In this document: positions 1-64,000 of the stretch, in pieces
How positions within the stretch are numbered: the first letter of the stretch is position 1
Layout: the number at the start of each line of letters is the position of its first letter
Source: Myxococcales bacterium
GTDB lineage: Bacteria; Myxococcota; B64-G9
Assembly: GCA_012798435.1 (NCBI GenBank)
Contig: JAAZNF010000099.1
Coordinates: forward strand, 1 to 64,000
Direction of reading: 5' to 3'
Length of the DNA stretch: 64,000 nt
The notes under the pieces: model-generated
Told to the model about the DNA's origin: nothing
The model's database searches: none
What the model saw: the letters and a program-made list of their open reading frames with translations, nothing else
Translations under genes and position numbers: made by a program

Positions 1-378
1 CCGCCGGCGGCGGCACCCGCGGCAGGCCCCGGCGGTCCGCCGGCGCCGCCCCCGGGAAACGGCGCGCGCGCGGCGGCCTTCGATGAGGCCTGGAGAAAAT
101 TTGCGGCCCTGTGCCGCGAGAAGGGCTTCGCCGGCGCGGGTTGGAAGACCATGGGGCTGAAGCCCGCCGACCAGCGCCAGGAGATGTTCGACGGCGACGG
201 CGCGCACCTCTCCAGCGTCACCCGCTCGGTGGCGGTGACCTCGCTGGCCTTCATCGAGCTGCGCTTCTTTTTCCGCGGACAGGCGAGCAAGAAGCTCGAG
301 CCGGAACTGAAGCAGGCGGTGCGAGAGGTGGTGGGCCGCATCAGCCTCGACCTGGCCGCGCTGCACCGGGTGGTGTGA
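1..378 (+). CDS. C-terminal part of an unrecognised protein
   Basis: The frame is open from the first base of the window and stops at TGA 376-378, so the 5' end lies outside. The visible 125 residues begin with a Pro/Ala/Gly-rich stretch of about 20 residues. A compact, mainly helical domain follows, with Trp, Phe and Leu positions and an amphipathic ending (SLDLAALHRVV). I do not recognise a family. The proline-rich stretch looks like a linker joining this domain to something upstream. It faces the ligase gene at 697-3405 convergently, across a gap that holds two hairpins. Confidence 0.6.
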   Translation, partial: PPAAAPAAGPGGPPAPPPGNGARAAAFDEAWRKFAALCREKGFAGAGWKTMGLKPADQRQEMFDGDGAHLSSVTRSVAVTSLAFIELRFFFRGQASKKLEPELKQAVREVVGRISLDLAALHRVV

Positions 379-446
379 GGGGGCGCTTTCCCCCGAACCC
401 CTTCCAGGGGCGGCGGTCTCTTGACGCACCTCCATGAATAGCCTCC

Positions 447-518
447 GCTCGGCTTGTGCCGTCAAGAGCCTGCGGTCGCTTCGCGACTCGCTGCGCTCGC
501 CCTTGACGGCCGCCGAGC
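447..518. repeat. Long two-part intergenic hairpin
   Basis: Two consecutive inverted-repeat arms pair here: GCTCGGC (447-453) with GCCGAGC (512-518), and GCCGTCAAG (458-466) with CTTGACGGC (502-510). They form a long stem interrupted by a short bulge. It lies between convergent genes, so it may act as a bidirectional terminator, although there is no T-run. Confidence 0.5.
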
Positions 519-539
519 TTCGGCTGGATTCGCTGTTGT

Positions 540-563
540 GAAGAGCATACTGGTATGCTCTTC
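540..563. repeat. 24-bp near-perfect palindrome
   Basis: GAAGAGCATAC (540-550) and GTATGCTCTTC (553-563) are exact reverse complements separated by two bases. It sits in the 318-bp gap between the convergent genes ending at 378 and 697. The two-base centre is too tight for an RNA hairpin loop without opening some pairs, so a dimeric protein site or a cruciform is as likely as a terminator. The rest of the gap shows only short direct repeats around 609-675. Confidence 0.5.
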
Positions 564-696
564 CCCGTTCGGAAAGGTTCATTGTTTGGATCTGGTGGGC
601 TCTGGGGCGCATGGCACCCGGGCACCCGGCAAATTGAGAACCTGGAGCCTGGAACCTGAAATGACCTGAAATAGACTGGGCGAAATCCCGGCGCGT

Positions 697-3405
697 CTAT
701 GGCACGTCGACTTCTTCGTCGACGTCGCCGAGCTCGTCGAGGTCGGGGGGTGGGGGCTCGGGCTCGCCGCCGGCCTTGCCCTTCTCCACCAGATCCTCCC
801 AGCGGGCCTGGTTGCCTTCCTTCTCGCTGGCCTTCTTGGCGGCCTCGATGCGCTCGTCCATCTCGCGCGGGGAGTGGCGCGCCGCCTTGAGGTCCTCGTA
901 GATGCGGATGGCTTCGTCCCAGTGGCCCATGCGCTCCTCGACCTGGGCCAGGCGCAGGCGGTAGGAGGGCATGTCGGGAGCGAGCTGGGCGGCGAGCTGG
1001 AACGAGCGGCGCGCTTCGAACAGGCGGCCCTTCTTCTCCTGGATGCGGCCGAAGAGCGCCTGGAGCTGGGCCTGGCTGCGGTCGTCGGTGGGGGCGAAGC
1101 TCTGCAGCCGATCGGCCACTCCCTCGGCCTCCTTCAGCCGGTCGGCGCCGAGGTAGTACTCCCCCAGCCGGTAGGCCAGCGCGGTGGAGTCCGGCACCTG
1201 CTCGAACCCCGAAAGCCACGCCGCCTCGGCGCGCACCAGGTCTTTCTGGCGCAGCAGCACCTCGCCCTGGAGCAGGTAGGCCCGGTCGAAGAGCGGGTCG
1301 ATCTCGATGGCCTGGCGCGCCGCCGCCGCTGCTTCCTCGAGCCGCTCCGCATCCAGCGCCAGACGGCCCAGCAGCTCCAGAGCGTCGAGGCGCGTGCCGT
1401 TGAGGTCGAGCGTCAGGCGGCAGGCGCGCATGGCGGATTCGTCCTTGCCCAGGTTGTGCAGGATGCGGGCGGTGGAGAGCAGGCTGTCGGGATCCTGCGG
1501 CGTGGCCGCGATGGCCATCTCGGGATCGCCGGTGAGGCGTAGCACCTCCACCACCGTGGCGGTGAGGATGCCGCGCTGGTTCTCCGCCGCCAGGCGGTAC
1601 TCGCTCATGGCCTGGTCCCGGTGACCGGCGAAGAACAACGCCCGGCCGGCCAACCGGTGGGCGCTGGCGTCGCGAGGGTTGCGCTCCATGGCGCGCGACA
1701 GGTGGCGGACCGCGCGCGTCAGGTTCGGCGGGCGCGACTCCAGGTAGGCCTTGCCCAGCACCAGCGAGGCCAGGTAGTCGGACGGGTGGTCGCGAAGGAG
1801 AAGGCAGGCGGCGCGTCCCAGCTCGCACTCCTCGCACGGCTCGCACGGGCCGCCCGTGGCGGAGAGCAACCGCTCGGTCTCGACGGAGAGCGAGCGCGTC
1901 CCCGCGGCGAAGGCGGCCCAGGTCGAGACCAGGATGATCAGCGGGACCGCCGCCACGGCGGCCTTGCGCGGCAGGCGGAAGCGCAGCTCGACCGGCCGCG
2001 GCCCGCCGGCGTGGGAGAAGGGGCTGGCCGCCAGCACGCCCAGCAGGACCACGAAGGTGACCGCCACCCCGGCCACTTCCAGGTTGAAGTCCACCAGGTT
2101 GTGCGCCGCCGAGCCGAACACCGCCGCCAGACACCCGCCCATGGAGAGCGACTCGCGCACCCGGGTGAGGGCCAGCCCCAGGCAGGCCAGGAACGTAAGC
2201 AAGAACAGCGAACCGAAAACCGGTCCCCACTCGGCCATGAGCTGGAGCGGCCCGTTCTCGGCGTGGGTGAAGGTGGCCTCGTGTGGGACCGAGCGGTAGC
2301 GCGGGTAGACGGTGGCGTAGGCCCCGCGGCCGATGCCCAGCACCGGGTGGTCCCCGATCATCTCCAGCGTGCCGCCCCAGGCGGCGATCTTGGTCTCCTC
2401 GCGCAGGGCCCCCAGGTTCCCCAGCGACTTCATCTCGCGCAGGATGGTGTCGTAGGCCAGGTACCCCGCCCCCAGCAGCACCAGGGCCACCGCCCCCTGC
2501 ACCAGCGCCAGGCGCCGGATGCGCCGCGAGCGCCGGGTGGCCACCAGGAAGAACAGGAACAGGCAGGCGGCGCCGAAGGCCACGATGCCGCCGCGCGACA
2601 GCGTCATGAGCAGGGCCGCGCCGCTCACCGCCCCGAGGAACAGGTACAGCGCCCGGTCCTGGCGCTCGCGCGCGGACAGGGCCAGGCCCACCGCGGTGGG
2701 CGAGGTGAGCAGCAAGAATCCGGCCAGGTGGTTGGGGTTGACGAAGGTGGAGAAGAAGAAGTTGTCCGATCCCACCGGGTAGAAACCCAGGATGGCGCGA
2801 AGCGAAAGGAGCTTGGAGAAGAAGCCGATGATGGCCACCAAGAAGCCGGTCCAGGCCACCGCCTTGAGCAGGCGCCGGGCGCGGTGGCGGTCGTTGTAGT
2901 AGTTCACCACCACGATGAAGGCCAGGGTGTAGCCGAAGTACTTGAGGAGTTCGAACCAGGTCGATGGCGCCGAGAGGCTCAGGGGGCGGAACTGGCCCTC
3001 GCCCCACAGGCCCGTGCCCGACAGCATGTGCCCGTACAGCGAGGCGGCCTCGGGGTTGAGCACCCGCACCAGAAAGGGCGGCAGCGGCACGGCCTGCAGC
3101 AGCGTGAGCAGGGTGGCGCACAGCATGGCCACGCCCAGCGGGAAGAGCTTGAGCCCGCCCCGGTGGTGCCGAAGGTGCCGCGCCAGCAGCGCCGCGTAGC
3201 CGGTGAGCGAGAGCCCGAGCAGGACCAGCACCGCCGGCAAGTGTACGCTGCCCAGCATGAGGGGCGAGAGCACCAGCATGGCGGTAGTGGCGACCTCGAC
3301 CAGGCGGTCGGGGCGGTGGGAGCCCGGGTCCGCGAGGTCCGGCGGAGCGGGTGAGGCGTCGCCCTGGGCCTCCTGGGGCGGGCGCCGGCGGAAGATGTAC
3401 GGCAT
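697..3405 (-). CDS. O-antigen ligase-like membrane protein with TPR domain
   Basis: 902 residues. The N-terminal half (about residues 30-460) has some ten or eleven hydrophobic segments. It carries the Wzy_C/WaaL-type periplasmic loop signature GIGRGAYATVYPRYRS followed by HAENGPLQLMAEWG. The C-terminal half (about 480-860) is a run of tetratricopeptide-like helical pairs (alternating small residues, LGRLALDAERLEEA, LGEYYLGADRLKEA), then an acidic, Pro-rich tail. Members of this family polymerise or ligate surface glycans on the periplasmic face of the inner membrane; the acceptor cannot be told from sequence. I chose ATG 3405 because GGGGAGA lies 5 bases upstream. An in-frame ATG at 3420 has no comparable site. 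The gene stands alone, with no other glycan polymerisation gene beside it. Confidence 0.85.
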   Translation of the reverse strand: MPYIFRRRPPQEAQGDASPAPPDLADPGSHRPDRLVEVATTAMLVLSPLMLGSVHLPAVLVLLGLSLTGYAALLARHLRHHRGGLKLFPLGVAMLCATLLTLLQAVPLPPFLVRVLNPEAASLYGHMLSGTGLWGEGQFRPLSLSAPSTWFELLKYFGYTLAFIVVVNYYNDRHRARRLLKAVAWTGFLVAIIGFFSKLLSLRAILGFYPVGSDNFFFSTFVNPNHLAGFLLLTSPTAVGLALSARERQDRALYLFLGAVSGAALLMTLSRGGIVAFGAACLFLFFLVATRRSRRIRRLALVQGAVALVLLGAGYLAYDTILREMKSLGNLGALREETKIAAWGGTLEMIGDHPVLGIGRGAYATVYPRYRSVPHEATFTHAENGPLQLMAEWGPVFGSLFLLTFLACLGLALTRVRESLSMGGCLAAVFGSAAHNLVDFNLEVAGVAVTFVVLLGVLAASPFSHAGGPRPVELRFRLPRKAAVAAVPLIILVSTWAAFAAGTRSLSVETERLLSATGGPCEPCEECELGRAACLLLRDHPSDYLASLVLGKAYLESRPPNLTRAVRHLSRAMERNPRDASAHRLAGRALFFAGHRDQAMSEYRLAAENQRGILTATVVEVLRLTGDPEMAIAATPQDPDSLLSTARILHNLGKDESAMRACRLTLDLNGTRLDALELLGRLALDAERLEEAAAAARQAIEIDPLFDRAYLLQGEVLLRQKDLVRAEAAWLSGFEQVPDSTALAYRLGEYYLGADRLKEAEGVADRLQSFAPTDDRSQAQLQALFGRIQEKKGRLFEARRSFQLAAQLAPDMPSYRLRLAQVEERMGHWDEAIRIYEDLKAARHSPREMDERIEAAKKASEKEGNQARWEDLVEKGKAGGEPEPPPPDLDELGDVDEEVDVP

Positions 3406-3493
3406 GCGTATTCTCCCCATGGCACAGATATCAGAACGGGTGCCTCAATGCAACGGGTCCGGCAGAGACCTTCATCCCGGGATAACGCGAGCG

Positions 3494-3720
3494 GATGGCC
3501 GGAGGCGCGGCTGCTCATCGATGTCGCCGCCCTGATGATATCGTAGCGGCCGCGTAGCCGACCGGGGGCCCCCCGCCGCCGCGCAGGGTCCTCCCGAGCA
3601 GCGCCGGGGGTGGTCGGCGTTAAACAGGCCGCAGCGTGAACACTCGTTGCGGCGAAAATACCAACCTGGCGCGCCGCGAACAGATGGCCGGAGGCGCGGC
3701 TGCTCATCGATGTCGCCGCC
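3494..3720. repeat. Intergenic repeat cluster (units A1, B1, A2)
   Basis: A 38-bp sequence is present twice, identically, at 3494-3531 and 3683-3720. Between them a second unit (3615-3700) recurs almost identically at 5521-5605. Unit B runs directly into the second copy of unit A. Apparent proteins encoded here are the repeat read in frame rather than genes. The 329-bp gap 3406-3734 contains essentially this cluster. Confidence 0.8.
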
Positions 3721-3734
3721 TTGCGGACTTCGGG

Positions 3735-4508
3735 TCAGGCGGCGGGCTCGTCCTCGACTTGCTTGCCTGGCAGATCGAACGCCAGGATGGCGCGGGTGCC
3801 CCCGTCGGGGCGGGCCTCGATGGCGAGCCGGCCCCCGAGCAGGTTGGCGGCCTGGCGCGCCAGGGCGAGCCCCAGCCCGATGCCGTCCCAGCGCGCCTCC
3901 TCCGAGGCCGGGTCGGTCGCGAGCGTGCGCGTAAGGATGTCCAGGCGTTCGCTGGTCAGGCTGTTGCCGCTGTCCTCCACCGAGAGCGAGACTCGCCGCG
4001 TGTTGCCACCGCCGCGGTCCTGGCACGACAGCGTGGCGCGCACCACGCCGTCGCGGGTGGCCTGGGCGGCGTTGACGAGGAGCTCGCGCGCGACGCGCAG
4101 CATAAGGCGCGGCTCGCAAAACAGGCGCACGCGCGGCGCCTCCAGGAGGAGCTGGTTGCGGTTTCGCTCGAGCGCCTCCTGGGCCGCCTCGGCGGCCTGC
4201 GAAAGGATCTCGCCCGGGTTGAGCCACACCGGCTTGAGCGGGATCTTGCCGGCCTCGAGGCGGTAGAGCTCCAGAAGATCGTTGATGCGGGAGAGCAGCT
4301 GGCGCGCGCCGCGGTCGATCTGCCCCAGGTACTCCACCCACTCCGGGCGCATGAGGGGAGTGTCCTGCATCAATACGCTCAAGAACCCCACGATGGCGTT
4401 GAGCGGGGTCTTGAGATCGTGGCTCACCGTGGCCGCGAAGTCCGCCCGCCGCCGGTCCCGCTCCCGGGTCGGCGAGCGGCTCGCCGGCCGTTCCCCTTTC
4501 TTGCTCAT
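3735..4508 (-). CDS. Soluble sensor histidine kinase (no sensor domain)
   Basis: 257 residues made of a HisKA dimerisation/phosphoacceptor domain (SHDLKTPLNAIVGF, His30) and a HATPase_c domain. The ATPase has an N-box (ELLVNAAQATRDG), a G1-like VEDSGNS and a G2-like GIGLGLALARQ. There is no transmembrane segment and no PAS or HAMP domain; only about 25 charged residues precede the phosphoacceptor helix. The input must therefore come from a partner protein or through the basic N-terminus. Its ATG overlaps the stop of the DedA gene (ATGA, 4505-4508), so the two are probably translationally coupled. No response regulator is adjacent; the nearest receiver-domain gene is at 23748. Confidence 0.85.
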   Translation of the reverse strand: MSKKGERPASRSPTRERDRRRADFAATVSHDLKTPLNAIVGFLSVLMQDTPLMRPEWVEYLGQIDRGARQLLSRINDLLELYRLEAGKIPLKPVWLNPGEILSQAAEAAQEALERNRNQLLLEAPRVRLFCEPRLMLRVARELLVNAAQATRDGVVRATLSCQDRGGGNTRRVSLSVEDSGNSLTSERLDILTRTLATDPASEEARWDGIGLGLALARQAANLLGGRLAIEARPDGGTRAILAFDLPGKQVEDEPAA

Positions 4509-5152
4509 GAAATCACTCCGGTCCGGCGCGCGCGGCGGCGCCACCACCACACGGCGAGGAGCAAGAGGGCCGCAACCGGGATGGCGATCCACATGACCAG
4601 CGCGTAGGAGTGGAAGATCTCTTGTAGCCGGTCCCAGTTCTGGCCCACCGCATAGCCTGCCCCCAGGATCAGGAGGTTCCAGGCCACGGCCGACAGGGCG
4701 GCGAACAGCATCACACGCCCGAGGGGCATGCGCGCGGCGCCGGCGGCCACCAGGAAGAAGGCCCGCACCCCCGGTAAAAAGCGGTTGCCGGCGATGATCC
4801 AGGCACCGTAGCGGTTGAACTTCTGGGAGACGAGCTCGAACTTCTCCCGCGTGAGCGGCCGGAAGCCGCGCACGTCCTTCTCCGACGGCAGGCGGTCGAG
4901 ACGCCGGCCGATGAGCCGGCCGATGCCGTAGTCCAGGGCCGCGCCGGCGAGCGAGCCCGCCATGACCAGCCCGAGGCAGAAGGGGAAGCTCCACACGCCC
5001 TTCACCACCAGGAAGGTGGCGAACAGGGTGACGAGGTCGCCGGGGAACGGGGGAAAGACGTACTCGATCAGCGAAGAAGAGAAGACCGCTATTGCCCCCA
5101 AGCCGCCGTGCGACTCCACGGCCGAAAGCAGGTTTTGCAGCAGCTCTTCCAC
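4505..5152 (-). CDS. DedA/VTT-family membrane protein
   Basis: 215 residues with several transmembrane helices. It carries the DedA/SNARE-associated signatures: FPPFPGDLVTLFATF near residue 35, then GRLIGRR and FNRYGAWIIAGNRFLPGVRAFF around 120-140. That second stretch holds the conserved arginine and proline of the re-entrant loop. The C-terminal helix ends in an Arg-rich tail. The family flips or transports phospholipids and undecaprenyl phosphate and supports envelope homeostasis; which substrate applies here is unknown. The start is GTG (5152-5150). The gene lies 60 bp downstream of the histone gene and overlaps the kinase downstream by 4 bp, so the three look like one transcript. Confidence 0.88.
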   Translation of the reverse strand: MEELLQNLLSAVESHGGLGAIAVFSSSLIEYVFPPFPGDLVTLFATFLVVKGVWSFPFCLGLVMAGSLAGAALDYGIGRLIGRRLDRLPSEKDVRGFRPLTREKFELVSQKFNRYGAWIIAGNRFLPGVRAFFLVAAGAARMPLGRVMLFAALSAVAWNLLILGAGYAVGQNWDRLQEIFHSYALVMWIAIPVAALLLLAVWWWRRRARRTGVIS

Positions 5153-5212
5153 GCAGGCCCGCCGACTGGTCGCGGGTGGGATGCTGGCGGATCGCCGGTC
5201 GCCGGCACGGGC

Positions 5213-5398
5213 TCAGATGTCCTCGGGCCGGACGGTGGAGCGCTTGTTGGCCTTGGCGCGGGCGCAGGCCTTCTCCAGGATATCGTAGACGGCCTTGCTC
5301 AGCGCCTCGGGGAAGTCGCCGGCGGTCATGCACTCCTTGCTCTTGATGAAGTCTTTTACCTTGCTCACCACCACCACCATGTCGCGCTCTTCGGCCAT
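5213..5398 (-). CDS. Bacterial histone-fold protein (Bd0055-like, 61 aa)
   Basis: 61 residues, single domain: a short charged start (MAEERDMVVVVSKVKDF), a long central helix (FPEALSKAVYDILEKACARA) and a closing KANKRSTVRPEDI. The last part is the histone-fold ending, with the Arg-Thr and Asp-Ile pattern seen in archaeal histones (RKTIKAEDI). There is no room for extra helices or tails. Size and layout fit the short bacterial histones typified by Bdellovibrio Bd0055, which bind DNA as dimers; that parallel is from knowledge of the family. The start is supported by AAAGGGG 7 bases upstream. A longer in-frame reading upstream is only the repeat element. Followed by DedA and a histidine kinase. 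Confidence 0.85.
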   Translation of the reverse strand: MAEERDMVVVVSKVKDFIKSKECMTAGDFPEALSKAVYDILEKACARAKANKRSTVRPEDI

Positions 5399-5425
5399 GG
5401 GAAGCCCCTTTCGAAAGAGAGAGTG

Positions 5426-5458
5426 AAAAACCGCCCCGGGGACCATTCCCAGGGGCGG
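5426..5458 (-). terminator. Terminator-like hairpin just before the histone gene
   Basis: On the minus strand CCGCCCC pairs with GGGGCGG, with an inner GGGA/TCCC pair and a four-base loop, followed directly by TTTTT. It can end transcription of the TonB operon. Its 3' edge is only 27 bases before the histone ATG, which leaves little room for a separate promoter after it. If histone transcription starts upstream, the hairpin sits in the histone leader. Confidence 0.75.
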
Positions 5459-5502
5459 GGCCGATCGGTAGCACTTTGAGGCCGGTGATGCAAACAAAAA
5501 AC

Positions 5503-5605
5503 GCGCCGCGAGCGGGTGGCCGGCGTAAAACAGGCCGCAGCGTGAACACTCGTTGCGGCGCAATACCAACCTGGCGCGCCGCGAGCGGGTGGCCGGAGAC
5601 GCGGC
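5503..5605. repeat. Second copy of intergenic repeat unit B
   Basis: Positions 5521-5605 match 3615-3700 with only a few differences (one substitution and a short indel near the middle, then a few near the end). Here the unit is flanked by an exact 21-bp direct repeat at 5503-5523 and 5576-5596, a 73-bp period. The copy lies in the 220-bp gap between the TonB gene and the histone gene. Confidence 0.8.
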
Positions 5606-5618
5606 GGCTGGCGAGGGG

Positions 5619-6359
5619 TCACATCTTGGCCGCGGAGAAGATCATGCCGATGCCGTCCTTGCGGTAGGCGTCGACCAGCGGCGGCGGGGGCGGGGGGAAG
5701 GGGGCGGACTTCTTGATGGCGCCCAGCACCGCCGAGTCGAACAGGTCGTTGCCGGAGCGCTTCTCGAACTCGGGCTCGCCGATGAGTCTGCCGCCCGCGT
5801 CCAGGCGGATGACCAGCGTGGCGTTGAGGAACAGCCGCTCTCGTTCGGGGATGATGCCCGGCACCACGTAGTTCTGCTTCACCTGGCGGTAGACCAGCGT
5901 GTAGTAGGCGTTGCCCAGGGTCTCGCGGTCGGTGTCGCCCTCCTCCACGCCGTCCGGGGAGCCGGCGGGCTTCTCGTCCGAGGTGCGGAACTCGTCGGGG
6001 CGGCCCAGCGCGGCCAGGGCGTTCTTCTGCGCCTTGGAGAGATCCGGCGCGCGCTCGGCCTTTTTCGGGGCGGCCGGCGCGGCCTTGGCGTTGGGCGCGA
6101 CGGCCGGGGCGGGGGCGGGGGGCGGGGCCTGCGGGGCGGGCGCCAGGGGCTTGTCGGGGAGCCAGTTCTTGGGCTTCTCCTCGCCCTTTCGCACCAGGCG
6201 GGTGATCAGGGCCTTGTCGCGAAGGTCGTTGCCACGCCCGCTGGCCAGCGAGGCCTGCACCAAAAGGTACACCAGGCCGGCGTGGAGCGCCGCCGAGGCC
6301 AGGATCACCAGCCAGGCGCCGGGCGGCACACGCGAGAAGGGGTGGCGAATCTCTCCCAT
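5619..6359 (-). CDS. TonB/TolA-type energy transducer
   Basis: 246 residues with the usual TonB layout. There is a short cytoplasmic start, one membrane segment (about residues 14-36, WLVILASAALHAGLVYLL) and a Pro/Ala/Lys-rich periplasm-spanning stretch (about 60-105). A TonB C-terminal domain (about 140-246) follows, in which LNATLVIRLDAGGRLI and SAVLGAIKKSAPFPPPP are typical. It would carry the energy of the ExbB/ExbD motor to outer-membrane receptors. It is the third gene of the operon, 44 bp after exbD. No TonB-dependent receptor lies in the window. A TolA role cannot be excluded, because Pal and TolB are also absent. Confidence 0.85.
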   Translation of the reverse strand: MGEIRHPFSRVPPGAWLVILASAALHAGLVYLLVQASLASGRGNDLRDKALITRLVRKGEEKPKNWLPDKPLAPAPQAPPPAPAPAVAPNAKAAPAAPKKAERAPDLSKAQKNALAALGRPDEFRTSDEKPAGSPDGVEEGDTDRETLGNAYYTLVYRQVKQNYVVPGIIPERERLFLNATLVIRLDAGGRLIGEPEFEKRSGNDLFDSAVLGAIKKSAPFPPPPPPLVDAYRKDGIGMIFSAAKM

Positions 6360-6403
6360 GTCTTCAAACCCATAAGATAGTACGGTCGTTCAGGCGCGAA
6401 GAT

Positions 6404-6829
6404 CTACTTTTTGTCCTTTTCCGGCGGCTCGGTGAGCATGCCCACCGACTCCACCCCGGCGCGCTTCATCACCGCCATGACGTCCACCACGAAGCCGTAG
6501 GGGATGGCGCGGTCGGCCTGCAGGTAGATCTCCTTGTCGCGCTTGAGCTTCTCGTTGGCCAGCAGTTTCTGTTCCAGGGTTTCGCGGTCCACCTCGGTTT
6601 GCCCGATGAAGATCTTCTGCTCGCGCGTGATGGACAGGATGAGGCGCTGCTGGTCCTCCTGGATGTTCTGGGCCTGGGTCTGGGGCAGGGCCACCTGCAC
6701 CCCCTGCTGCATGAGCGGGGCGGTGACCATGAAGATGATGAGCAGGACCAGCATGACGTCCACGAGCGGGGTCACGTTGATCTCGCTCATGGTGGGATCG
6801 GACGAGCCGCCGGCGCCGGTCATGGCCAT
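6404..6829 (-). CDS. exbD: ExbD/TolR-type proton-motor subunit
   Basis: 141 residues: a short N-terminus, one membrane helix carrying the family's essential aspartate (VTPLVDVMLVLLIIFMVTA), then a periplasmic domain (residues 50-135) ending in acidic and basic residues. It works with ExbB as a proton-driven motor for the TonB-like protein encoded next. The start at 6829 has an AGGAGG site that overlaps the ExbB stop codon (6839-6841), so the two genes are tightly coupled. A second ATG two codons later is possible. Whether it serves a Ton or a Tol/Agl-type system is not decided by sequence. Confidence 0.9.
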   Translation of the reverse strand: MAMTGAGGSSDPTMSEINVTPLVDVMLVLLIIFMVTAPLMQQGVQVALPQTQAQNIQEDQQRLILSITREQKIFIGQTEVDRETLEQKLLANEKLKRDKEIYLQADRAIPYGFVVDVMAVMKRAGVESVGMLTEPPEKDKK

Positions 6830-6838
6830 GGCTGCCTC

Positions 6839-7591
6839 CTACTTGAGGAAGTGGCGCTTGATGATGTTGAGGAAGTCGTTGGAGAAATTGTCCATCTCGG
6901 CGTACAGCACTTTGATCTTACGCACGAAATAGTTGTAGGCCATCACCGCCGGGATGGCGGCGAACAGCCCCACCGCGGTGGCGATGAGCGCGTGCGAGAT
7001 GCCGGGGCCCACCGCGTCCAGGGTGGCGGTGCCCGGGCGGATCTCGATGAAGGCCTTCATGATGCCCACCACGGTGCCGAACAGCCCCACGAAGGGCGCG
7101 GTGGAGCCGGTGGTGGCCAGAAACGGCACCAGGCTCTCCATGGCGGTGAGCTCGGACTGGGAGGCGCGGCGCAGCGAGCGCTGCACGTTCTCGATGCCGC
7201 CCATGGCGTCGTACATGGCGCCGGCGGCCTCACCCTCGGCCTGGGTCTTCTTGAGCTTGGAGAGCTCGACGTAGCCGGCGCGAAAGACCTGGCTGATGGG
7301 GCTCCTCTGGAGCTTCTCGGAGCTCTGGTAGATGGCGTCGAGGCGTTTTGAGCTCCAGAACATCTCGAGGAAGTCCACCGACTGGCGCTGGGCCCGGCGC
7401 AGCGTGCGCCACTTGTAGTAGATGATGCCCCAGCTCGCGGCCGAGAGGCCGAGCAGGATGAAGAGCACCGCGAACACCACCGGCTCCAGGATGGGGTCCA
7501 CCGAGCGGACCAGGGTGATCATGAAGCTCTCGGTCCCGCCCGGAGCCTGGCCCTGGCCCACGAGGCTATCCAGGACTGTTGTCAAGAACAT
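6839..7591 (-). CDS. exbB: ExbB/TolQ-type proton-channel subunit
   Basis: 250 residues with three membrane helices in MotA/TolQ/ExbB order: about 30-52 (VFAVLFILLGLSAASW), then a cytoplasmic helical domain, then two helices around 150-215. The latter hold the family signature FLATTGSTAPFVGLFGTVVGIM and the pore region ALIATAVGLFAAIPAV. It forms the pentameric channel around ExbD. I chose ATG 7591 because GGGAGGAA sits 3 bases upstream. The frame stays open further upstream, but that part (to 7834) has no membrane-protein character. First gene of exbB-exbD-tonB. Confidence 0.92.
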   Translation of the reverse strand: MFLTTVLDSLVGQGQAPGGTESFMITLVRSVDPILEPVVFAVLFILLGLSAASWGIIYYKWRTLRRAQRQSVDFLEMFWSSKRLDAIYQSSEKLQRSPISQVFRAGYVELSKLKKTQAEGEAAGAMYDAMGGIENVQRSLRRASQSELTAMESLVPFLATTGSTAPFVGLFGTVVGIMKAFIEIRPGTATLDAVGPGISHALIATAVGLFAAIPAVMAYNYFVRKIKVLYAEMDNFSNDFLNIIKRHFLK

Positions 7592-7703
7592 CGTTCCTCC
7601 CTGACCGGCGTTCGCCGTCGCCAGCATGCCTACCACAGGTAATGAGGGCAAACAAGCCATAAACGATGAGGTGGAAGGGACGTTGATCCGACCCGAGGTC
7701 CGC

Positions 7704-8009
7704 TCAAGCGGGTTCGGATTGACCTCGGCACATTCTGTGTCTCGAATATCGAATTTGAACCACACCAAGGCCCAATAGCCCGAGCCACAGGCCTCTTTGG
7801 GCGCCCGCAACCATGTCGCATCCCCCGACGTCATCGCAATCAGACAGGATGTTTTGTATGCCTTTTTCTTCTAAAAACCCGAGGCAATCTGAACTCTCCA
7901 GCGCGGCAACCAGATCCGTCGGATGGATTCCCGCAAAGCCCTTGTTTTTCTCGCAGAGGATGAGACCTTCTTCTACCATCGCGTACGCAAGTAGCTCGTG
8001 CTTGTTCAC
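7704..8009 (-). CDS. Hypothetical protein, possibly a remnant
   Basis: An open frame of 101 residues with a GTG start at 8009. The first 60 residues look protein-like (balanced charge, HELLAYAMVEEGLILCEKNK, LVAALESSDCLGFLEEKG) and use codons more evenly than neighbouring high-GC genes. The last 40 are Gly/Arg-rich and unconvincing. There is no clear ribosome-binding site. It lies in the AT-richer island next to a broken gene, so it may be the end of a decayed gene. No family recognised. Confidence 0.3.
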   Translation of the reverse strand: MNKHELLAYAMVEEGLILCEKNKGFAGIHPTDLVAALESSDCLGFLEEKGIQNILSDCDDVGGCDMVAGAQRGLWLGLLGLGVVQIRYSRHRMCRGQSEPA

Positions 8010-8076
8010 GTCTGCAAGATGGGCGCTTCTCTATTGTCTGCATCCCCTGCTGTCGCAAATTTCATTTGGTCTACAA

Positions 8077-8367
8077 TCAGCATCCGTTGGCATCGCATGA
8101 GCCCGAATCAATCACCTCGCTCCCCCAAGAAGCCTTAATTGTTGGCTCGTAAACAAACCCAATAGTTTCTATCCTCACCCATCCAATCGCATCTGCTGCT
8201 CTTGCCCATGCACATACGTCACCGCCGTAATTTGTGTCGCACTCATATGTCGATGCAATAGCGGGTAACATATTGTGCGGTGCGCCATCAGTCTTGCTGC
8301 AGGAATAAATAGCCAGCGAGTGAGAGATAATAACCGCTATTATACAGCACTGAAAAGCATTGTTCAT
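8077..8367 (-). CDS. Small Cys-rich lipoprotein
   Basis: 96 residues with a lipoprotein signal peptide: MNNAFQCCIIAVIISHSLAI ending in the lipobox-like AIYSC (Cys23). The mature part of about 74 residues has four cysteines (ECDTN, DVCAW, GSCDANGC), which suggests disulfides. The start has a strong GGAGG site 7 bases upstream. The gene begins 15 bp after the stop of the broken secreted gene and was probably co-transcribed with it. Codon use is AT-rich compared with genes on either side, a sign of transfer. Function unknown. Confidence 0.65.
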   Translation of the reverse strand: MNNAFQCCIIAVIISHSLAIYSCSKTDGAPHNMLPAIASTYECDTNYGGDVCAWARAADAIGWVRIETIGFVYEPTIKASWGSEVIDSGSCDANGC

Positions 8368-8382
8368 GTTAATGCCTCCTTT

Positions 8383-9837
8383 TTACTTTTTCTTGGCATA
8401 TACAAGGTACTGATTGTATGCTTCGAGATAACTTATGACAGATGGAGCCACGTCGTTATACGGAAGGCAACAAGAGAAATTCCACGCTGTTCCATCAACT
8501 GAGCGATATACTTCCAAAGACTGGCCAGATCTCGCGGGCCTGATTGCTATATAAAAGAAACTAGATCTTCTATCATACCACAAGGCAATATCAGATGTCG
8601 TTCTTATATTGCTGCCTATTTGCCTATATCCGGGCTCAAAGACAACGCTATAGCTATTGCCTGACTTATATGCGTAGAAAAAACTTGTCCTTACCTCGTA
8701 TAGCTTATCGGAATGGTCAACATATGCTATAATGCAGTCATAGTAAGATCCGACACCATATGCCTTGCAAGCAACTCCCGGGCCAACAGAAGATTTGTAT
8801 CCTGTGTAAATAGGTGTTGGTATTCGATAATGATCTGAATATGTTTGCCCAACAACACCAATGGAAAGATACATATTCCTGTCAAGGTTGACGTTTCCTC
8901 GATCCATGTTGACCCATGCTATTGCAGTTGCGAGTGCCTGGCTCCAATCGTCCCATCCTATTGCTATCCTGTGCCCAGAGAACACCATTGAATCGTTTTG
9001 ACACTGGAGCCAAGAAGACATTTCATTGCACTTGTGAAGAAAAGGGAAACAAATATTGAGATGACAATCGCTCCCCGTTATAATATCTTGATTAAACAAG
9101 TATACTACGTGGTTTCCATCCCATGAATAATTGACTGGCATATCATGATGAGATGTGACAAAAATCTTTTCGAATTCAATATTGTCATCTCTAAATACTC
9201 CTGGAACGGGAGAGGTCCCAATATATCTACTGAATGAATGAACGATCTGGGCATTAGAGGTGCTCCAGCCAGGAGTCCAGACAATCTGAGGCTGGAAAAG
9301 GTCCCATCTCGTTACAACAGAACCTCTTCTCCAGGTTCCACTATCATACCACTCGAAAGGAGATGCTTTGGTTATATTCCAGTCTCCTGAATAGCAACTT
9401 TCGCTTCCAAAAGTGCCGTCATTATTCTACGGTATTGTGCTGTTATATGTTCTGATAACAATCACGGCATTTCTACAGGAGAATGAAAACAAATCGCAGC
9501 AGGCCGGATAAATCATCGCAGGGCTTTCAGATGAATCGTTTTTAAAGACCACAATAGAGTAGTCGATGCCCAAAACGTCGCACTCGATTTGTGAAAAAGG
9601 AAGATCAGTACGAGATGTTGATCCAAGATACCGAAAATATACAGAATTGGACTGCTCGTTCCAGACATCTGCTGCCAACAAAGTTGCATATGTGGCTTGA
9701 TTGCCATTTATTCCTCTGTAGGCCAGATTCTGTTCTGCGGAAAGACTGTTTATCCGATATTCGTTTCTGCTGTCTCTCCGAAAAAAAATAACTAAAAGGA
9801 CTTGTGAGCTCACTGCAGGATTCAACATGTTGTTCAA
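8383..9837 (-). pseudogene. Broken secreted protein gene (in-frame amber, probable frameshift)
   Basis: One reading frame runs from about 9837 to the stop at 8383 with a single interruption, TAG at 9429-9427. Protein-like sequence rich in Trp, Tyr and Gly continues on both sides (before: AVIVIRTYNSTIP; after: NNDGTFGSESCYSGDW). At the 5' end a lipoprotein-type signal (PSFFYCCTSS) lies in a different frame, and the two frames meet at an eight-A run (9781-9788), which points to a frameshift. The C-terminal 350 residues are beta-rich, with repeated Tyr/Trp-containing strands, and could be propeller-like. The N-terminal part faintly recalls the region before the catalytic domain in matrixin-like peptidases, but I see no HExxH. 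No function assigned; sequencing error is possible. Confidence 0.65.
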
Positions 9838-10098
9838 TTGTCGACAAAACGTGGTTGTCGGAACTTGTGCAGCAATAGAAAAAACTGGGAATGAATATCG
9901 TGGCAGCCAGAAAGACGTTGGTAAAAAAAGGAAATATTATGAATGCCGCGTTGCGGCCGACCCCCCCCCCACACACACCGCCCCTCTCTTTTAAATCCAT
10001 GTGCCCCAAGCCGAATGCCCGACAGATACGCATCATTTGGTCCCCCCGTGGGTTCTTCAACTGCTGGAGTGATGGTAGCGCGCAGAAAAAAGGGTGTC

Positions 10099-10161
10099 AG
10101 GAAACCGGTGGGGACAGGCCCCATGGTTCCCATGGTTCCCCTCGCTTCCCCACGGTTTCCT
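10099..10161. repeat. Long intergenic hairpin containing a GGGGACAGGCCC motif
   Basis: AGGAAACCGGTGGGGA (10099-10114) pairs with TCCCCACGGTTTCCT (10147-10161) with one bulged G. The loop of about 32 bases contains CCATGGTTCC followed by CATGGTTCCCC, a short tandem. The 12-mer GGGGACAGGCCC (10110-10121) also occurs on the minus strand at 47053-47064. Such palindromes are typical of REP-like or short mobile repeats. Confidence 0.6.
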
Positions 10162-10178
10162 CGAATATCGTACCTAAG

Positions 10179-10207
10179 TTGACACCCGTGGTGACGGGGT
10201 GTAAAAC
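10179..10207 (+). promoter_or_regulatory. Candidate sigma-70 promoter of malic enzyme gene
   Basis: TTGACA (10179-10184), 17-base spacer, TAAAAC (10202-10207). The -35 box is perfect and the -10 box matches four of six positions. It is placed 36 bp before the chosen start codon. Confidence 0.4.
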
Positions 10208-10243
10208 CCCGGCGAAAATCAATCCTAACCTGGGAGCGTGCTC

Positions 10244-11722
10244 ATGCCCGCCAAGAAGACCCGAAAGAACATCCGCGCCGGCAGGAAGGGAAAGCCCGCA
10301 CGCAAGCCGGCCAAGGTGCGCCGCAGAAAGCCCGCCCGCAAGGTTTCGCCGCGAATCCAAAAGGCGGCCCCGGCCCCCGTCCCCGAGGAGCGCCTCACCA
10401 AGGAACAGCTCATCGAGCGGGCCAAGAAGCCCGGCCTGGAGGCCATGCGGCTGCACCCCTTCTACCGCGGCAAGATCGAGGTGGTGGCCAAGTGCTGTAT
10501 CCGGGATCTCTCCGACTTCGCCATCTGGTACACCCCGGGCGTGGCCGAGCCCTGCAAGGACATCGCGGCTCACCCGGAAAAGGTCTGGGAGCACACCATC
10601 AAGGGCAACACCATCGCGGTGGTCTCCGACGGCACGCGGGTGCTCGGCCTCGGCGACATCGGGCCCGAGGCGGCCATGCCGGTGATGGAGGGCAAGGGGC
10701 TCATCTTCAAGTACCTGGGCGGGGTGGACGCGGTGCCCATCTGCCTGGGGACGAAGGACCCGGACCAGATCATCCAGGCGGTCAAGTGGCTACAGCCCTC
10801 GTTCGGCGGCTTCAACCTGGAGGACATCGCCAAGCCCAAGTGCTTCCGCATCCTCGACACGCTGCGGCGCGAGTGCCACGTACCGGTGTGGCACGACGAC
10901 CAGCAGGGCACCGCGGCGGTGACCGTGGCCGGGCTGGTGAACGCCCTCAAGGTGGTGGGCAAGGCCATCGACCAGGTGAAGCTGGTGCTGAACGGCGCCG
11001 GCGCGGCCAACATCCGCATCGCCCACCTGTGCCTGCAGGCGGGGGTCAAGGGCGAGAACATGCTGATCTGCGACTCCAAGGGCGCCCTGCACGCCGGCCG
11101 CACCGAGCTGGCCCAGACCGAGCCCGAGAAGTGGGCGCTGGTCCATCTCACCAACCCCCAGGGCTTCACCGGCGTGTTGCCGGAGGCCCTGCGCGGGGCG
11201 GACGTGCTCATCTCGCTGTCCAAGTCGGGCCCGGACGTCATCCACAAGGACTGGGTGGCCGGCATGGCCGAGGGCTCCGTCGTGTTCGTGTGCGCGAACC
11301 CGGTGCCCGAGATCTGGCCCTGGGAGGCCAAGGAAGCCGGCGCGCGGGTGGTGGCCACCGGGCGCTCCGACTTCCCCAACCAGGTCAACAACTCCATGGG
11401 ATTCCCCGGCATCTTCCGCGGCACCCTGGACGTGCGCGCGCGCACCATCACCGACGAGATGTGCCTGGAGGCCGCGCTGGAGCTGGCCCGCTGCGCCGAG
11501 GACCGGGGCCTGCGGGACGACTACCTGCTCCCCACCATGGACGACTGGGAGGTGTTCCCGCGCGAGGCCGCAGCGGTGGGCATGAAGGCCATCGAGCAGG
11601 GCGTGGCCGGCATCACCAACGTCACCCGCTCGGACCTTTTGCGCATGGCCGAGAAGACCATCCGGCGCGCCCGCGGCGAGATCAAGCTGTTGCAGAAGGA
11701 AGGCATCATCAAGATGCCCTGA
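10244..11722 (+). CDS. NAD(P)-dependent malic enzyme with basic N-terminal tail
   Basis: 492 residues. The enzyme part starts near residue 60 and has the malic-enzyme N-terminal signature (FAIWYTPGVAEPCKDIAAHP), the metal/substrate region (VPVWHDDQQGTAAVTVAGL) and the Rossmann motif (LNGAGAANIRIAHLCL). The closing NNSMGFPGIFRGTLDVRA is also characteristic. It decarboxylates malate to pyruvate in the cytoplasm. Single-domain bacterial enzymes are usually about 400-440 residues. The extra N-terminal stretch of roughly 50 residues is almost pure Lys/Arg/Ala/Pro (KKTRKNIRAGRKGKPARKPA), like a histone H1 tail. There is no phosphotransacetylase domain at the C-terminus. ATG 10244 is preferred, with TGGGAG 7 bases upstream; GTG 10238 is the alternative. 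Confidence 0.93.
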   Translation: MPAKKTRKNIRAGRKGKPARKPAKVRRRKPARKVSPRIQKAAPAPVPEERLTKEQLIERAKKPGLEAMRLHPFYRGKIEVVAKCCIRDLSDFAIWYTPGVAEPCKDIAAHPEKVWEHTIKGNTIAVVSDGTRVLGLGDIGPEAAMPVMEGKGLIFKYLGGVDAVPICLGTKDPDQIIQAVKWLQPSFGGFNLEDIAKPKCFRILDTLRRECHVPVWHDDQQGTAAVTVAGLVNALKVVGKAIDQVKLVLNGAGAANIRIAHLCLQAGVKGENMLICDSKGALHAGRTELAQTEPEKWALVHLTNPQGFTGVLPEALRGADVLISLSKSGPDVIHKDWVAGMAEGSVVFVCANPVPEIWPWEAKEAGARVVATGRSDFPNQVNNSMGFPGIFRGTLDVRARTITDEMCLEAALELARCAEDRGLRDDYLLPTMDDWEVFPREAAAVGMKAIEQGVAGITNVTRSDLLRMAEKTIRRARGEIKLLQKEGIIKMP

Positions 11723-11799
11723 CCCGCCCGCGGCCACACACCTCTCAACAATACCGTAAGCCGCCGCGCCATGTCGCCAATATACGCGGCGCGCAGCGC

Positions 11800-12354
11800 T
11801 CACTCGCCTTCTCGCCGGTAGATGAACACCGCCGTGTCGCCGTAGATCTTGTGCTTGGCGAGACCCAGCCCGCCCACCCGTTCGGGGAGCGCGGCTCCCT
11901 TCTCGGCTTCCGCCACCACCACGCCCGCCGGCGCCACCCACTCGCCGCTCGTGATGGCCGAAAGCGCCTCTTGCGCGAGCCCCTGCCGGTAGGGCGGGTC
12001 GAGCAGGATGAGCGCGAACGGCCGGTCCGGGTCCGTCCCCGAAAGGAAGCGCGCCACGTCCGCGCGCGCGATACGGGCGCGGTCGAGCAGGCGGCAGGTT
12101 TCGAGGTTGCGGCGGATGACGGCGGCGGCGGCGGGAGCGCTCTCCACGAACACGGCCCGCTCGCACCCGCGCGACAGGGCCTCGATGCCGAGTGCGCCGG
12201 TGCCGGCGAAGAGATCGAGGACGCGGCCCGAGAGCGGCCCGGGGCCCAGCAGATCGAAGATGGCCTCGCGCACCCGATCGGAGGTGGGCCGCACATCTGA
12301 AGCTTTCGGGCCGAAGAGACGCCGCCCGCGCAGCTCGCCGCCGACGATCCTCAT
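11800..12354 (-). CDS. rsmD: 16S rRNA (guanine-966 N2)-methyltransferase RsmD
   Basis: 184 residues, a Rossmann-type SAM methyltransferase. The N-terminus MRIVGGELRGRRL is diagnostic of RsmD, followed by RPTSDRVREAIFDLL, the SAM-binding LDLFAGTGALGIEALSRG and the catalytic LLDPPY. It methylates the exocyclic amine of G966 in helix 31 of 16S rRNA. I chose ATG 12354 over an ATG seven codons upstream because GAGGAAGG lies directly before it. The start is 13 bp after the stop of the unknown gene at 12368, so they form a two-gene operon. It converges on the malic enzyme gene. Confidence 0.95.
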   Translation of the reverse strand: MRIVGGELRGRRLFGPKASDVRPTSDRVREAIFDLLGPGPLSGRVLDLFAGTGALGIEALSRGCERAVFVESAPAAAAVIRRNLETCRLLDRARIARADVARFLSGTDPDRPFALILLDPPYRQGLAQEALSAITSGEWVAPAGVVVAEAEKGAALPERVGGLGLAKHKIYGDTAVFIYRREGE

Positions 12355-12367
12355 GGGATGGCCTTCC

Positions 12368-13276
12368 TCAGGCAACGCTCAGGAGCCGGGCGCTCTGCGA
12401 GAGCCCGAGGAAGGAGATGGCCTCGACGCATTCGAGGTAGGCGCCGGCCTCCTCGACCTCCGGCCGGGAGGGGCCCGTGCCGCCCCGGAGGCGGAGCAGG
12501 CGGTCGTCACCCCACAGCGCCCGCACCCCGGCCTCCGCCAGGCCCTGGCCGCGCATGCGCTGGTTCGGCGGAAGGCAGTCCAGGGCCACCCCGGCGGGTG
12601 CGACCAGCGGTGCCAGGCGCCCGGCGGCGCCAAGGTCGTCCAGGTCGCCCGCTCCCGAACTCAGCCACAAAAGGTCCGGCAGCACGCCCTGGGCGCGCAG
12701 CAGGCGCAACACCTCCAGCACCGGAGCCTCGGTGCCGGGCGCGACGCCAAGGCGCAACACGACGCACAGCTCGAGCTCCAGCCCCGGGCCCAGCAGGCGG
12801 ACCGCGGCGTCCACCCGCTCCGCCGCCGGCGGGGTGCCGAGATCCACCCCGAAGGAGGTGAACCCCGACTCCAGGCAGGACTCGAAGAGCCAGGCCACCG
12901 CCCGGCCCGCCTCGCTGTCCAGCGTGTCGAACGGCGGCGCCTGGACGTGCAGACAGAAAGGTGGCGGCTCGTCCATCTCGGCCGCGGCCTGGAGAAAGGC
13001 GTCCATCCAGCTCGCCGGGGCGTGCTCGCGGCGTAGCTCCGCCAGATCGGCCCGCGGCGGGGCCAGCACCGCCCCGGTCATGGCGCGCCGGTGGCAGGCG
13101 GCCAGCAGCAGCGCGCGGGCCTGGGCCGGGGAGGCGATGCGCGGGGCCCACAGCACCGCGGCGGACTCGGCGCAGGCGTCCAGCAGGGTGCGGCCGTTGA
13201 GGAGCGGCACCCGGCTCTCGGCCCCCAGCCGGTGCATCACATGAACGGGTCGAAGATCGAGAAGGCCCTGGTCCAT
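12368..13276 (-). CDS. Hypothetical protein upstream of rsmD
   Basis: 302 residues, soluble, no signal peptide. It alternates hydrophobic strands and helices (ALLLAACHRRAMTGAVLAPP, GFTSFGVDLGTPP, LELELCVVLRLGVAPGTEAP, LPDLLWLSSGAGDLDDL), the rhythm expected of a TIM barrel. The pattern recalls the non-catalytic tagatose-bisphosphate aldolase subunits or class II aldolases, but I see no convincing zinc-binding histidine set, so this is only a structural guess. The start has a GGAGGAG site 3 bases upstream. Co-transcribed with rsmD. Function unknown. Confidence 0.75.
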   Translation of the reverse strand: MDQGLLDLRPVHVMHRLGAESRVPLLNGRTLLDACAESAAVLWAPRIASPAQARALLLAACHRRAMTGAVLAPPRADLAELRREHAPASWMDAFLQAAAEMDEPPPFCLHVQAPPFDTLDSEAGRAVAWLFESCLESGFTSFGVDLGTPPAAERVDAAVRLLGPGLELELCVVLRLGVAPGTEAPVLEVLRLLRAQGVLPDLLWLSSGAGDLDDLGAAGRLAPLVAPAGVALDCLPPNQRMRGQGLAEAGVRALWGDDRLLRLRGGTGPSRPEVEEAGAYLECVEAISFLGLSQSARLLSVA

Positions 13277-13448
13277 CACTCCTCCGCCACGCGGCCTTGC
13301 GGCCTCCAGTCGCAAACAGCGATCGCGCGACCGCTCACGCAGAATTCCTCCACCCAAGATCCACCACCCGCTTCGGATGTGCTGGGTCCCCGGTGATTCT
13401 CGCCCGCGCACGGATCGACGTCCCGTGCCTGCCGGGTTCGCCGAGTCT

Positions 13449-14843
13449 CTACGGCGTGGGGTCGCAGACGTCGCCGATGCCGTCCCCGTCGCGATCCTCT
13501 TGCTTGGCGTTGGCTACGTCAGGGCAGTTGTCGTCGCACTTCTTGGTGGCGCCGCTGCGGCAGGGGTTGTCCCCTTCCACACCGGATCCATCGCCGTCCT
13601 CGCGGATGCCGTCGCCGTCCTTGTCGGGATCGCACACGTCGCCCAGGCTGTCGTTGTCCATGTCGCGCTGGTTGGGGTTGGCGATCCTGGGGCAGTTGTC
13701 GCTGCCGCGGCAGGTCTTCTGGCGTCCGTTGCAGAAGCCGGAGGTCCGGCCCGGGGTGCAGTAGCCGTCGCCGTCCTCGTCCGGGTCGCACGGGTTGCCG
13801 CAGCCGTCGCCGTCGAGGTCGCCGTTTTCGGCGTTGGCCAGGTCGGGGCACAGATCGCAGGCGTCGCCGAACTTGTCGCTATCGCGGTTCGCCTGGTTGC
13901 CCAGCAAGAGCTCGCCCGGGGTGGTGACGCCGTCGCCGTCCGCATCGCAGTTCTTGGCGAAGGCCGGGTTCTGACACTCGATGCCGTTGGCTTGGCTGGG
14001 GCAGTTGTCGCAGTTGTCGCCCACGCCGTCCCAGTCGGAGTCGATCTGGTACCGCACCTTGTTGTTGGCGCCGGCCAGCTCCAGCGCCATGCGCGGTTCG
14101 AACTTGCAGAAACCGATCTCGCTGGTGCAGGACCACTTGCCCGAGCAGGCGGGCCGGGGGAGGCAGGTGCCGCTCATGATGTCGCAGTTTTCACTCACGA
14201 GACTCGGGCAGGTGTCGTTGGTGCCGTCATTGTTCTTGGTGCAGGAGATCTTGCGTTGCAGAGCCCGGCACTCGACGCAGCCCTGGGCGTTCAGGTTGTA
14301 TCCATCGGCATAGCTGTAGTAGCAGAACTTCGGCGAGGGGGAGGCGCTCGGGAAACAGGCCTCGCAGGTGTTCGCGTCCGGGGTGACGTCCTCGCACAGC
14401 TCCCAATCGCGGCGGGCGCTCTTCTGCTCGGCGCTGAGCGGGCAACAGGCGTCCCGCACGAAGCAGGCGAAGCGCCGCAGCAGCTCGGAGTTGTTCGCCG
14501 CCGGGCAGTTGTCGTCACAGTCATCGAGCACTGTCTCGTACACGTTCTCGAACCCGGTGTCCGGGTTCTTCACCACGTGCACGCCGCAGCGCCGGTTGAC
14601 GGTCGAGCCGTCGAAGTCCCCGTCCTCGGGGATGCCATCCATGTCGTTGTCCACGCCGCAGTTGCCCGACTTCGTCTCGTAGTCCTTGCCCATGACGTAC
14701 AGCTCGCCCTTGATGCACACCATGCCTTCCAGGCAGTCGGAGTCCTGAAGGCACTCATCGCCCGTGCCGCCGCGGCATCCGGCGGCGAGCGACATCGACG
14801 ACGCGGCGAGAAGGGCGCACAGTATCGCTCTACCGATTCTCAC
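13449..14843 (-). CDS. Lipoprotein with thrombospondin type 3 calcium-binding repeats
   Basis: 464 residues. The signal peptide ends in the lipobox SLAAGC (Cys23). The middle region is Cys-rich (EGF-like spacing, CRALQRKISC, CLPRPACSGKWSC). The C-terminal 180 residues contain several Asp-rich repeats of the type DxDxDGxGDxCD followed by NCP (DSDWDGVGDNCDNCP, DGDGIGDVCDPTP), the thrombospondin type 3 fold, which binds many calcium ions. It is probably anchored to the outer membrane and exposed; the partner is unknown. The start is GTG (14843) with AGGAGG 6 bases upstream. Transcribed divergently from the outer-membrane protein at 15071. Confidence 0.88.
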   Translation of the reverse strand: MRIGRAILCALLAASSMSLAAGCRGGTGDECLQDSDCLEGMVCIKGELYVMGKDYETKSGNCGVDNDMDGIPEDGDFDGSTVNRRCGVHVVKNPDTGFENVYETVLDDCDDNCPAANNSELLRRFACFVRDACCPLSAEQKSARRDWELCEDVTPDANTCEACFPSASPSPKFCYYSYADGYNLNAQGCVECRALQRKISCTKNNDGTNDTCPSLVSENCDIMSGTCLPRPACSGKWSCTSEIGFCKFEPRMALELAGANNKVRYQIDSDWDGVGDNCDNCPSQANGIECQNPAFAKNCDADGDGVTTPGELLLGNQANRDSDKFGDACDLCPDLANAENGDLDGDGCGNPCDPDEDGDGYCTPGRTSGFCNGRQKTCRGSDNCPRIANPNQRDMDNDSLGDVCDPDKDGDGIREDGDGSGVEGDNPCRSGATKKCDDNCPDVANAKQEDRDGDGIGDVCDPTP

Positions 14844-14964
14844 GGGTGTCCTCCTTCGGCGCCGTCCGTCACCTGCAAAGGCGGGCGGCAAGACCGAAGC
14901 GCATAGTAGATGCCGCTCGTGCGCCGTGTCAAGGAACAACGCGCGGAAAATACCCAGTTTTTGC

Positions 14965-14991
14965 TTGACTCGTGAACGAGCCGGATATTAT
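14965..14991 (+). promoter_or_regulatory. Candidate sigma-70 promoter of outer-membrane protein gene
   Basis: TTGACT (14965-14970) and TATTAT (14986-14991) are spaced by 15 bases; TTATGA two bases later gives a 17-base spacer. It stands about 80 bp before the ATG at 15071, in an AT-richer patch of the 227-bp divergent gap. Confidence 0.4.
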
Positions 14992-15070
14992 GAAGGACCA
15001 GCCTTCCGGAGGATCCGGTGGGCCTGCGGCGCGATCGCTGGCTTCGACCTGCACCACAGCAGGAGGCGCG

Positions 15071-16120
15071 ATGAGATCCTTTCTTCGACATGGTTTTTCG
15101 ACGGCAATCGTCCTGTGCGGAGTGCTCCTGGGAGGGCTCCCCGCCCGGGGAAGCACCGTGGTGGATGAGGAGAAGGGCATCTACATCGTCGCGCCGAACA
15201 TGACCGAGCCGGCCTGGCTGCGCACCGCCGCGTTCTTCGACGTCTTCATGTTCGACATGCCCAAGGAGCTCTCGCAGCCGTCGCCCCAGGTGGGCCTGTC
15301 GCTCTACCCGTCGTTGCGCTGGTCGCTGTTCGATCGCGTGGAGCTCCTGGTCGGCTTTCCCATGGCGGTGAACCCGGACGGGACGGGAGACCGCGAGGAG
15401 AAGGCCGCCGAGCGCGATCCCACTCTCAAGGACCGCCCCTACTGGGACTCCACCCCGGACTTCGACATGGGTGGCCTGGTGGTGGGCTTGAAGGGCCTGC
15501 TGTGGGGGAAGCCCGGCGAGGACCCGCTGCTGGTGGCCCTGGGCGTGCGGGCCGGCATCCCGCTGGGGGGAAAGTTCGAGAACAGCGTGCTCTTCCCCCG
15601 CACGGCGCCGTTCCACACCAACACCATGCGTTTCGACCCCTTCGTGGCCGTGGCTTACAACCTGGGCCGCTTCACCCCCCAGCTCACCCTGGGTGCCTCG
15701 ATCCGGCTTCAGGACCAGTACTACGATCCGGAGAACCCGCCCGCCGTGGGCGAGCCGCTCAGCGACGGCAAGGGCTACGTGGACGTGACCTTCAGCCTGG
15801 CGCTCCCATGGGCCATGGTGTTCGAGGGCACGGTGGCCATGCTCGAGCTCTCCGGCGCGGTGGGCCCGGATCGGCAGCAGCTCTACCTGACCCCGGGCGT
15901 GACCTTCCTGCCGCGGCGCAGCGCCTTCAACGTGGGCCTGGCCTGCGCCATCCCGCTCATCGACTCCACCCTGCGCGACCAGGAGGCCTTCCGCATCATG
16001 GTGAACTTCAGCTACCGCCTGGACGTGCTGTCCTTGTCGTTCTCCAAGAAGGCGGGCGAGGAATCCCACGAGCCGACCCCCGACTCGACCCCCACCCCTC
16101 CGACGCCGGGCGAGCGGTAG
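15071..16120 (+). CDS. Outer-membrane beta-barrel protein, function unknown
   Basis: 349 residues with a signal peptide (MRSFLRHGFSTAIVLCGVLL, cleavage after ARG-S near residue 30). The mature part has alternating hydrophobic/polar strands with aromatic girdles (VGLSLYPSLRWSLFDRVELL, FDPFVAVAYNLGRFTPQLTLG, FRIMVNFSYRLDVLSLSF), the pattern of an eight- to fourteen-strand barrel. It ends in a Pro/Thr-rich tail. AGGAGG lies 5 bases before the start. The OB/HD hydrolase gene follows 28 bp later on the same strand. No specific channel family is recognised. Confidence 0.75.
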   Translation: MRSFLRHGFSTAIVLCGVLLGGLPARGSTVVDEEKGIYIVAPNMTEPAWLRTAAFFDVFMFDMPKELSQPSPQVGLSLYPSLRWSLFDRVELLVGFPMAVNPDGTGDREEKAAERDPTLKDRPYWDSTPDFDMGGLVVGLKGLLWGKPGEDPLLVALGVRAGIPLGGKFENSVLFPRTAPFHTNTMRFDPFVAVAYNLGRFTPQLTLGASIRLQDQYYDPENPPAVGEPLSDGKGYVDVTFSLALPWAMVFEGTVAMLELSGAVGPDRQQLYLTPGVTFLPRRSAFNVGLACAIPLIDSTLRDQEAFRIMVNFSYRLDVLSLSFSKKAGEESHEPTPDSTPTPPTPGER

Positions 16121-16148
16121 CCGCCTCCTCTTCGGCCCAGGAGCGCGC

Positions 16149-17279
16149 GTGGCCGGCAAGCAGTTCATTTCGGAGATACGAGATCGCGATCGGGTGAACG
16201 GTCTGTTCCTGGTGCAACAGAAGACCGTCCTCTTGAACAAGAACGGCAAGCCCTACATCGCGCTGACGCTGATGGACCGCACCGGCACCATGGAAGGACG
16301 GGTGTGGGACAACGTGGATCAGTTCGAGGGTATGTTCGAGGCCGGCGACTACCTGGAGGTGGCGGCCCAGGCGGTGGCCTACCAGGGCCGGATCCAGCTC
16401 AAGATCGAGCGCCTGGGCACTCGCGAGCCCGCCTCGGTGAACCCCGACGAGTTCCTGCCGGCCACCCGCCGGGACCGGGGGGAGATGCTGGCCCGGGTGC
16501 GCGAGCTGTTGCAGGGCATCGGCGACGAGAAGCTGCGCCAGTTCTGCCTGGCCTGCCTGGACGACCAGGGGTTCCGCGAGAGTTTCGCGCGTACCCCGGC
16601 GGCCAAGAACATCCACCACGCCTTCCTGGGGGGCCTGCTCGAGCACACCCTGTCGGTGATGGAGCTGTGCCAGCGCTTGTGCCCGCTCTACCCCGAGCTG
16701 GACCGCGATCTGCTGTTGGCCGGGGCCTTCTTCCACGACGCGGGCAAGGTGCGCGAGCTTCGGCGCGACCGCTCCTTCGAGTACACCGACGAGGGGCGCC
16801 TGATCGGCCACATCGTGGTGGGCGCCCAGATGCTGGCCGAGTGGAACCGCGAGTTTAAGCTCCTGTCTCCCGAGCGGCTGTTGCTGTTGCAGCACATGGT
16901 GGTGGCGCACCATGGCAGCACCGAGTTCGGCTCCCCGAAGCTTCCCATGTGCGCCGAGGCGCTGGCCCTGAACTACCTGGACGATCTGGACTCCAAGCTC
17001 GAGGCCTTTCGCGAGATCGCCGAGCGCGAGGGCGGTCAGCGCTGGTCGTCCTTCCAGAAGCCGCTGGAGCGGTATCTCTTTTTGGGCGGCGCTTCGGCCG
17101 AGCGCGAGCCCGGCGTCACGCCCCGGCAGGAGGCCGGGACCGGGGACCGGCGCGCCGAGCTGCGGCATCGGCCCTTCGATGGCCTGGCAGCGCGGGAGGA
17201 GGAGCGCGCCCCGGGCGAGGCCCCCGCGGCGCTCGAGCTGTTTCCGCCGCCGGGACGCAAGCGGGGGGATCGCTCGTGA
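16149..17279 (+). CDS. OB-fold/HD-domain 3'-5' exoribonuclease-like protein (YhaM type)
   Basis: 376 residues. Residues 1-90 are an OB-fold nucleic-acid-binding domain (VLLNKNGKPYIALTLMDRTG, GRVWDNVDQF). An HD-domain phosphohydrolase follows (about 150-310), with metal ligands in GGLLEHTLSV, FFHDAGKVRE, VAHHGS and YLDDLDSK. This order is that of the YhaM/Cbf1 family, which degrades RNA or single-stranded DNA from the 3' end. The last 70 residues are low-complexity and charged. The start is GTG with AGGAG 5 bases upstream. The stop overlaps the next gene's GTG (GTGA, 17276-17279), so the two are coupled. Confidence 0.85.
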   Translation: MAGKQFISEIRDRDRVNGLFLVQQKTVLLNKNGKPYIALTLMDRTGTMEGRVWDNVDQFEGMFEAGDYLEVAAQAVAYQGRIQLKIERLGTREPASVNPDEFLPATRRDRGEMLARVRELLQGIGDEKLRQFCLACLDDQGFRESFARTPAAKNIHHAFLGGLLEHTLSVMELCQRLCPLYPELDRDLLLAGAFFHDAGKVRELRRDRSFEYTDEGRLIGHIVVGAQMLAEWNREFKLLSPERLLLLQHMVVAHHGSTEFGSPKLPMCAEALALNYLDDLDSKLEAFREIAEREGGQRWSSFQKPLERYLFLGGASAEREPGVTPRQEAGTGDRRAELRHRPFDGLAAREEERAPGEAPAALELFPPPGRKRGDRS

Positions 17280-19408
17280 GGTTCGGGGAGAAGCTGCTCC
17301 AGGCCGGCCTGATCGACGCCGCCCAGCTCGAGGCGGGGCTGCGGCACCAGAAGCAGACCGGCCAGCTCCTGGGCGAGGCGCTGCTCGAGCTCGGCTACCT
17401 CAGCGAGGAGAACTTCCTGCGCTTTTTGGCCCGGGAGTTCAACACCCGCTACGCCGCCACCGACAAGCTCTCCCGGGTGGCGGTGCCGGTGGAGGTGCTG
17501 GATCGCATCCCCTTCCAGATGGCCGAGCAGCACCTGATTTTTCCCCTGCGGGTGGATCCCAAGTCGAAGACCCTGGGGCTGCTCTCCAGCCGGCCCCAGG
17601 ACAAGGAATTGATCGACGAGGCGCGCATCGTGAGCGAGGCGCCGGCGGTCGAGGTGTATGTGGCCTGCCGCGAGGCCATCCTGGCCCTGATCAAGAAACA
17701 CTACCGGGGCGACCTCAACGCCTTCGCCGCGTTGCTTTCACGCGACGCCGCCGCGGTCCAGCCCACCACCGACCTGTACGCGGACCGGCGCCTGGGGGAC
17801 GAGACGGTGCCGGCGCAGGAGCAGGCCCGCCCGCGCTCCAGTGGGCCGGCGGTCGAGGAGGAGGCGCCGGAGCCCTCCCGCCGGGAGGGCTCGTCCTCCT
17901 GGACGCGGCAGATCGAGGCGGTGCGCAGCGGCTCGCTGGTGTCGGACAACGACTTCATCGAGTCGCTGAACATCCTGGTGGGGTTGCTCGAGCTGCAGCG
18001 CTCCCAGTTCCAGGGGCACTCTGCGCGCGTGGCCCGGCTGGTCAAGGCGGTGTCCGAGCGCTTCGGCCTGGCGGAGCGCGAGGTGTACCATCACATCATC
18101 GCCGCCTACCTGCACGATCTGGGAAAGCGCGCCTCCACCCACCTCACGCTGCTCTCCATCCAGCACTCCGAGGAGTACAAGAAGCGCGCCCAGCGCTACT
18201 ACCTCACTCCGTCGCGGCTCTTCGACAGCGTGCATCTGCCCATCCAGGTCAACCACGTGCTGGGCCACCTGTACGAGAACTTCGACGGCTCCGGCATCCC
18301 GGAGCAGCTCGCGGGCGAGGGCATCCCGCTGGGGTCGCGCATCCTGGCGGCGGCGGACGCGCTGGAGGACCTCGTCAGCAACCCCGGCAACGTCTTCGGG
18401 GAGATCCTGACCCCGGAGGCGGCCTTCGAGCGGCTGCGGCAGAAGGCCGGATCGTTGTTCGATCCCAAGGTGCTTGAGCACCTGGAGGAGGCCTTCGGGG
18501 GCGAGTCGGCCCGCGCCTCGCTGAGCGCGCACAGCCCGCTGGTGCTGCTGGCCGACCCGGACACGGGCTCGACGTCGGTGCTGGAGCTGAAGCTGGTCAA
18601 GCAGGGGCTCCGGGTGCGGGTGGCCCGCGACAGCACGGCCGCCATCAACTCCGTGCTGGAGGAGAACGTCGCCGCGGCGGTGGTGGATCTGCGCCTGCAG
18701 CCGGACGACGGCTTCTCGGTGGTGGAGAAGATCTTGGAGGCGCGCCGGGATCTGCCGGTGTTCATGCTGGCCAGCGATCCCACCTCGGTGATGGTGAACC
18801 GGGCCTTCAAGCTGGGTGTGGTGGATCTCATCACCCGGCCCTACGTGCCCGAGGTGCTGGTGGCCAAGCTGCAGAAGGAGATCGAGCGGCGGCCGCCCCC
18901 GGCGCGCCCCATGCCGGCGCTGGCGGTCAAGGTCGAGGAAGACGACGGCGCCGCGCCGGGGGTGGTGATCCAGGTGGAAGGCGCGGACGGGAGTTCCGCC
19001 GGGCAGACGCCCGCGCCCGAGCCGGCCACCGACACCGGCCGGCGGGACGGCACCGGCAGCGGTTCAGGCGGCTCGTTCTCCGGCTCGGGCGGCACCCGCG
19101 GCATGCTCTCCGGCGCCCTGAGCGAGGGCCGTACCGTCCTGATGCTGGTCAAGGCCCTGGTGGGAAAGAAGCGCACCGGCAAGCTGTCGCTGCGCTCGGG
19201 CGCCCAGAAGGGGGAGATCTTCGTCCAGGGCGGCTTGCTGTTCCAGGCCAGCCTGGGGGATCTCGACGGCGAGGAGGCCTTCCTGGAGCTGGCCGCCTGG
19301 ACGGAGTGCGTCTACCAGTTCGATCCCAGCAGCCTGCCCCCGGCGAGGGACATCAAGACGCCCACCCCGCAGCTCCTGCAAATCGCCGCCATGTCGTTGG
19401 GGTCGTGA
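17276..19408 (+). CDS. Four-domain signalling protein: MshEN-like, HD-GYP-like, receiver, DUF4388-like
   Basis: 710 residues. Residues 1-140 resemble the GspE/MshE N-terminal domain (FGEKLLQAGLIDAAQLEAGL, LGEALLELGYLSEENFLRFL), some members of which bind c-di-GMP. About 230-415 is an HD-GYP-type domain (HSARVARLV, YLHDLGKR, LYENFDGSGIP). Isoleucine replaces tyrosine in GYP, and the expected HHE pair is altered. About 420-545 is a receiver with the phosphoacceptor in VVDLRL, but arginine (TRPY) replaces the conserved lysine. About 605-710 is a DUF4388/PATAN-like domain. The likely role is c-di-GMP sensing or turnover; activity is uncertain. GTG start overlapping the previous stop. Confidence 0.85.
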   Translation: MRFGEKLLQAGLIDAAQLEAGLRHQKQTGQLLGEALLELGYLSEENFLRFLAREFNTRYAATDKLSRVAVPVEVLDRIPFQMAEQHLIFPLRVDPKSKTLGLLSSRPQDKELIDEARIVSEAPAVEVYVACREAILALIKKHYRGDLNAFAALLSRDAAAVQPTTDLYADRRLGDETVPAQEQARPRSSGPAVEEEAPEPSRREGSSSWTRQIEAVRSGSLVSDNDFIESLNILVGLLELQRSQFQGHSARVARLVKAVSERFGLAEREVYHHIIAAYLHDLGKRASTHLTLLSIQHSEEYKKRAQRYYLTPSRLFDSVHLPIQVNHVLGHLYENFDGSGIPEQLAGEGIPLGSRILAAADALEDLVSNPGNVFGEILTPEAAFERLRQKAGSLFDPKVLEHLEEAFGGESARASLSAHSPLVLLADPDTGSTSVLELKLVKQGLRVRVARDSTAAINSVLEENVAAAVVDLRLQPDDGFSVVEKILEARRDLPVFMLASDPTSVMVNRAFKLGVVDLITRPYVPEVLVAKLQKEIERRPPPARPMPALAVKVEEDDGAAPGVVIQVEGADGSSAGQTPAPEPATDTGRRDGTGSGSGGSFSGSGGTRGMLSGALSEGRTVLMLVKALVGKKRTGKLSLRSGAQKGEIFVQGGLLFQASLGDLDGEEAFLELAAWTECVYQFDPSSLPPARDIKTPTPQLLQIAAMSLGS

Positions 19409-19442
19409 ACGAGTCGCCGAGGGGCGCGCGAGGAGGAACGCC

Positions 19443-21146
19443 ATGCGAGTCCAGCGGTATTGGTGGTTGTGTCTGGTGCTGATCGCCGCCGCGTGCAGCA
19501 AAAAGAGCGATGGCCCGGCCCCCGACGCCACGGTGTCCGCGGGAGAACCCGGTCCGGCCGCAGTCCCCCAGCAGGCGCCGGCCCGTGAGGAGGCCGAGCC
19601 CAACGACAAGTTGGCCCAGGCCATGGAGATCGGGGAGGGGGAGTTGGTGGCCACGCTGGAACCGGCCGGCGGGCCGAAGGCCACCGCCTCCGACAGCTTC
19701 CACCTGGCCGCCGCGCCGGGGCAAACCTGTCGCCTGTCGGTGAGTGGCATCGAGGGCGAGGACGTCAGGCTGACCCTCTTCGACGACGATCGCAACCGGC
19801 TGCTCACCGTCAACTCGGGCGGCCAGGGTGAGGGCGAGATCGTGCCCAACCTCACGCTTTCGCGCGGGGCCTACCTCCAGGTGCAGGGCGGCGAGGGTGG
19901 GGCGGGCGGCGCCTACCGCCTGACCGTTGCGCTGCGTGAGCGCGGCCCGGACGAGGAGAGCGAGCCGAACGAACGCTACTCGAGCGCCACGCCGCTCGTG
20001 GTGGGAAAGCCGATGCGGGGCTTCGTCGGCTGGGCGCGCGACGAGGACTGGTACCGGCTTTCGCTTTCTGACCTGGCGCCGTTCTCCGTGTTGCGCATCG
20101 ACCTCCAGCCGGTGGAGGGGGTGCGCCTGGAGCTCCAGGCGGCCGACGCCGGGCAGCGCGCCCCGATGCTCACGGTGCGCTCCAGCGAGGCTGGCAAGGG
20201 AGTGGCCATCCGCAACCTGGGGGCGCCGCGCGACGAGCGGGAGCTGTACCTGGTGGTCCGCGCCGCGCGCGCGCCGGAGGGCAAGGGGACACAGGCGCGA
20301 GCCTTCCACCCGGAGGCCGCCTACACCCTGAGCGTCAGCTCGGAGCTGGGGGGCGAGGACATGGAGCGAGAGCCCGACGACGACGCCGCCCACGCCATGC
20401 CCGTGCTGGACGGGGGCCGGGTGCGCGGCTACCTGGGCGCTCCGAACGACGTCGATTGGTACCGCGTGCAGGTGGAGCGGCCGGGTATCCTGGCTGCCGA
20501 GCTGTCGGCGCTGCCGCGGATCGACCTGGTGCTCACCGTGGCAGATCCCGAGAAGAAGGACGCCGCCAAGGGCTTCGAGCTGTGCAAGGTGAACGCCGCG
20601 GCGGTGAACGAGGCCGAGATCGTCACCGGCTGCGCCCTCCAGCCGGGGGAGAACTTCTTGCGGGTGGAGGCCGCCTGGAAGAAGGTGGACGGCGTGTGGG
20701 TGCGCGACGTGGAGAACCTGGATGACACCTACTCGCTCTCGGTCAGCCTGCGCACGGACGAGGGACGCGAAGAGCGCGAGCCCAACGACGCGGCCGAGCG
20801 CGCCACCCCCATCGCGGTGGACCAGACGCTGCAAGGGTTCCTGCACCCGCCCGGGGACGCCGACCATTACCTCCTGGACCTCTCGGGACAGGAGGGCCCA
20901 CGCCAGACGGTGGTCGAGGCCAGCGGCATCCCCAAGCTGGACGTCACCCTGGCCCTTCTCTCGCTCGAGAAGGACGAGCGCGATCACCACCGGGAGATCG
21001 CCTTCGCCAACGCGCAGAAGGGCGAGGCGCGCGAGCAGATCCAGAAGGAACTCATGCCGGGCAAGTACCTGATCCTGGTGAGGGGCCTGCCCGCCAACGA
21101 GAGCAACACCCGCGACCAGTACCGCCTCACCGTGAGCCAGCCCTGA
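19443..21146 (+). CDS. Lipoprotein with repeated PPC-like domains
   Basis: 567 residues; lipobox IAAAC (Cys19). About four to five repeats of a bacterial pre-peptidase C-terminal-like module follow. Each opens with EPNDxxxxAxP (EAEPNDKLAQA, SEPNERYSSATPL, EREPDDDAAHAMPV, EREPNDAAERATPI) and continues to a GxxxxxxDxDWYRL or DADHYLLDL strand. These modules usually help secretion or bind carbohydrate, and are normally attached to proteases. Here no catalytic domain is present, so the protein is built only of the modules. It lies 34 bp after the HD-GYP gene and may be co-transcribed. Tail-to-tail with the gene at 21169. Confidence 0.85.
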   Translation: MRVQRYWWLCLVLIAAACSKKSDGPAPDATVSAGEPGPAAVPQQAPAREEAEPNDKLAQAMEIGEGELVATLEPAGGPKATASDSFHLAAAPGQTCRLSVSGIEGEDVRLTLFDDDRNRLLTVNSGGQGEGEIVPNLTLSRGAYLQVQGGEGGAGGAYRLTVALRERGPDEESEPNERYSSATPLVVGKPMRGFVGWARDEDWYRLSLSDLAPFSVLRIDLQPVEGVRLELQAADAGQRAPMLTVRSSEAGKGVAIRNLGAPRDERELYLVVRAARAPEGKGTQARAFHPEAAYTLSVSSELGGEDMEREPDDDAAHAMPVLDGGRVRGYLGAPNDVDWYRVQVERPGILAAELSALPRIDLVLTVADPEKKDAAKGFELCKVNAAAVNEAEIVTGCALQPGENFLRVEAAWKKVDGVWVRDVENLDDTYSLSVSLRTDEGREEREPNDAAERATPIAVDQTLQGFLHPPGDADHYLLDLSGQEGPRQTVVEASGIPKLDVTLALLSLEKDERDHHREIAFANAQKGEAREQIQKELMPGKYLILVRGLPANESNTRDQYRLTVSQP

Positions 21147-21168
21147 GCCCCGTCGGGCGCGGGCCGGG

Positions 21169-21384
21169 TCAGGCCAGGCGCCACCACAGCACGTAGCACA
21201 GGGCCACCCCGGCGATCACCCCGAGCAGAAAGGCCCGAAGCGGCGTGAGCAGCCGCCGGCGCGTGGGCGCGGGCGCGGGGTTCTGTTTCAGCGCCGCCAT
21301 GAGCCGGTCGCGCTCTTCGGCGCTGAGCTCTCCCCGCGCGCGCAGGCTCTCCAGCTTGAATTCGAGCACCCTGCCCTCCACCAC
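21169..21384 (-). CDS. Small tail-anchored membrane protein
   Basis: About 71 residues: an amphipathic helix rich in Glu and Arg (LEFKLESLRARGELSAEERD, loosely SHOCT-like), a basic linker with prolines, then one membrane segment at the C-terminus (AFLLGVIAGVALCYVLWW). It follows the GT39 gene with 7 bp between stop and start. The start is uncertain: GTG 21384 is given, and GTG 21369 has a better GGAGG placement. An ATG at 21435 would overlap the upstream gene. It may be an accessory to the glycosyltransferase, but this rests on position only. Confidence 0.55.
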   Translation of the reverse strand: MVEGRVLEFKLESLRARGELSAEERDRLMAALKQNPAPAPTRRRLLTPLRAFLLGVIAGVALCYVLWWRLA

Positions 21385-21391
21385 GTCCGGC

Positions 21392-23599
21392 TCAGTCCAT
21401 GGAGAAGGTGCCGGCGCGGATGCGATCGGAGCCATCCTGCGGGAAGCCGGGCAGCACCCGCATGCGGGTGTCCCCGATGTAGAAGCCGAGATAGAGCGTG
21501 TAGTTCTTGGCGGTGAACTCGCGGGGGACCTTGAGGCGCACGTGGTCGCGCACGATGTCCCCCGGCATCCACTGATCGGTGGTCAGCAGGCCCTCCACCG
21601 GGTAGTGGTCACCGTTGATGCGGTGGAACTCGTGCCCGAAGCCGTCGATGTGGATGAAGATCTGCCAGCTCTTGTCGATGCGCCGCAGGCACTGGAAGTA
21701 CAGGGTGAGCTCCAGCTCGCCGCCGGTAGAGGGGACCTCGGGCCGAAGCTCGTAGCCCAGCAGGGCCAGCTGCGCCCCGCCGGCGAGCTGCGCCGGGTCG
21801 GCCAGCTCGGCGCGCACCGGATGGGCGATCGTCGGCGCCTCTGCCAGCAGGTGTTGCGTCAGCGGGTTCAGGTCCTCCTCGCCGGGGCCGAGCTGGTTGG
21901 AGATGAGCACGTAGCGCAGCCCGCTCCCCGGCAGCACGTGGACGTGCCGGCCGGTGGCCTGGCGCATGACCCGGTCCAGCGGGCCCAGGCTCTCGCGCAC
22001 CGCGATCAGGAAGGCTCGCTCGGGTTTGGTGAAGATGTTGCGAAAGCCGGTCTCGTCGCCGATCTTCACGATCTTGTCGTTGGAGTAGAACACCTCGCCG
22101 CGCCAGTTCATCTGGTACTGGTACAGTTTCTCCCCTGGCCGGGCCACGCGCTGGTAGGTGTCGAAGACGTCCTGCTGCGACATGGTGTGTCCGAGCCGCG
22201 GCTGATAGTACCAGGCCAGGGTGATGGTGGAGGCGGCCGCCAGCACGGCCAGCGCCGGGCGAAGCAGGCGCGGCCGGGCGAAGAAGCGCGAAAGCATTAG
22301 GCACAGCCCGAACAGACCGGTGATGAGCCCGAGCGCGAGCCGCGGGTAGATCTCGCCGGGCAGCGGGCGCTCGTAGGCGTAGGTGTACAGGTTGGCCAGG
22401 TGCGTGTCCGAGGAGACGATGTCGTTGCCCACCATGAGCAAAGGCAGCACGCCGAGCGGCAGGAGCAGGCGAAGCCCGGTGCCTTCCTCCGCGGCCAGGC
22501 ACACCCCGGCCAGGATCGCCAGCGGCGGTAGGGCCGGGAACACGTAGTGGTGGAACTTGGTCACGATGAGGGTGAAGGTCACGAAGGTCACCCCGAACCA
22601 CAAAAGCAAGAAGAGCTCGAGGCGCAGCGTCTGGCCCTCGGGAGAGGGCACCTGCAGCCGCAGCGCCTCGGTGTCCTCGCGCTGGCGCAGCCGACCCAGC
22701 ACCCGGCCCAGCGCCAGCGGGAGCAGGCCCACCCACGGGAAGAACCCGTAGCCCGCCTGCTTGATGAAGTATTCGAAGGTGCCGCGCTCGCCGTGCACCC
22801 CGGTGAAGGCCCGCTGCAAATTGTGGTGCATGAAGAACTCGTCGGAGAACTTCCGCCCGTGCAGGGCCAGCACCGACACGTACCAGGGCGCGGCGATGAG
22901 CAAGAAAAGCAAGATGCCGAGCGGCAGCCGCAGCCGGCGCAGCAGCGACCACTCGCCGCTGAGCAGCAGGTACACCAGGACCACCGCGGCCGGGATGGCC
23001 AGGCCGACCGGCGTCTTGGCCAGCGCCGCCAGCCCGGCGAAGACGTAGATGTACAGCGCCTCCCGCCGCGGGGTGTCCGGGCGCAGCGCCACCAGGGCGA
23101 ACGAGCCCAGCGCGCCCAGCACGAAGACGCAGAAGGTGATGTCGGTGATGGCCTGGCGCGCGATGAAGAAGTAGAAGGGCGTGGTGCACAGGGCGAAGGC
23201 CGCCCACAGCCCGCGCCGGGCGTCGGTGACGCGGGAGACGAAGCGGAAGGCGAGGAAGACGCCCAGGATGCCGACCAGCGCGAAGGGCAGCCTGGCGCTC
23301 AAGGCCGAGATGCCGAACAGGTGGAAACTCGCCGCCATGAGCCAGAAGTTGAGGATGGGTTTCGAGAAGAACAGCTCGCCCTGCCAGCGCGGGGTGATCC
23401 AGTCGCCGTCCACCACGATGCGCCGGGCCACCTCGGCGTAGTGGGTCTCCCAGGGATCCCACAGCCCCGAGGCCCCCAGCATGGGCAAAAACACCGCCGC
23501 GCCCATGAGCAGCGCCAGGCTCTCCGGGCGGCGCAGCAGCGCGCCCAGGGCCAGGAGTTGCCTTCGCGCCGCGGACATCATCGAGGCATGTTCGGCCAT
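21392..23599 (-). CDS. GT39/GT83 (ArnT-like) integral membrane glycosyltransferase
   Basis: 735 residues. After a short cytoplasmic start come about twelve membrane helices (residues 28-470) and a periplasmic C-terminal domain. The first loop has the catalytic signature GLWDPWETHYAEVARRI, with the acidic pair of the GT-C fold used by ArnT and protein O-mannosyltransferases. It would transfer a sugar from a polyprenyl phosphate carrier to lipid or protein in the periplasm; donor and acceptor are unknown. AAAGGGAG 7 bases before ATG 23599 sets the start over longer readings. Downstream is a small tail-anchored protein gene. Confidence 0.85.
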   Translation of the reverse strand: MAEHASMMSAARRQLLALGALLRRPESLALLMGAAVFLPMLGASGLWDPWETHYAEVARRIVVDGDWITPRWQGELFFSKPILNFWLMAASFHLFGISALSARLPFALVGILGVFLAFRFVSRVTDARRGLWAAFALCTTPFYFFIARQAITDITFCVFVLGALGSFALVALRPDTPRREALYIYVFAGLAALAKTPVGLAIPAAVVLVYLLLSGEWSLLRRLRLPLGILLFLLIAAPWYVSVLALHGRKFSDEFFMHHNLQRAFTGVHGERGTFEYFIKQAGYGFFPWVGLLPLALGRVLGRLRQREDTEALRLQVPSPEGQTLRLELFLLLWFGVTFVTFTLIVTKFHHYVFPALPPLAILAGVCLAAEEGTGLRLLLPLGVLPLLMVGNDIVSSDTHLANLYTYAYERPLPGEIYPRLALGLITGLFGLCLMLSRFFARPRLLRPALAVLAAASTITLAWYYQPRLGHTMSQQDVFDTYQRVARPGEKLYQYQMNWRGEVFYSNDKIVKIGDETGFRNIFTKPERAFLIAVRESLGPLDRVMRQATGRHVHVLPGSGLRYVLISNQLGPGEEDLNPLTQHLLAEAPTIAHPVRAELADPAQLAGGAQLALLGYELRPEVPSTGGELELTLYFQCLRRIDKSWQIFIHIDGFGHEFHRINGDHYPVEGLLTTDQWMPGDIVRDHVRLKVPREFTAKNYTLYLGFYIGDTRMRVLPGFPQDGSDRIRAGTFSMD

Positions 23600-23686
23600 A
23601 TCGGCTCCCTTTCGCCGGGCGGCAGTGTACCCGGAGGCACGGCGGCGATCAAACGGGTGACCGGGAGGATTCGCGAAGGCTTCGGG

Positions 23687-23715
23687 TTGCACCCGGCCAG
23701 AGACCGGGATACACT
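23687..23715 (+). promoter_or_regulatory. Candidate sigma-70 promoter of response-regulator gene
   Basis: TTGCAC (23687-23692) and TACACT (23710-23715) with exactly 17 bases between. It ends 32 bp before the ATG at 23748, in the short divergent gap with the GT39 gene. Confidence 0.5.
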
Positions 23716-23747
23716 CGGGCCATCGATTTCTAAGGCGAAGATACTAC

Positions 23748-24590
23748 ATGGCCAGCCCCCAACAACGCGCGGTCCGGATCTTGGTGGTGGACGACGAGCC
23801 GGTGGTCCAGGAGGTCATCCGCAACGTGCTGGACCGGCCGGGGATGTTCCTGGTGGAGGCCCTGGACGGAGAGAAGGCCATCGACCTGCTGCTGCGCGAG
23901 CGCTTCGATCTCCTCATCGTGGACAAGAACCTGCCCGGCATCACCGGGCTCGACGTCATCCGCCGGGCGCGGGCCCAGGACCCGGAAGTGGCGGCGCTGC
24001 TCATCACCGCCTACGCCTCCCGCGAGTCGGTCGAGGAGGCCATGGCCATCGGGGTCGATGACTACATCGTCAAGCCCTTCGCCATTCAGGATCTGATGGC
24101 CAAGGTGGAACAGGCGCTGCTGCGGCGGCTGGAGCGGATCCAGCGGCCGGCGCGGCCGATCGCGCAAGCGCGCCGGTTGCGCGCGCTGGTGTGCGCGCCG
24201 GACGAAGGAGAACGCCGCCTGCTCTCGGAGGCGCTGGAGATCTTGGGGCACGGCCCGGCGCATGCCGTCACGCTGTCGCAGGCGCTCTCGGAGATCCGCC
24301 AGGGCCGGGCGGACCTTCTGGTGTGCGACGTCGGCGAGCTGAGCCGCAACGACGCCACCGCCTGTTTCTTGCGCTCCGCCGTGATCCTGGCCAGCGCCCT
24401 GAAGGTAGTGGCCGTCTCCTCCCGGCACGAGCTGGAAGGCGCGCTGGAGGCGCTGCGCAGCGGCGCCTCCAAGGTCGTCTACCGGCCGCTCGCGGACGCG
24501 GCGCGCCTGGCCGAGCTGCTGCGGGAGTTCCTGGAGGGTGGGCGCGAGAAGACCCCGGTCGGGGTGCGTAGCCGGCGCATCACCTCCTAG
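23748..24590 (+). CDS. Response regulator with two receiver domains
   Basis: 280 residues. Residues 9-125 are a canonical receiver: acidic pair in LVVDDE, phosphoacceptor in LIVDKNLPGITG, Thr in LLITAYAS, Lys in YIVKPF. A basic linker follows (about 130-145). The second domain (about 147-262) keeps the receiver outline (LRALVCAPDEGERRLLSEAL, DLLVCDVGELS, VVAVSSR, KVVYRPL) but has arginine at the conserved lysine position and a weak acidic pocket, so it is probably a pseudo-receiver. There is no DNA-binding or enzymatic output, so signalling would go through protein contacts. Its kinase is not obvious; the orphan kinase at 3735 is the only one in the window. Confidence 0.88.
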   Translation: MASPQQRAVRILVVDDEPVVQEVIRNVLDRPGMFLVEALDGEKAIDLLLRERFDLLIVDKNLPGITGLDVIRRARAQDPEVAALLITAYASRESVEEAMAIGVDDYIVKPFAIQDLMAKVEQALLRRLERIQRPARPIAQARRLRALVCAPDEGERRLLSEALEILGHGPAHAVTLSQALSEIRQGRADLLVCDVGELSRNDATACFLRSAVILASALKVVAVSSRHELEGALEALRSGASKVVYRPLADAARLAELLREFLEGGREKTPVGVRSRRITS

Positions 24591-24767
24591 CGTATCGCGT
24601 GGAAAGAGATCGAAGATCCCCCCAAGCCGAGATCTGTGTCTGGACTTGCACCCGGTCGAACTGGCCTGCCGGTGCGTAATGCGGTCGCGGAGCCGAGATG
24701 GCCGGCGTGTCCGGACGCGACCTGCGGCGGTATTGGATATCCGCCGAGTCGAGGACGCATCCGGCCG

Positions 24768-25190
24768 CTAGCGCTGATCCATGACCGTCTCGTCGTCCCA
24801 GGTCGCGGCGGCCGGCGGCTCCTCCGGCTCCAGCGCGCGGGTCAGGGCGTACAGCAGCGGCAGGATGGCGTCGGCGGGGTTTTCCTTGACGATGCCCGCC
24901 AGGCGCACCTCCACGGTCACGCGCGTGCCCTGGTTTTCGGCGGCGATGTCGATGGTGTAGGTGGCGGGGTTGACCAGGTCGTGCTGGAACACTAGCCGCT
25001 CGGGCTTCTCGACCTTGAGGGCCGGCGGCTTGGGGCGGAAGTCCTTGCGCTGGTGCGCGAAGGTCCGGCCCACCCAGGCCAGCACGCCGTCCTCGCACCC
25101 CTGGGTGTAGATGCGCGGCATGCTCTTCAGCACCCGGGCCACCGCCTCGGGGTAGGAGCGCACCCACCAGGACTTCTTGAAGCTGGACAC
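24768..25190 (-). CDS. Hypothetical protein, possibly SRPBCC-like
   Basis: 140 residues, soluble. A short helical start (FKKSWWVRSYPEAVARVL) is followed by strands (KVEKPERLVFQHDLVNPATY, YTIDIAAENQGTRVTVEVRL) and an amphipathic C-terminal helix (ILPLLYALTRAL). This is the order of a START/SRPBCC-like small-molecule-binding fold, but the match is by eye only. The start is GTG 25190 with GGAGGTGA upstream. Single gene between non-coding gaps of about 180 and 230 bp, in which I see nothing definite. Confidence 0.65.
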   Translation of the reverse strand: MSSFKKSWWVRSYPEAVARVLKSMPRIYTQGCEDGVLAWVGRTFAHQRKDFRPKPPALKVEKPERLVFQHDLVNPATYTIDIAAENQGTRVTVEVRLAGIVKENPADAILPLLYALTRALEPEEPPAAATWDDETVMDQR

Positions 25191-25422
25191 GTCTCACCTC
25201 CCCGCGTCTGGGTGGCAGCATGGTCCCACAGCGCGCCGCTTGTCAACCCGCCGGCAGGCTGACCGCACCTCGCCTTGTTCCCTCCGGCGCGGCTGCTTGA
25301 CGGCGGTCCTCCTAACTGCTCGCCGCAGGGCTGGCTCCGCTGCATGGAGGACCCGCCTGGCGCGCCGCGCCACGGAAAGTTCCACCATGGCTCCATCGAA
25401 TCGAATTTTTTGTGAGGTGCGG

Positions 25423-26610
25423 TCAGGAGTTGTCGGTCGCGTCGCGATTCGTTGCTTCGCCGAAGTCGATGACGTACTCGCCGTCGCGTACGAGCTCGAC
25501 GCGTCGATCGGGCAAGACCAGGTCGAGCGCGCGCAGATGCACGCGAGGCTGAAGCGTCCGGTTGTACACCCGGTCGATGTGCACCGCCCGCTCCGGCGCG
25601 GAGAAATCCGCCGGGCCCACCTGGCCGCCGAAGTGATCGCTGCGGCCGAAGGCCAGGTGCGGTGCGAGCTTCTCGTCCAGCAGCACCTCGCCGACGGGCT
25701 TCACCCCGAGCGGGCCGAGCACCCCCAGGCCCAGCTCGGCCAGGTTGCCGTAGGCCGGATCGCGCGCCAGGCGCTCGGCCTCCTGCCGCGCTGCCGGGCC
25801 ATCTCCCTCGACCGAGCGGGCGCGGTTCTCCTCGATGAGGTAGGTGGCGATCTCGTCGCCGAGCTGCACCGGTAGGCGGCCGCGGCTGCGGCTGGGATCG
25901 CCCGGGCGCTCGCCCTCGTAGGGCACGATATAGGCCTCGCCCGAGGGGAGGTTCCCGGCGCTGCCCGGCTCCACCAGCCGCCCGCTGGAGAGGTGCGCCG
26001 CGCGGTACCGCAGATCCAGCACAAGCCGCTCCTCGCGCGCGCCGTCGACCGCAAAGACGAACTCGGCCCGCTCGGCTGCGGTCAGCAGCTCGGCCAGGCG
26101 CGAGACGCGCCGGTGGATGGTGGGGATGTCGAGCCGCAGCGCCGGGATCATGGCCGGAGAGAAGCCCGGCATGGTGGCCGCGCGGAACCCGAGGCGCCGG
26201 GCCAGGTTCTTGAGCGGGGCGGTGGCCGAGTACTCGGTGGGTGCCACCACCAGCCGGTGCCGCGCCAGGATCTCTTCGAGGGCCTGCGCGGGCTGCCCGG
26301 CGAGCTCGCGCCCGCTCGCGGGAAGGTGGTCCCCGCTCCACGGGAAGAGGCGCTCCGGCAGATCGGCGTTGTTCTGCCCCACCGCAGGATAGAGATAGAG
26401 AAAGGCGTCTAGGCGCCCGGGCGAGCGGTCCTCCGAAAGCTGCCGGACCCACTCGTGCGCCAGCGCGCGGCGCACGCGCCAGGCCTCCCGGTCCCGGCCC
26501 GGCTCGGGCGGCAGGTCGACCAGAAAAGCCACGCTGCCTTCCTCCGGCTTCGGGGCGAACACCCCGCGCAGCAGGCGCAGCAGCTCGGAAGCATCGAGAA
26601 GATCTGGCAT
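25423..26610 (-). CDS. M29-like metalloaminopeptidase
   Basis: 395 residues, cytoplasmic. The C-terminal half carries the M29 (aminopeptidase T/AmpS) metal-site pattern. It has Glu in NLPSGEAYIVP, Glu in LAELGLGVLG, His in APHLAFGRSDHFGG, and His and Asp in the closing VHIDRV. The N-terminal half (EFVFAVDGAREERLVLDLRY before it) matches the substrate-binding domain only loosely, so substrate range is uncertain. M29 enzymes remove N-terminal residues with two metal ions. ATG 26610 follows GGTGAT; a longer reading would add a poorly conserved Arg/Pro-rich stretch. Same strand as the secreted protein upstream, about 150 bp apart. Confidence 0.75.
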   Translation of the reverse strand: MPDLLDASELLRLLRGVFAPKPEEGSVAFLVDLPPEPGRDREAWRVRRALAHEWVRQLSEDRSPGRLDAFLYLYPAVGQNNADLPERLFPWSGDHLPASGRELAGQPAQALEEILARHRLVVAPTEYSATAPLKNLARRLGFRAATMPGFSPAMIPALRLDIPTIHRRVSRLAELLTAAERAEFVFAVDGAREERLVLDLRYRAAHLSSGRLVEPGSAGNLPSGEAYIVPYEGERPGDPSRSRGRLPVQLGDEIATYLIEENRARSVEGDGPAARQEAERLARDPAYGNLAELGLGVLGPLGVKPVGEVLLDEKLAPHLAFGRSDHFGGQVGPADFSAPERAVHIDRVYNRTLQPRVHLRALDLVLPDRRVELVRDGEYVIDFGEATNRDATDNS

Positions 26611-26759
26611 GTGGATCACCCCGTTCGGCAAATCACGCGCCTGCTCGCGAGGCCGCCCCGGCCCGCGCGTTCGGGCGCCCTTGGGCAACACCGGCCGAAG
26701 CCGGCAAGATGGAAGTCTCACGAAAGGCCACCGTCATCACACACCGCCGGCGGCCGGCC

Positions 26760-27926
26760 TCATCGGTCCATGGTGGATTGCTGGAGGATGCGGCCGAGGA
26801 CGTCGGCGTAGTTGAAGGAGAAGGCGGCGCGCTCGTCGAGGAAGTACTGGCGCAGCCGGCGCGCCACGATGATCTCGTCCGGGTTGAGCGCGACGCCCTG
26901 GACGCAGCCGAGGTACAGCGCCGCGTAGAACTGGGCCAGCGCCGCGGCGCGCGGCGGGCGGCGGTAGAGGTCGGCGAGCGTGATCGAGTCCGAGAGCAGC
27001 GCGTGCGCCGACGCCTCGACGTCCCCGATGCGGTTGGCCGCCTCGGCCGCGCTGGCGCCGTACACCGCGAGGTAGAGCACGGCCCGCTCGAGGCGCGGCA
27101 GCGGAAGGCGCTCGAGCGCTAGCAGCTCCCGCCCGGCCTGGATTCCCCGCAACGGTTCCCCGCCGTAGTCCAGCCGCTCCTGGAGCGCGCCGGTCACCAC
27201 CTCCCGGGCGGCTTTGGCGCTGGCGCCACGCAGGCCGGCCTCGGAGAGGGCGCGCGCGATCATGTCGTCGAGCAGGCGCTCGCCGAGGCGGATGGCTTCC
27301 TCCATCTTGCCAGCGTCGTAGGCGGCGACGATCTCGCGCAGGCGCGGCTCGGAAAAGCCGGTGAAGCGGCACTCGGAGAGCTTTTTCGAAGGCGGAGTGT
27401 CTGCGTGGGGCGGTTCACCGAGCCCGGTCGCTCCGAAAACATTTCCTATCGCTGCCGAAGGTTTTCTGCCCAACCGGCCGTAGAGGTCGGCGGGAAGCCG
27501 GATGGCGGGGACCTTGACCTCCGCGCGCAGGCCCAGCACCCCGCCCAGCCAGCGGAAGTCGTTGGGGGCCTTCTCCACGTAGGCATAGGCCAGATCCACG
27601 CGCTTCTGGTAGGCCTGCTCGGTGATGCGGTAGCGCACCTTCTCCGGCAGGCGGCCGGAGAAGGTCTGCTCGCTCTGAAGCAAGACGGTGCCCTCCACCT
27701 GCACCTCGTAGTTGCAGTCCTGTACCGCGCGTGCCGAGCGCACCAGCACCACCTTGACGCTGTCGGTGCACAGCGAGCAGAAGTCGATCATCAGGCTGCC
27801 CGGGGCGAGGATCTGCACCGCCCGCTCGGCGGTGCGCTGATCGTTGCACTGGAGCTGGTCCGCCCCGGCCGGGCACGAGAAGAGAGCCGCCGCCAACAGC
27901 CCGCACGTCAGTGTCTTGGTCTTCAT
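26760..27926 (-). CDS. Secreted protein of unknown function
   Basis: 388 residues with a signal peptide (MKTKTLTCGLLAAALFSCPA, cleavage after AGA-D). The N-terminal region has a Cys motif (DFCSLCTD) and a beta-rich domain (VQVEGTVLLQSEQTFSG). After about residue 190 it is almost wholly helical (LREIVAAYDAGKMEEAIRLG, LDYGGEPLRGIQAGREL), perhaps TPR-like. No catalytic motif is visible. Divergent from the P-loop gene at 28032 with about 105 bp between starts. Confidence 0.7.
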   Translation of the reverse strand: MKTKTLTCGLLAAALFSCPAGADQLQCNDQRTAERAVQILAPGSLMIDFCSLCTDSVKVVLVRSARAVQDCNYEVQVEGTVLLQSEQTFSGRLPEKVRYRITEQAYQKRVDLAYAYVEKAPNDFRWLGGVLGLRAEVKVPAIRLPADLYGRLGRKPSAAIGNVFGATGLGEPPHADTPPSKKLSECRFTGFSEPRLREIVAAYDAGKMEEAIRLGERLLDDMIARALSEAGLRGASAKAAREVVTGALQERLDYGGEPLRGIQAGRELLALERLPLPRLERAVLYLAVYGASAAEAANRIGDVEASAHALLSDSITLADLYRRPPRAAALAQFYAALYLGCVQGVALNPDEIIVARRLRQYFLDERAAFSFNYADVLGRILQQSTMDR

Positions 27927-28031
27927 GGCGCAGGTGTAGCAGGTCTTCGTGCCGCTGGCAACGCCGCCGGTTTCGCTTGCGGCAGGTTCGGGATTCGGCT
28001 ACCGTCGGGTGGCCTTCGAAAGGAGACGACC

Positions 28032-29003
28032 ATGGACCGGACCCTGGACTGCGTGCTGCTGCTGGCGCTGCCGGCCTCGGGCAAATCCGAGGTGCGCCGC
28101 TACCTCAAGAGCCTGCCGCCCGCTTCTTGCCGCAAGGACTTCCACCTGGGCGACACGGTGCAGCTCGACGACTTTCCGTACGTGCACCTCATGCGCCGGA
28201 TCGACGACGAGCTGTCCGCCATGAAGCAGGCGCGCGTGTTCTTCCAGGCACCCGACAAGCCCTTCGTGGACGGCCGCGACTGGGGCACCCTGATCGAGCT
28301 CGTCAACGAGGACTACTGGGACCTGGTGTGCCACAAGCGCATCCAGACGGCGTCGGCCGGCCGGCTGCTGCTCGAGCGCATCGAGCACGCGGCGGGGCTG
28401 GCCGGGTTGGCGCCGCGGCTCTCCCGGCTCGATGGAAAGACGCACAAGGCCCTGGCGCAGAAACTGGATGCGGAGGCCGCCGACCTCCTGCGCGAGAAGA
28501 ACGACAACATCCCGGACTCGCTCGAGGGCCGCACCCTGGTGATGGAGTTCGCCCGCGGCGGGCCGGACAAGGCTTCCATGCCGCTGCCGGCGCCGCTGGG
28601 ATACCGCTACTCGCTTTCGCTGCTCGATCCCGCCATCCTGGAGCGGGCCTCGATCCTGTACGTGTGGGTGACGCCCGAGGAGTCGCGCCGCAAGAACCAC
28701 GAGCGTACCGATCCCAACGACCCGGGCTCGATCCTGCACCACGGTGTCCCCATCGAGGTCATGCTCAAGGACTACGGCTGCGACGACATGGACTGGCTGG
28801 AGCAGAACGCGCGCCGCCCGGGGACCGTCCCGGTGGAGGCGCGCGGCCGCCACTTCGATCTGCCGGTGGCGCGCTTCGACAACCGAATGGATCGTACCAC
28901 CTTCGTGCGCGGCGATCCGAAGTCCTGGCCCGCCGACAAGGTTCGTTCGCTCCACGACGGGTTGAAAGACGCCCTCACCCGCCTGGCGCAGGCCTGGCAC
29001 TGA
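28032..29003 (+). CDS. P-loop NTPase, kinase-like
   Basis: 323 residues, soluble. A Walker A-type loop is at the very N-terminus (LLLALPASGKSEVRRYL, residues 9-25). A short DFHLGDTVQLDDFPYVHLMR follows, and a Walker B-like hydrophobic strand with acid is near ILYVWVTPEESRRKNHERT, where the Arg/Lys cluster could be a lid. The layout suits a nucleoside or shikimate-type kinase, but I recognise no specific family. A GGAGA site lies 6 bases before the ATG. It stands alone, ends at a strong hairpin and converges on the Hsp20 pair. Confidence 0.75.
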   Translation: MDRTLDCVLLLALPASGKSEVRRYLKSLPPASCRKDFHLGDTVQLDDFPYVHLMRRIDDELSAMKQARVFFQAPDKPFVDGRDWGTLIELVNEDYWDLVCHKRIQTASAGRLLLERIEHAAGLAGLAPRLSRLDGKTHKALAQKLDAEAADLLREKNDNIPDSLEGRTLVMEFARGGPDKASMPLPAPLGYRYSLSLLDPAILERASILYVWVTPEESRRKNHERTDPNDPGSILHHGVPIEVMLKDYGCDDMDWLEQNARRPGTVPVEARGRHFDLPVARFDNRMDRTTFVRGDPKSWPADKVRSLHDGLKDALTRLAQAWH

Positions 29004-29087
29004 CCGTTCGTCGCTGGCTCTCTCCGCAGGAGACCGGCCCTCCCGGAAGGCACCGCTCGGCGCGGCTGCCTCTCTCTTGCGAGCGTA

Positions 29088-29127
29088 CGACCGACCGCGC
29101 TAGCCGTTGCGGCTCCGCGGTCGGTCG
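29088..29127. terminator. Hairpin between convergent genes
   Basis: CGACCGACCGCG (29088-29099) and CGCGGTCGGTCG (29116-29127) are perfectly complementary over 12 bp with a 16-base loop. It is placed between the convergent P-loop and Hsp20 genes. There is no T-run, so its role as a bidirectional terminator is inferred. Confidence 0.5.
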
Positions 29128-29185
29128 CGCCGCCACGAGTCCCGATGTTCACGCGCTGATCGCTGGATCGCCTTCGCCTGTGCAT

Positions 29186-29590
29186 TCACTTCGAGACGAT
29201 CTCGATCTTGCGCGGCTTCGCCTCCTCCGCCTTGGGGAGGTTCAACGTGAGCACGCCGTTTTCGAGCTTGGCGCTGATCTTCGCCTGATCGATGCGCTCG
29301 CCCAGGGTGAAGCGCCGGGAGAACCCGCCCACGTCGTACTCGCGGTACACCAGCCGGTGATGTTCGGGGAGGGGGTTCACGGTGGCGGTGAGCGTCAGCA
29401 CGTTGTCCTGCACGTCGATGGACAGGTTGTCCTTCGTGACACCGGGCAGGTCGGCGTACAGGGTGATGTTCTCGTTGTCCTCGACGATGTCCACGTCGGG
29501 CATGAAGCTCACGTTCTCGCGGGTGGGCTCGCCCGCGGACTTCTCGATGCTCTTCTTGGGGGTCACCTGGAGTTCTTTCTTCTCGCTCAT
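29186..29590 (-). CDS. Small heat-shock protein (Hsp20)
   Basis: 134 residues. A short Lys/Glu-rich N-terminus (about 28 residues) is followed by an alpha-crystallin domain. DVDIVEDNENITLYADLPGV opens it and GVLTLNLPKAEEAKPRKIEI closes it, with the IxI-type tail contact in KIEI. It acts as an ATP-independent holdase. The start has GGAGGTG 4 bases upstream. It begins 13 bp after the upstream Hsp20 gene, so the two form a pair that probably makes mixed or separate oligomers. Confidence 0.92.
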   Translation of the reverse strand: MSEKKELQVTPKKSIEKSAGEPTRENVSFMPDVDIVEDNENITLYADLPGVTKDNLSIDVQDNVLTLTATVNPLPEHHRLVYREYDVGGFSRRFTLGERIDQAKISAKLENGVLTLNLPKAEEAKPRKIEIVSK

Positions 29591-29603
29591 GGTACACCTC
29601 CTC

Positions 29604-30056
29604 TCAGCTCGCCTTGACCTGGATGCGGCGCGCCTTGGCGGACTCGGCCCGCGGCAGGCGCACCTCGAGGATGCCGTTCTTCACTTCGGCCATCACCTTC
29701 GACGAGTCCACTCGGTCGGAGAGGGTGAAGGCCCGCCGGAACTCGCCCTCGGAGCGTTCCTGGCGGTGATAGCAGGCGTTCTCGGAGCACTCGGGGATGA
29801 GGCGCTTGCCCTTGATGGTCAGGGTGTCGTTGACCACCGACACGTCCAGATCCTTGGGATCGACGCCGGGGACCTCGGCGCGCACGATGAAGCTCTCGCC
29901 GTCGTCGTAGATGTTCATCGGCGGGTACACCGAGGGTGCGTAGCCTCCGAACAGCGAGGGCCGGTTCCAGGAAAGCAGCCGATCGAACTCGCGCTGCATG
30001 CGATCCAGCTCGCGGAACAGTGAATTTTCTTCTCCCAGCCAGCGAATGAGTGCCAT
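29604..30056 (-). CDS. Small heat-shock protein (Hsp20)
   Basis: 150 residues. The hydrophobic N-terminal arm (MALIRWLGEENSLFRELDRM) is longer than in its partner. The alpha-crystallin domain runs from MNIYDDGESFIVRAEVPGVD to NGILEVRLPRAESAKARRIQ. An inserted loop with two cysteines (PECSENACYH) is unusual and could respond to redox. ATG 30056 with GGAGGTG directly upstream is preferred over a longer Arg-rich reading. First gene of the two-gene Hsp20 operon; divergent from the DUF1573 gene. Confidence 0.92.
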   Translation of the reverse strand: MALIRWLGEENSLFRELDRMQREFDRLLSWNRPSLFGGYAPSVYPPMNIYDDGESFIVRAEVPGVDPKDLDVSVVNDTLTIKGKRLIPECSENACYHRQERSEGEFRRAFTLSDRVDSSKVMAEVKNGILEVRLPRAESAKARRIQVKAS

Positions 30057-30113
30057 GACTACACCTCCTCTTCTTCGCGTTTTTTCCTGTTGCGGCCGGC
30101 CGGCCACGCAAAA

Positions 30114-30141
30114 TAGGTAATCACCCGCTCGCGGCTGTCAA
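30114..30141 (-). promoter_or_regulatory. Candidate promoter of the Hsp20 pair
   Basis: On the minus strand CTTGACA (30136-30142) is followed after 16 bases by TACCTATTTT. The -35 box fits sigma-70, and its CTTGA core also fits sigma-32; the -10 region is weak for both. It lies about 60 bp upstream of ATG 30056. Confidence 0.35.
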
Positions 30142-30237
30142 GGCGGCCAGCGCAGCGCTTGCGTCCGGCGCCGGTTTGCCATAGCATCCCGCGCGGACCA
30201 TCGCTCCCGCTCCGGCGGGACGGAGACGGAGGACTCG

Positions 30238-31458
30238 ATGAGAATTGCAATCTGCCTGCTCCTGCTCCCGGCCCTGGCGGTGCTGCCGCTCTCGGCCGGC
30301 TGCAACAAGGCGCCGGAGGCCGCGGCCGCGGATGGCGCGGTCGCCCCGGCGAACGCACCGGCCGGCCCCCCGCCGGCCATCGCCTGCGACACGCCCGAAT
30401 ACAACTTCGGCACCGTGCCCGACGGCGAGCCGGTCAAACACACCTTCACGGTGAAGAACACCGGGCAGGGCGTGCTCAAGCTGCTGCGCGCCCAGGGGGG
30501 TTGAGGCTGCACGGCGGCCGTGGTCACGACGGCCGACATTCCCCCGGGCGGGGAAGGCAAGATCGACGTGACGCTGAATACCAAGGGCCGGGTCGGCAAG
30601 CTAGAGAAGCTCATCGAGGTGTTCTCCAACGATCCCGAGAAACCGCGGCTCACGCTCAAGATCGGCGGGACGGTGGAGCGTTTCCTGGACTTCGATCCGC
30701 CGCGCCTGAGCCTGGGCAACTTCCTCAAGGGCACCACCCGCACCGAGACCGTGAAACTGGTGGCGAAGGACCCGGCGAAAGTGAAGCTCGGCGAGATCAC
30801 GGTCTCCGACCCCAACGCGGTGAAGGCCGAGCTGGTGAAAGGAGCCGGGCCGCTGCCGGATCTCAAGGTCACCTTGATGGCGGGCGACCGGGAGCGCAGC
30901 TTCTCCGCCCGGGTCACGCTTCAGACGGGGCTCGAGAAGATGCCCACCATCGACCTGCTCATCTTCGGCGCGGTGACCGGGGACCTCGTGCTCGACAAGA
31001 AGTACGCCTACTTTCCCAACTATGACGAGAAGAATCCCCCGACCTTCGAGATCCGGGTGAGCAGCCTGGGCGGCAAGCCGTTCAAGGTTACCAAGGTGGA
31101 GGACCCGCAGGGCTTCGTGACCGGCAAGGCGGACCAGAAGGACAAGGACGTGGTGGTCCTCTTGACCCTCACCAAGGAAGCCAAGCCGCCCCAGGGCAAG
31201 ATCTTGATCCGGACCGATCGCAAGGACCAGGAGGTGCTGGAGGTATCGTATACCGCCCGCACCGGGGTCATCCATCCCCAACCGATCGGCGGGCCGCAGA
31301 ACCCCAACATGCCCCGCGTCATCGAGCCCATCTCGCCGGACATGAAGACCAATCGACCGTTGCTGCATCCCATGCCGCTCAAGCCCGGCATCCAGCGCCC
31401 GCCCATCCGCGTCCAGCCGGGCCCGCCGCCGCCGTCCGCTGTCCCGTCGTCGAAGTGA
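30238..31458 (+). CDS. Selenocysteine-containing DUF1573 lipoprotein (TGA 30502-30504 read as Sec)
   Basis: 406 residues if TGA codon 89 is read through. The signal peptide ends in lipobox LSAGC (Cys22). Residues 50-140 form a DUF1573 (ASPM-SPD-2/Hydin-like) domain: YNFGTVPDGEPVKHTFTVKN before the stop, IPPGGEGKIDVTLNTKGRVG and VFSNDPEKPRLTLKI after it. Family members have SCGCT at exactly this spot; here the sequence is G-G-TGA-G-C-T, so the codon replaces the first Cys of the C-G-C motif. A stem-loop of bacterial SECIS type follows. Two further Ig-like domains and a Pro-rich tail complete the protein. GGAGG lies 6 bases before the ATG. Annotators will split this gene at 30504 unless Sec is considered. 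Its redox partner is unknown. Confidence 0.88.
30502..30535 (+). promoter_or_regulatory. Bacterial SECIS element
   Basis: Starting at the in-frame TGA, a 7-bp perfect stem, CGGCCGT (30515-30521) with ACGGCCG (30529-30535), encloses a 7-base loop, GGTCACG. The stem begins 10 bases after TGA and the loop begins with GG 17 bases after it. Known bacterial SECIS elements have the apical G's within about 16-37 bases, and the E. coli fdhF loop is likewise GGTC-type. Its task would be to recruit SelB with selenocysteyl-tRNA. Confidence 0.85.
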
Positions 31459-32005
31459 GGTTCCGGCCGAGCTCTCGCGGAAGCGGTTATCCGACCTTCT
31501 TTCTTGAAAATGCGGATCTCGTGACCGGGAGGATGAGGAGCGACCCCCTCACCGAACGATCTTTTGGAATCTCTGTGCGTATGCAACACGTATTGTAGGA
31601 AGGTGTTTTTGATCGCGACTGACCGCGGGGCCTCCATGCCTGCGGGGGCGGGCGCACGCATGTTGCTGCCGAAGGCCGATCGAGAAAAGAGTCGGGGAGC
31701 ATGGCGATCCTGTCTCATGGGCGACCTGGGATGTCGTATGGCTGAATTTCGCGCACCCGGCGAGCCAGATTGAGGATAATTTTTGTCCTGGAAGTCCGGA
31801 TTTTTTCACGGGCGACAAAATGGCCAAACACCGTGTCTTGTATCCGAAGCAATCAATCTGGTATTTTTTTGATTTATATGACTTTTTTGTGTTGGGTGCT
31901 TCAGTGTGGCACATTGGCATGGCTATTGCTACAGTGTCATGGCGTCAGGGCGGAAGGCAAACCCGGGATGCCGGATGCTCTTTTACATACGACTGGAGGG
32001 TCATC
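31459..32005. other. AT-richer gap with no convincing gene
   Basis: This 547-bp region is clearly lower in GC than its surroundings between about 31480 and 31970. It has T-runs and short open frames lacking ribosome-binding sites or protein-like composition. The only signal I can support is a sigma-54-type promoter near its 3' end (31914-31930). Confidence 0.5.
31914..31930 (+). promoter_or_regulatory. Candidate sigma-54 promoter
   Basis: TTGGCATG-GCTA-TTGCT fits the -24/-12 consensus YTGGCACG-N4-TTGCW with a single mismatch. The essential GG (31916-31917) and GC (31928-31929) are exactly 10 bases apart. Transcription would start near 31941, about 65 bp before the small gene at 32006. Activation would need an enhancer-binding protein; none is encoded nearby. 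Confidence 0.55.
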
Positions 32006-32221
32006 ATGATGGGTGGCGAAGCGAAACTCGAGAACAACCGTCTGAGCGTGTTTTCCATCATCGAACGAGAAGGCAAAGAAAAACCTCTGTGGCTTCGCAT
32101 CGGGACCTGCTTTCCCAACCGAGACGGGTCGTTCAACGTGCTGCTGGACGCCCTGCCCAGGAACGGCAAGCTCCACATCCGAAAGAGCGATCGAGAGCCG
32201 GACCGTTCCCGGGACGGGTGA
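32006..32221 (+). CDS. Small conserved-looking protein
   Basis: 71 residues, soluble and basic at the end. The core KPLWLRIGTCFPNRDGSFNV followed by LLDALPRNGKLHIR is a pattern I know from many short proteins of unknown function in this bacterial group (W-x-R-x-G-x-x-F-x-x-x-D-G-S-x-N, then LDxxPxxG). GGAGGG lies 6 bases before the first of two adjacent ATGs. It ends 28 bp before the ComEA-like gene, so the two share a transcript. Confidence 0.7.
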   Translation: MMGGEAKLENNRLSVFSIIEREGKEKPLWLRIGTCFPNRDGSFNVLLDALPRNGKLHIRKSDREPDRSRDG

Positions 32222-32249
32222 GATGGAACTCAAACCAAGGAGGATGATC

Positions 32250-32585
32250 ATGAACCGTACGATTCTTTCCACGCTGGGTGCCATGTTTTTCCTGTGCGCT
32301 GTCTTCGCGGCCGCCGACGCCCAGGCCGCCTCGGCCAAGGTCGCTTCGGGGGTGGTGAACGTGAACACCGCGAGCGCCGAGCAGCTCTGCCTGCTGCCGG
32401 GCATCGGCCAGAGCAAGGCGCGCGCCATCGTCGAACATCGCGCCAAGCAGCCCTTCACCCGCATCGAGGATCTGCAGAAGGTCAAGGGCATCGGGCCCAA
32501 GCTCGTCGAGAAGCTGCGGCCCGTGGTGGTGACCGAGGGCGAGACCACGGCCAAGGCCGCCCCCAAGAAGGGCCGCCGCAAGTAG
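32250..32585 (+). CDS. ComEA-like secreted helix-hairpin-helix protein
   Basis: 111 residues. A signal peptide (MNRTILSTLGAMFFLCAVFA, cleavage after AQA-A near residue 30) precedes the ComEA helix-hairpin-helix domain: VNVNTASAEQLCLLPGIGQS, then FTRIEDLQKVKGIGPKLVEK. The C-terminus is Lys/Arg-rich. Such proteins bind double-stranded DNA in the periplasm, as in DNA uptake, although short ones are also found in non-competent bacteria. No other competence gene is in the window. AAGGAGG sets the ATG at 32250, and a strong terminator follows. Confidence 0.88.
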   Translation: MNRTILSTLGAMFFLCAVFAAADAQAASAKVASGVVNVNTASAEQLCLLPGIGQSKARAIVEHRAKQPFTRIEDLQKVKGIGPKLVEKLRPVVVTEGETTAKAAPKKGRRK

Positions 32586-32609
32586 CGCAATCGAGCTTTC
32601 GGCTCAAGG

Positions 32610-32646
32610 GGCGGGGGGCCGCGCGGGCCTCCCGCCTTTTTCTTTT
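32610..32646 (+). terminator. Rho-independent terminator after the comEA-like gene
   Basis: GGCGGGGGGCC (from 32610) pairs with GGCCTCCCGCC (32626-32636), one G-T wobble, with a five-base loop. The stem is followed by TTTTTCTTTT. Confidence 0.85.
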
Positions 32647-32647
32647 C

Positions 32648-32676
32648 TTGACAACGGTTTTTGCGGGATACATGCT
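32648..32676 (+). promoter_or_regulatory. Candidate promoter of PilZ gene
   Basis: TTGACA at 32648-32653, immediately after the terminator. The -10 is less clear: TACATG after 15 bases or CATGCT after 17. Confidence 0.35.
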
Positions 32677-32745
32677 GCAATGGTTGAGCTGGCTAGTGCC
32701 CGGGCAAAGTCGGGCCAGGCCGGGTCGATGCACGGGGGTCGATCG

Positions 32746-33054
32746 ATGAGCTCGATGGAACGGCGTATCTTCCGGCGATTCCGGGTGGAGCCCATCCTGT
32801 GCCAGGTGATCCCGCCCGAGCGGACCGTGTGCGTGTTGCGCGACGTGTCCTTGAATGGAGCGCTGTTCCTCAGCCCCAACCCGCCGCCGGTCGGCTCCAT
32901 CCTGGACGTGCGCTTCCGCGAGCCGCCGCTGGAGGACTACAACCTCCAGGGGACCGTGGTGCGGCACGAGCAGAGCCGGTTCAAGGGATTCGGGGTGGTC
33001 TTCGACGGCCCGCACCCGAAGCTGCTGCGCGCGGTGTATCACACCGAGTATTGA
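32746..33054 (+). CDS. PilZ-domain protein
   Basis: About 102 residues, a lone PilZ domain. ERRIFRRFRVEP holds the RxxxR c-di-GMP motif. VLRDVSLNGALFL is the (D/N)xSxxG motif with an acceptable variant (Asn before Gly), and the last strands (QGTVVRHEQS, GFGVVF) close the barrel. It is likely a c-di-GMP receptor acting on a partner. Among three in-frame ATGs (32728, 32746, 32755) I give 32746, with GGGGG upstream. The HD-GYP-like protein at 17276 could share the same signal. Confidence 0.85.
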   Translation: MSSMERRIFRRFRVEPILCQVIPPERTVCVLRDVSLNGALFLSPNPPPVGSILDVRFREPPLEDYNLQGTVVRHEQSRFKGFGVVFDGPHPKLLRAVYHTEY

Positions 33055-33085
33055 TTCGATCCGGCAGGATACCCCCCAGGGCGCG

Positions 33086-34006
33086 TCACCAGGAGAGCCG
33101 GGATGCCTCGGAGAGCGTCAGGCACTGGTGGCTCTTCTTCATCTCGCCGATGAAGGCGGCGAACACCGCGGCCTTCTTCTTCCAGGGAATTCGCAAGTCA
33201 AGTTGCGCTCGCGCAAGCGCCGGCTCGATTGCGTCAGTCTTTGCATCCAAAAAATCGACGCCGTGGAGCTCCAGGTTGACGAACTTCTTCTTTCTCAGCG
33301 ACCGGGCGATCCAGGGCACCGCGTGCTCACCCAGCATGGCCAGCATCCCGCCCACCAGTGGCAGGTCCATCACGGTTCCGATCGGCAGCTCGATCAGGGG
33401 GGCGTCGCCGCGGCGGGCCGGTCGCGCCGGGTCCGGCCGGTAGGGAGTGATGGGGGCCCGCGCCTCGCCGAGGTCCCCGAGCAGCGATAGACTCCGTCGG
33501 CCGCGGATCCGGAGCGCGACCAGGGCCGCGGCCTTCACCACCCGGTAGCTCAGGCTGGGAAGAATGGACGAGTCGTAACGCACCCCGACCCGGATGGCCG
33601 CCGGCAACACCCGTGGGCCCAGGTTGTACCCCGGCGCCCGGAAGCCCAGGGGCGCGCGCGCACCGGTGAGCCGCCGCAGCACGCGATCGCCGTCTTGGAT
33701 CTCCTCGGCGATCTCTCGCTCGCTCATCGCCGACAGGCGGTAGGGGTGCGAGGAGGTGTGGTTGGCGATCTCGATCCCCGCCGCCGCCGCCGCCTTCACC
33801 GCGCGCCGGGCGGAGGCGTTGTCTCGTCCGGCCACGGACGCGCCCACCACGAAGGCCGTGCCCGGCACGCCGAGAGAAGCGAGCAGCTGGCAGAATCGAG
33901 GCAGCGCGCGCTCGACCAACGGATCGGCCCGTTCCTGGGCCGGCAACCCGAAGATCTCCCTATAGCAGCGCAGCGGATCCAGGTCGATGGAGACGCAAAA
34001 GATCAC
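33086..34006 (-). CDS. Polysaccharide deacetylase (carbohydrate esterase 4-like)
   Basis: 306 residues, NodB-type fold. CVSIDLDP carries the first Asp motif and EIANHTSSHPYRLSAMS the HxxxH metal motif. LGFRAPGYNLGPRVLPAAIR is the RxPxG motif, and LELHGVDF the closing Leu-His motif. No signal peptide is visible, so it probably acts in the cytoplasm on a lipid-linked or nucleotide-linked sugar, like the glycosphingolipid or lipid deacetylases of surface-polysaccharide loci. The start is GTG (34006), overlapping the GT2 stop (GTGA, 34003-34006), so the two are translationally coupled. Confidence 0.88.
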   Translation of the reverse strand: MIFCVSIDLDPLRCYREIFGLPAQERADPLVERALPRFCQLLASLGVPGTAFVVGASVAGRDNASARRAVKAAAAAGIEIANHTSSHPYRLSAMSEREIAEEIQDGDRVLRRLTGARAPLGFRAPGYNLGPRVLPAAIRVGVRYDSSILPSLSYRVVKAAALVALRIRGRRSLSLLGDLGEARAPITPYRPDPARPARRGDAPLIELPIGTVMDLPLVGGMLAMLGEHAVPWIARSLRKKKFVNLELHGVDFLDAKTDAIEPALARAQLDLRIPWKKKAAVFAAFIGEMKKSHQCLTLSEASRLSW

Positions 34007-34740
34007 GCGTCACGGGCCCGGCGCGCGCGATCCTTCACGCGAAGCAGCCAGGCGAGCTGGCCGATCTGCCACAGGGCGCGGGGGACGCGGCTGATGAGGT
34101 TGATGGTGGGACGGCGCTTCTCGCGCACGTCGAGCGGGATCTCGCGGATGCGTTTGCCGCTTCGCTCGGCGCGGATCACGAACTCGGAGGCGAAGAGGTT
34201 CTGTCCCAGCACGCACTCCAGCACGACCGGCAGCAGGGGCCTGCGCACGAAGGCCTTGAGGCCGTGGGTGTCGGTGCCGCGAAAGCCCGCCGCCGCGCGC
34301 AGCAGGGTGTTGAACACCTGGGTGGCCAGGTGCCGCACCCAGGGCCGCTGGTCGCGGGCGCCGGCCAGGACCTTGGAGCCGACCACCAGCTCGGCCTGGT
34401 TCGAGCGCAGCAGCGAGAGCGCTTCCCGGTAGAAGCCGGTGTCGCACAGGTCGATCTCGTCGCACACCACGTATTTGCCGCGGGCGAGCAGGATGCCCTC
34501 GCGCAGGGCCTGGCCGTAGTCCGGCTCGTCGCGGTGGAGGTAGCCGACCTGGGCGTGGCGGCGCTCGAGCTCTTTGGCGACCTCCAAGGTGGAATCGCGA
34601 CTGCCGTTCTCGCACAACAGGATCTCGAAGGACTCGGAGATTTGCGGCAGGCGCTCGAGCAAGCCGGCCACGGAGTCGGCCATGATGGCCGACTCGTTGT
34701 GCACCGGGATCACCACGCTGAGTTCTGGGCCGTCCGCCAT
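34003..34740 (-). CDS. Family 2 glycosyltransferase
   Basis: 245 residues. The GT-A nucleotide-sugar domain opens with LSVVIPVHNESAIMADSV and has a DxD-equivalent in VVCDEIDLCD. The polyprenyl-phosphate-sugar synthase pattern continues with SEFVIRAERSGKRIREIPLD. There is no membrane anchor; the C-terminal amphipathic, Arg-rich stretch could bind the membrane. It may make a polyprenyl-phosphate sugar that the following deacetylase then modifies. I use ATG 34740, just before the conserved opening strand; it has no clear ribosome-binding site. Confidence 0.85.
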   Translation of the reverse strand: MADGPELSVVIPVHNESAIMADSVAGLLERLPQISESFEILLCENGSRDSTLEVAKELERRHAQVGYLHRDEPDYGQALREGILLARGKYVVCDEIDLCDTGFYREALSLLRSNQAELVVGSKVLAGARDQRPWVRHLATQVFNTLLRAAAGFRGTDTHGLKAFVRRPLLPVVLECVLGQNLFASEFVIRAERSGKRIREIPLDVREKRRPTINLISRVPRALWQIGQLAWLLRVKDRARRARDA

Positions 34741-34817
34741 GGGGCGAAATCTAGCAGAAGTTTTTACGCTTTTCCAAGATTTGGCCCGCGCCGGAAAGGT
34801 CACCCATTTGCAGTGGT

Positions 34818-34833
34818 GCGAAAATTATTTCGC
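34818..34833. promoter_or_regulatory. Inverted repeat in the GT2/pssA divergent gap
   Basis: GCGAAA (34818-34823) and TTTCGC (34828-34833) form a 6-bp inverted repeat around an AT centre. It lies in the AT-rich 263-bp gap between divergent genes. Possible operator; no regulator is assigned. Confidence 0.3.
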
Positions 34834-34964
34834 AGTCGCTTGACGTGTTGCGTAATGCCGTTCTCTTTTTGGGGTATGTCGGGGGACGTAAAAAATCTCG
34901 CTGGTATTTTTATTTCCTTTTTCATTCAATATGTTGTGGAAAATAGGCCGTGTTTTTGCAAATA

Positions 34965-34981
34965 TTGGCACGACACTTGCG
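34965..34981 (+). promoter_or_regulatory. Sigma-54 promoter of pssA
   Basis: TTGGCACG-ACAC-TTGCG matches the -24/-12 consensus YTGGCACG-N4-TTGCW at all but the last base. GG (34967-34968) and GC (34979-34980) have the required 10-base spacing. Transcription would begin near 34992, just ahead of the GGAGG site (34993-34997). Confidence 0.7.
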
Positions 34982-35003
34982 GGAAGACTGGCTGGAGGCG
35001 AGT

Positions 35004-35777
35004 ATGAAAAGTCGAAGACTCTATGCCTTGCTTCCGAGCCTGTTCACCGTCTCCAGCATCTTTTGCGGGTTCTACGCCATTCTGATGGCGACGAACGGCG
35101 CCGACCCCGAGCGGTTTCTCAAGGCCGCCGTGGCCATCTTGTTCGCGGCCATCTTCGACACCATGGACGGCCGGGTGGCCCGCATGACCAAGACCGAGAG
35201 CGAGTTCGGCGTCCAGCTCGACTCGCTGGCCGACGTGATCTCCTTCGGGGCCGCGCCGGCCGTGCTGGCGTACCAGTGGGGTCTTTCCGGACTGGGGTTC
35301 TTCGGTCTGCTCGTCGCGTTCGGCTTCGCCGCCTGCGGCGCGCTGCGACTCGCGCGCTTCAACGTGCAGTGCGCCAAGGGCAAGGGTTGCTCTGGGTTCT
35401 TCGTGGGGATGCCCATCCCGCTCGCCGCCCTCGGCATCGTGTCGCTGGTCCTCCTCCATCGGAAGCTCGGTGGCGGCGTGGCGTCGCACCAGCCGCTGGT
35501 GGCGCTCTTCGTAGCCGCGCTCTCCTGGCTCATGGTGAGCCGCGTGCCCTACCGTACCTTCAAGAAGGCCAAGGCCAGCACCCGCACCTTCGTCATCCTG
35601 GGGGCGGTCGCCGCCGCGGTCACCGCGGGCAGCGTGCTCTTCTCCTTCAGCCACGTGCTCTTCTTCGCCTGGGTGTTCTGGTCGGCCTACGGCATCGCCG
35701 AGGGCTCGGTCCGCCTCGTCCAGAAACGCCTCTCCCCGGCACTCTACGCTCGCAAACACACCGAGGACGACCGCTAG
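35004..35777 (+). CDS. pssA: CDP-diacylglycerol-serine O-phosphatidyltransferase
   Basis: 257 residues, about eight membrane helices. The CDP-alcohol phosphotransferase motif DGxxARxxxxxxxxGxxxDxxxD is complete (DGRVARMTKTESEFGVQLDS, then LAD). FGAAPAVLAY, ARFNVQ and FVGMPIPLAA are typical of the PssA subtype. It makes phosphatidylserine, the precursor of phosphatidylethanolamine. GGAGG 6 bases upstream sets ATG 35004. A near-perfect sigma-54 promoter directly upstream is unusual for a housekeeping lipid gene. The decarboxylase gene (psd) is not adjacent. Confidence 0.93.
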   Translation: MKSRRLYALLPSLFTVSSIFCGFYAILMATNGADPERFLKAAVAILFAAIFDTMDGRVARMTKTESEFGVQLDSLADVISFGAAPAVLAYQWGLSGLGFFGLLVAFGFAACGALRLARFNVQCAKGKGCSGFFVGMPIPLAALGIVSLVLLHRKLGGGVASHQPLVALFVAALSWLMVSRVPYRTFKKAKASTRTFVILGAVAAAVTAGSVLFSFSHVLFFAWVFWSAYGIAEGSVRLVQKRLSPALYARKHTEDDR

Positions 35778-36024
35778 GCAACCCTCGGCTCCTCCCGCCA
35801 CCTGCCGTCGTTGGGCCACTCTCCCTCGATGAGACGGGACTGACGCCGGGAACTCCGAAACAGAAGCGCTCGATGTGCCTCGGGTCGCGGTGATCCCGCG
35901 GCGAGCGCATTCGCGCGCAAGATGGCGCAGCCACCGGCTTTGCTTTTTCTTTTTGATTTTGCCATGCTCGGCCCGGCTACCAACATTTTTCCCGGAGTCG
36001 GGTCCGGGTATCCAGGAGGAGCCC

Positions 36025-39000
36025 ATGACGCGCGCGATCCGTTGGGGAGGCTGGCTGGCGACATTCTTTCTCCTTGCGGGTTGCCAGAATTGCGGAAAGA
36101 AGGAGGAGGGGCCCAAGGTTCCCGCCGCCGTCGACGCCGGCGGACCGGAGGAGGTCGTTCGCAAGCTCGCGGTGGAGGATCTGCAACCCCTCATCCGGGA
36201 GGAGGGCGCGCTGGGCACCGTCCCCGGCAAGGTGGTGGTGCGCTTCGCCCGGCCGGTGATCAAGGAGGAGGACATCCACAAGCCCGTGTCCGAGAAGACG
36301 GTCCTGACCGTCGGCGTGCCGGGCGAGCTGCGCTACGCCTCCTCGGACACGCTGGAGTTCGTGCCCGACGAGCCCTTCGCGCCCGATACCACCTACACCG
36401 CCACGCTTTCTGCGGTGGACACCTGGTCGGGGCTGATCAGTGCGCCCACCCCCAGCCCCTGGGTCCACGCCTTCCGCACCCCGCGCTTCGCCTTCGTGTC
36501 CGCCGCGCTGCGATCGATGGACCCCAAGAAGGGCATCCTGACGCTGGAGATCGTCCTGTCGGCCCCCGCCGAGGCGAACCGGCTCGCCGAGTTCTCCTCC
36601 TTCCGGGTGAACGGCAAGCCGATGGCCAAGGTGCTGGTCGATCGCCTGGAGGAGCAGAACCGCTTCACCGCCCGCCTGCTCAACGTCGCCTGGCAGCAGT
36701 CGCTGACGATCGAGTTCTCGCTGCGCGCCGGACTCCCCATGGCGGGGGACGAGAAAGTGCGGGCCGAGGCCGCCCGCGAGACCATCCAGATCTCCGGCGA
36801 CCCCTGGCAGATCCTCTCGGCGGACCGCGGCGAGGCCCCGACCGGCCACTACCTGGACTTCGTGTGCGACGACTCGGGTGGCAAGCAGCCGAAGCGCTGG
36901 TACTGGGACCGCCTGCGCCACCAGGACTACCAGATCTCGCGGCGCTGTCTGCCGCTGGAGGCCGACGCACTGGAGAGCATCCGTTTCGAACCCGCGGTGA
37001 AGTTCTCGCTGGCGCCCTCCGACGGCGGCTTCCGCCTGCTCGGCGACTTCCGGCGCGGCACCTACACCCTCACCATCCCGGCCGGCCTGCGCACCCAGGA
37101 CGGCGGCGTGCTGCCGAGCACCTACCGGGAGAGCTTCACCTTCCCGGCGCGGAGCCCCCAGCTCTCCTTCGCCGCCCAGGGCCGCTACCTGCCGCGCTCG
37201 GCCGTGCGCAGCCTGGCCCTGCGCCACCTCAACGTCGACCAGGCGGTCCTGTCCGTGCGCCACGTTCCGAGCGAGAACCTCGTCTTCTGGATGAGCGACG
37301 ACCAGAGCGACGCCGCCACCGAGCGCAACTCGAACCTCATCCAGGAGAAGAAACTCGCCCTGCGCGGCCGCCCGGACGAGTTCGCCAGCACCTTCCTCGA
37401 CCTGGGAGAACTGCTGCCGGCCGAGGGTAAGGGGGTGTTCCAGGTCGAGGTGGTGTCCGGCTCGGCCCGCTCGCGCGTGCGCGTGCTGCTCACCGACATG
37501 CACGTCGTGGCCAAGCGTTCGGGCGAGCTGCCCGAGGAGGGGGGCAACCGGGCCGTGTGGGCCTGGACCCTGCACTCCGAGACGCTAGAGCCGGTCGCGG
37601 GGGTCGAGCTGCGTCTCATTCGCAAGAGCGGCCAGACGGTGGGGCGCTGCGTCACCGACGGGAGCGGCGGCTGTCGGCTCAAGGTGGAGCCGCCGGACAT
37701 CGACAAGTCCGAGCCGTTTGCCATCGTGGCCCAGAAGGGTGCCGACGTCACCTACCTCAAGTTCGCCGACGTGGAGGACTCGGTCGCCGAGGCCCGCGTG
37801 TCGGGCGAGCCGTTCGAGGGTGAGGCCGTGGTGCGCGCCGCCATCTACTCGGACCGTGGCGTGTACCGGCCGGGGGACACCGCGCACCTGGCCGCCGTGC
37901 TGCGCGACGAGCGCAACCTGGCCCCAGCCGCCGGCATGCCCGTGTTGCTGGAGCTGAAAGATCCCCGCGGCAAGACGGTGCGCCAGACCACGCTCACCAC
38001 CAACCCGGCCGGGATGATCGCCTGGGACGTGCGCTTCGACGCCTTCGCCGGCACCGGCCGCTACCAGGTGCAGGCGCAGGCGGCCAAGCGACAGCTCGGC
38101 GAGTACGCCTTCCAGGTGGAGGAGTTCGTGCCCGAGCGTATGAAGGTCACCGCCAAGGGCGAGCGGCCGGCCTACCTCGCGCAAGAGGCGGTGGCGGTGG
38201 ACGTCGCGGCCCGTTACCTGTTCGGCGGCGTGCCCGCCGGGGCCCGGGTGGAGATGTCCTGCGATCTCTCGCCGGCCGCCTTTCGCCCCGGGGACGACGC
38301 GGCCTTCACCTACGGCGTGTTGTCGCTCGAGGAGAAGGCGCCGCGCCCGCTCTCGCTGGGTTCGGTCACCGGCAGCCTGGACGACAAGGGGGCCGCGCGC
38401 CTGCTGTGCCCCGCGCCGACCTCGCCGGTGGAGATCCCCGGCAGCCTGCGCCTCACCGCCCGGGTGGCGGTGTTCGAGGCGGGCTCCGGGCGGACCACCC
38501 AGGAGCAGGCGACGGTGCTGTGGCACCCCGAGCGCTACTACCTGGGCCTGAGCACAGGGACGACAACTGCCGAGGCGGGCCAGGCGGTGGCGGTGAACGG
38601 GGTGGTGGTGGACTGGAACGGCCAGCCGGTAAAAAGCGTGCCCGAGATCGAGCTCATGTTCTTCCGCATGGAAGAGGAGTACGACTGGAGCTACTACGAC
38701 GAGGAGGGTGGGGGCGGCTACCGGCGCTACCGCCGGCCGGTGATGGAGGGGCGCCAGAAGGTCAAGGTCGAGGCCGGCCGCTTCAGCGCCAGCTTCACTC
38801 CCAGTCAGGACGCCTCGGCCTTCCTGGTGCGCGCCCGGGCCGGCAACGCCCGCACCGACCTCGAGATCGCGGGGCGCGGCGGCTACTACTGGTGGGAGGG
38901 CGGCGAGAGCCGGGTGGACCAGACGCCCCGGCCGGCCAAGGCCGCCTGGATCGATCTCAAGGGCCCCGAGGCCTTCCGGGTGGGAGAGGCGGCGCAGGTG

Positions 39001-41691
39001 ACCTTCAAAGCCCCCTACCGCGGGGTGGCCCTGCTCACCGTCGAGACCAATCAGGTGAAGAGCTCCCAGTGGAAGCGGGTGGAGGCCGGCGAGGGCGCCT
39101 TCGAGGTGAAGCTCTCCGAGTTCTCGCCCAACGTGTACCTGGGACTGCTGCTCATCAAGGATCCGCGCCTGGAGTCGAAACAGGCTTTCCTGCCCGATCG
39201 CGCCTTCGGCATCAAGAGCTTCGCCGTGGTGCCCGAGGAGTTCACTCAGGAGGTCCGGCTGGACGTCCCCAAGGAGATCCGCAGCCAGGCCAAGCTCGAG
39301 GTGACGCTCCAGCTGGGGCGCGCCGAGGAGGGGACCTTCGCCACGGTGGCGGTGGTCGACGAGGGTATCCTGTCGCTCACCAAGTTCGCCTCGCCGGATC
39401 CGCACAAGGTGATCTTCGCGGCGCGGGCCCTGGCCGTGCAGACCTTTGAGACGGTGGGCTGGACGCTGCTGCTGCCGCCGCTCTCGCCCTCGACGGCCAC
39501 CGGCGGTGACGACGCCGAGGGCGGGGAGGCGGGCGCCCCGGGGCGGGTGCAGCCGGTGAAGCCGGTGGCCCTGTGGTCGGGGCTGGTGCCGGTGCCCACC
39601 GACGGCAAGCTCAAGCTGTCCTTCGACGTGCCGCAGTACCGCGGCCAGTTGCGCGTCATGGCGGTGACCGCCTCACCGAAACGAATGGGGCGCGCCGACG
39701 CCAGGGTGCTGGTGCGCGATCCGCTGGTGCTCCAGGTCACCGTGCCGCGTTTCCTCTCCGAGGGAGACGAGTTCGAGATCCCGGTGTTCCTGACCAACCT
39801 GTCGGGCCAGAAACGCGACGTGAAGGTGCGACTCATGGTCGAGGCCCTGCCGGTACCCGGCCTGATCGAGGAGAACCCCGGCTCGCCGGTGGAGGTGCGC
39901 GGCAAGACCGAGAAGTCGCTGTCGCTGGCCAACGAGGCCAACGGGGTGGCGGTGTTCGCGGCGCGGGCGCGGCGCTCGTTCGGCGCGGCGCGCTTTACCG
40001 TGCACGCCGAATCGGGCGACATCACGGTGCGCGCTGACCAGGAGGTGCCGCTGCTCCCGTCCGGTCCGCGCAGCCACCGGGTGCAGAAGATCGAGCTCGC
40101 CGGCGGCGAGGTCAATCTCCTGCCGTACCTCGCTGGCTGGGTGCCCATGAGCGAGCACAGCACCTTCTGGGTCACCAGCAACCCCTACGGCGAGGCCTTC
40201 GATCACCTGCGCTACCTGGTGCACTACCCGCACGGTTGTATCGAGCAGACTACCTCCAGCACCCGGCCGCTCCTGTTCCTGGCCGAAATCCTGTCCGGCG
40301 TCGATCCCGAGATGTCGGCCTCGGGCAAGATCGAGGAGGTGGCCCAGCGCGGCATTGACCGGGCGTTGTCCATGCAGACGCCCTCGGGCGGCTTCGCCTT
40401 CTGGCCCGGCGGGACCGAGGCCACCCACTGGGGCAGCGCCTACGCCACCCACATGCTGCTGGATGCGAAGAAGCTGGGATTCTCCATCGGCAAAGAGCGC
40501 CTGGATGACGCGGTGAAGTTCCTCGAGAACCTGATTTCGAACCAGTACGAGAACCGTCCCGCCTCCGAGCGTGGCCGCCACGGCTACTACTGGGAATACG
40601 ACCCGGACGCCGAGCCCTACCTGCAGTACGTGCTGGCCGTGGCCGGCAAGCCCCACAGGGCGCGCATGGAAAAGTTGCTCGCCGAGAGTCGCGCCGACGA
40701 CAGCGAGGGCGCCTACCTGCTCAAGGCTGGCCTGTACCTGGCCGGCGACCGGCGCTACGAGCGCGATCTCAAGAACCCCACGCTCACGCCCATCCAGGAG
40801 AAGCGGCGTTACGGCTGGTCGTTCTACTCCGAGCGGCGGTCCCGGGGCCTCATGCTCAGCGTCTTCGGAGACCTGTTTGGGGCCGACCCCGCCGGGGAGT
40901 CGCTCGCCAACCTGGTGGCCGAGGGCCTGCGCGGCCGGCCCAGCTACTGGTACACAACGCAAGAACTGGTGTGGAGCATCACCGGGCTGGGCAAACGCCT
41001 GCAGGGCGCGGCCAAGAAGCGTGCGCCGGCGCAACTTCTCGCCAACGGAAAGCCGGTGCGCGAGCAGCCGAAACCCGCCGGCAGCAAGAGCGCCGATCAG
41101 AGCTTCGCGCTGGCCCGGGCCTCGGAATACCGCGAGCTGATGCTCCGGCTCCCAGGTGCCCCGGAGGGCAAGCTGTACCTCATCCTGAGCAGCACCGGCG
41201 TGCTGGAAAAGCCGGACTTCCGCACCGGCGGCGAGGGGCTGGAGCTCTCTCGGCGCTACCTCATTGCCGACGGGAGCGAGATCGATCTCGCCACCGGTGG
41301 GCCGGCGCTGGGCGACGTGGTCTACGTGGAGCTGACGATCGCCAACAAGACCAACGAGACGCTCACCAACATCGCGCTCACCGACCGCTTCCCGGCCGGG
41401 CTGGAGATCGAAAACCCGCGGCTCAACCGCGGCGGGGTGGTGGACTGGCTCGACGCCGAGGCGCAGTGGAACCTCGACTACCTCGACATCCGCGACGACC
41501 GGCTGACCGCCTTCGGCAGCCTGGCCAGGGGTGAGAAGCGCACCCTGGTGTACGCGCTGCGCGCGGTGACCTCCGGCCGTTTCACCCTGCCCCCGGTGGA
41601 GGCCGAGGCCATGTACAACCCCCAGGTGTGGGCGCGCGAGGCCGGCGGCAAGATCACCGTGGCCGGTCCCTGGGAGGCCTTCCTCAACTGA
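36025..41691 (+). CDS. Bacterial alpha-2-macroglobulin (lipoprotein)
   Basis: 1888 residues; lipobox LLAGC (Cys20). A string of macroglobulin-like beta domains spans residues 40-1100, including the MG2-type AAIYSDRGVYRPGDTAHLAA near 610. The complement-like thioester domain follows, with HGCIEQTT: Cys1405 and Gln1408 would form the thioester. The last 250 residues hold an Ile/Asn-rich adhesion-like domain. It traps foreign proteases by covalent attachment when cleaved, and is anchored in the periplasm to protect the envelope. AGGAGG lies 5 bases before the ATG. The next gene is PBP1C, the classic partner: protease trap plus peptidoglycan repair enzyme. Confidence 0.95.
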   Translation: MTRAIRWGGWLATFFLLAGCQNCGKKEEGPKVPAAVDAGGPEEVVRKLAVEDLQPLIREEGALGTVPGKVVVRFARPVIKEEDIHKPVSEKTVLTVGVPGELRYASSDTLEFVPDEPFAPDTTYTATLSAVDTWSGLISAPTPSPWVHAFRTPRFAFVSAALRSMDPKKGILTLEIVLSAPAEANRLAEFSSFRVNGKPMAKVLVDRLEEQNRFTARLLNVAWQQSLTIEFSLRAGLPMAGDEKVRAEAARETIQISGDPWQILSADRGEAPTGHYLDFVCDDSGGKQPKRWYWDRLRHQDYQISRRCLPLEADALESIRFEPAVKFSLAPSDGGFRLLGDFRRGTYTLTIPAGLRTQDGGVLPSTYRESFTFPARSPQLSFAAQGRYLPRSAVRSLALRHLNVDQAVLSVRHVPSENLVFWMSDDQSDAATERNSNLIQEKKLALRGRPDEFASTFLDLGELLPAEGKGVFQVEVVSGSARSRVRVLLTDMHVVAKRSGELPEEGGNRAVWAWTLHSETLEPVAGVELRLIRKSGQTVGRCVTDGSGGCRLKVEPPDIDKSEPFAIVAQKGADVTYLKFADVEDSVAEARVSGEPFEGEAVVRAAIYSDRGVYRPGDTAHLAAVLRDERNLAPAAGMPVLLELKDPRGKTVRQTTLTTNPAGMIAWDVRFDAFAGTGRYQVQAQAAKRQLGEYAFQVEEFVPERMKVTAKGERPAYLAQEAVAVDVAARYLFGGVPAGARVEMSCDLSPAAFRPGDDAAFTYGVLSLEEKAPRPLSLGSVTGSLDDKGAARLLCPAPTSPVEIPGSLRLTARVAVFEAGSGRTTQEQATVLWHPERYYLGLSTGTTTAEAGQAVAVNGVVVDWNGQPVKSVPEIELMFFRMEEEYDWSYYDEEGGGGYRRYRRPVMEGRQKVKVEAGRFSASFTPSQDASAFLVRARAGNARTDLEIAGRGGYYWWEGGESRVDQTPRPAKAAWIDLKGPEAFRVGEAAQVTFKAPYRGVALLTVETNQVKSSQWKRVEAGEGAFEVKLSEFSPNVYLGLLLIKDPRLESKQAFLPDRAFGIKSFAVVPEEFTQEVRLDVPKEIRSQAKLEVTLQLGRAEEGTFATVAVVDEGILSLTKFASPDPHKVIFAARALAVQTFETVGWTLLLPPLSPSTATGGDDAEGGEAGAPGRVQPVKPVALWSGLVPVPTDGKLKLSFDVPQYRGQLRVMAVTASPKRMGRADARVLVRDPLVLQVTVPRFLSEGDEFEIPVFLTNLSGQKRDVKVRLMVEALPVPGLIEENPGSPVEVRGKTEKSLSLANEANGVAVFAARARRSFGAARFTVHAESGDITVRADQEVPLLPSGPRSHRVQKIELAGGEVNLLPYLAGWVPMSEHSTFWVTSNPYGEAFDHLRYLVHYPHGCIEQTTSSTRPLLFLAEILSGVDPEMSASGKIEEVAQRGIDRALSMQTPSGGFAFWPGGTEATHWGSAYATHMLLDAKKLGFSIGKERLDDAVKFLENLISNQYENRPASERGRHGYYWEYDPDAEPYLQYVLAVAGKPHRARMEKLLAESRADDSEGAYLLKAGLYLAGDRRYERDLKNPTLTPIQEKRRYGWSFYSERRSRGLMLSVFGDLFGADPAGESLANLVAEGLRGRPSYWYTTQELVWSITGLGKRLQGAAKKRAPAQLLANGKPVREQPKPAGSKSADQSFALARASEYRELMLRLPGAPEGKLYLILSSTGVLEKPDFRTGGEGLELSRRYLIADGSEIDLATGGPALGDVVYVELTIANKTNETLTNIALTDRFPAGLEIENPRLNRGGVVDWLDAEAQWNLDYLDIRDDRLTAFGSLARGEKRTLVYALRAVTSGRFTLPPVEAEAMYNPQVWAREAGGKITVAGPWEAFLN

Positions 41692-41768
41692 GCACCGGCG
41701 GGGGCGTGAGCGCAGCCCGGCGACAATGCCGACTGGGCCGCGCGGGAAGGCGCTGGTTTGTTGGGGCA

Positions 41769-41804
41769 TCTGGCCGCGCTGCCGCCCGCGCAAGCGCGGC
41801 CAGA
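41769..41804. repeat. Intergenic hairpin between macroglobulin and PBP1C genes
   Basis: TCTGGCCGCGCT (41769-41780) and AGCGCGGCCAGA (41793-41804) are perfectly complementary over 12 bp with a 12-base loop. There is no T-run. A related core (GTCTGGC...GCCAGAC) occurs at 48491-48534. It may attenuate read-through between the two genes. Confidence 0.5.
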
Positions 41805-41842
41805 CGCCGGCGTCGGCTTGGCGGCCGGGGCCATGAGAATCC

Positions 41843-44173
41843 ATGATGAGGCGGACGCTGCACGTGACATTGGCGCTCGCGCGGCGGCTGGTGATCGCCG
41901 GCGTGGTGGCGTATCTTGCGCTGATCGCGCTGGCGCTGCTCATCCCGCTCCCTGAGCGGCTTCGGCAAGGCCCGTCCCCGGTGGTGCTGTACCGCGACGG
42001 CACCCCGGCGCATGCCTTCTTGTCCGCGGATGACAAGTGGCGCCTGCCGGTGCGCTGGCAGGACGTCGATCCGGCCTACCTGCGGGCGCTGCTGGCCTTC
42101 GAGGACCGGCGCTTCTTGCGCCACCTGGGCGTGGACGCGTTCTCGCTGCTTCGCGCGGCCGTCCAGAACCTCGCGCAGGGCCGGATCGTTTCGGGGGGAT
42201 CCACCATCCCCATGCAGCTCGCGCGTCTTTTGGAGCCGCGGCCGCGCACCTTCGGCGCCAAGCTCATCGAGGCCTTCCGCGCCCTGCAGTTTTCGCTGCG
42301 CCTCTCGCCGGGCGAGGTCCTGGACGCCTACCTCGAGTTCCTCCCCTTCGGCGGCAACCTGGAGGGCCTTGAAACCGCGGCGCGGGCGTTCTTCGGGCAC
42401 GGGGCCGGCGCGCTCTCGCCGGAGGAGATCGCCTTCTTGCTTACGGTGCCGCAGGATCCGTCCCGGCGCGCCCCGGGCGAGGGCGAGCGCTTGCTTTCGG
42501 CGCGCAACCGGGTGGCCCAGCGGTTGCGCGCGGCCGGAGCCCTGGAGGCCGCGGCGTTGCCCCGCCTGCTCGCGGCGCCGGTGCCCGAGAAGGCCCTGCC
42601 GATGCCCCGCGAGGCGATCCACGCCGCCCGCTGGTTGCTCATGCGCTTTTCCGGCCTGGACGTGCTGCGCTCCTCGCTGGATCTGAGCACCCAGCGCCTC
42701 GCCGAGGGCCTGCTGTCCCGCGTCCGCCGCGACATGGCCCAGCGGGGCATCCACAACGCCGCGCTGGTGGTGCTCGATGGCGCGGGCGCGGTGCGGGCGC
42801 TGGTGGGCAACTTCGACTTCTTCGACGAGGTGCACGGCGGCCAGTACGCCGCCTTCGCCGTGCCGCGCTCGGTGGGCTCGGCGCTGAAGCCCTTCCTGTA
42901 CGCGTTGGCCATCGATCGCGGGATGATCTTGCCCGGTTTCATGGTGCCCGACATCCCGGTGGAGTACGGCGGGTATGCTCCCAAGAACTTCGACGAGTCC
43001 TTCTCCGGGCTGGTGCGGATGGAGGACGCGCTGTCGCAGAGCCTGAACGTGCCGTTCGTGAACCTGTTGCGAAGGTTCGGAGTGGACGAGTTCATCGGAG
43101 CGCTGGCGCACCTGGGAGCACCGCGGCTGGCGGCCGATCCCGGGCGGCACGGCCTGTCGGCCATCATCGGCGCCATCGAGCTCACCCCGCTCGAGCTCGC
43201 GGCCATGTTCGCCGTGCTCCACCAGGACGGCCTGTTCGGCGAGCTGTCCTTCGTCGAGGGCGGGCCGGCCCCCCAGCGCATCCGGGTCATGTCGGCGGGC
43301 GCGGCCTACCTGACGCGCAAGGCGCTGCGGCGGCGGGACCGGCCGGATTTTCCCCAGCGCGCCAGGTTCACCGGCCTTGCGCCCCACGTCCACTGGAAGA
43401 CCGGCACCAGCTACGGCCACCGGGACGCCTGGGCGGCCGGCTCCGTGGGGGAGTACACCGCGGTGGTGTGGCTGGGGAACCTGGACAACCGCGGCAGCCG
43501 CGATCTGCTGGGGGCCGAGGTGGCGGCGCCGCTGCTGTTCGATGTGCTGGAGGCGCTCGACACGCGGAGGGAGCGGCCGGGCGAGGAGGCGCCGCCCGAG
43601 GATCTCATCGAGGTCGAGGTGTGCGCCTTCTCCGGTTATCCGCCCGGCCCCGATTGCCCGGAGCGAAAGCAAACACTGGCGCTGCGCCGCAACGTGCCGA
43701 CCGAGCGCTGCCCCTTCCACCTCGGCCTGGAGGTGGACCGGCTCACCGGGCTGGCCCTGGCGCCCGCCTGCCGCGCCGGGCGCGAGGTGGAGCGGCGGGT
43801 GTTCGTGACGCTGCCGGCGGGGGTGCGCCGCTTTCTGCAGGGCGGGTTGCAGTGGGCCGCGCCGCCGCCGTTCGCGCCGGGGTGCGCGCCGGCGACGGAG
43901 TCGCGCCCGCCGCATATCACCTCTCCGGCCTCCAACCAGACGCTGGTGCTGCTCCCCGGCCTGCCGCCGGACCGGCAGGAGTTTCCGCTGGCCGCCGAGG
44001 TCGCCGGCGGCTCCGGCCGGCTGTCCTGGTTCGTGGACGGGCGCTACCTCGGCAGCTTCGACCCCGGCGAGCGCGTGTGGTGGACGCCGAGCCCTGGGCG
44101 GCACGACGTCGTGGTCACTGCCGAGGACGGTCTCTCCGATCGGCGCATCATCCAGGTCCGCGTCGGCGAGTGA
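41843..44173 (+). CDS. pbpC: Penicillin-binding protein 1C
   Basis: 776 residues. One N-terminal membrane anchor (about 12-35) precedes the GT51 glycosyltransferase domain (Glu87 in EDRRFLRHLGVD, then GGSTIPMQLARLL). The transpeptidase domain has the active-site Ser346 in SALKP, SLN in SQSLNVPFVN, and KTGTS from Lys519. A C-terminal BiPBP_C-type domain (about 690-776, SPASNQTLVLLP, WFVDGRYLG) marks the 1C class. It polymerises and cross-links peptidoglycan in the periplasm. Two adjacent ATGs (41843, 41846) are both possible. It follows the macroglobulin gene by 151 bp with a hairpin between. Confidence 0.95.
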   Translation: MMRRTLHVTLALARRLVIAGVVAYLALIALALLIPLPERLRQGPSPVVLYRDGTPAHAFLSADDKWRLPVRWQDVDPAYLRALLAFEDRRFLRHLGVDAFSLLRAAVQNLAQGRIVSGGSTIPMQLARLLEPRPRTFGAKLIEAFRALQFSLRLSPGEVLDAYLEFLPFGGNLEGLETAARAFFGHGAGALSPEEIAFLLTVPQDPSRRAPGEGERLLSARNRVAQRLRAAGALEAAALPRLLAAPVPEKALPMPREAIHAARWLLMRFSGLDVLRSSLDLSTQRLAEGLLSRVRRDMAQRGIHNAALVVLDGAGAVRALVGNFDFFDEVHGGQYAAFAVPRSVGSALKPFLYALAIDRGMILPGFMVPDIPVEYGGYAPKNFDESFSGLVRMEDALSQSLNVPFVNLLRRFGVDEFIGALAHLGAPRLAADPGRHGLSAIIGAIELTPLELAAMFAVLHQDGLFGELSFVEGGPAPQRIRVMSAGAAYLTRKALRRRDRPDFPQRARFTGLAPHVHWKTGTSYGHRDAWAAGSVGEYTAVVWLGNLDNRGSRDLLGAEVAAPLLFDVLEALDTRRERPGEEAPPEDLIEVEVCAFSGYPPGPDCPERKQTLALRRNVPTERCPFHLGLEVDRLTGLALAPACRAGREVERRVFVTLPAGVRRFLQGGLQWAAPPPFAPGCAPATESRPPHITSPASNQTLVLLPGLPPDRQEFPLAAEVAGGSGRLSWFVDGRYLGSFDPGERVWWTPSPGRHDVVVTAEDGLSDRRIIQVRVGE

Positions 44174-44315
44174 GCGATCCCGGGTCTCTTCGGCAACGAC
44201 AGCCTCCCCCCCCGACCCCTACCGCCGCGGGCCCGGTTCGCTTTCCCGGCGCGGCCTCCTTCGGCAGTCCGGACGCTCAACTGCCGGCAACGCGCGCGTC
44301 GTGCGCTGAGAGAAG

Positions 44316-45755
44316 CTACCGATCGCGCCCCGGAGATGGAGTCGCGGGAGAAGAGGCCGCGGCGCGCCTGAGCCGCGGCATCCAGGAGCCGAGGAAGATC
44401 TCGGGCCGCCGCCCCGCATGAAAGTGCGCCACGAGGAAGTTGCGGTACCCCCCCAGGAGTTCGCCCGCCTCGTCGTAGATGGGTGCCCAGGTGCCGGTAT
44501 CGGCGAAGGTCGAGCGTTCGTCGAGCGGCAGGAGGCGCGGCACGTGATCGTGGCCGAAGGCGATGACCGGCGCGTCCATCAAGGCGGCGAGCTGGCGCGC
44601 CACGCGCGGAAACTCCCGCTCCACCCCGAACACCGTCTCGCCGTGGGCGAAGGTCTCGTAGATGAAGAAGAGCAGCGGAAAGCACGCCAGCGGCACCATG
44701 AGCTTCAGCCACAGCGGCACCGGCACCAGCGCGAGCGTGATCGTGCCGCCGACCATGAGGACGAAGAGCAAGAGCCGGTCCAGCCAGAACTCGCGCAGCA
44801 TGCGGTAGAGCCGGTTGGTGATGGGCGGCTGCTGTAGCGCGGCGATCTTCTCCACGGTGGTGGTATCCAGCGAAGCGCGCGAGCCGATCTCCGCGAAGTC
44901 GGTTGCGCACACCCGCGGCGCGCGCAGCTGGCGCTTCTTGGTGGCCAGGAGCTTTCCCAGGACCACCAGGCTGCCCCACAGCCAGGCGATGGCCAGGCTG
45001 CGCCGCGAAAAGGCGTAGTATTTCAGCCAGTGCCACAGGTAGGAGAACAGGTTGCGGATGTAGTCGGTGGCGAAGGGGTTGAAGTACCCCATGCGGGTCA
45101 TCAGGAAGCGGTTGGAGAGGTTGCCCATGGGCAGCGCCAGCATGGGGCCCTCCTTGCCGTCCACGGTGGGGCACAGCACGTTGCGGAAGGTGGTGTAGAA
45201 GTCGTACTGCTGGCCGTGCTCGGCGTAGATCTCGCCGGGTTGGTGGAAGAACCAGGGCTCGAAGCGCACCTGCTCGTCGCGAAAGTCCCCGCCCTGGCCA
45301 CGCGCCGCCAGGTGGAGCTGGTGCAGCAGCGTTTTCTGCACCTCGGGGAAGTGAAACTCCCGGTCGTGGTTGCCCATGACGTACACCAGCCGGTGCCCGG
45401 CGCGCAGCCAGTCGGCGATGGCCAGCTCGAACCAACCGTGGCAGGACAGGATGAGCGAGAGCTTCCAGACGGATTTTTCCGCGGTGGAGCGCAGGCCGCG
45501 GTAGCGCTCCGCCGGCGACACGGGCCAGGGCGGGTCGGCCGGCACCGCCGAAACCAGGTCGAAGTCGAAGACGTCGCCATTGAGGATCAGCACAAGCTCG
45601 TCCCCCGGCGCCGCGCGCGAGCGAAAGTCCAAAAGCATCGCGGCGAACTCGCCGTCGAACAGGTAGCGTGCGCTCTTGTAGGCCTTCCAGCCGTCGGCGT
45701 GGTCCTCGACGTCGCACAGGTGCAGATCGGACACCACCAGATAGCTTCGTGCCAT
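44316..45755 (-). CDS. Membrane-associated calcineurin-like metallophosphoesterase
   Basis: 479 residues. The metallophosphoesterase motifs are in order: VVSDLHLCD (DxH), NGDVFDFD (GDxxD), MGNHDREF (GNHD), CHGW-type and, late, FGHDHVPRL (GHxH). Two hydrophobic helices (about 340-395, LLLFVLMVGGTITLALVPVP) lie between the fourth and last motifs, an unusual insertion that would tether the catalytic domain to the membrane. The related LpxH enzymes cleave UDP-diacylglucosamine; the length and insert argue against a simple LpxH. Substrate unknown. Convergent with pbpC; a terminator of the protease gene lies upstream. Confidence 0.85.
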   Translation of the reverse strand: MARSYLVVSDLHLCDVEDHADGWKAYKSARYLFDGEFAAMLLDFRSRAAPGDELVLILNGDVFDFDLVSAVPADPPWPVSPAERYRGLRSTAEKSVWKLSLILSCHGWFELAIADWLRAGHRLVYVMGNHDREFHFPEVQKTLLHQLHLAARGQGGDFRDEQVRFEPWFFHQPGEIYAEHGQQYDFYTTFRNVLCPTVDGKEGPMLALPMGNLSNRFLMTRMGYFNPFATDYIRNLFSYLWHWLKYYAFSRRSLAIAWLWGSLVVLGKLLATKKRQLRAPRVCATDFAEIGSRASLDTTTVEKIAALQQPPITNRLYRMLREFWLDRLLLFVLMVGGTITLALVPVPLWLKLMVPLACFPLLFFIYETFAHGETVFGVEREFPRVARQLAALMDAPVIAFGHDHVPRLLPLDERSTFADTGTWAPIYDEAGELLGGYRNFLVAHFHAGRRPEIFLGSWMPRLRRAAASSPATPSPGRDR

Positions 45756-45818
45756 GTCCAGACCGGAGTGGAAGTTGCGAGACGATATTCTGCGGCGCTC
45801 GGGCCGTCAAGTTGCGCG

Positions 45819-45852
45819 AAAAAAACCGGGGCCCTCGTCGTGAGAGCCCCGG
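45819..45852 (-). terminator. Rho-independent terminator of the trypsin-like protease gene
   Basis: On the minus strand CCGGGGCTCT pairs with AGGGCCCCGG (one G-T wobble), seven-base loop, then TTTTTTT. It starts 27 bp after the protease stop codon. Confidence 0.87.
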
Positions 45853-45878
45853 CATCGGTCGGGCGGGATCTGCGCGGC

Positions 45879-46691
45879 TCAGTTGGCGCCGGCGAAGCCG
45901 TGGATGAAACTCTCGAAGGCGTCGGCGCGGGTGCTCACGCCGTAGACGAGGCAGCTCGCGTCGCCGTAGGAGGTCATGGCGCCGACGTAGGCCTGGCCGT
46001 TGCGGTACACGAAGGCCGGGCCGCCGCTATCGCCGGAGCAGGGGCCGCTGCCGGTGGCGGGCGGGGTCTGGTGGTAGCAGATCTGGCTGGCGGGGACGCC
46101 CGGGGGAACCTGGCAGCCGCACAGCTCGGCGCTGCAGCCGAAGCCCTGGAGGGTGCCGTCGACCTGGAGCTTGGTGCCGTACGTGCCGTCCTCGGTGAGT
46201 CCGAAGCCCGCGAAGTTGATGCGCTCGCCGATGGTGAGGCCGATGTTGGCGGGGGCCTCGGGCACCGGGGTGACGCCGGGGACGTTCTGCTTGAGCTTCA
46301 GCATGGCCACGTCGTTGACGATGGTGCGGGAGTTGTACTGGGGGTGGACGGCGAGGGAGGAGCCGTAGAAGGTGTTCACGCCCACCTGGAGGTTCTGGAT
46401 CTGGTCGCCCACGAAGGCCACCACCTTGCTGGCTTTCTTGCCCTTGAGGCAGTGCGCCGCGGTGAGGACCACGTTGGGCCGGATCAGCGTGCCCGAGCAG
46501 AAGAACGAGGCGTAGCCGAGCTTCACGTCCATGAGGGCCACCACGGCGCCGTGCTCGGGGGCGTTCGGGGCGCTGCCGTTGAAGATGGCGCCCTGGAGCG
46601 TGCCGAGGTCGGCCTCGAGCTCCGCGCCGCCACAAGCCATGACCGAGAACATCGCGACCATCATGAGTCCCAGGATCCTTGCCGCCTTCAT
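45879..46691 (-). CDS. Secreted trypsin-like serine protease (S1), lipoprotein
   Basis: 270 residues. A signal peptide with lipobox-like SVMAC (Cys20) is followed by the chymotrypsin fold. The catalytic triad is visible: His80 in LTAAHC, Asp127 in NDVAML, Ser222 in CSGDSGGPAF. The cysteine pairs expected for S1 enzymes are present (FFC/AHC, GPC/SCLV). The usual activation cleavage site (IVGG-like) appears as GAIFNGSAP, so processing may differ. Exported S1 proteases are common in predatory myxobacteria. The start follows GAGGAGGAAAAA. A sigma-54-like site lies about 60 bp upstream, and a terminator closes the single-gene unit. Confidence 0.93.
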   Translation of the reverse strand: MKAARILGLMMVAMFSVMACGGAELEADLGTLQGAIFNGSAPNAPEHGAVVALMDVKLGYASFFCSGTLIRPNVVLTAAHCLKGKKASKVVAFVGDQIQNLQVGVNTFYGSSLAVHPQYNSRTIVNDVAMLKLKQNVPGVTPVPEAPANIGLTIGERINFAGFGLTEDGTYGTKLQVDGTLQGFGCSAELCGCQVPPGVPASQICYHQTPPATGSGPCSGDSGGPAFVYRNGQAYVGAMTSYGDASCLVYGVSTRADAFESFIHGFAGAN

Positions 46692-47078
46692 TTTTTCCTC
46701 CTCCGAGGTTCGGGTTCGCTTCGGCTCCATAACGGTGACTACATCCTACTGCATCTTGCAGGCCAACCGACGGAACGATTGACGGAGTTTGTTTAGAATC
46801 ATTTGAATTGTAAAGAAAAAATTTTTTTTCCGGCGAGCAATAGACACCGGCATCTTAGATGAAATTTGTATTCTCCGGGATTCATGATTTTCGCCGCCAC
46901 ATGGTTCTTTGTTTGTAATATGTTGAATTATATAAATAAATATCATAAATACTCCGAATACATCGTGTTGCGACGGCCTGCACCATCCTATAATTTTATA
47001 TAATTCAATCAGTTGTAATTATCACCGTTTCATCCCACTGGTCGCCAGGCCTGGGCCTGTCCCCAGTTTTTTTGCTTT
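46692..47078. other. AT-rich gap upstream of the protease gene
   Basis: 387 bp, strikingly AT-rich between 46790 and 47040 (runs of A and T, repeated TATAAAT/TTATAT). It holds a sigma-54-like site (46750-46766). A short stem CTGGG/CCCAG (47051-47066) followed by seven T contains the same 12-mer as the hairpin near 10110. No gene seen; possible upstream regulatory DNA of the protease. Confidence 0.5.
46750..46766 (-). promoter_or_regulatory. Weak sigma-54-like promoter of the protease gene
   Basis: On the minus strand TTGGCCTG-CAAG-ATGCA: GG and GC have the required 10-base spacing, but three consensus bases differ. It would start transcription about 50 bp before the ATG. Confidence 0.35.
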
Positions 47079-48377
47079 TTATTGTTGTTTTACGGTATGT
47101 TGTATCGATACGTCGACGATGATCGAATCGCGGCCGATTTCTGCTGAGATTGGCAACCACTGTAGCTCTCGGGATTCACCGATGTCGATTCGCTTTTCGT
47201 TCAGGAATCTCGAAAGGTGTTCTCCGAACACGCGGAGCTTGTCCTTCTTCTGTTCGATGGCCTCTCGGACTCTGGCCTCGCCGCGTGATGCGCGTTCGAG
47301 CACCGGCTCAAGGAGCAAAATCTGCAACCGGCCGTCCGTGCCGCGTTCGATTTTGGCTGCGAGCGCGAGGTCGGCCTCGACGCAGGGGAACGAGGTGCGC
47401 CAGAGCTTGACGCCGATCGCGATGTTTCCGTTCGCGAATTCGAGCCGGTTGAGCGTGAGCCTGGTCTTACTGCCCGAGAGCGCCTTGCCGACGTTCCCGG
47501 CCGCGCGGAGTCTTCCCGAGAGCGCTGCGCGGGCCAGCGCTTCGAAGAGCCCCCGTGGCGCGCGCAGCCGGAGCGACGCCGGGCCGAGGTCGACCGGGCC
47601 GGCGTACTCGAAAAGCTCGCCTTGAGGCACGTCGAGGTTGGTGGTCAACCCCAGGTAGAGCTGGTTCTTGTCCCGGTCGGTGTGGATGGCGCGCACCGCG
47701 GTGGAGAGGCCCGTCGCGCTCTCTTGGCTTGCGCGCAGGCGCAGGAGTCCCAGCGCCCCGACCCGGGCGTCGCCGAGGAGCCGCTCGGCGGGCTCCAGCT
47801 TCTCCTGGATGACGCTTGCCCATTGTTCGGGCAGGAGCGAGAACGTCGAGCGCAGCGCCTCGCGCAGCCCGAGCCAAAGATCGATAGACACCTTTGCCCT
47901 GCCGTCCTCTGGCGCGATGAACAGGCGCGCCTGGAAGGTGATGGTTCCTGCGCGCACGAGACCCTGGGCGGGGATCCCCAGCACGGCCTTGAGGCCCTCT
48001 CCGACGTCGGGATCGATGGAGGCGCGGTACGCGAGCGTGACATCGAGGCACCCGTCGCACTCGGCCGCGGCGAACGTGAGGCCCGTGGCTTCGGCGCGAA
48101 GGACGACGGCGGGCGCGTGCGAGTCGTCCGCGCCGAGCGAGAAGCGCCGCTCGAACTGCGGCCGCGCCGATTCCGGCAGATCGGCCACCAGCGCGCTCAG
48201 TCTGGCGAGGTCGAGGTACAGCCCCAAGTGATCGCCCGGCTCACCGTCCGGTAGCGTGTCTCGTAGCGCCGACCGGTCGCGCTCGAAAGATGCGCGCCAG
48301 GCGTCCTCCAGAGAACAACACCCGGATGCCGCAAGAAGAAACGCGACGACCGCCGGCCCGAGAATCCCGGACCACAC
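47079..48377 (-). CDS. Lipoprotein of unknown function
   Basis: 432 residues from GTG 48377. The signal peptide (WSGILGPAVVAFLLAASGCC) ends in a double Cys that serves as lipobox. The mature protein alternates amphipathic strands and helices, with few aromatic residues. It has an internal Cys pair (AECDGCLD) and a mixed C-terminal domain that reads like a lipid- or ligand-binding fold (SFPCVEADLALAAKIERGTD, LRVFGEHLSRFLNEKRIDIG). No family recognised. The start is not certain: the frame is open far upstream, but that part is Arg-rich and repetitive. Downstream of it lies the AT-rich gap. Confidence 0.65.
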   Translation of the reverse strand: MWSGILGPAVVAFLLAASGCCSLEDAWRASFERDRSALRDTLPDGEPGDHLGLYLDLARLSALVADLPESARPQFERRFSLGADDSHAPAVVLRAEATGLTFAAAECDGCLDVTLAYRASIDPDVGEGLKAVLGIPAQGLVRAGTITFQARLFIAPEDGRAKVSIDLWLGLREALRSTFSLLPEQWASVIQEKLEPAERLLGDARVGALGLLRLRASQESATGLSTAVRAIHTDRDKNQLYLGLTTNLDVPQGELFEYAGPVDLGPASLRLRAPRGLFEALARAALSGRLRAAGNVGKALSGSKTRLTLNRLEFANGNIAIGVKLWRTSFPCVEADLALAAKIERGTDGRLQILLLEPVLERASRGEARVREAIEQKKDKLRVFGEHLSRFLNEKRIDIGESRELQWLPISAEIGRDSIIVDVSIQHTVKQQ

Positions 48378-48490
48378 ACGTGCATGGCCGCGCTTGCGCT
48401 GGGGGCATCGCGGCCATGCGCTCCAATGATTCGCACATGAATCGCCTGGCTGGCGGTGTCGGCCGCGCGGCCAGGCGCCAAGATTGTGGT

Positions 48491-48534
48491 CGCGTCTGGC
48501 TGCGCTCGTTCTTTCGGCATCGCCGCCAGACGCG
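48491..48534. repeat. Intergenic hairpin, core related to 41769-41804
   Basis: CGCGTCTGGC (48491-48500) pairs perfectly with GCCAGACGCG (48525-48534). A second smaller inverted repeat (CGCCTGGC/GCCAGGCG) lies just before it. Both are within the 226-bp gap between the lipoprotein and phosphatase genes, which holds no gene. Confidence 0.45.
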
Positions 48535-48603
48535 CCGTCGGGTTGTGGTCGGAAAGTTCGCCGGGCTTTCCTGAAAAAAGTGCGCATGCCGCGGGCGATG
48601 ATC

Positions 48604-50244
48604 TCATCGGCGCGGGTTTGTTCTTCGCCGCGCGACAATGCAAGACAGGAACAGGAGCAGCGCCGGTGCGCCCGTCGGCGCCGCGCCGCAACCGCAGCCG
48701 CTGGCCGCGCCGCCTCCGGAGTCGGTGAGCGCCGTCCCGTCGCCGGCGTCCACACCCGCGTCCGGCCCCGGGTCGGAGCCCGGATCGGCACCCGGGTCGG
48801 CACCCATGTCGGCACCGGCGTCCGGTTCATCGCCGGGGCCGGGGTCGGCGCCCGCGTCGGCCACTTCGTCCGCGCCACTGTCCGATCCAGCGTCGCCCCC
48901 CGCGTCCTCGCCGGCATCGGCCCCTCCATCCACGCCGCCGTCCTGCGGGCCGCCGTCGGGCACGACGTCGCACACGGAGTGTTCCTTAGTGAGGATCACC
49001 GTCTCCAGGTTGGTCGAGCAGTCGGCCCCCACGACCCCCAGCACCCCGCAGTCCACGCTGGTGATGGTCATCTGGCCCCTGTCCACGTCGATCACCAGGT
49101 AGTTGAGGTGCGCAGAGCCCATGGCGTAGCCTTCCACGTACGGGTAGAAGATGATGTTCTCCAGCGCGCCGCCGCCGCCGGTGACGTAGTACACCGTGCC
49201 CTGGGGCGTGCCGCGCCGGCCGTCGTCGAACGGCAAGGGGTTCACCTGGCGCGGGATGCCGCCGTACCCGCCCCGGCTGGGGTGGAAGCGCTCGTAGTCA
49301 TGGTCATGGCCGTTCAGCACCAGCTCCACGCCGTACTCATCGAGCAGCGGCACCAGCCGCTCGGCGTGGTTGATGTTGTCCTCGTTGCTGCCGTGCGCGC
49401 CGCTCGACCAGATGGGCGCATGGAAGAAGACCACCCGCCAGTCCACCTGGTCCTTGGTGCGCTCGAGCTCGGCGCGTAGAAAGTCGATCTGTTGGTCGTA
49501 GTCGAAGGTGTAGTTCGATAGCCCCACGATGAGCACGTTGCCGATGACCATGGAGAAGTAGTCGTCCACCGCATCCGGGCCGTTGGCCGGCGTCTCGAAG
49601 AGCTGGTTGAAATACGCCGCTGGCCCCTCGGGCGACATGTCGTCGTGGTTGCCCATGATCATGAAGTAGGGGCTGATCGACGAGAGCGGTTCCAGGCGCG
49701 GCATCTCCTTCTCCCACTGGTCGGGTTGGGCGCCGTCGCGCACGAAGTCGCCGGTGTGGACGAAGAACAGCGGCTGCACCGCCGCGGCGAAGAGAACGAT
49801 CTGGTCCCACTGCATGGAAGGGATGTAGGTCAGGATGTCCTCGCCCCGGCTGTCGCCGCCGGCCATGAAGCGGAAGGGCTTGCACTGGTAGAGCGGTGGC
49901 GCGGTGCGGAAGGTGCGCCACTCGCTAGTGCCGCCACCCGAGCTTACCCGGTAGCGGTAGTTGGTGTCGGGCAGCAGCCCCTCGACCAGCGCGCTGTAGG
50001 TCGCGCCGAGCTCGGCGGCGCCGGTGGCGAAGGAGGTGGCCGGGAACACCCGCGCGTTCTGGTCCGGATCCCACACCTCCACGGTGCCATCGCCGGGGAC
50101 GGTGTCGGTCCAGGTCACGGTCATGCTGGTGTCGGCCGGCCGGGTCCAGGACAGCCGCAGCCAACGCGGCGCGGCCAGCGCACCGAAAGGAACCCACAGG
50201 ACGAGAAAGAACACGCCTAAGATGAACCAGCGCCGCGTTTTCAT
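48604..50244 (-). CDS. Purple-acid-phosphatase-like surface protein with MYXO-CTERM-type tail
   Basis: 546 residues. Signal peptide (FILGVFFLVLWVPFGALA), then a fibronectin-like N-terminal domain (about 30-125, typical of purple acid phosphatases). The metallophosphoesterase domain follows: GGDSRGED, HTGDFVRD, MGNHDDMS, FFHAPIW and NGHDHDYERF. A linker of about 90 residues is built of DAG/DGG repeats (DAGEDAGGDAGSDSGAD), then GCGCGAAPTGAPALLLFLSC and an Arg-rich end. Cys-rich start, hydrophobic stretch and basic tail make up the MYXO-CTERM sorting signal. It is thus probably cut and displayed on the outer surface. Substrate unknown; phosphate scavenging is plausible. Confidence 0.9.
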   Translation of the reverse strand: MKTRRWFILGVFFLVLWVPFGALAAPRWLRLSWTRPADTSMTVTWTDTVPGDGTVEVWDPDQNARVFPATSFATGAAELGATYSALVEGLLPDTNYRYRVSSGGGTSEWRTFRTAPPLYQCKPFRFMAGGDSRGEDILTYIPSMQWDQIVLFAAAVQPLFFVHTGDFVRDGAQPDQWEKEMPRLEPLSSISPYFMIMGNHDDMSPEGPAAYFNQLFETPANGPDAVDDYFSMVIGNVLIVGLSNYTFDYDQQIDFLRAELERTKDQVDWRVVFFHAPIWSSGAHGSNEDNINHAERLVPLLDEYGVELVLNGHDHDYERFHPSRGGYGGIPRQVNPLPFDDGRRGTPQGTVYYVTGGGGALENIIFYPYVEGYAMGSAHLNYLVIDVDRGQMTITSVDCGVLGVVGADCSTNLETVILTKEHSVCDVVPDGGPQDGGVDGGADAGEDAGGDAGSDSGADEVADAGADPGPGDEPDAGADMGADPGADPGSDPGPDAGVDAGDGTALTDSGGGAASGCGCGAAPTGAPALLLFLSCIVARRRTNPRR

Positions 50245-50438
50245 GCACACACCTCGATTCCCCGGGCCACTGTATCACACCGCGTCCGGTTTTTCCTAGC
50301 GCGGCTGTGTCGCAAGGAAGCGCGCCCGCCCGCGCTGGCGGTGTGGGCACCGCGGTCGGCGGGGGCGCGCTCGTTGACACACCGGCGCTCCGATGGCACA
50401 GTCAGGCCGGATTTCGCATGAGAAATCGCAGCGCAGAA

Positions 50439-51800
50439 ATGAAAGTTGCAGTCGTGATCCTCGGTTTGGCGCTCGCCGTGGCCTTCGGCGCCCCGCTGGC
50501 GGCACAGGACCTTCAGCCGCCGGCCGGTGCGGCCGCGACGGTGCACCGCGCCGTTCTTCCGTCCGGGGCGGTGTTGCTGGTGGAACGCGTGCCGGGCGCG
50601 GAGACGGTGGCGCTGCAGGCGGTGTTCCCGGGCGGAACCCGTGCCGAGGAGCCGGAGAGCTGTGGCATCCATCAACTCATCGCGCGCCTGTTCGGCCGCA
50701 AGACATCGCGGCACGGCGTCGGCGAGATCGGGCGCTTGCTGGCCGAAATGCGCGGCCGCCTGGAGGGATTCGCGGGGCGCAACAGTTTTGGGCTATTCGC
50801 CGAATTTCCCAAGGACCGCGCGCGCGAAGGGCTGGCCCTGGCGGCGGACAGCCTGGCTGCGGAGTTTCCGGAGCGCGAGGTGCTGCGGGCGCGGGACGAG
50901 CTGCTCTCGGCCATCCGTGAGCACGAGGAGGATCCGGCCGCCGCGGCGCTGGATGCCTTCCTCGACACCTTGTACCGCGCCCACCCCTACCGCCTGCCGC
51001 TGCTCGGTCGGATGAGCGCGGTGGCCGATCTGCGCGCGCCGCGCCTGCGGGAGTTCTACGCCCGCGCCGCCCGGCCCGACCGGCTGGTGGTGGCGGTGGT
51101 GGGCGACGTGGAGCCCGCCAGCGTGGTGGAGACGCTGCGCTCGAGGCTTGCGGCTCCAGCGCAAAAAACCAAGTCCGCGCCGCCGCCCGCGGTGCCGCTG
51201 GAGCCGCTGCCGGACCAGCCGCGCGCGCGCGCCGTCGTTCGCGCGATCGCGAAGACGTACCTGGTCGTCGGGTTCGCCGGGCTTACGGTGCAGGACGCCG
51301 ATCGGCACGCGTTGCAACTCGCCGGGGCGCTGCTGGAGGGGCCCGCCGGGATATCCCCGCGGCTGCGGGCCGCCGGGGTGTCCGCCTCGTCTCTGAACGT
51401 GGCCCACATGAACGGCATCGAGCCGGGGTTTTTCGCGGTGGTGGCCGCCGTCGAGCCTTCCCAGGTTGCGCGCGCGAAAGACGCCATCCTGGAGGCTCTG
51501 CGCGCGCTGGCCGGATCTTTGGCGCCGGCCGAGGAGCTCGAGCGGGTCCGGCGAGAGGCCCTGGAGGCCGCCACCTTGGCGCGAACCCGGCCCGCCGCCC
51601 GCGCCGCGGAGCTGGCCTACGCGGAACTCTTCGGGCTGGCCTTAGGCGCCGGCGGCGCCGACCTGGAGGACCTCTCCCGGGTGTCGGCCGGCGACGTCCA
51701 GCGCGTCTCGCGTCGCGTCTTCGTCGAGCGAGCGCCGGTCGTGGTGACGGTGGGGCCCGGGGCTCGCCCGGCGCCTGCTGCCGCAGAGGAAAAGAAATGA
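50439..51800 (+). CDS. M16-family protein with degenerate zinc site
   Basis: 453 residues with a signal peptide (MKVAVVILGLALAVAFGAPL, cleavage after LAAQ). It has the two-domain M16 (pitrilysin/processing-peptidase) architecture: the N-terminal strand HRAVLPSGAVLLVERVPGAE and the later YARAARPDRLVVAVVGDVEP are typical. The catalytic HxxEH is replaced by HQLIA (in GIHQLIARLFG), so zinc binding is lost and the protein should be an inactive partner. Family members of this kind usually pair with an active M16 gene, and none is adjacent. A start at ATG 50418 would lengthen the signal peptide by seven residues. Its stop overlaps the glmU start by 4 bp. Confidence 0.85.
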   Translation: MKVAVVILGLALAVAFGAPLAAQDLQPPAGAAATVHRAVLPSGAVLLVERVPGAETVALQAVFPGGTRAEEPESCGIHQLIARLFGRKTSRHGVGEIGRLLAEMRGRLEGFAGRNSFGLFAEFPKDRAREGLALAADSLAAEFPEREVLRARDELLSAIREHEEDPAAAALDAFLDTLYRAHPYRLPLLGRMSAVADLRAPRLREFYARAARPDRLVVAVVGDVEPASVVETLRSRLAAPAQKTKSAPPPAVPLEPLPDQPRARAVVRAIAKTYLVVGFAGLTVQDADRHALQLAGALLEGPAGISPRLRAAGVSASSLNVAHMNGIEPGFFAVVAAVEPSQVARAKDAILEALRALAGSLAPAEELERVRREALEAATLARTRPAARAAELAYAELFGLALGAGGADLEDLSRVSAGDVQRVSRRVFVERAPVVVTVGPGARPAPAAAEEKK

Positions 51801-53167
51801 ACACCGCCTGTGTCATCCTGGCGGCCGGGCTCGGCAAGCGCATGCGCTCGCGCCTGGCCAAGGTGCTGCACCCGGTCCTGGACCGGCCCATGCTGCTGTA
51901 CCCGGTGGAGCTGGCGCTTCGGCTTCGCTGCCGGCCCGTGGTGGTGGTGGCCGGGCACCAGGAGGAGACGGTGCGGCAGTTGCTCGGCGGGCGGTTCGGC
52001 GCCGGGGTGCGGGTGGTCCGGCAGTGGCCGCCGCGCGGCACGGGGCACGCGCTGCTCATGGCCCGCCCGGCGCTCCCCCGGACGGGGCGCCTGCTGGTGT
52101 TGTGCGGGGACGTGCCGCTGCTGACGGCGGCGGAGGTCGCCCGGCTGCGGCGGGGCGCGCGCGACACGGCGGTGGCGTTTCTCACCGCCAGGCTTTCCGA
52201 CCCGTCGGGGTACGGCCGGGTGGTGCGCGACGGGCGCGGCGAGGTGCTGCGCATCGTCGAGCACGCCGACGCCGGTGCCGCCGAGCGGCGCATCGACGAG
52301 ATCAACACCGGGGTGTACCTGCTCGACCTGGCCTTCGTCCACTCCACCATCGGAGCGCTGCGCGCCGGCAACGCGCAGCGCGAGTTCTACCTCACCGACC
52401 TGGTGGCCGAGGCGCGAAAGCGCAGCCGCGCCGTGGCCGGCATCGAGGTGGATGATGCCGAGTTGGTGCTGGGGATCAACACCCGCCTGGAGCTCGCGCG
52501 CGCGGAGGAGATCCTCTCTGCGCGCCTTGCGCGCGCACTCTCCCGGCGCGGCGTCACCATTCATCAACCGTCCTCCACCCGCCTGTGCGCGGATGTGCGC
52601 GCCGGGCGCGACAGCGAGATCCTGCCGGGGTGCCAGTTCTCGGGGAGGGTGCGCCTGGGGCGCGGCTGCCGTATCGGCCCGTACGCGGTGCTGCGCGACT
52701 GCGCGGTGGGCGACGGCGCCTCGATCGGCCCGTTCTGCGTGCTCGAGGACTGCGTGGTGGGCAAGGATGCGCGGGTGGGGCCGTTCTCGCGCCTGCGGCC
52801 GGGCGCCGTGCTCGGCCCCGAGGTCCACGTGGGCAACTTCGTCGAGGTCAAGAAGAGCCGCCTGGGCCGCGGCAGCAAGGCCAACCACCTCACCTACCTG
52901 GGCGACGCCGTCGTCGGGCGGGGCGTCAACGTGGGCGCCGGCACCATCACCTGCAACTACGACGGCACGCACAAGCACCCCACCGTGATCGAGGACGGCG
53001 CCTTCATCGGCTCCGACACCCAGCTGGTGGCCCCGGTGCGGGTGGGCAAGAACGCCGTGATCGGGGCCGGGACCACCGTGACAAACGACGTCCCGGCCGA
53101 GGCGCTGGCCGTCTCCCGGGTGAAACAGACGCACGTGCCTGGCTACGCGCGCCGCCGGCGGCGCTGA
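51797..53167 (+). CDS. glmU: Bifunctional UDP-GlcNAc pyrophosphorylase / GlcN-1-P acetyltransferase
   Basis: 456 residues, full family length. The N-terminal uridyltransferase has LAAGLGKRM (the usual Thr is Lys here), RGTGHALLMARPALP, CGDVPLL and INTGVY. The C-terminal left-handed beta-helix has the acetyltransferase residues in SRLRPGAVLG, HVGNFVEVKKSRLG and TITCNYDGTHKHPT, ending VRVGKNAVIGAGTTVTNDVP. It makes UDP-GlcNAc in the cytoplasm for peptidoglycan and lipopolysaccharide. The ATG overlaps the previous stop (ATGA, 51797-51800). glmS and glmM are not nearby. Confidence 0.97.
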   Translation: MNTACVILAAGLGKRMRSRLAKVLHPVLDRPMLLYPVELALRLRCRPVVVVAGHQEETVRQLLGGRFGAGVRVVRQWPPRGTGHALLMARPALPRTGRLLVLCGDVPLLTAAEVARLRRGARDTAVAFLTARLSDPSGYGRVVRDGRGEVLRIVEHADAGAAERRIDEINTGVYLLDLAFVHSTIGALRAGNAQREFYLTDLVAEARKRSRAVAGIEVDDAELVLGINTRLELARAEEILSARLARALSRRGVTIHQPSSTRLCADVRAGRDSEILPGCQFSGRVRLGRGCRIGPYAVLRDCAVGDGASIGPFCVLEDCVVGKDARVGPFSRLRPGAVLGPEVHVGNFVEVKKSRLGRGSKANHLTYLGDAVVGRGVNVGAGTITCNYDGTHKHPTVIEDGAFIGSDTQLVAPVRVGKNAVIGAGTTVTNDVPAEALAVSRVKQTHVPGYARRRRR

Positions 53168-53194
53168 GCCGGGCCGGCCGCAGAAAGGACCCAC

Positions 53195-54592
53195 ATGACC
53201 TCCGCCGCCATTCCTGCCGAGTTCCGCGACCCCGCCTACCGGCGCCGCCGCTTCCAGAACTGGATGATCGTCGGCCTGCTGTACTCGTTCTTCTACATGA
53301 CGCGCTACAACTTCACCGCGCTCGGGCCGGTGTTGATGGACGCCTTCGGCTGGACCAAGGTCGATCTCTCGTACCTCGAGACCGCCATGCCCTTCATCTA
53401 CGGCGTGTCGGTCATCTTCAACGCCATGATTGCGGACCGCCTGGGGGGCCGCAAGGCCTTCCTGATCGGCGCGGCCGGCGTAGTGGTGATGAATTTCATC
53501 TTCGGTGCCTTTTACCTGGCGGTGCTGCAACCGCCCGTCATCCAGAGCGGCGGCGCCGAGCGCGTCATCCTGCAGCCGGCCGTCATCGCCGGCGATCTGA
53601 CCTCCAGCCAGCTGGCGATCATCATGTCCGTGGTGTGGGCCGTGAACGCCTACTTCCAGTCCTTTGGCGCGCTGTCGATCGTCAAGATCAACGCGCAGTG
53701 GTTCCACGTGGGCGAACGCGGCACCTTCGGCGCCATCTTCGGGGTGTTGATCCGCTTCGGCCTGGTGCTGGGCTTCTCGGGCGCGCCGCTCATCGCCAGG
53801 GTGCTGCCCTGGCACTACGCCTTCTGGCTGCCGGCGCTGGCGGTCGCCGTCCTCTTCGTGCTGGTCAAGCTGTTCGTGGTCGAGCGGCCCGAGGACGCCG
53901 GTTTTACAAGGCGAGAGACCGGCGACGCCAAGATCGGCGACGACGACCAGCAGACGCGCATCCGGGACGTGCTCGTCAAGATCTTCACCAGCCGGGTGAT
54001 GTGGATGATCGCGCTGGCCTCGGTCATGGTCGGCTTCGTGCGGCGCAGCATCGTCGACTCCTGGTGGCCGGTCTACCTGAAAGAGAACTTCCCGGCCGAT
54101 GTCGATACGCTGCAGCAAGCCATGGCCTGGGGCATCGCCGTGTGCGGCATCATCGGCGGCTTCGTGCTCGGCCCGCTGTCCGACAAAGTCTTCCAGAGCC
54201 GGCGCGCGCCGGTGGTGGTGATCGGCTTTGTCGGCATGGCCGCTTGCTTGCTGCTGTTCTATTTCTCCGACGCCCTGCACCTCGGCGGCTGGGCGGCCTT
54301 CGTGTGCATCTCCCTGCTCTCGTTCTTCGTGAACGGCGCGCATGGCCTGATCGGTGGCGCGGCCTCGATGGACTTCGGCGGAAAGAAGGGCGCGGCGACC
54401 GCGGCCGGGCTCTTCGACGGCATGCAGTACTTTTTCGCGGCGCCCTTCACGGGCCTTTTGGTCGGCTGGATCACACAGAACTATGGCTGGCAGACCTGGA
54501 AGCTGTGGCCCATCCCCTTCGCCGTGATCGGCGCGGTGGTGATGGCCACCCTGTGGAACGTGACCCCGCGCGGCAAGGGCGGTGGGCACTAG
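53195..54592 (+). CDS. Organophosphate:phosphate antiporter-like MFS transporter
   Basis: 465 residues, twelve membrane helices with a central cytoplasmic loop (about 225-260). The opening matches the UhpC/GlpT (OPA) branch of the major facilitator superfamily: FQNWMIVGLLYSFFYMTRYN, then an MPFIYGVSVIF helix and ADRLGGRKAFLIG, the loop 2-3 motif. Hydrophobic segment 3 is followed by an extra loop of about 30 residues. It would exchange a phosphorylated sugar or glycerol phosphate for phosphate. AAAGGA precedes the ATG by 7 bases. It is 27 bp after glmU and 3 bp before folE2, so the three are likely one operon. Confidence 0.88.
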   Translation: MTSAAIPAEFRDPAYRRRRFQNWMIVGLLYSFFYMTRYNFTALGPVLMDAFGWTKVDLSYLETAMPFIYGVSVIFNAMIADRLGGRKAFLIGAAGVVVMNFIFGAFYLAVLQPPVIQSGGAERVILQPAVIAGDLTSSQLAIIMSVVWAVNAYFQSFGALSIVKINAQWFHVGERGTFGAIFGVLIRFGLVLGFSGAPLIARVLPWHYAFWLPALAVAVLFVLVKLFVVERPEDAGFTRRETGDAKIGDDDQQTRIRDVLVKIFTSRVMWMIALASVMVGFVRRSIVDSWWPVYLKENFPADVDTLQQAMAWGIAVCGIIGGFVLGPLSDKVFQSRRAPVVVIGFVGMAACLLLFYFSDALHLGGWAAFVCISLLSFFVNGAHGLIGGAASMDFGGKKGAATAAGLFDGMQYFFAAPFTGLLVGWITQNYGWQTWKLWPIPFAVIGAVVMATLWNVTPRGKGGGH

Positions 54593-54595
54593 GCC

Positions 54596-55399
54596 GTGGC
54601 GCGCAAAAACAAAAAGGCGGCCGGGGCCGGCCCCGACGTCCAGTCCCGGCGCGATGGGCGGCATCTCCCCATCGACCGGGTGGGGGTGAAGGACCTGCTG
54701 TACCCGATCCAGGTGCTGGACCGCGAGCGCGGCCGGCAGGCCACCGTGGCGCGGGTGAGCATGTTCGTCAACCTGCCGCACCGCTTCAAGGGCACGCACA
54801 TGAGCCGGTTCGTCGAGATCCTCAACGAGCGTTGCCAGGACATGAGCACCACCGCCATCCCCGATCTGCTGCGCGAGATGCGCCGGCGCCTCCAGGCCCG
54901 CACCGCCCGCATCTCGGTGGCCTTTCCCTTCTTCCGTAAAAAGCGCGCCCCAGTCTCGGGCGCCGAGGGGCTGCTGTACTACCCGGTGACGGTGCGCGGC
55001 GAGGCCGGGCGCCGGGTGCATCTGGAGATCGAGGTCGAGGTGCCCATCACCGCGCTGTGCCCGTGCTCCAAGGCCATCTCGGAGGTGGGGGCCCACAACC
55101 AGCGCGGCTGGGTGCGGGTGCGCTTTACGCCGCGGCGCTTCGTGTGGCTCGAGGAGATCATCGATCTCGTCGAGGGCTGCGCCTCCTGTGACATCTACTC
55201 GGTGCTGAAGCGCGCCGACGAGAAGTTCGTCACCGAGCGCGCCTACCGCCGGCCGCGCTTCGTCGAGGACGTGGCCCGCGAGGTGGCGCGAGCGCTCGCC
55301 CGCCACCCGAAGCTCGCCGCCTTCTCGGTCGAGGTGGAGAACCAGGAGTCCATCCACGCCCACAACACCTACGCCTACCTGGAGAGCCGCCCTAGCTGA
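54596..55399 (+). CDS. folE2: GTP cyclohydrolase FolE2 (type IB)
   Basis: 267 residues. The FolE2 signatures are clear: DRVGVKDLLYPIQVLDRERG, MFVNLPHRFKGTHMSRFVEI, the metal Cys in LCPCSKAISEVGAHNQRGWV, and ENQESIHAHNTYAYLE at the end. It converts GTP to dihydroneopterin triphosphate, the first step of folate and queuosine synthesis. Type IB enzymes can use metals other than zinc and are often favoured under zinc limitation; no zinc-responsive site is visible here. GTG start 3 bp after the MFS stop. The stop overlaps that of the convergent transporter by 8 bp. Confidence 0.96.
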   Translation: MARKNKKAAGAGPDVQSRRDGRHLPIDRVGVKDLLYPIQVLDRERGRQATVARVSMFVNLPHRFKGTHMSRFVEILNERCQDMSTTAIPDLLREMRRRLQARTARISVAFPFFRKKRAPVSGAEGLLYYPVTVRGEAGRRVHLEIEVEVPITALCPCSKAISEVGAHNQRGWVRVRFTPRRFVWLEEIIDLVEGCASCDIYSVLKRADEKFVTERAYRRPRFVEDVAREVARALARHPKLAAFSVEVENQESIHAHNTYAYLESRPS

Positions 55400-56762
55400 A
55401 GTCCTTTCCCATCACGATGGCGAGAAGCAGCGCCAAAATGCCGAGCGGGCACACCACCCGGATGAGCCATAACCAGAGCGTAAACAACCAGCCCCTCCCG
55501 CCGGCGAGTTCGTCCCGGGCGGCGTCTTTTTTCAAGAACCAGCCCACGAAGATCGTGGTGAACAGCCCGCCCAGCGGCAGCATCCAGTTGGCCGCCAGGT
55601 GATCCAGGGTGGAGAGCACGCCGGGCTTTCCCGAGAAGACGGAGAACGACGACAGCCACGACACCGCGCCCAGCGACAACGCCGAGAGGCACGAGCCCGC
55701 AAACACTGCCCCGGCCGAGAGCAGCGTGGCCCGCGGCCGCGTCATGCCCTGGCGGTCCACCAGGAGCGACACCAGCACCTCGAGCAGCGAGATGGTGGAG
55801 GTGAGCGCCGCGAAGGCCACCAGCACGAAGAACAGCGGCCCCAGCAGCGCCCCGCCCGGCATCTGGGTGTAGAACAGCTTGGGCAGGGTGACGAAGAGCA
55901 TGCCGATGGAGGAGGCCGAAACCTGGTCCTTCATGCCGGGGATGGAGTGGATGATGCTGAACATGATGATGCCGGCGACGAGCGCCACCCCGGTGTCGAG
56001 CAGGGTCACCGACAGCGCGGCCCGGGGCAGCGAGACGTCCTTCTTGAGGTACGAGCCGTAGGCGATCATGGCCCCCAGGCCGAGCGAGAGCGAGAAGAAG
56101 GCTTGGCCCAGGCCATCGAGGATCATCGCCGGTTTCCAGGTGGAGAAGCGCGGCACGAACAGGTGCGCAAGCCCCTCGCCGGCCGCGGGCAGGGTGAGCG
56201 CGGTGACCAGGATGTAGAGCAGGATGAGCGCCAGCGCCGGCATCATGATCTTGTTGCCGCGCTCGATGCCGCTGCCCACGCCGCGGTACACGATGAAGGC
56301 GGTGAGCCCCGAAAAGAGCAGGGTGAGCAGGATCTGCAACGGGCCGTTCGACAAGAAGCCGCCGAACTCGGCGGGGGCGCCATCGTCGTAGCCGGCGAAC
56401 GACCAGCCCAGGCACTGCACGAACGACTTGAGCGACCAGCCGGCGATCACCGTGTAGTAGGAGAGGATCACCGCCGCCGCCGCCACGCCCAGCCAGCCCA
56501 CCCCGGACCAGGCCCGGTTGCCGAGCTTTCGGAAGGCCACCACCGGGTTGGCCTGGGCGCGCCGGCCGACCATGAACTCGGCGATCATGATGGGCAGGCC
56601 GAAGAGGGCCACCGCCGCGAGGTACGACAGCACGAACACGCCGCCGTCGTTCTCCCAGGCGAGGTAGGGGAATTTCCACAGGTTGCCGAGCCCCACCGCC
56701 GAGCCCGCCGCGGCCAGGATGAACCCGAGCCGCGAACCCCAGTGACCGCGCTCCTCTGCCAT
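55392..56762 (-). CDS. Neurotransmitter:sodium symporter-family transporter
   Basis: 456 residues with about twelve membrane helices. Helix 1 carries the NSS sodium/substrate signature GFILAAAGSAVGLGNLWKFP, followed by YLAWENDGGVFVLSYL. Helix 6 (FFSLSLGLGAMIAYGSYL) and helix 8 (AFAALTSTISLLEVLVSLLV) complete the LeuT-like site. It imports an amino acid or similar compound with sodium; the substrate is not predictable from the sequence. The ATG is supported by the conserved GHWGSRLGF start. Single gene, convergent with folE2. Confidence 0.93.
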   Translation of the reverse strand: MAEERGHWGSRLGFILAAAGSAVGLGNLWKFPYLAWENDGGVFVLSYLAAVALFGLPIMIAEFMVGRRAQANPVVAFRKLGNRAWSGVGWLGVAAAAVILSYYTVIAGWSLKSFVQCLGWSFAGYDDGAPAEFGGFLSNGPLQILLTLLFSGLTAFIVYRGVGSGIERGNKIMMPALALILLYILVTALTLPAAGEGLAHLFVPRFSTWKPAMILDGLGQAFFSLSLGLGAMIAYGSYLKKDVSLPRAALSVTLLDTGVALVAGIIMFSIIHSIPGMKDQVSASSIGMLFVTLPKLFYTQMPGGALLGPLFFVLVAFAALTSTISLLEVLVSLLVDRQGMTRPRATLLSAGAVFAGSCLSALSLGAVSWLSSFSVFSGKPGVLSTLDHLAANWMLPLGGLFTTIFVGWFLKKDAARDELAGGRGWLFTLWLWLIRVVCPLGILALLLAIVMGKDFS

Positions 56763-57129
56763 GCACGACTCCTCGGGAGCATGCGCTCAACGCGCGTTTT
56801 CGGGCCGGAATCTTAGCGCAGCCTCCGACGATGGCAAAAAAAAATCGCGCTTTCGAGAAGGCGCGCCCGGCCTGGGCCACGGGATAAATCCCCTGCGCCA
56901 TGCTGATGGATTCCGATGTTGTTCGGTGGCTGGTTGGCTGGTTGAATGCTCACAGCACCTTCCACCAGGGCACGGCGAGGACGTCGGGCGCGAGCCATTC
57001 GATGGCCGTGCCGGTATGCAGCAGCAGCCCAATGGACGACAATGGACGGACAATGGACGGTGCCAGCCACCCCGGAAATCCCACGGAAGTAACCGAAAGT
57101 AAACAGGAATGTTTGGAGCGCCCAGTGCT
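56763..57129. other. Gap with a short tandem repeat
   Basis: 367 bp without a gene. It contains three copies of AATGGACG (57031, 57041 and 57052) at 10-11 bp spacing. Around 56930 lies a run of GGTTGGCTGG-type repeats. It lies between two genes on the same strand, so it probably carries the symporter promoter and the end of the PHA-linked operon. Confidence 0.5.
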
Positions 57130-57963
57130 CTAAAAACCCAACCGGCGCACCTCGATGGCCCGGGTGAAGTCCTCCTCGGGTTCATCGAGGGCGCTGGTGG
57201 CGCGGGCCACCTCGCCGAAGCATTCGAAGAAGAACGACACCTGGCGCTGGCTGGTGCTCTGGCCGGCGGCCGGCTGGAGCAGGGTGCGGGTGCGTACCCG
57301 CAACGCCTGGGTGAAGGTGAGCTGGGGCAGGACAAGCTCGCCGGCGGCGTCGATGGAGATCTCGTAGGTGTCCCGGCCGGCGTAGGGCAGGCCGCGAAAG
57401 ACGCCGTTTAGGACCTCGCCCACCGAGACGCGCCGATCGCCGACCTGCAGCGGGTAGCGGTAGAGCATGACCGGGCTCTGGTAGGGGAGCAGGGTCTTGC
57501 CCTCAGGCGGGTTCTCCTCGGCCGAGGCCACGCCCAAGAGGAGCAGCGCGCCGCCGTCGTTCTGGTAGATGGCCTCGATGCGGCAGCCGGCGTCGAAACA
57601 GGCGACGAAGCGCGCGTTGGGAAAGTGCGGCGCGTACCAGCGCTGGTTGGGCTCGTGGACCGCCACCGCCAGGGCCTGGTCGGAGGCGAAGTCCGCGCCC
57701 CAGTCCCAGACCCGCCGGCCGGCACCGTCGACCCGTCCAGCCACGTCCACCGCACGCTCCTCCCCCGCCGGCGAGATCAAGAAGGACGCTGGGAGATCGA
57801 AGGACACCACGAGCTCGCTCTCGTCGATGCGCCCGTCCAGGTTCGGCAGACAGTCGAGCGGCTGGATGTCCGGCGCCTGGTACGGCGGGCGCTCGGGGAG
57901 GAAGGTCTGGTTGTCGCCGCAACCCACGAATACCAGCGGAAGGAGGACAATGAGCTGTTTCAT
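57130..57963 (-). CDS. Lipoprotein, paralogue of 60412-61455
   Basis: 277 residues; lipobox VFVGC (Cys15). It has a beta-rich body with no recognised catalytic motif. The C-terminal 160 residues match the lipoprotein encoded at 60412-61455 in order and spacing: ALLLLGVAS against ALLLRGVAS; then a basic YPL/FPL strand; ECFGEVA against ECFGSIA; and the end FTRAIEVRRLGF against FTRASEVRRLSP. The ATG overlaps the stop of the barrel gene by 4 bp (ATGA). Last gene of the coupled six-gene run. Function unknown. Confidence 0.82.
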   Translation of the reverse strand: MKQLIVLLPLVFVGCGDNQTFLPERPPYQAPDIQPLDCLPNLDGRIDESELVVSFDLPASFLISPAGEERAVDVAGRVDGAGRRVWDWGADFASDQALAVAVHEPNQRWYAPHFPNARFVACFDAGCRIEAIYQNDGGALLLLGVASAEENPPEGKTLLPYQSPVMLYRYPLQVGDRRVSVGEVLNGVFRGLPYAGRDTYEISIDAAGELVLPQLTFTQALRVRTRTLLQPAAGQSTSQRQVSFFFECFGEVARATSALDEPEEDFTRAIEVRRLGF

Positions 57964-59534
57964 GTGGCAAACCTCACCAAGAGCCGCAGCCGCAGCAGTT
58001 GGGCCGGGCGGGCGCGCAGCGCGAGCGCGGGGTTGTCGAGGCCCGCAAGCGGCACGAGCAGAGCGTGCTCGAGCACCAGCGAAAACCCGTCGGGGTTGAT
58101 CCAGGCCAGGGTGGGGTCGATCTCCACTCCCAGTGGCCGCTCCCCGCCGGGGGTGGAGGTCGCCTCCAGGGCCGAGGAGAACACCGCGGCCACGCCCAAC
58201 GACAGCTCGGAGCGCCCCAGGCGCAGCAGGGTCCAGCGCAGGTGGGGCCGCAGGTACCAGGCGTCGGTGACCGCGCCCACGATCTCGGCGAACAGGATGC
58301 GGTCGATGCGGTAGTCGGGGTGGAAGCGGAAGTTGTCCACCCTGTTGTCGCGCGGGGGATTCGCCTGGGCCCCGTCCAGATCGCCCGCTTGCGGCGCGCG
58401 CGCGCCGGCCACCGGGAAGGCGCCGAAGCCGGGGGCGCTGTCGCCCGAGGCCACGCCGGCGTCGAGCCCGAAAAAAAAGCGGCCCCGCACGGCCTCGAAG
58501 TCGCTCTCGATCACCGCGCCGAACTGGCGCGCCTCGACGGCGTCGTGGAGCAACGCGCCGGGGAGAACCGAGGCCTGCTCGATGCGGCCGAGGAGCAGCG
58601 CCCCCTCGGCTTCCAGCCGCAGGCGGGGGAGGGACAGGCGCAGCCAGGCGTCCAGGGCCAGGGCCGAGAATCCGCGCCGCATTACCGCTTCCGACGTGAT
58701 CTCCACCGGGCGGGCCACGTCGAGGTAGCCGGCCGGCACGTCGTTTTTCTGGAAGCGGTAGGAGGCGTAGGCGCCGTACTCGAAAGTGGTCTTGCCCGCG
58801 CGCAGGCGCCGGCGGCGGCTCGCGTCGCTTGTGATGTTCAGCACCGCGAAGGTCACGGTGCGCAGGTCGTCGCTGGGGTCGAGATCGATGGAGGTGTTGG
58901 GGGCGCGCCGGGCGGTGCTGGGCCCGATGGCGGAGAAGTCGTAGGCCAGCGCGAACAGGTGCCCCAGGGTGGGCAGCACGAAGGCCACCCGGTCGGCCGC
59001 GTCCCCGCTGTTGCAGTCCGCGCAGTCGCCGCCGTTCGCGAGCATGCCCAGCCCCCAGGTGGCGCCCATCCTTCCCGCGGCCAGCACGCCGAAGGGCAGC
59101 AGGATCTCGGCGTAGGCGCGCTTGAGGCGCAGGGCGCTGCCGGGCGGGTGCTGGGAGGTGGTCAGCGTGGGCGCCGCGTCGGGGGTGCTCCCCAGCACCA
59201 GGTTGTCCAGCACGTCCAGCCGGGTGCGCAGGGCCATGGCCGCCCGCGGCATCAGCAGCGAGAGGTCGGTGCGCAGGCGCAGGTCGGCCTGGGTGAGCGT
59301 CTGCCCGGTGGGGTCGGCCAGCGGCACCGGGAAGAGCGCCTCGCCCGAGGGCGTGGGCCCCCGGTCGAGATCGAGGTTGTAGAAGAGCTCGCCGCGCAGG
59401 CGCAGGTCGCCGTCGAGCTTTACGGTGGTGGCGGAGGCCGCCTCGATGTCCTGGCCCAGATCGGAAAAGCCGGTGCCACGTGCGACGGGCGCGGCCAGCA
59501 GCGCGCCGAGCAACACGAAGGCGGCGCGCATCAT
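57960..59534 (-). CDS. Outer-membrane beta-barrel protein
   Basis: 524 residues. Signal peptide (MMRAAFVLLGALLAAPVARG), then alternating amphipathic strands with periodic Arg and aromatic residues from residue 45 on (LDGDLRLRGELFYNLDLD, ADLRLRTDLSLLMPRAAMAL, LRPHLRWTLLRLGRSELSLG), ending LRLRLLVRFAT. This is the pattern of a large outer-membrane barrel of porin or alginate-export type. A Cys-containing loop (GDCADCNSGD) lies near residue 175. GGGAGG precedes two adjacent ATGs. Overlaps both neighbours by 4 bp, so it is co-translated with the hydrolase and the second lipoprotein. Confidence 0.82.
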   Translation of the reverse strand: MMRAAFVLLGALLAAPVARGTGFSDLGQDIEAASATTVKLDGDLRLRGELFYNLDLDRGPTPSGEALFPVPLADPTGQTLTQADLRLRTDLSLLMPRAAMALRTRLDVLDNLVLGSTPDAAPTLTTSQHPPGSALRLKRAYAEILLPFGVLAAGRMGATWGLGMLANGGDCADCNSGDAADRVAFVLPTLGHLFALAYDFSAIGPSTARRAPNTSIDLDPSDDLRTVTFAVLNITSDASRRRRLRAGKTTFEYGAYASYRFQKNDVPAGYLDVARPVEITSEAVMRRGFSALALDAWLRLSLPRLRLEAEGALLLGRIEQASVLPGALLHDAVEARQFGAVIESDFEAVRGRFFFGLDAGVASGDSAPGFGAFPVAGARAPQAGDLDGAQANPPRDNRVDNFRFHPDYRIDRILFAEIVGAVTDAWYLRPHLRWTLLRLGRSELSLGVAAVFSSALEATSTPGGERPLGVEIDPTLAWINPDGFSLVLEHALLVPLAGLDNPALALRARPAQLLRLRLLVRFAT

Positions 59535-60415
59535 GGCGTCCTCCCGAAGAAGCGGACCAGCTCGCGGTTGGAGGCCGCGGCCGCCTCGATCATGGGAAAG
59601 TGCCCGGCGCGCGGATAGACCACAAGGCGTGCGTCGGGCAGGATCTGTTGCAGCCGCTCGCCCACCGAGACGGGCGACACCGCGTCCTCGCGGCCCCACA
59701 AGAGCAGCACCGGCTGGCGCACCTCGGAGTAGCGGCCTTCGAGTTCCTCGAAGCGCTGCCCGCGCACGGCTTGCAGCGCCGCCGCCCGGGTGCCCGGCCG
59801 GGAGAGCGCCCGCTCCACCTCCTCGACCAGCGACTCGGGCACCGCCTCGGGATCGAAGAAGGCCAGCTCGAGCTTCTCGCCCGGCCGCTCGTTGTAAAAA
59901 AGCGAAAACAGGATCTCGCCGATCCCCGGGGCGCGCGACCAGTGGAAGAAGGTGGGGAGCTGGTCGGAGAACACCCATGCGTCGTACAGCGCCAGGCGGT
60001 GTACCCGCTGCGGCGCGGAAAGCGCAAGCGCCAGGGCCACCGAGCAGCCCCAGGAGTGGCCCGTCAGGTCGAACTCGGAAACCTCCAGCCGATCGAGGAG
60101 CGAAAGCACCAGCTTTGCCTGGGCCGCCGGGCTGTAGTCTCCCGCGGGGCGATCGCTCCAGCCGAAGCCCATGAGATCCAGGGCGATTACCCGGTGGTGG
60201 CGCTCGAGCTCGGGGATGACGCCGAGCCAGGTCTCCAGCGAGGAGGCGAAGCCGTGCAGCAGCACCACCACCGGCCCCGTGCCTCGATCCAGGTAGCGCA
60301 GGCGCACGCCGTTCACCTCGGCGAAGGTGGCGCCCGGCGGCTCGCCGGGCATGGGGCCGCGGTGGAAGGAGAGGCAGCCCGCAAGCAGCGGCAGCAGCAG
60401 CAGGGCGCGCTTCAC
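59531..60415 (-). CDS. Alpha/beta-hydrolase lipoprotein
   Basis: 294 residues from GTG 60415; lipobox LLAGC (Cys12). Alpha/beta-hydrolase fold: oxyanion strand VVLLHGFASSLETW, nucleophile elbow GHSWGCS (Ser), acid in LWGREDAVSP, and the catalytic His in RAGHFPMI. It is therefore an esterase or lipase exposed in the periplasm or on the outer membrane. GTGA overlap with the lipoprotein upstream and ATGA-type overlap with the barrel gene downstream. Its neighbourhood suggests a polymer or lipid-like ester substrate, but this is inference. Confidence 0.88.
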   Translation of the reverse strand: MKRALLLLPLLAGCLSFHRGPMPGEPPGATFAEVNGVRLRYLDRGTGPVVVLLHGFASSLETWLGVIPELERHHRVIALDLMGFGWSDRPAGDYSPAAQAKLVLSLLDRLEVSEFDLTGHSWGCSVALALALSAPQRVHRLALYDAWVFSDQLPTFFHWSRAPGIGEILFSLFYNERPGEKLELAFFDPEAVPESLVEEVERALSRPGTRAAALQAVRGQRFEELEGRYSEVRQPVLLLWGREDAVSPVSVGERLQQILPDARLVVYPRAGHFPMIEAAAASNRELVRFFGRTP

Positions 60416-61455
60416 GGAGACAGCCTCCGCACCTCGCTGGCCCGGGTGAACTCCACCTCGCTCTCGTAATCGCGGGAGTGGATGGCCGCGATGGAGCCAA
60501 AGCACTCGGTGACGAAGACGAAGGAGCGGCTGGTGGTGACGACCGTCCCCACCGTGCGAGTGAGGCTCACCCGGATGCGCAGCACCGGGAAGGTGTCATA
60601 GGGCGTGGCCAGCTCTCCGCGGGCGTCCACCTGGTTCTCGTACTTTTCGTAGTAGTAGCTGTAGACGCCGCTGGCCTGGCCGCTGATCACGGACTCGGAG
60701 GTCCAGGCCGCGCCGACTCGCAGCGGGAAGGAGAGGACCCGGATCGGCTCGGAGTACTTGAGCAACGTCCGGGTGTAGTCGTCCTGCGGCGAGGCCACCC
60801 CGCGCAGCAGCAATGCGTCGTCGCTGGCCTCGAACACCCCGAGCAGGTTGGAGTCGTCGCGGAGCTGGGCCGCGTAGGTGGCGCCCGGGAACTCCGGGGC
60901 GAACCACAGGCCGGTGAGCGGGCGCAGCTCGACCAGCACCGAGTGGTCGCCGGAGAGCTGCGCGGTGAGATCCCAGAATCGCGTGTCGTCGGGGCGAGAC
61001 TCGCCGGCGGTGTTCACCGGCACGTCGGCGGCGATGAGGAAGGTGGCGTGCATGCCGGCGCGGATGGGCACTTCCGAGCGCAGGATCTCGCCATTGTGCT
61101 CCGGGGTGCAGGTGATCATGCCGTCGCCACCGTCGCCCGCATCCGGGCCGCCGTCGGCGCCGTCCTCGGGACCCGCGTCGGGGCCCCCGTCCGAAGTGCC
61201 GTCGGCCGCGTCTTCGCCGCCGTCTGCGGCGTCCCCGTCTTGCGGGCCGGCGTCGCCGTCCGGCGGGGCGCCATCGGGCGGCGGCTGGCACTTGCCGTTC
61301 GAGAGGCACACCCCGGAGACGCAGTCGGCGCCGACCCGGCACTCTGGCGTCGAGCCCGCGCAGCCCCAAAAGACAGGCAAGAGCCAGAGCAGGCCCGCCG
61401 CGGCCAGGGCCGACGCGCGCGCGACAACGAACGTCGCTTTTCGCTTCAGGCGCAT
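60412..61455 (-). CDS. Lipoprotein with DGG-rich linker, paralogue of 57130-57963
   Basis: 347 residues. The signal peptide ends in WGC (Cys32). A small Cys-rich segment (ECRVGADCVSGVCLSNGKC) follows, then a 60-residue Asp/Gly/Ala linker (DGAPPDGDAGPQDGDAADGG). The C-terminal domain of about 230 residues is shared with the gene at 57130. The linker resembles that of the MYXO-CTERM phosphatase and is typical of surface-exposed proteins in myxobacteria. AGGAGA 8 bases before the ATG; overlaps the PhaC-like gene by 10 bp. Function unknown. Confidence 0.83.
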   Translation of the reverse strand: MRLKRKATFVVARASALAAAGLLWLLPVFWGCAGSTPECRVGADCVSGVCLSNGKCQPPPDGAPPDGDAGPQDGDAADGGEDAADGTSDGGPDAGPEDGADGGPDAGDGGDGMITCTPEHNGEILRSEVPIRAGMHATFLIAADVPVNTAGESRPDDTRFWDLTAQLSGDHSVLVELRPLTGLWFAPEFPGATYAAQLRDDSNLLGVFEASDDALLLRGVASPQDDYTRTLLKYSEPIRVLSFPLRVGAAWTSESVISGQASGVYSYYYEKYENQVDARGELATPYDTFPVLRIRVSLTRTVGTVVTTSRSFVFVTECFGSIAAIHSRDYESEVEFTRASEVRRLSP

Positions 61456-62504
61456 GAGGTCTTCTCCTGGAGCCAGCGGAAGATGCGGGGCCAGTGTTTC
61501 TCGATGGCCACACGTCCCATGAAGGTGCCCACGTGGCCGGCCGGGATCTCCTCTCGCAAGACGTGCCGCGAGCGCGCCGCATGCTCCATGGCCCACAGCT
61601 GCGGCGGGGGGGTGATGTGATCGCGGCTGCCGGCCACCAGCGCGAGCGGGCAGGCGACGCGGGCCAGCTCCACCCGCCGGCCCAGGGCAAAGAAGCGCCC
61701 CTCGATCAGGCGGTTCTCCTTGAAGAGCTCTTGCACCACTCGCAGGTAGAGCCGTCCGGGAAGATCCTTGGGGGTGCGGTACCAGTCCTCCATCTCCAAG
61801 AAGCGCGCCATCCACTCCTGGTCGTCGAGGTGGTTGTACACGGCCAACGACTTGAGGGCGTAGCGCTCCAGCGGCAGCAGGTTGTCGAACCCCAGCGAGA
61901 TGAAGTCGCCGCGCATGACGCCGCCGCCGAGGGTCACCAGCGCCTGGTAGGCCGCCATCGGCATGACGGCGGAGACGGCGCGGATGAGGCCCAGCCCGGC
62001 GTGAAAGTCGATGGGCGCGGCCACCAGGGTGAGGCTGCGGCACAACGCGGGCTCGAGCGCGCACAGCATGGCGGACTCCCAGCCGCCCTGACACAGGCCG
62101 ACCAGGTGGACCGGGCCACCCAGCGTCTCGATGGCCTGCCGGATCTCGAGCAGCGAATCGTCGATGTCGCGCCCGGCGGACTCCCGGGTGGCGCTCTTCC
62201 ACTCCAATGCCGCCACGCGGCCGAAGCCGTTTTGCAGCGCCGCGGCCACCAGGCTCTGACCGGGCCCGAAGTCGGCGATGGCGCTGTGGTTGACCTCGGG
62301 CGGCACGATCAGCAAGGGCGCACTCGCGCCAGCCTGGCTGAAGTCGCGCAGGCGGCAGACCGCGTTCTCCGCGATCACCCGGTTGGCCGTGGTCCAGCGG
62401 GGCGCGGGCCGATCCCGTAGCACGGTGGCATCCAAGAAGCGCCGCTGGCGGTCCTGCCACTCCAGCGCCGGGCGCAGCGCAAGGCGGGTCATTTCGGCGA
62501 GCAT
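61446..62504 (-). CDS. PHA synthase-like alpha/beta hydrolase (Cys nucleophile)
   Basis: 352 residues, cytoplasmic. The nucleophile elbow is GLCQGG (Cys138), the G-x-C-x-G box that separates PHA synthases from lipases. The acid is in AGSRDHITPP and the histidine in IPAGHVGTFM. Length fits the class III PhaC subunit (about 355 residues). The family also includes PHA-related hydrolases with Cys, so synthesis against turnover is not settled. GGAGGAAG 3 bases before ATG 62504. Its start overlaps the end of the phasin-like gene, a PhaC/PhaE-like pairing. First enzyme of the coupled run. Confidence 0.8.
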   Translation of the reverse strand: MLAEMTRLALRPALEWQDRQRRFLDATVLRDRPAPRWTTANRVIAENAVCRLRDFSQAGASAPLLIVPPEVNHSAIADFGPGQSLVAAALQNGFGRVAALEWKSATRESAGRDIDDSLLEIRQAIETLGGPVHLVGLCQGGWESAMLCALEPALCRSLTLVAAPIDFHAGLGLIRAVSAVMPMAAYQALVTLGGGVMRGDFISLGFDNLLPLERYALKSLAVYNHLDDQEWMARFLEMEDWYRTPKDLPGRLYLRVVQELFKENRLIEGRFFALGRRVELARVACPLALVAGSRDHITPPPQLWAMEHAARSRHVLREEIPAGHVGTFMGRVAIEKHWPRIFRWLQEKTSCA

Positions 62505-62869
62505 GGCTTCCTCCGGGGCCGGCACCGGGGAGCGGGCGGGTGCCGCGAGGAGCTGCCGAGTTGCGACTGCGCAAGGCGCAGCAGCTCTTGCCCGAGCGCG
62601 TGCAGGCCCTGCTCCAGGCGGGTGGTGCGCTGCTCGATGAGCTCCAGGGCGCGCACCAGGCCGGCCAGCTCGTCCTCCAGCGCCGGTCGGGTCGCCGGGC
62701 CGTGCCGCTGCAGCCGCAGGGAGAGTTCGGCCAGGCGCGAGGCGTCGGAGAACCAGGCCGCCAGGGTCTGCTCGATGAGCTGGCGCAAGTAGAGCAGCAG
62801 CGGATCGCCCAGGCGCAGGGCCGCGCCGCTGGCGAAGGCGTTTTCTTTTTGCGATTGCGAAGGCTTCAT
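62489..62869 (-). CDS. Phasin/PhaE-like small helical protein
   Basis: 126 residues, almost entirely helical: LYLRQLIEQTLAAWFSDASR, then a coiled coil (LVRALELIEQRTTRLEQGLH, ALGQELLRLAQSQL), ending in a Pro/Arg-rich tail. Shape, size and position before a PhaC-like gene suggest a phasin or a short PhaE-type partner; sequence alone is too generic to prove it. It overlaps the PhaC-like start by 16 bp. Divergent from phaR, with a shared upstream region of 94 bp that holds an inverted repeat. Confidence 0.65.
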   Translation of the reverse strand: MKPSQSQKENAFASGAALRLGDPLLLYLRQLIEQTLAAWFSDASRLAELSLRLQRHGPATRPALEDELAGLVRALELIEQRTTRLEQGLHALGQELLRLAQSQLGSSSRHPPAPRCRPRRKPCSPK

Positions 62870-62914
62870 GGTACAGGAAGTGTAGTGGGCGCTCGCGCCC
62901 CTGTCAAGCGAAAA

Positions 62915-62950
62915 ATGTTGCTACGCACAATAAATATCGCAGCGCAACAT
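62915..62950. promoter_or_regulatory. Inverted repeat, candidate PhaR operator
   Basis: ATGTTGC (62915-62921) and GCAACAT (62944-62950) are exact reverse complements, 22 bases apart, in the 94-bp divergent gap between the phasin-like gene and phaR. PhaR proteins bind TGC-rich dyads at their own and phasin promoters, so autoregulation is plausible. Confidence 0.5.
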
Positions 62951-62963
62951 ATCGGAGGTTGAC

Positions 62964-63482
62964 ATGCTGGCCGGCGCGCCGCAGCCGATTCGCATCCGCA
63001 AGTACGGGAACCGCAGGTTGTACGACACCTCGCGCAGCCGCTACATCACCCTGGAAGAGCTGGCCAGCCTGGTGCGCGCCGGGAACTCGGTCCTGGTCCA
63101 GGACGCCAAGGACGGGCGGGACCTCACCCGGGCCGTGCTCACCCAGGCAATCCTGGAAGAGCAAGAGCGGCTCGATCTTCTGCCCACCGAGCTCTTGGAG
63201 TCCATCATCCGGGTCCAGGGCACCTTCCAGCAGGCGCCCTTCTTCGAGCTGCTTAGGGCCGCGGCGCGGCAGTTCGGCGTGGCGGGGAGGGATCTCGCCG
63301 CCTGGTTCGCGCCGCCGGCCCCGGTGGAGGTCGCCTCGGCCCCGGCCCAGGAGAAGCCGAAACGAAAGCGGGGCCGACGAAGTGGAGCGCGCGTGGAGGC
63401 GGGCGGCGGCGAACCGCAGACCGCTGCAGGCGCGGACGCCCAGGCGCGGCTGCGGGAACTCCTGCGGCGGCTCGGCGGGTAG
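62964..63482 (+). CDS. phaR: PHA synthesis repressor PhaR
   Basis: 172 residues. The N-terminal PHB/PHA accumulation regulator DNA-binding domain is unmistakable: IRKYGNRRLYDTSRSRYITL, followed by LASLVRAGNSVLVQDAKDG. A helical middle (residues 55-110) binds polymer in characterised homologues, and a Lys/Arg-rich tail follows. It represses phasin and PHA genes until polymer granules titrate it. CGGAGG 6 bases before the ATG. Divergent from the phasin-like gene, with a dyad between. Confidence 0.94.
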   Translation: MLAGAPQPIRIRKYGNRRLYDTSRSRYITLEELASLVRAGNSVLVQDAKDGRDLTRAVLTQAILEEQERLDLLPTELLESIIRVQGTFQQAPFFELLRAAARQFGVAGRDLAAWFAPPAPVEVASAPAQEKPKRKRGRRSGARVEAGGGEPQTAAGADAQARLRELLRRLGG

Positions 63483-63660
63483 AGTCGTCCAGCCCCGGAA
63501 ACCCGATCTGGTGAAACAGATCCAGCGCCTGGCTGCGGGGCCCGCAACGTCAGCGCGCGAGATGTCTTGCGTTGCTTTCGCGCGGCTCGCGCTGCCGAGG
63601 GCCTCCAGCCCTCGCCGTACCTCACTTCTCTTTCGAAAATAATCTCTTTGACGCGGCTGC

Positions 63661-64000
63661 TTAGCGGCGAGCCTTCCGAGGTGCTCGCCGCAAGGCCGGC
63701 TTCTTCCGGCGGCGGGGGGTGGCGGTGGCGCGCCGGGCCGGCGCGAGCCGCGGACGAGGGGGGCGTTTGGCGGAGCGGGGCGGCGGCGTGTTCTCGAGGA
63801 GGAAGTCGCTCATCTGCTTCCAGAGGGTCCGGGCGCGGGGATCGATCATGATCCCCACGTGGGCGCCCTCGATGAGGGTGGCGCGCCGATCGCGGCTTCG
63901 CACCAGATCGTTGAGGACCATGGCGCTGTCGGGCGGCACGATCCAGTCGCGGCTGGCGGCCAGGGTGTAGACGGGGCAGGTGATGGCCGAGAGGGCGGCC
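63661..64000 (-). CDS. phaC: PHA synthase-type hydrolase, C-terminal part
   Basis: The frame is open to the window edge, so about 112 C-terminal residues are seen. ITCPVYTLAASRDWIVPPDS carries the catalytic Asp, IEGAHVGIMID the catalytic His, then LWKQMSDFLLEN, all typical of PhaC. It ends in a Lys/Arg/Pro-rich tail of about 40 residues (PARRATATPRRRKKPALRRA), unusual for synthases, which could bind DNA or another anionic partner. Convergent with phaR, 178 bp apart; the gap shows no clear element. Confidence 0.85.
   Translation of the reverse strand, partial: AALSAITCPVYTLAASRDWIVPPDSAMVLNDLVRSRDRRATLIEGAHVGIMIDPRARTLWKQMSDFLLENTPPPRSAKRPPRPRLAPARRATATPRRRKKPALRRAPRKARR

Follow-up and report, generated by a model that had tools for sequence, protein, structure and literature searches.

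Described histones with a truncated third helix

The closest solved relative of the protein considered here is HLp from Leptospira perolatii (63 aa; PDB 9QT0-9QT2), a bacterial face-to-face (FtF) histone with a truncated alpha3 that forms a tetramer wrapping about 60 bp of DNA (PMC12701072). Leptospira has neither HU nor Dps, and the neighbours of its hlp gene are SMC, MAP and DUF350. HBb (Bd0055), from Bdellovibrio bacteriovorus (PDB 8CMP, 8FVX, 9EZZ), has the same alpha3-truncated fold, the RxTxxxxD motif and lysines in alpha1, but it is a dimer that bends DNA; bacterial dimer histones lack the first two FtF residues, R48 and N52 of the sequence logo (PMC11390915). The archaeal histone HTkC, from Thermococcus kodakarensis (PDB 9F2C), also belongs to the FtF torus-type tetramer class (PMC11390915). 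Histones of the alpha3 group have been described as single-gene units, whereas histones of another class are found in RdgC-histone operons, conserved multi-gene units that open with the histone gene and also contain a gene for a transmembrane protein (PMC11390915). FtF histones have previously been reported in Myxococcota (PMC11390915, PMC12701072); both the class and the phylum were thus already known, and the protein described below is a further member.

The histone gene and its relatives

The window, a stretch of 64,000 nucleotides from a Myxococcales bacterium (contig JAAZNF010000099.1, assembly GCA_012798435.1), carries a 61-codon histone gene at positions 5213–5398, the product of which (MAEERDMVVVVSKVKDFIKSKECMTAGDFPEALSKAVYDILEKACARAKANKRSTVRPEDI) begins MAEERDMVVVV and ends ANKRSTVRPEDI. 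The original prediction gave these coordinates correctly but left the strand unmentioned; it can now be fixed as the minus strand, with the ATG at 5398 and the reading frame running from 5398 to 5213, and the plus strand of this interval does not encode the histone. The clear ribosome-binding site that had been claimed is indeed strong: GAAAGGGG, at 5405–5412 on the minus strand, ends 6 nt upstream of the ATG and is invariant in five genomes of the family. The gene is no chance open reading frame: of 97 genomes (the window genome plus relatives from the phylum), 25, the window genome among them, encode a homologue of comparable length at E 0.01 or better, and such homologues also turned up at 26 loci in GTDB species genomes. 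The histone is the only one found in the window genome (5.05 Mb, 97% complete), which has five genes of the HU/IHF family; each member of the family has two or more such genes. Its placement in Myxococcota agrees with G071, a genome from this phylum, which encodes an encapsulin nearly identical to EncA of Myxococcus xanthus (4PT2).

The occurrence of the histone is patchy across both family and phylum. The FtF pair of arginine and asparagine is present at 22 of the 27 histone loci of the 97-genome sample and absent from the other five. Several of these loci have features of their own. Genome G096 carries two FtF-type histones (L012, L026), and G059, from Myxococcota, carries one FtF-type histone plus one dimer-like histone-fold match (L015, L027). 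Locus L018 (G034) encodes an FtF-type histone whose long N-terminal tail is rich in lysine and alanine and contains AAKKKAPAKKK repeats, and L025 (G028) has two tandem histone-fold units in a single open frame, with VLDRDFM followed by GEVLIVGSRLKNYIKAKSG and then VLDRDV. In the spirochaete-lineage loci L069 and L070, the histone is followed after 9–12 nt by a shared gene of 127–128 aa, which may represent another conserved neighbourhood of a histone.

Assignment to the FtF alpha3 class

General models score the protein weakly (DUF1931, 19.7 bits; Histone, 15.4; CBFD_NFYB_HMF, 15.1; NCBIfam archaeal histone, 17.9), and it falls below all curated Pfam and NCBIfam histone cut-offs, so that routine annotation would miss the gene. 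A DUF1931 pseudodimer, with two folds in a chain of about 140 aa, can be ruled out, because the product has 61 aa and one fold and its DUF1931 score lies under the cut-off of 21.8. Searches against solved structures were more informative: with phmmer, HLp (9qt0) was matched at 1e-12, HBb at 7e-5 and HTkC (9f2c) at 2e-4, and a profile of 24 relatives matched HLp at 7e-26 and HBb at 2e-10. HLp, about 46% identical to the window histone, is the top match in both sequence and fold.

The AlphaFold2 model (mean pLDDT 86.6) has alpha1 at residues 11–20, alpha2 at 29–50 and a three-residue C-terminal helical turn (alpha3) at 58–60. The long central helix of the original prediction thus corresponds to predicted helix 29–50, and the histone fold and its closing motif were also borne out, the predicted fold being histone-like and RxTxxxxD being present as R53, T55 and D60. 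Comparison with Bd0055, which had been proposed for a predicted homodimer and was made here with the single chain, likewise showed a histone-like fold but placed HLp (TM 0.89–0.92, rmsd 0.5–0.6) nearer than HBb (TM 0.81–0.86, rmsd mostly 1.1); the TM values for HTkC were 0.83–0.86.

The predicted fold has the truncated alpha3 (3–4 residues) and shortened alpha2 of FtF histones, and the R48 and N52 of the FtF logo are found here as R47 and N51, together with RxTxxxxD. R47, N51, R53 and K13 are invariant in an alignment of 20 relatives, and R47/N51/R53 match the tetramer residues R49/N53/R55 of HLp. Eight of the HLp DNA contacts listed in PMC12701072 (S14, K15, K17, K21, T27, G29, K54 and R59) have identical residues here (S12, K13, K15, K19, T25, G27, K52 and R57), and the remaining one, A13, is replaced by V11. 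At the interface, S52 and F63 of HLp correspond to A50 and I61. Judged from these residues, the sequence profile and the modelled fold, the gene encodes a genuine bacterial histone of the FtF alpha3 class, of the Leptospira type.

A conserved gene order in a lipid-gene cluster

The histone stop codon is followed, after 60 nt, by the GTG start of a gene for a DedA/VTT membrane protein of 215 aa (4505–5152, minus strand; PF09335, E 2e-15), for which the closest named families are UptA and DedA. An ATGA overlap then leads into a gene for a sensorless histidine kinase of 257 aa consisting of HisKA and HATPase_c only (3735–4508, minus strand). This overlap and histone-DedA gaps of about 45–60 nt are compatible with co-transcription.

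The family is represented by nine genomes, each from a separate genus, five with the histone and four without. The order histone-DedA-kinase is found in all five histone-bearing genomes (the window genome, G002, G003, G004 and G006), in which DedA and the kinase do, therefore, stay beside the histone, as the original prediction had asked of relatives. Its description of the histone as heading a DedA/kinase operon holds for these five, but only within the family, and the DedA-kinase pair, present in all nine genomes, stands without the histone in four of them. In G002, G003, G004 and G006, the DedA protein is 47–60% and the kinase 30–33% identical to the window proteins. The kinase diverges rapidly: the N-box asparagine has been lost in G002, and the G1 box is changed in G000 and G005. 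No DedA gene adjoined any histone at the outside-family loci checked, and nothing relevant on DedA with histones was found in the literature, judged from titles and abstracts.

In G002, G003, G004 and G006, the histone lies between DedA and a gene resembling glycerol-1-phosphate dehydrogenase (Fe-ADH_2), a substrate suggested by family resemblance. In G001, G005, G007 and G008, the dehydrogenase-like gene runs directly into DedA with no histone between them, and genome searches found no histone elsewhere in these four; a CDP-alcohol phosphatidyltransferase gene comes next in most of them. These dehydrogenase and phosphatidyltransferase neighbours place the DedA-kinase pair in a lipid-gene cluster, and the filled or empty position between dehydrogenase and DedA indicates that this older cluster contains a presence/absence slot for the histone. 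The arrangement departs from the description of alpha3 histones as single-gene units (PMC11390915). It resembles the RdgC-histone operons in having a histone first in a conserved unit with a membrane-protein gene, but the histone class and the partners are different, as are the neighbours of hlp in Leptospira.

The promoter-like element and the leader

A promoter-like element, TTGCAT-17 nt-TACCGA with TGn before the second hexamer, is located at 5465–5493 on the minus strand. Its core, TTGCA-N15-TGnTA, lies 98–110 nt upstream of the start codon of each of the five family histones, and the element and GAAAGGGG are common to the five in upstream DNA that is otherwise dissimilar. The pattern matches twice in the window, versus 0.03 matches expected, and five matches fall within 264 kb of the eight other family loci, both strands counted; four of the five should be the histone upstream sites. 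The second exact match in the window (3429–3453, minus strand) lies directly before the start, at 3420, of an O-antigen-ligase/TPR gene. None of the outside-family histones checked had the exact element upstream, and a strict sigma-70 consensus scan gave no match and did not list the element. Conservation nevertheless suggests that it is the histone's own promoter.

Between this element and the ribosome-binding site lies a terminator-like hairpin followed by T5 (5434–5454, minus strand), which did not appear in this form in the relatives; four terminator-like sites were found in the region versus 2.0 expected. The leaders of all five family histones were searched for conserved RNA structure, and their folds were no better than those of shuffled sequences.

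Rearrangement and repeats in the window genome

The older lipid-gene cluster has been broken up in the window genome, while the histone-DedA-kinase trio has remained intact: contig C44 carries the dehydrogenase together with the lipoprotein-like partner upstream of it, the phosphatidyltransferase is found near 35 kb in the window, and a TonB/ExbD/ExbB set precedes the trio. The promoter-like element remained with the histone after this rearrangement. TonB, ExbD and ExbB can be ruled out as members of the unit, as they do not adjoin the histone in relatives. At 7800–10000, an island of low G+C content (about 42–44%, versus about 68–70% around it) that looks foreign separates the ExbB gene from a malic-enzyme gene; the three open reading frames tested in it (8077–8367, 8383–9141 and 9427–9837) have no Pfam match.

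A dispersed intergenic repeat flanks the trio on both sides as direct copies, both on the plus strand and 91% identical; one is upstream of the histone (5514–5609) and the other beyond the kinase (3608–3704). The repeat is about 96 nt long and contains a shorter sub-unit, some 40 nt in length (query positions 71–110), and repeat regions extend over 3486–3732 and 5502–5609 in the window. It has 44 matching places genome-wide, mostly partial copies, and flanking of the trio is weak evidence for this reason; a mobile cassette between direct repeats is a correspondingly weak candidate. The repeat may have aided the rearrangement, or the copies flanking the trio may be incidental. Phylogenies built from DedA, from the dehydrogenase and from the two combined are weakly supported and do not separate gain of the histone from its loss within the family.

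Proposed mechanism and alternatives

We consider it likely that the protein acts as HLp does, as a tetramer wrapping about 60 bp and a nucleoid protein beside HU, and that DedA and the kinase are expressed from its promoter. Two chains would form a histone-fold dimer, and two dimers, joined via R47/N51/R53 and the C-terminal alpha3 turn, would form a ring-shaped tetramer. By analogy with HLp, the positive rim of this tetramer (S12, K13, K15, K19, T25, G27, K52 and R57) would wrap the DNA with no sequence preference, the histone working beside several HU/IHF proteins, and the genome may be packed partly by histone, as the original prediction inferred. A unit of promoter and histone may have been inserted at the dehydrogenase/DedA junction of the older membrane-lipid gene cluster or, alternatively, may have been lost from this junction in some lineages. 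The DedA-kinase pair probably now rides on the histone promoter; its dependence on this promoter is a guess. Such dependence would explain why the trio stays together. The A50 and I61 substitutions relative to HLp, and the terminator-like hairpin between the promoter-like element and the gene, weigh against this scheme.

The original prediction was of a Bdellovibrio-type histone acting as a dimer. HBb does have the same truncated fold, and its match is significant, but HLp scores far higher in every comparison, and HBb has S, D, G and M at positions R47, N51, K52 and R57. The protein clusters with HLp, and the residues separating FtF tetramers from bacterial dimers are present; residues, profile and fold thus reject the Bdellovibrio-type dimer, which we regard as highly improbable, and the closest solved relative points to a tetramer. 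A histone-fold protein with no part in genome packing, such as a low-abundance regulator of nearby genes, would fit with scores below every curated histone cut-off, with five HU/IHF genes already in the genome, and with a location in a gene cluster and patchy distribution in family and phylum. Nearly all the HLp DNA-contact residues are kept, however, the ribosome-binding site and promoter-like element are strong and conserved, and the low scores, common to the class of the proven FtF-type relatives, probably reflect the make-up of the models. This explanation is, therefore, very unlikely.

The linkage itself could be functional, with the kinase sensing the state of the envelope or lipid carrier through DedA and adjusting the amount of histone or its binding to DNA. 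The constancy of the order in the five histone-bearing genomes over large divergence, the survival of the trio in a rearrangement that scattered the older cluster and the proximity of Leptospira hlp to a membrane-protein gene (DUF350) and SMC (PMC12701072) all favour such a unit. Yet DedA and the kinase exist without the histone in four genera, the outside-family histone loci checked have no DedA nearby, the kinase diverges rapidly and in some members its ATP-site motifs are degenerate, and a single rearrangement is a single event. A shared promoter explains the linkage more simply, and coupling of this kind seems unlikely. It is distinctly doubtful that the histone, a DedA-type lipid-carrier flippase and the sensorless kinase form a regulatory unit tying chromatin to the envelope, with the kinase responding to DedA or lipid status and the slot between dehydrogenase and DedA marking lineages in which chromatin control was added to a lipid operon. 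Transcription of the pair from the histone promoter remains the preferred reading.

Significance

The gene adds a histone of the DNA-wrapping class in a Myxococcota lineage that has HU, whereas the FtF histones of Leptospira occur without it, making the division of labour between histone and HU open to comparison. The arrangement described here is an exception to the published rule of single-gene units for alpha3 histones. Within one family, five genera have a histone in the slot and four do not, a natural contrast from which the contribution of a bacterial histone to the cell could be read.

Follow-up and report, generated by a model that had tools for sequence, protein, structure and literature searches.

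The window analysed here, a 64,000-nucleotide stretch of a Myxococcales genome, carries on its positive strand a gene (30238 to 31458) encoding a 406 aa DUF1573 protein, in which comparison with related sequences makes it very likely that an in-frame UGA at codon 89 (30502 to 30504) is decoded as selenocysteine (Sec). Held almost as firmly is the overall explanation that the product is an exported selenoprotein of the OS_HP2 (DUF1573) family with a Sec-Gly-Cys motif in a loop of its first domain. The first-pass annotation of this sequence had already read the UGA as Sec, a reading now strongly supported by the Sec machinery of the genome; the gene is taken to encode a real selenoprotein because TGA is present in ten of ten orthologues, Cys- and Sec-containing paralogues form pairs, the RNA around the codon is constrained, a downstream hairpin is selected for stability, and the TGA form tracks selA in the Nitrospirota. 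This comparison confirms a gene that pipelines treating UGA as a stop would truncate. It also widens the range of the OS_HP2 selenoproteins, adding a second architecture and a family of the window's phylum, and shows many further members in the Nitrospirota.

Gene structure and Sec codon

In translation, the frame from 30238 to 31458 is open apart from the TGA at codon 89, and a second TGA (31456 to 31458) closes it, placing a recoded and a terminating UGA in one message; the corresponding stops in relatives are TAA, TAG or TGA. A Shine-Dalgarno-like GGAGG (30228 to 30232) lies 5 nt upstream of the ATG. The earlier description of a single DUF1573-like frame broken solely by this TGA agrees with both the frame and a match to PF07610 (86.8 bits against a gathering score of 26.1, E=1e-24) that covers residues 49-146 and positions 2-98 of the 98 in the profile. 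The codon lies in the context LKLLRAQGG-U-GCTAAVV, with the surrounding motif RA-x-GG-[UGA]-GC, and Cys91 (30508 to 30510) forms the second residue of the U-x-C pair. SCGCT, chosen in the first-pass annotation as the motif for comparison, is indeed carried by Cys-type DUF1573 homologues of the Bacteroidota, which share the Ig-like domain and the CxC motif and have Cys in place of Sec.

Orthologues and Cys paralogues

An orthologue was found in all eight other genomes of the window's family and in a single genome from a different family of the same phylum (G023), giving a set of ten genes from ten genera, nine of them in one family, with identities of about 40-60%. Across the phylum, the TGA form occurs in 10 of 195 surveyed genomes, and selA scores above its cut-off in 150. 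The alignment at the Sec column that the first-pass annotation had called for shows TGA in all ten orthologues, within the context [RQK]-G-[GS]-U-G-C, and Cys in three tandem paralogues from G001 and G005 (AGCACT, SSCGST and SSCPCV). Cys91 is likewise kept in all ten Sec orthologues and is Ser in the third copy of G001, a Cys paralogue. Sec and Cys genes therefore coexist inside single genomes; in G001 (locus L086, 5748-10070) three DUF1573 genes stand in tandem, namely a Sec form, a CxC form (AGCACT) and a form that has lost the second Cys (SSCGST). A TGA that is aligned with Cys in homologues and retained in relatives points to recoding and to Cys/Sec exchange. That the TGA is instead a mutated or misread Cys codon, in a pseudogene or through a sequencing error, has next to no probability and is ruled out by the orthologues: the assembly is a draft and TGA is one base away from both TGC and TGT, but ten genera carry the same TGA despite their divergence, and past the TGA the reading frame is conserved wherever the contig of an orthologue extends far enough.

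The same column bears on whether the TGA could be a genuine stop, or be read through without selenium by an ordinary suppressor tRNA, yielding a short and a long product. Read-through of UGA occurs, and an 88 aa product would retain the signal peptide; however, neither TAA nor TAG is ever found at this position, the paralogues have Cys there and not Trp, and the truncated Ig domain, with about half of its strands missing, should not fold. Together with the presence of selA in all ten genomes and the tracking of selA by the TGA form in the Nitrospirota, these observations make such a stop or read-through highly improbable.

Sec machinery and proximity to selC

The window genome is a draft of 129 contigs (5.05 Mb, 97% complete). 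The search for selA, selB, selC and selD suggested in the first-pass annotation finds all four genes: selA (E=1e-161), selB (271.5 bits) and selD (E=2e-106) each score above their curated cut-offs, and tRNA-Sec is identified both by Rfam (75.6 bits) and by ARAGORN. Among the ten genomes with a TGA orthologue, selA is present in every one and tRNA-Sec is clear in nine, with a marginal result in G002.

In four of the nine relatives, tRNA-Sec is located 0.2-2.8 kb downstream of the Sec-DUF1573 gene: 220 bp in G006 (L088), approximately 0.5 kb in G005 (L087), approximately 1.1 kb in G001 (L086), counted from the last of the three tandem copies, and 2.8 kb from the matched region in G007 (L089). 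The two genes are on different contigs in the window genome, however the genes that follow tRNA-Sec are common to the window genome, G005, G006 and G007, suggesting that selC and the Sec-DUF1573 gene may have separated in the former. The closeness to selC is a hint that this protein matters for how these bacteria use or sense selenium.

Hairpin 1, the predicted SECIS element

Immediately downstream of the Sec codon is a hairpin (hairpin 1, 30515 to 30535) predicted to be the core of the selenocysteine insertion sequence (SECIS). The first-pass annotation had placed a perfect 7-bp stem with loop GGTCACG 10 nt after the TGA and judged it to lie within the rules for bacterial SECIS elements, and both statements hold exactly: CGGCCGU (30515-30521) pairs with ACGGCCG (30529-30535) around the 7-nt loop GGUCACG, G is first in the loop, and 17 nt separate the UGA from the loop. 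The published bacterial consensus, with which the hairpin of the window gene complies, is a stem of 4-16 bp and a loop of 3-9 nt with G in its first two positions, 16-37 nt from the UGA (PMC13188914). The exact register varies among the orthologues, and in several of them neither of the first two loop nucleotides of the most stable stem is a G.

Hairpin 1 of the window gene, folded by itself, shows no excess stability by folding energy (z=0.28 over 44 nt of a GC-rich gene); its excess stability is significant solely across the ten orthologues. Among these, neither the sequence nor the register of hairpin 1 (nt 12-35) is constant from gene to gene, yet the hairpin is more stable than in synonymous shuffles, with a summed z of -6.2 to -7.1 and none of 300 codon-preserving shuffles as low. 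RNAalifold run on the in-frame alignment missed the hairpin because its register shifts between genes, and folding of each sequence against synonymous shuffles was therefore used. SelB carrying Sec-tRNA-Sec would bind hairpin 1 and decode UGA-89 as selenocysteine, and the terminal UGA, with no such hairpin behind it, would end the protein.

The SECIS of E. coli fdhF has GGUC in its apical loop at nt 22-25. Hairpin 1 has the same GGUC in its apical loop at nearly the same distance (nt 21-24), however the stem sequences of the two are unrelated, and we know of no second hairpin described for E. coli fdhF. An Rfam scan of 30400-30700 returned Burkholderiales-2 RNA below threshold (20.9 against 67.9 bits), a match rejected as chance.

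A second hairpin and RNA-level constraint

RNA-level constraint was measured on a codon alignment of the ten orthologues by permuting synonymous codons within each gene (six-codon windows, 300 permutations). The only windows to exceed every null maximum fall at codons -10 to +19 around the TGA (window starts -10 to -5 and +5 to +14), which argues for selection at the RNA level. The signal is strongest at codons +12 to +17, where z is 9.4 against a null maximum of 4.6; as the orthologues share ancestry, these z values compare a stretch with the remainder of its own gene and should not be read as probabilities from independent samples.

This peak corresponds to a second predicted hairpin (hairpin 2, 30539 to 30555; UUCCCC-CGGGC-GGGGAA in the window gene), at nt 38-54 counted from the U of the UGA. 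Its sequence, UUCCCC-CGGGN-GGGGAA, is the same in all ten genes, save that the Gly codon in the loop varies at its third base and that G023 differs at one base of the stem. The corresponding 16-base pattern, CCCCCGGGNGGGGAAG, occurs at the Sec-DUF1573 gene in each of the ten genomes and once elsewhere, in G001, where it falls in an unrelated run of G that lacks any TGA context; the reversed control has zero occurrences in the ten genomes. Hairpin 2 was not found in the third-copy Cys paralogue of G001, the pattern search returned no copy at the other Cys paralogues, and no sampled Nitrospirota Sec gene has it. Since the sequence does not vary, covariation lends no support to the pairing, and the segment could be a linear element rather than a paired stem. 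Upstream of the TGA (30472 to 30492), the synonymous codons GTG (-10), CGC (-5) and GCC (-4) are invariant in the codon alignment wherever the residue is kept; candidate pairings that fit most sequences are of the upstream GCC with the hairpin-2 loop, or within a hairpin, CGCC-nnn-GGYG, immediately 5' of the UGA.

It is unlikely that hairpin 2, and not hairpin 1, is the true SECIS of this lineage. Hairpin 2 is under stronger constraint than any other RNA segment of the gene and has a G at the second position of its loop, but that loop begins 40 nt after the UGA, beyond the 16-37 nt of the published consensus (PMC13188914), whereas hairpin 1 is within range in the window gene, is selected for stability and lies where the Nitrospirota genes have their predicted SECIS hairpin. 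With hairpin 1 as the predicted SECIS, the additional, strictly conserved hairpin is unexplained by current Sec-insertion rules. One tentative proposal is a two-part insertion signal in this lineage, combining an ordinary SECIS with the invariant, gene-specific hairpin 2 and perhaps the conserved element upstream of the UGA; if so, hairpin 2 would serve to adjust SelB delivery, the pausing of the ribosome or the regulation of this selenoprotein alone. Bacterial SECIS elements are viewed as single hairpins, and hairpin 2 departs from this view in a concrete way that can be tested.

Relationship to the OS_HP2 family

The first-pass annotation had suggested that DUF1573 might be a new selenoprotein family, which proves to be wrong. 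OS_HP2 (pfam07610, motif UxC) appears in a Global Ocean Sampling paper of 2008 (PMC2398784), and a DUF1573 domain-containing protein with motif UGC in two reviews (PMC9312934, PMC13188914); the reference list of a review attributes OS_HP2 to Zhang and Gladyshev 2007 (the Olavius paper). The family is thus listed in papers of 2008, 2022 and 2026, has been known since about 2007-2008, and is represented by the NCBIfam model NF041425, "OS_HP2 family (seleno)protein". This model scores the window protein at 98.7 bits, 1.3 under the curated cut-off of 100, and six orthologues at 111.4, 103.9, 102.1, 106.2 and 107.2 (five above the cut-off) and 95.5. Its UGC (UxC) motif, with Sec first, is found as GG-U-GCT in the window and as U-G-C in all ten orthologues. 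Sharing the domain, the Sec column and the motif, the Sec-DUF1573 gene is a genuine addition to an already known selenoprotein family. The window protein differs in its length of about 400 aa, its two extra predicted Ig-like domains, its Pro-rich tail and hairpin 2, whereas the Nitrospirota forms that were checked are mostly short and single-domain. No description of the three-Ig-domain version, the closeness to selC or hairpin 2 was found in the literature searched.

Matches were found in 91 sampled Nitrospirota genomes, and in 65 of these a match contains TGA, the motif having been checked by eye in nine fetched loci of these 65 (L107 being the same gene as L047). selA is present in 60 of these 65 genomes and in 9 of the 26 with stop-free matches alone (Fisher p=4e-8). 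The Nitrospirota genes (e.g. L047, JAMCWJ010000100.1) have TGA in the same motif (ASUGCTA) and a predicted SECIS hairpin in the same place, but its sequence differs, being GAUGGCU-AGUUCR-AGCCAUC in most of those sampled. The many Sec-DUF1573 genes at L107-L118, most of which share this hairpin among those sampled, are good material for an RNA family model.

Protein architecture and predicted function

The N-terminal export signal (30238 to 30303) contains, by inspection, a lipobox-like LSAGC (Cys22), making the lipoprotein assignment of the first-pass annotation plausible for the window protein. The assignment does not extend to the group: the proteins of G002, G003, G004 and G006 have a hydrophobic, export-like N-terminus that lacks a lipobox-type Cys, suggesting that all are exported but that anchoring differs from one protein to another. 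The product would therefore be exported, with a lipid anchor probable in the window protein. The AlphaFold2 model predicts three Ig-like beta domains (about residues 46-147, 150-247 and 250-340), with pLDDT over 90 through most of residues 50-340, and assigns low confidence to the signal segment and the Pro-rich C-terminal tail (31258 to 31455). The first domain (30373 to 30678), of DUF1573 / HYDIN-VesB type according to the profile match, the model and a fold search, holds Sec89 in a loop between strands 80-87 and 92-96; the other two domains (30685 to 31257) are supported by the model and the fold search. In the fold search, chains of the ciliary central apparatus rank first, in accord with the HYDIN/ASH-type match at sequence level; with low TM-scores, this is a likeness of fold alone, from which no function can be read. 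The mature protein would consist of the three Ig-like domains and a disordered tail, presenting Sec-Gly-Cys in the first-domain loop.

Redox chemistry is the favoured function of the Sec-Gly-Cys pair, with moderate confidence. The pair would most likely alternate between the selenol/thiol and selenenylsulfide states, serving as a CxC-type redox centre for a partner in the envelope. Binding of a metal or metalloid (e.g. Hg or Cu) by an inserted U-G-C, in place of redox catalysis, is possible though clearly less likely. CxC pairs can bind soft metals, the review table that lists OS_HP2 credits to the same original source several selenoproteins that serve in mercury transport or are metal proteins, and inspection of the neighbouring translations (no family scan) found no redox partner near the gene. 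However, most known selenoproteins have a redox-active motif (PMC13188914), and the Cys paralogue with SSCGST retains the first Cys alone, a pattern more in keeping with a nucleophile than with bidentate metal binding.

Genomic neighbourhood

By inspection of their translations, the neighbours of the Sec-DUF1573 gene resemble a type II secretion/pilus ATPase, an AAA+ ATPase, GpsA and PilZ/FHA proteins, with others resembling PhoU-like, phosphate permease and acyltransferase genes. Divergent from the Sec gene, two adjoining small-heat-shock-protein-like genes (29186-30107, translations inspected) lie on the minus strand. Further downstream, a large ORF (35875-41691) resembles bacterial alpha-2-macroglobulins and contains, by inspection, a CIEQ thioester-type motif.
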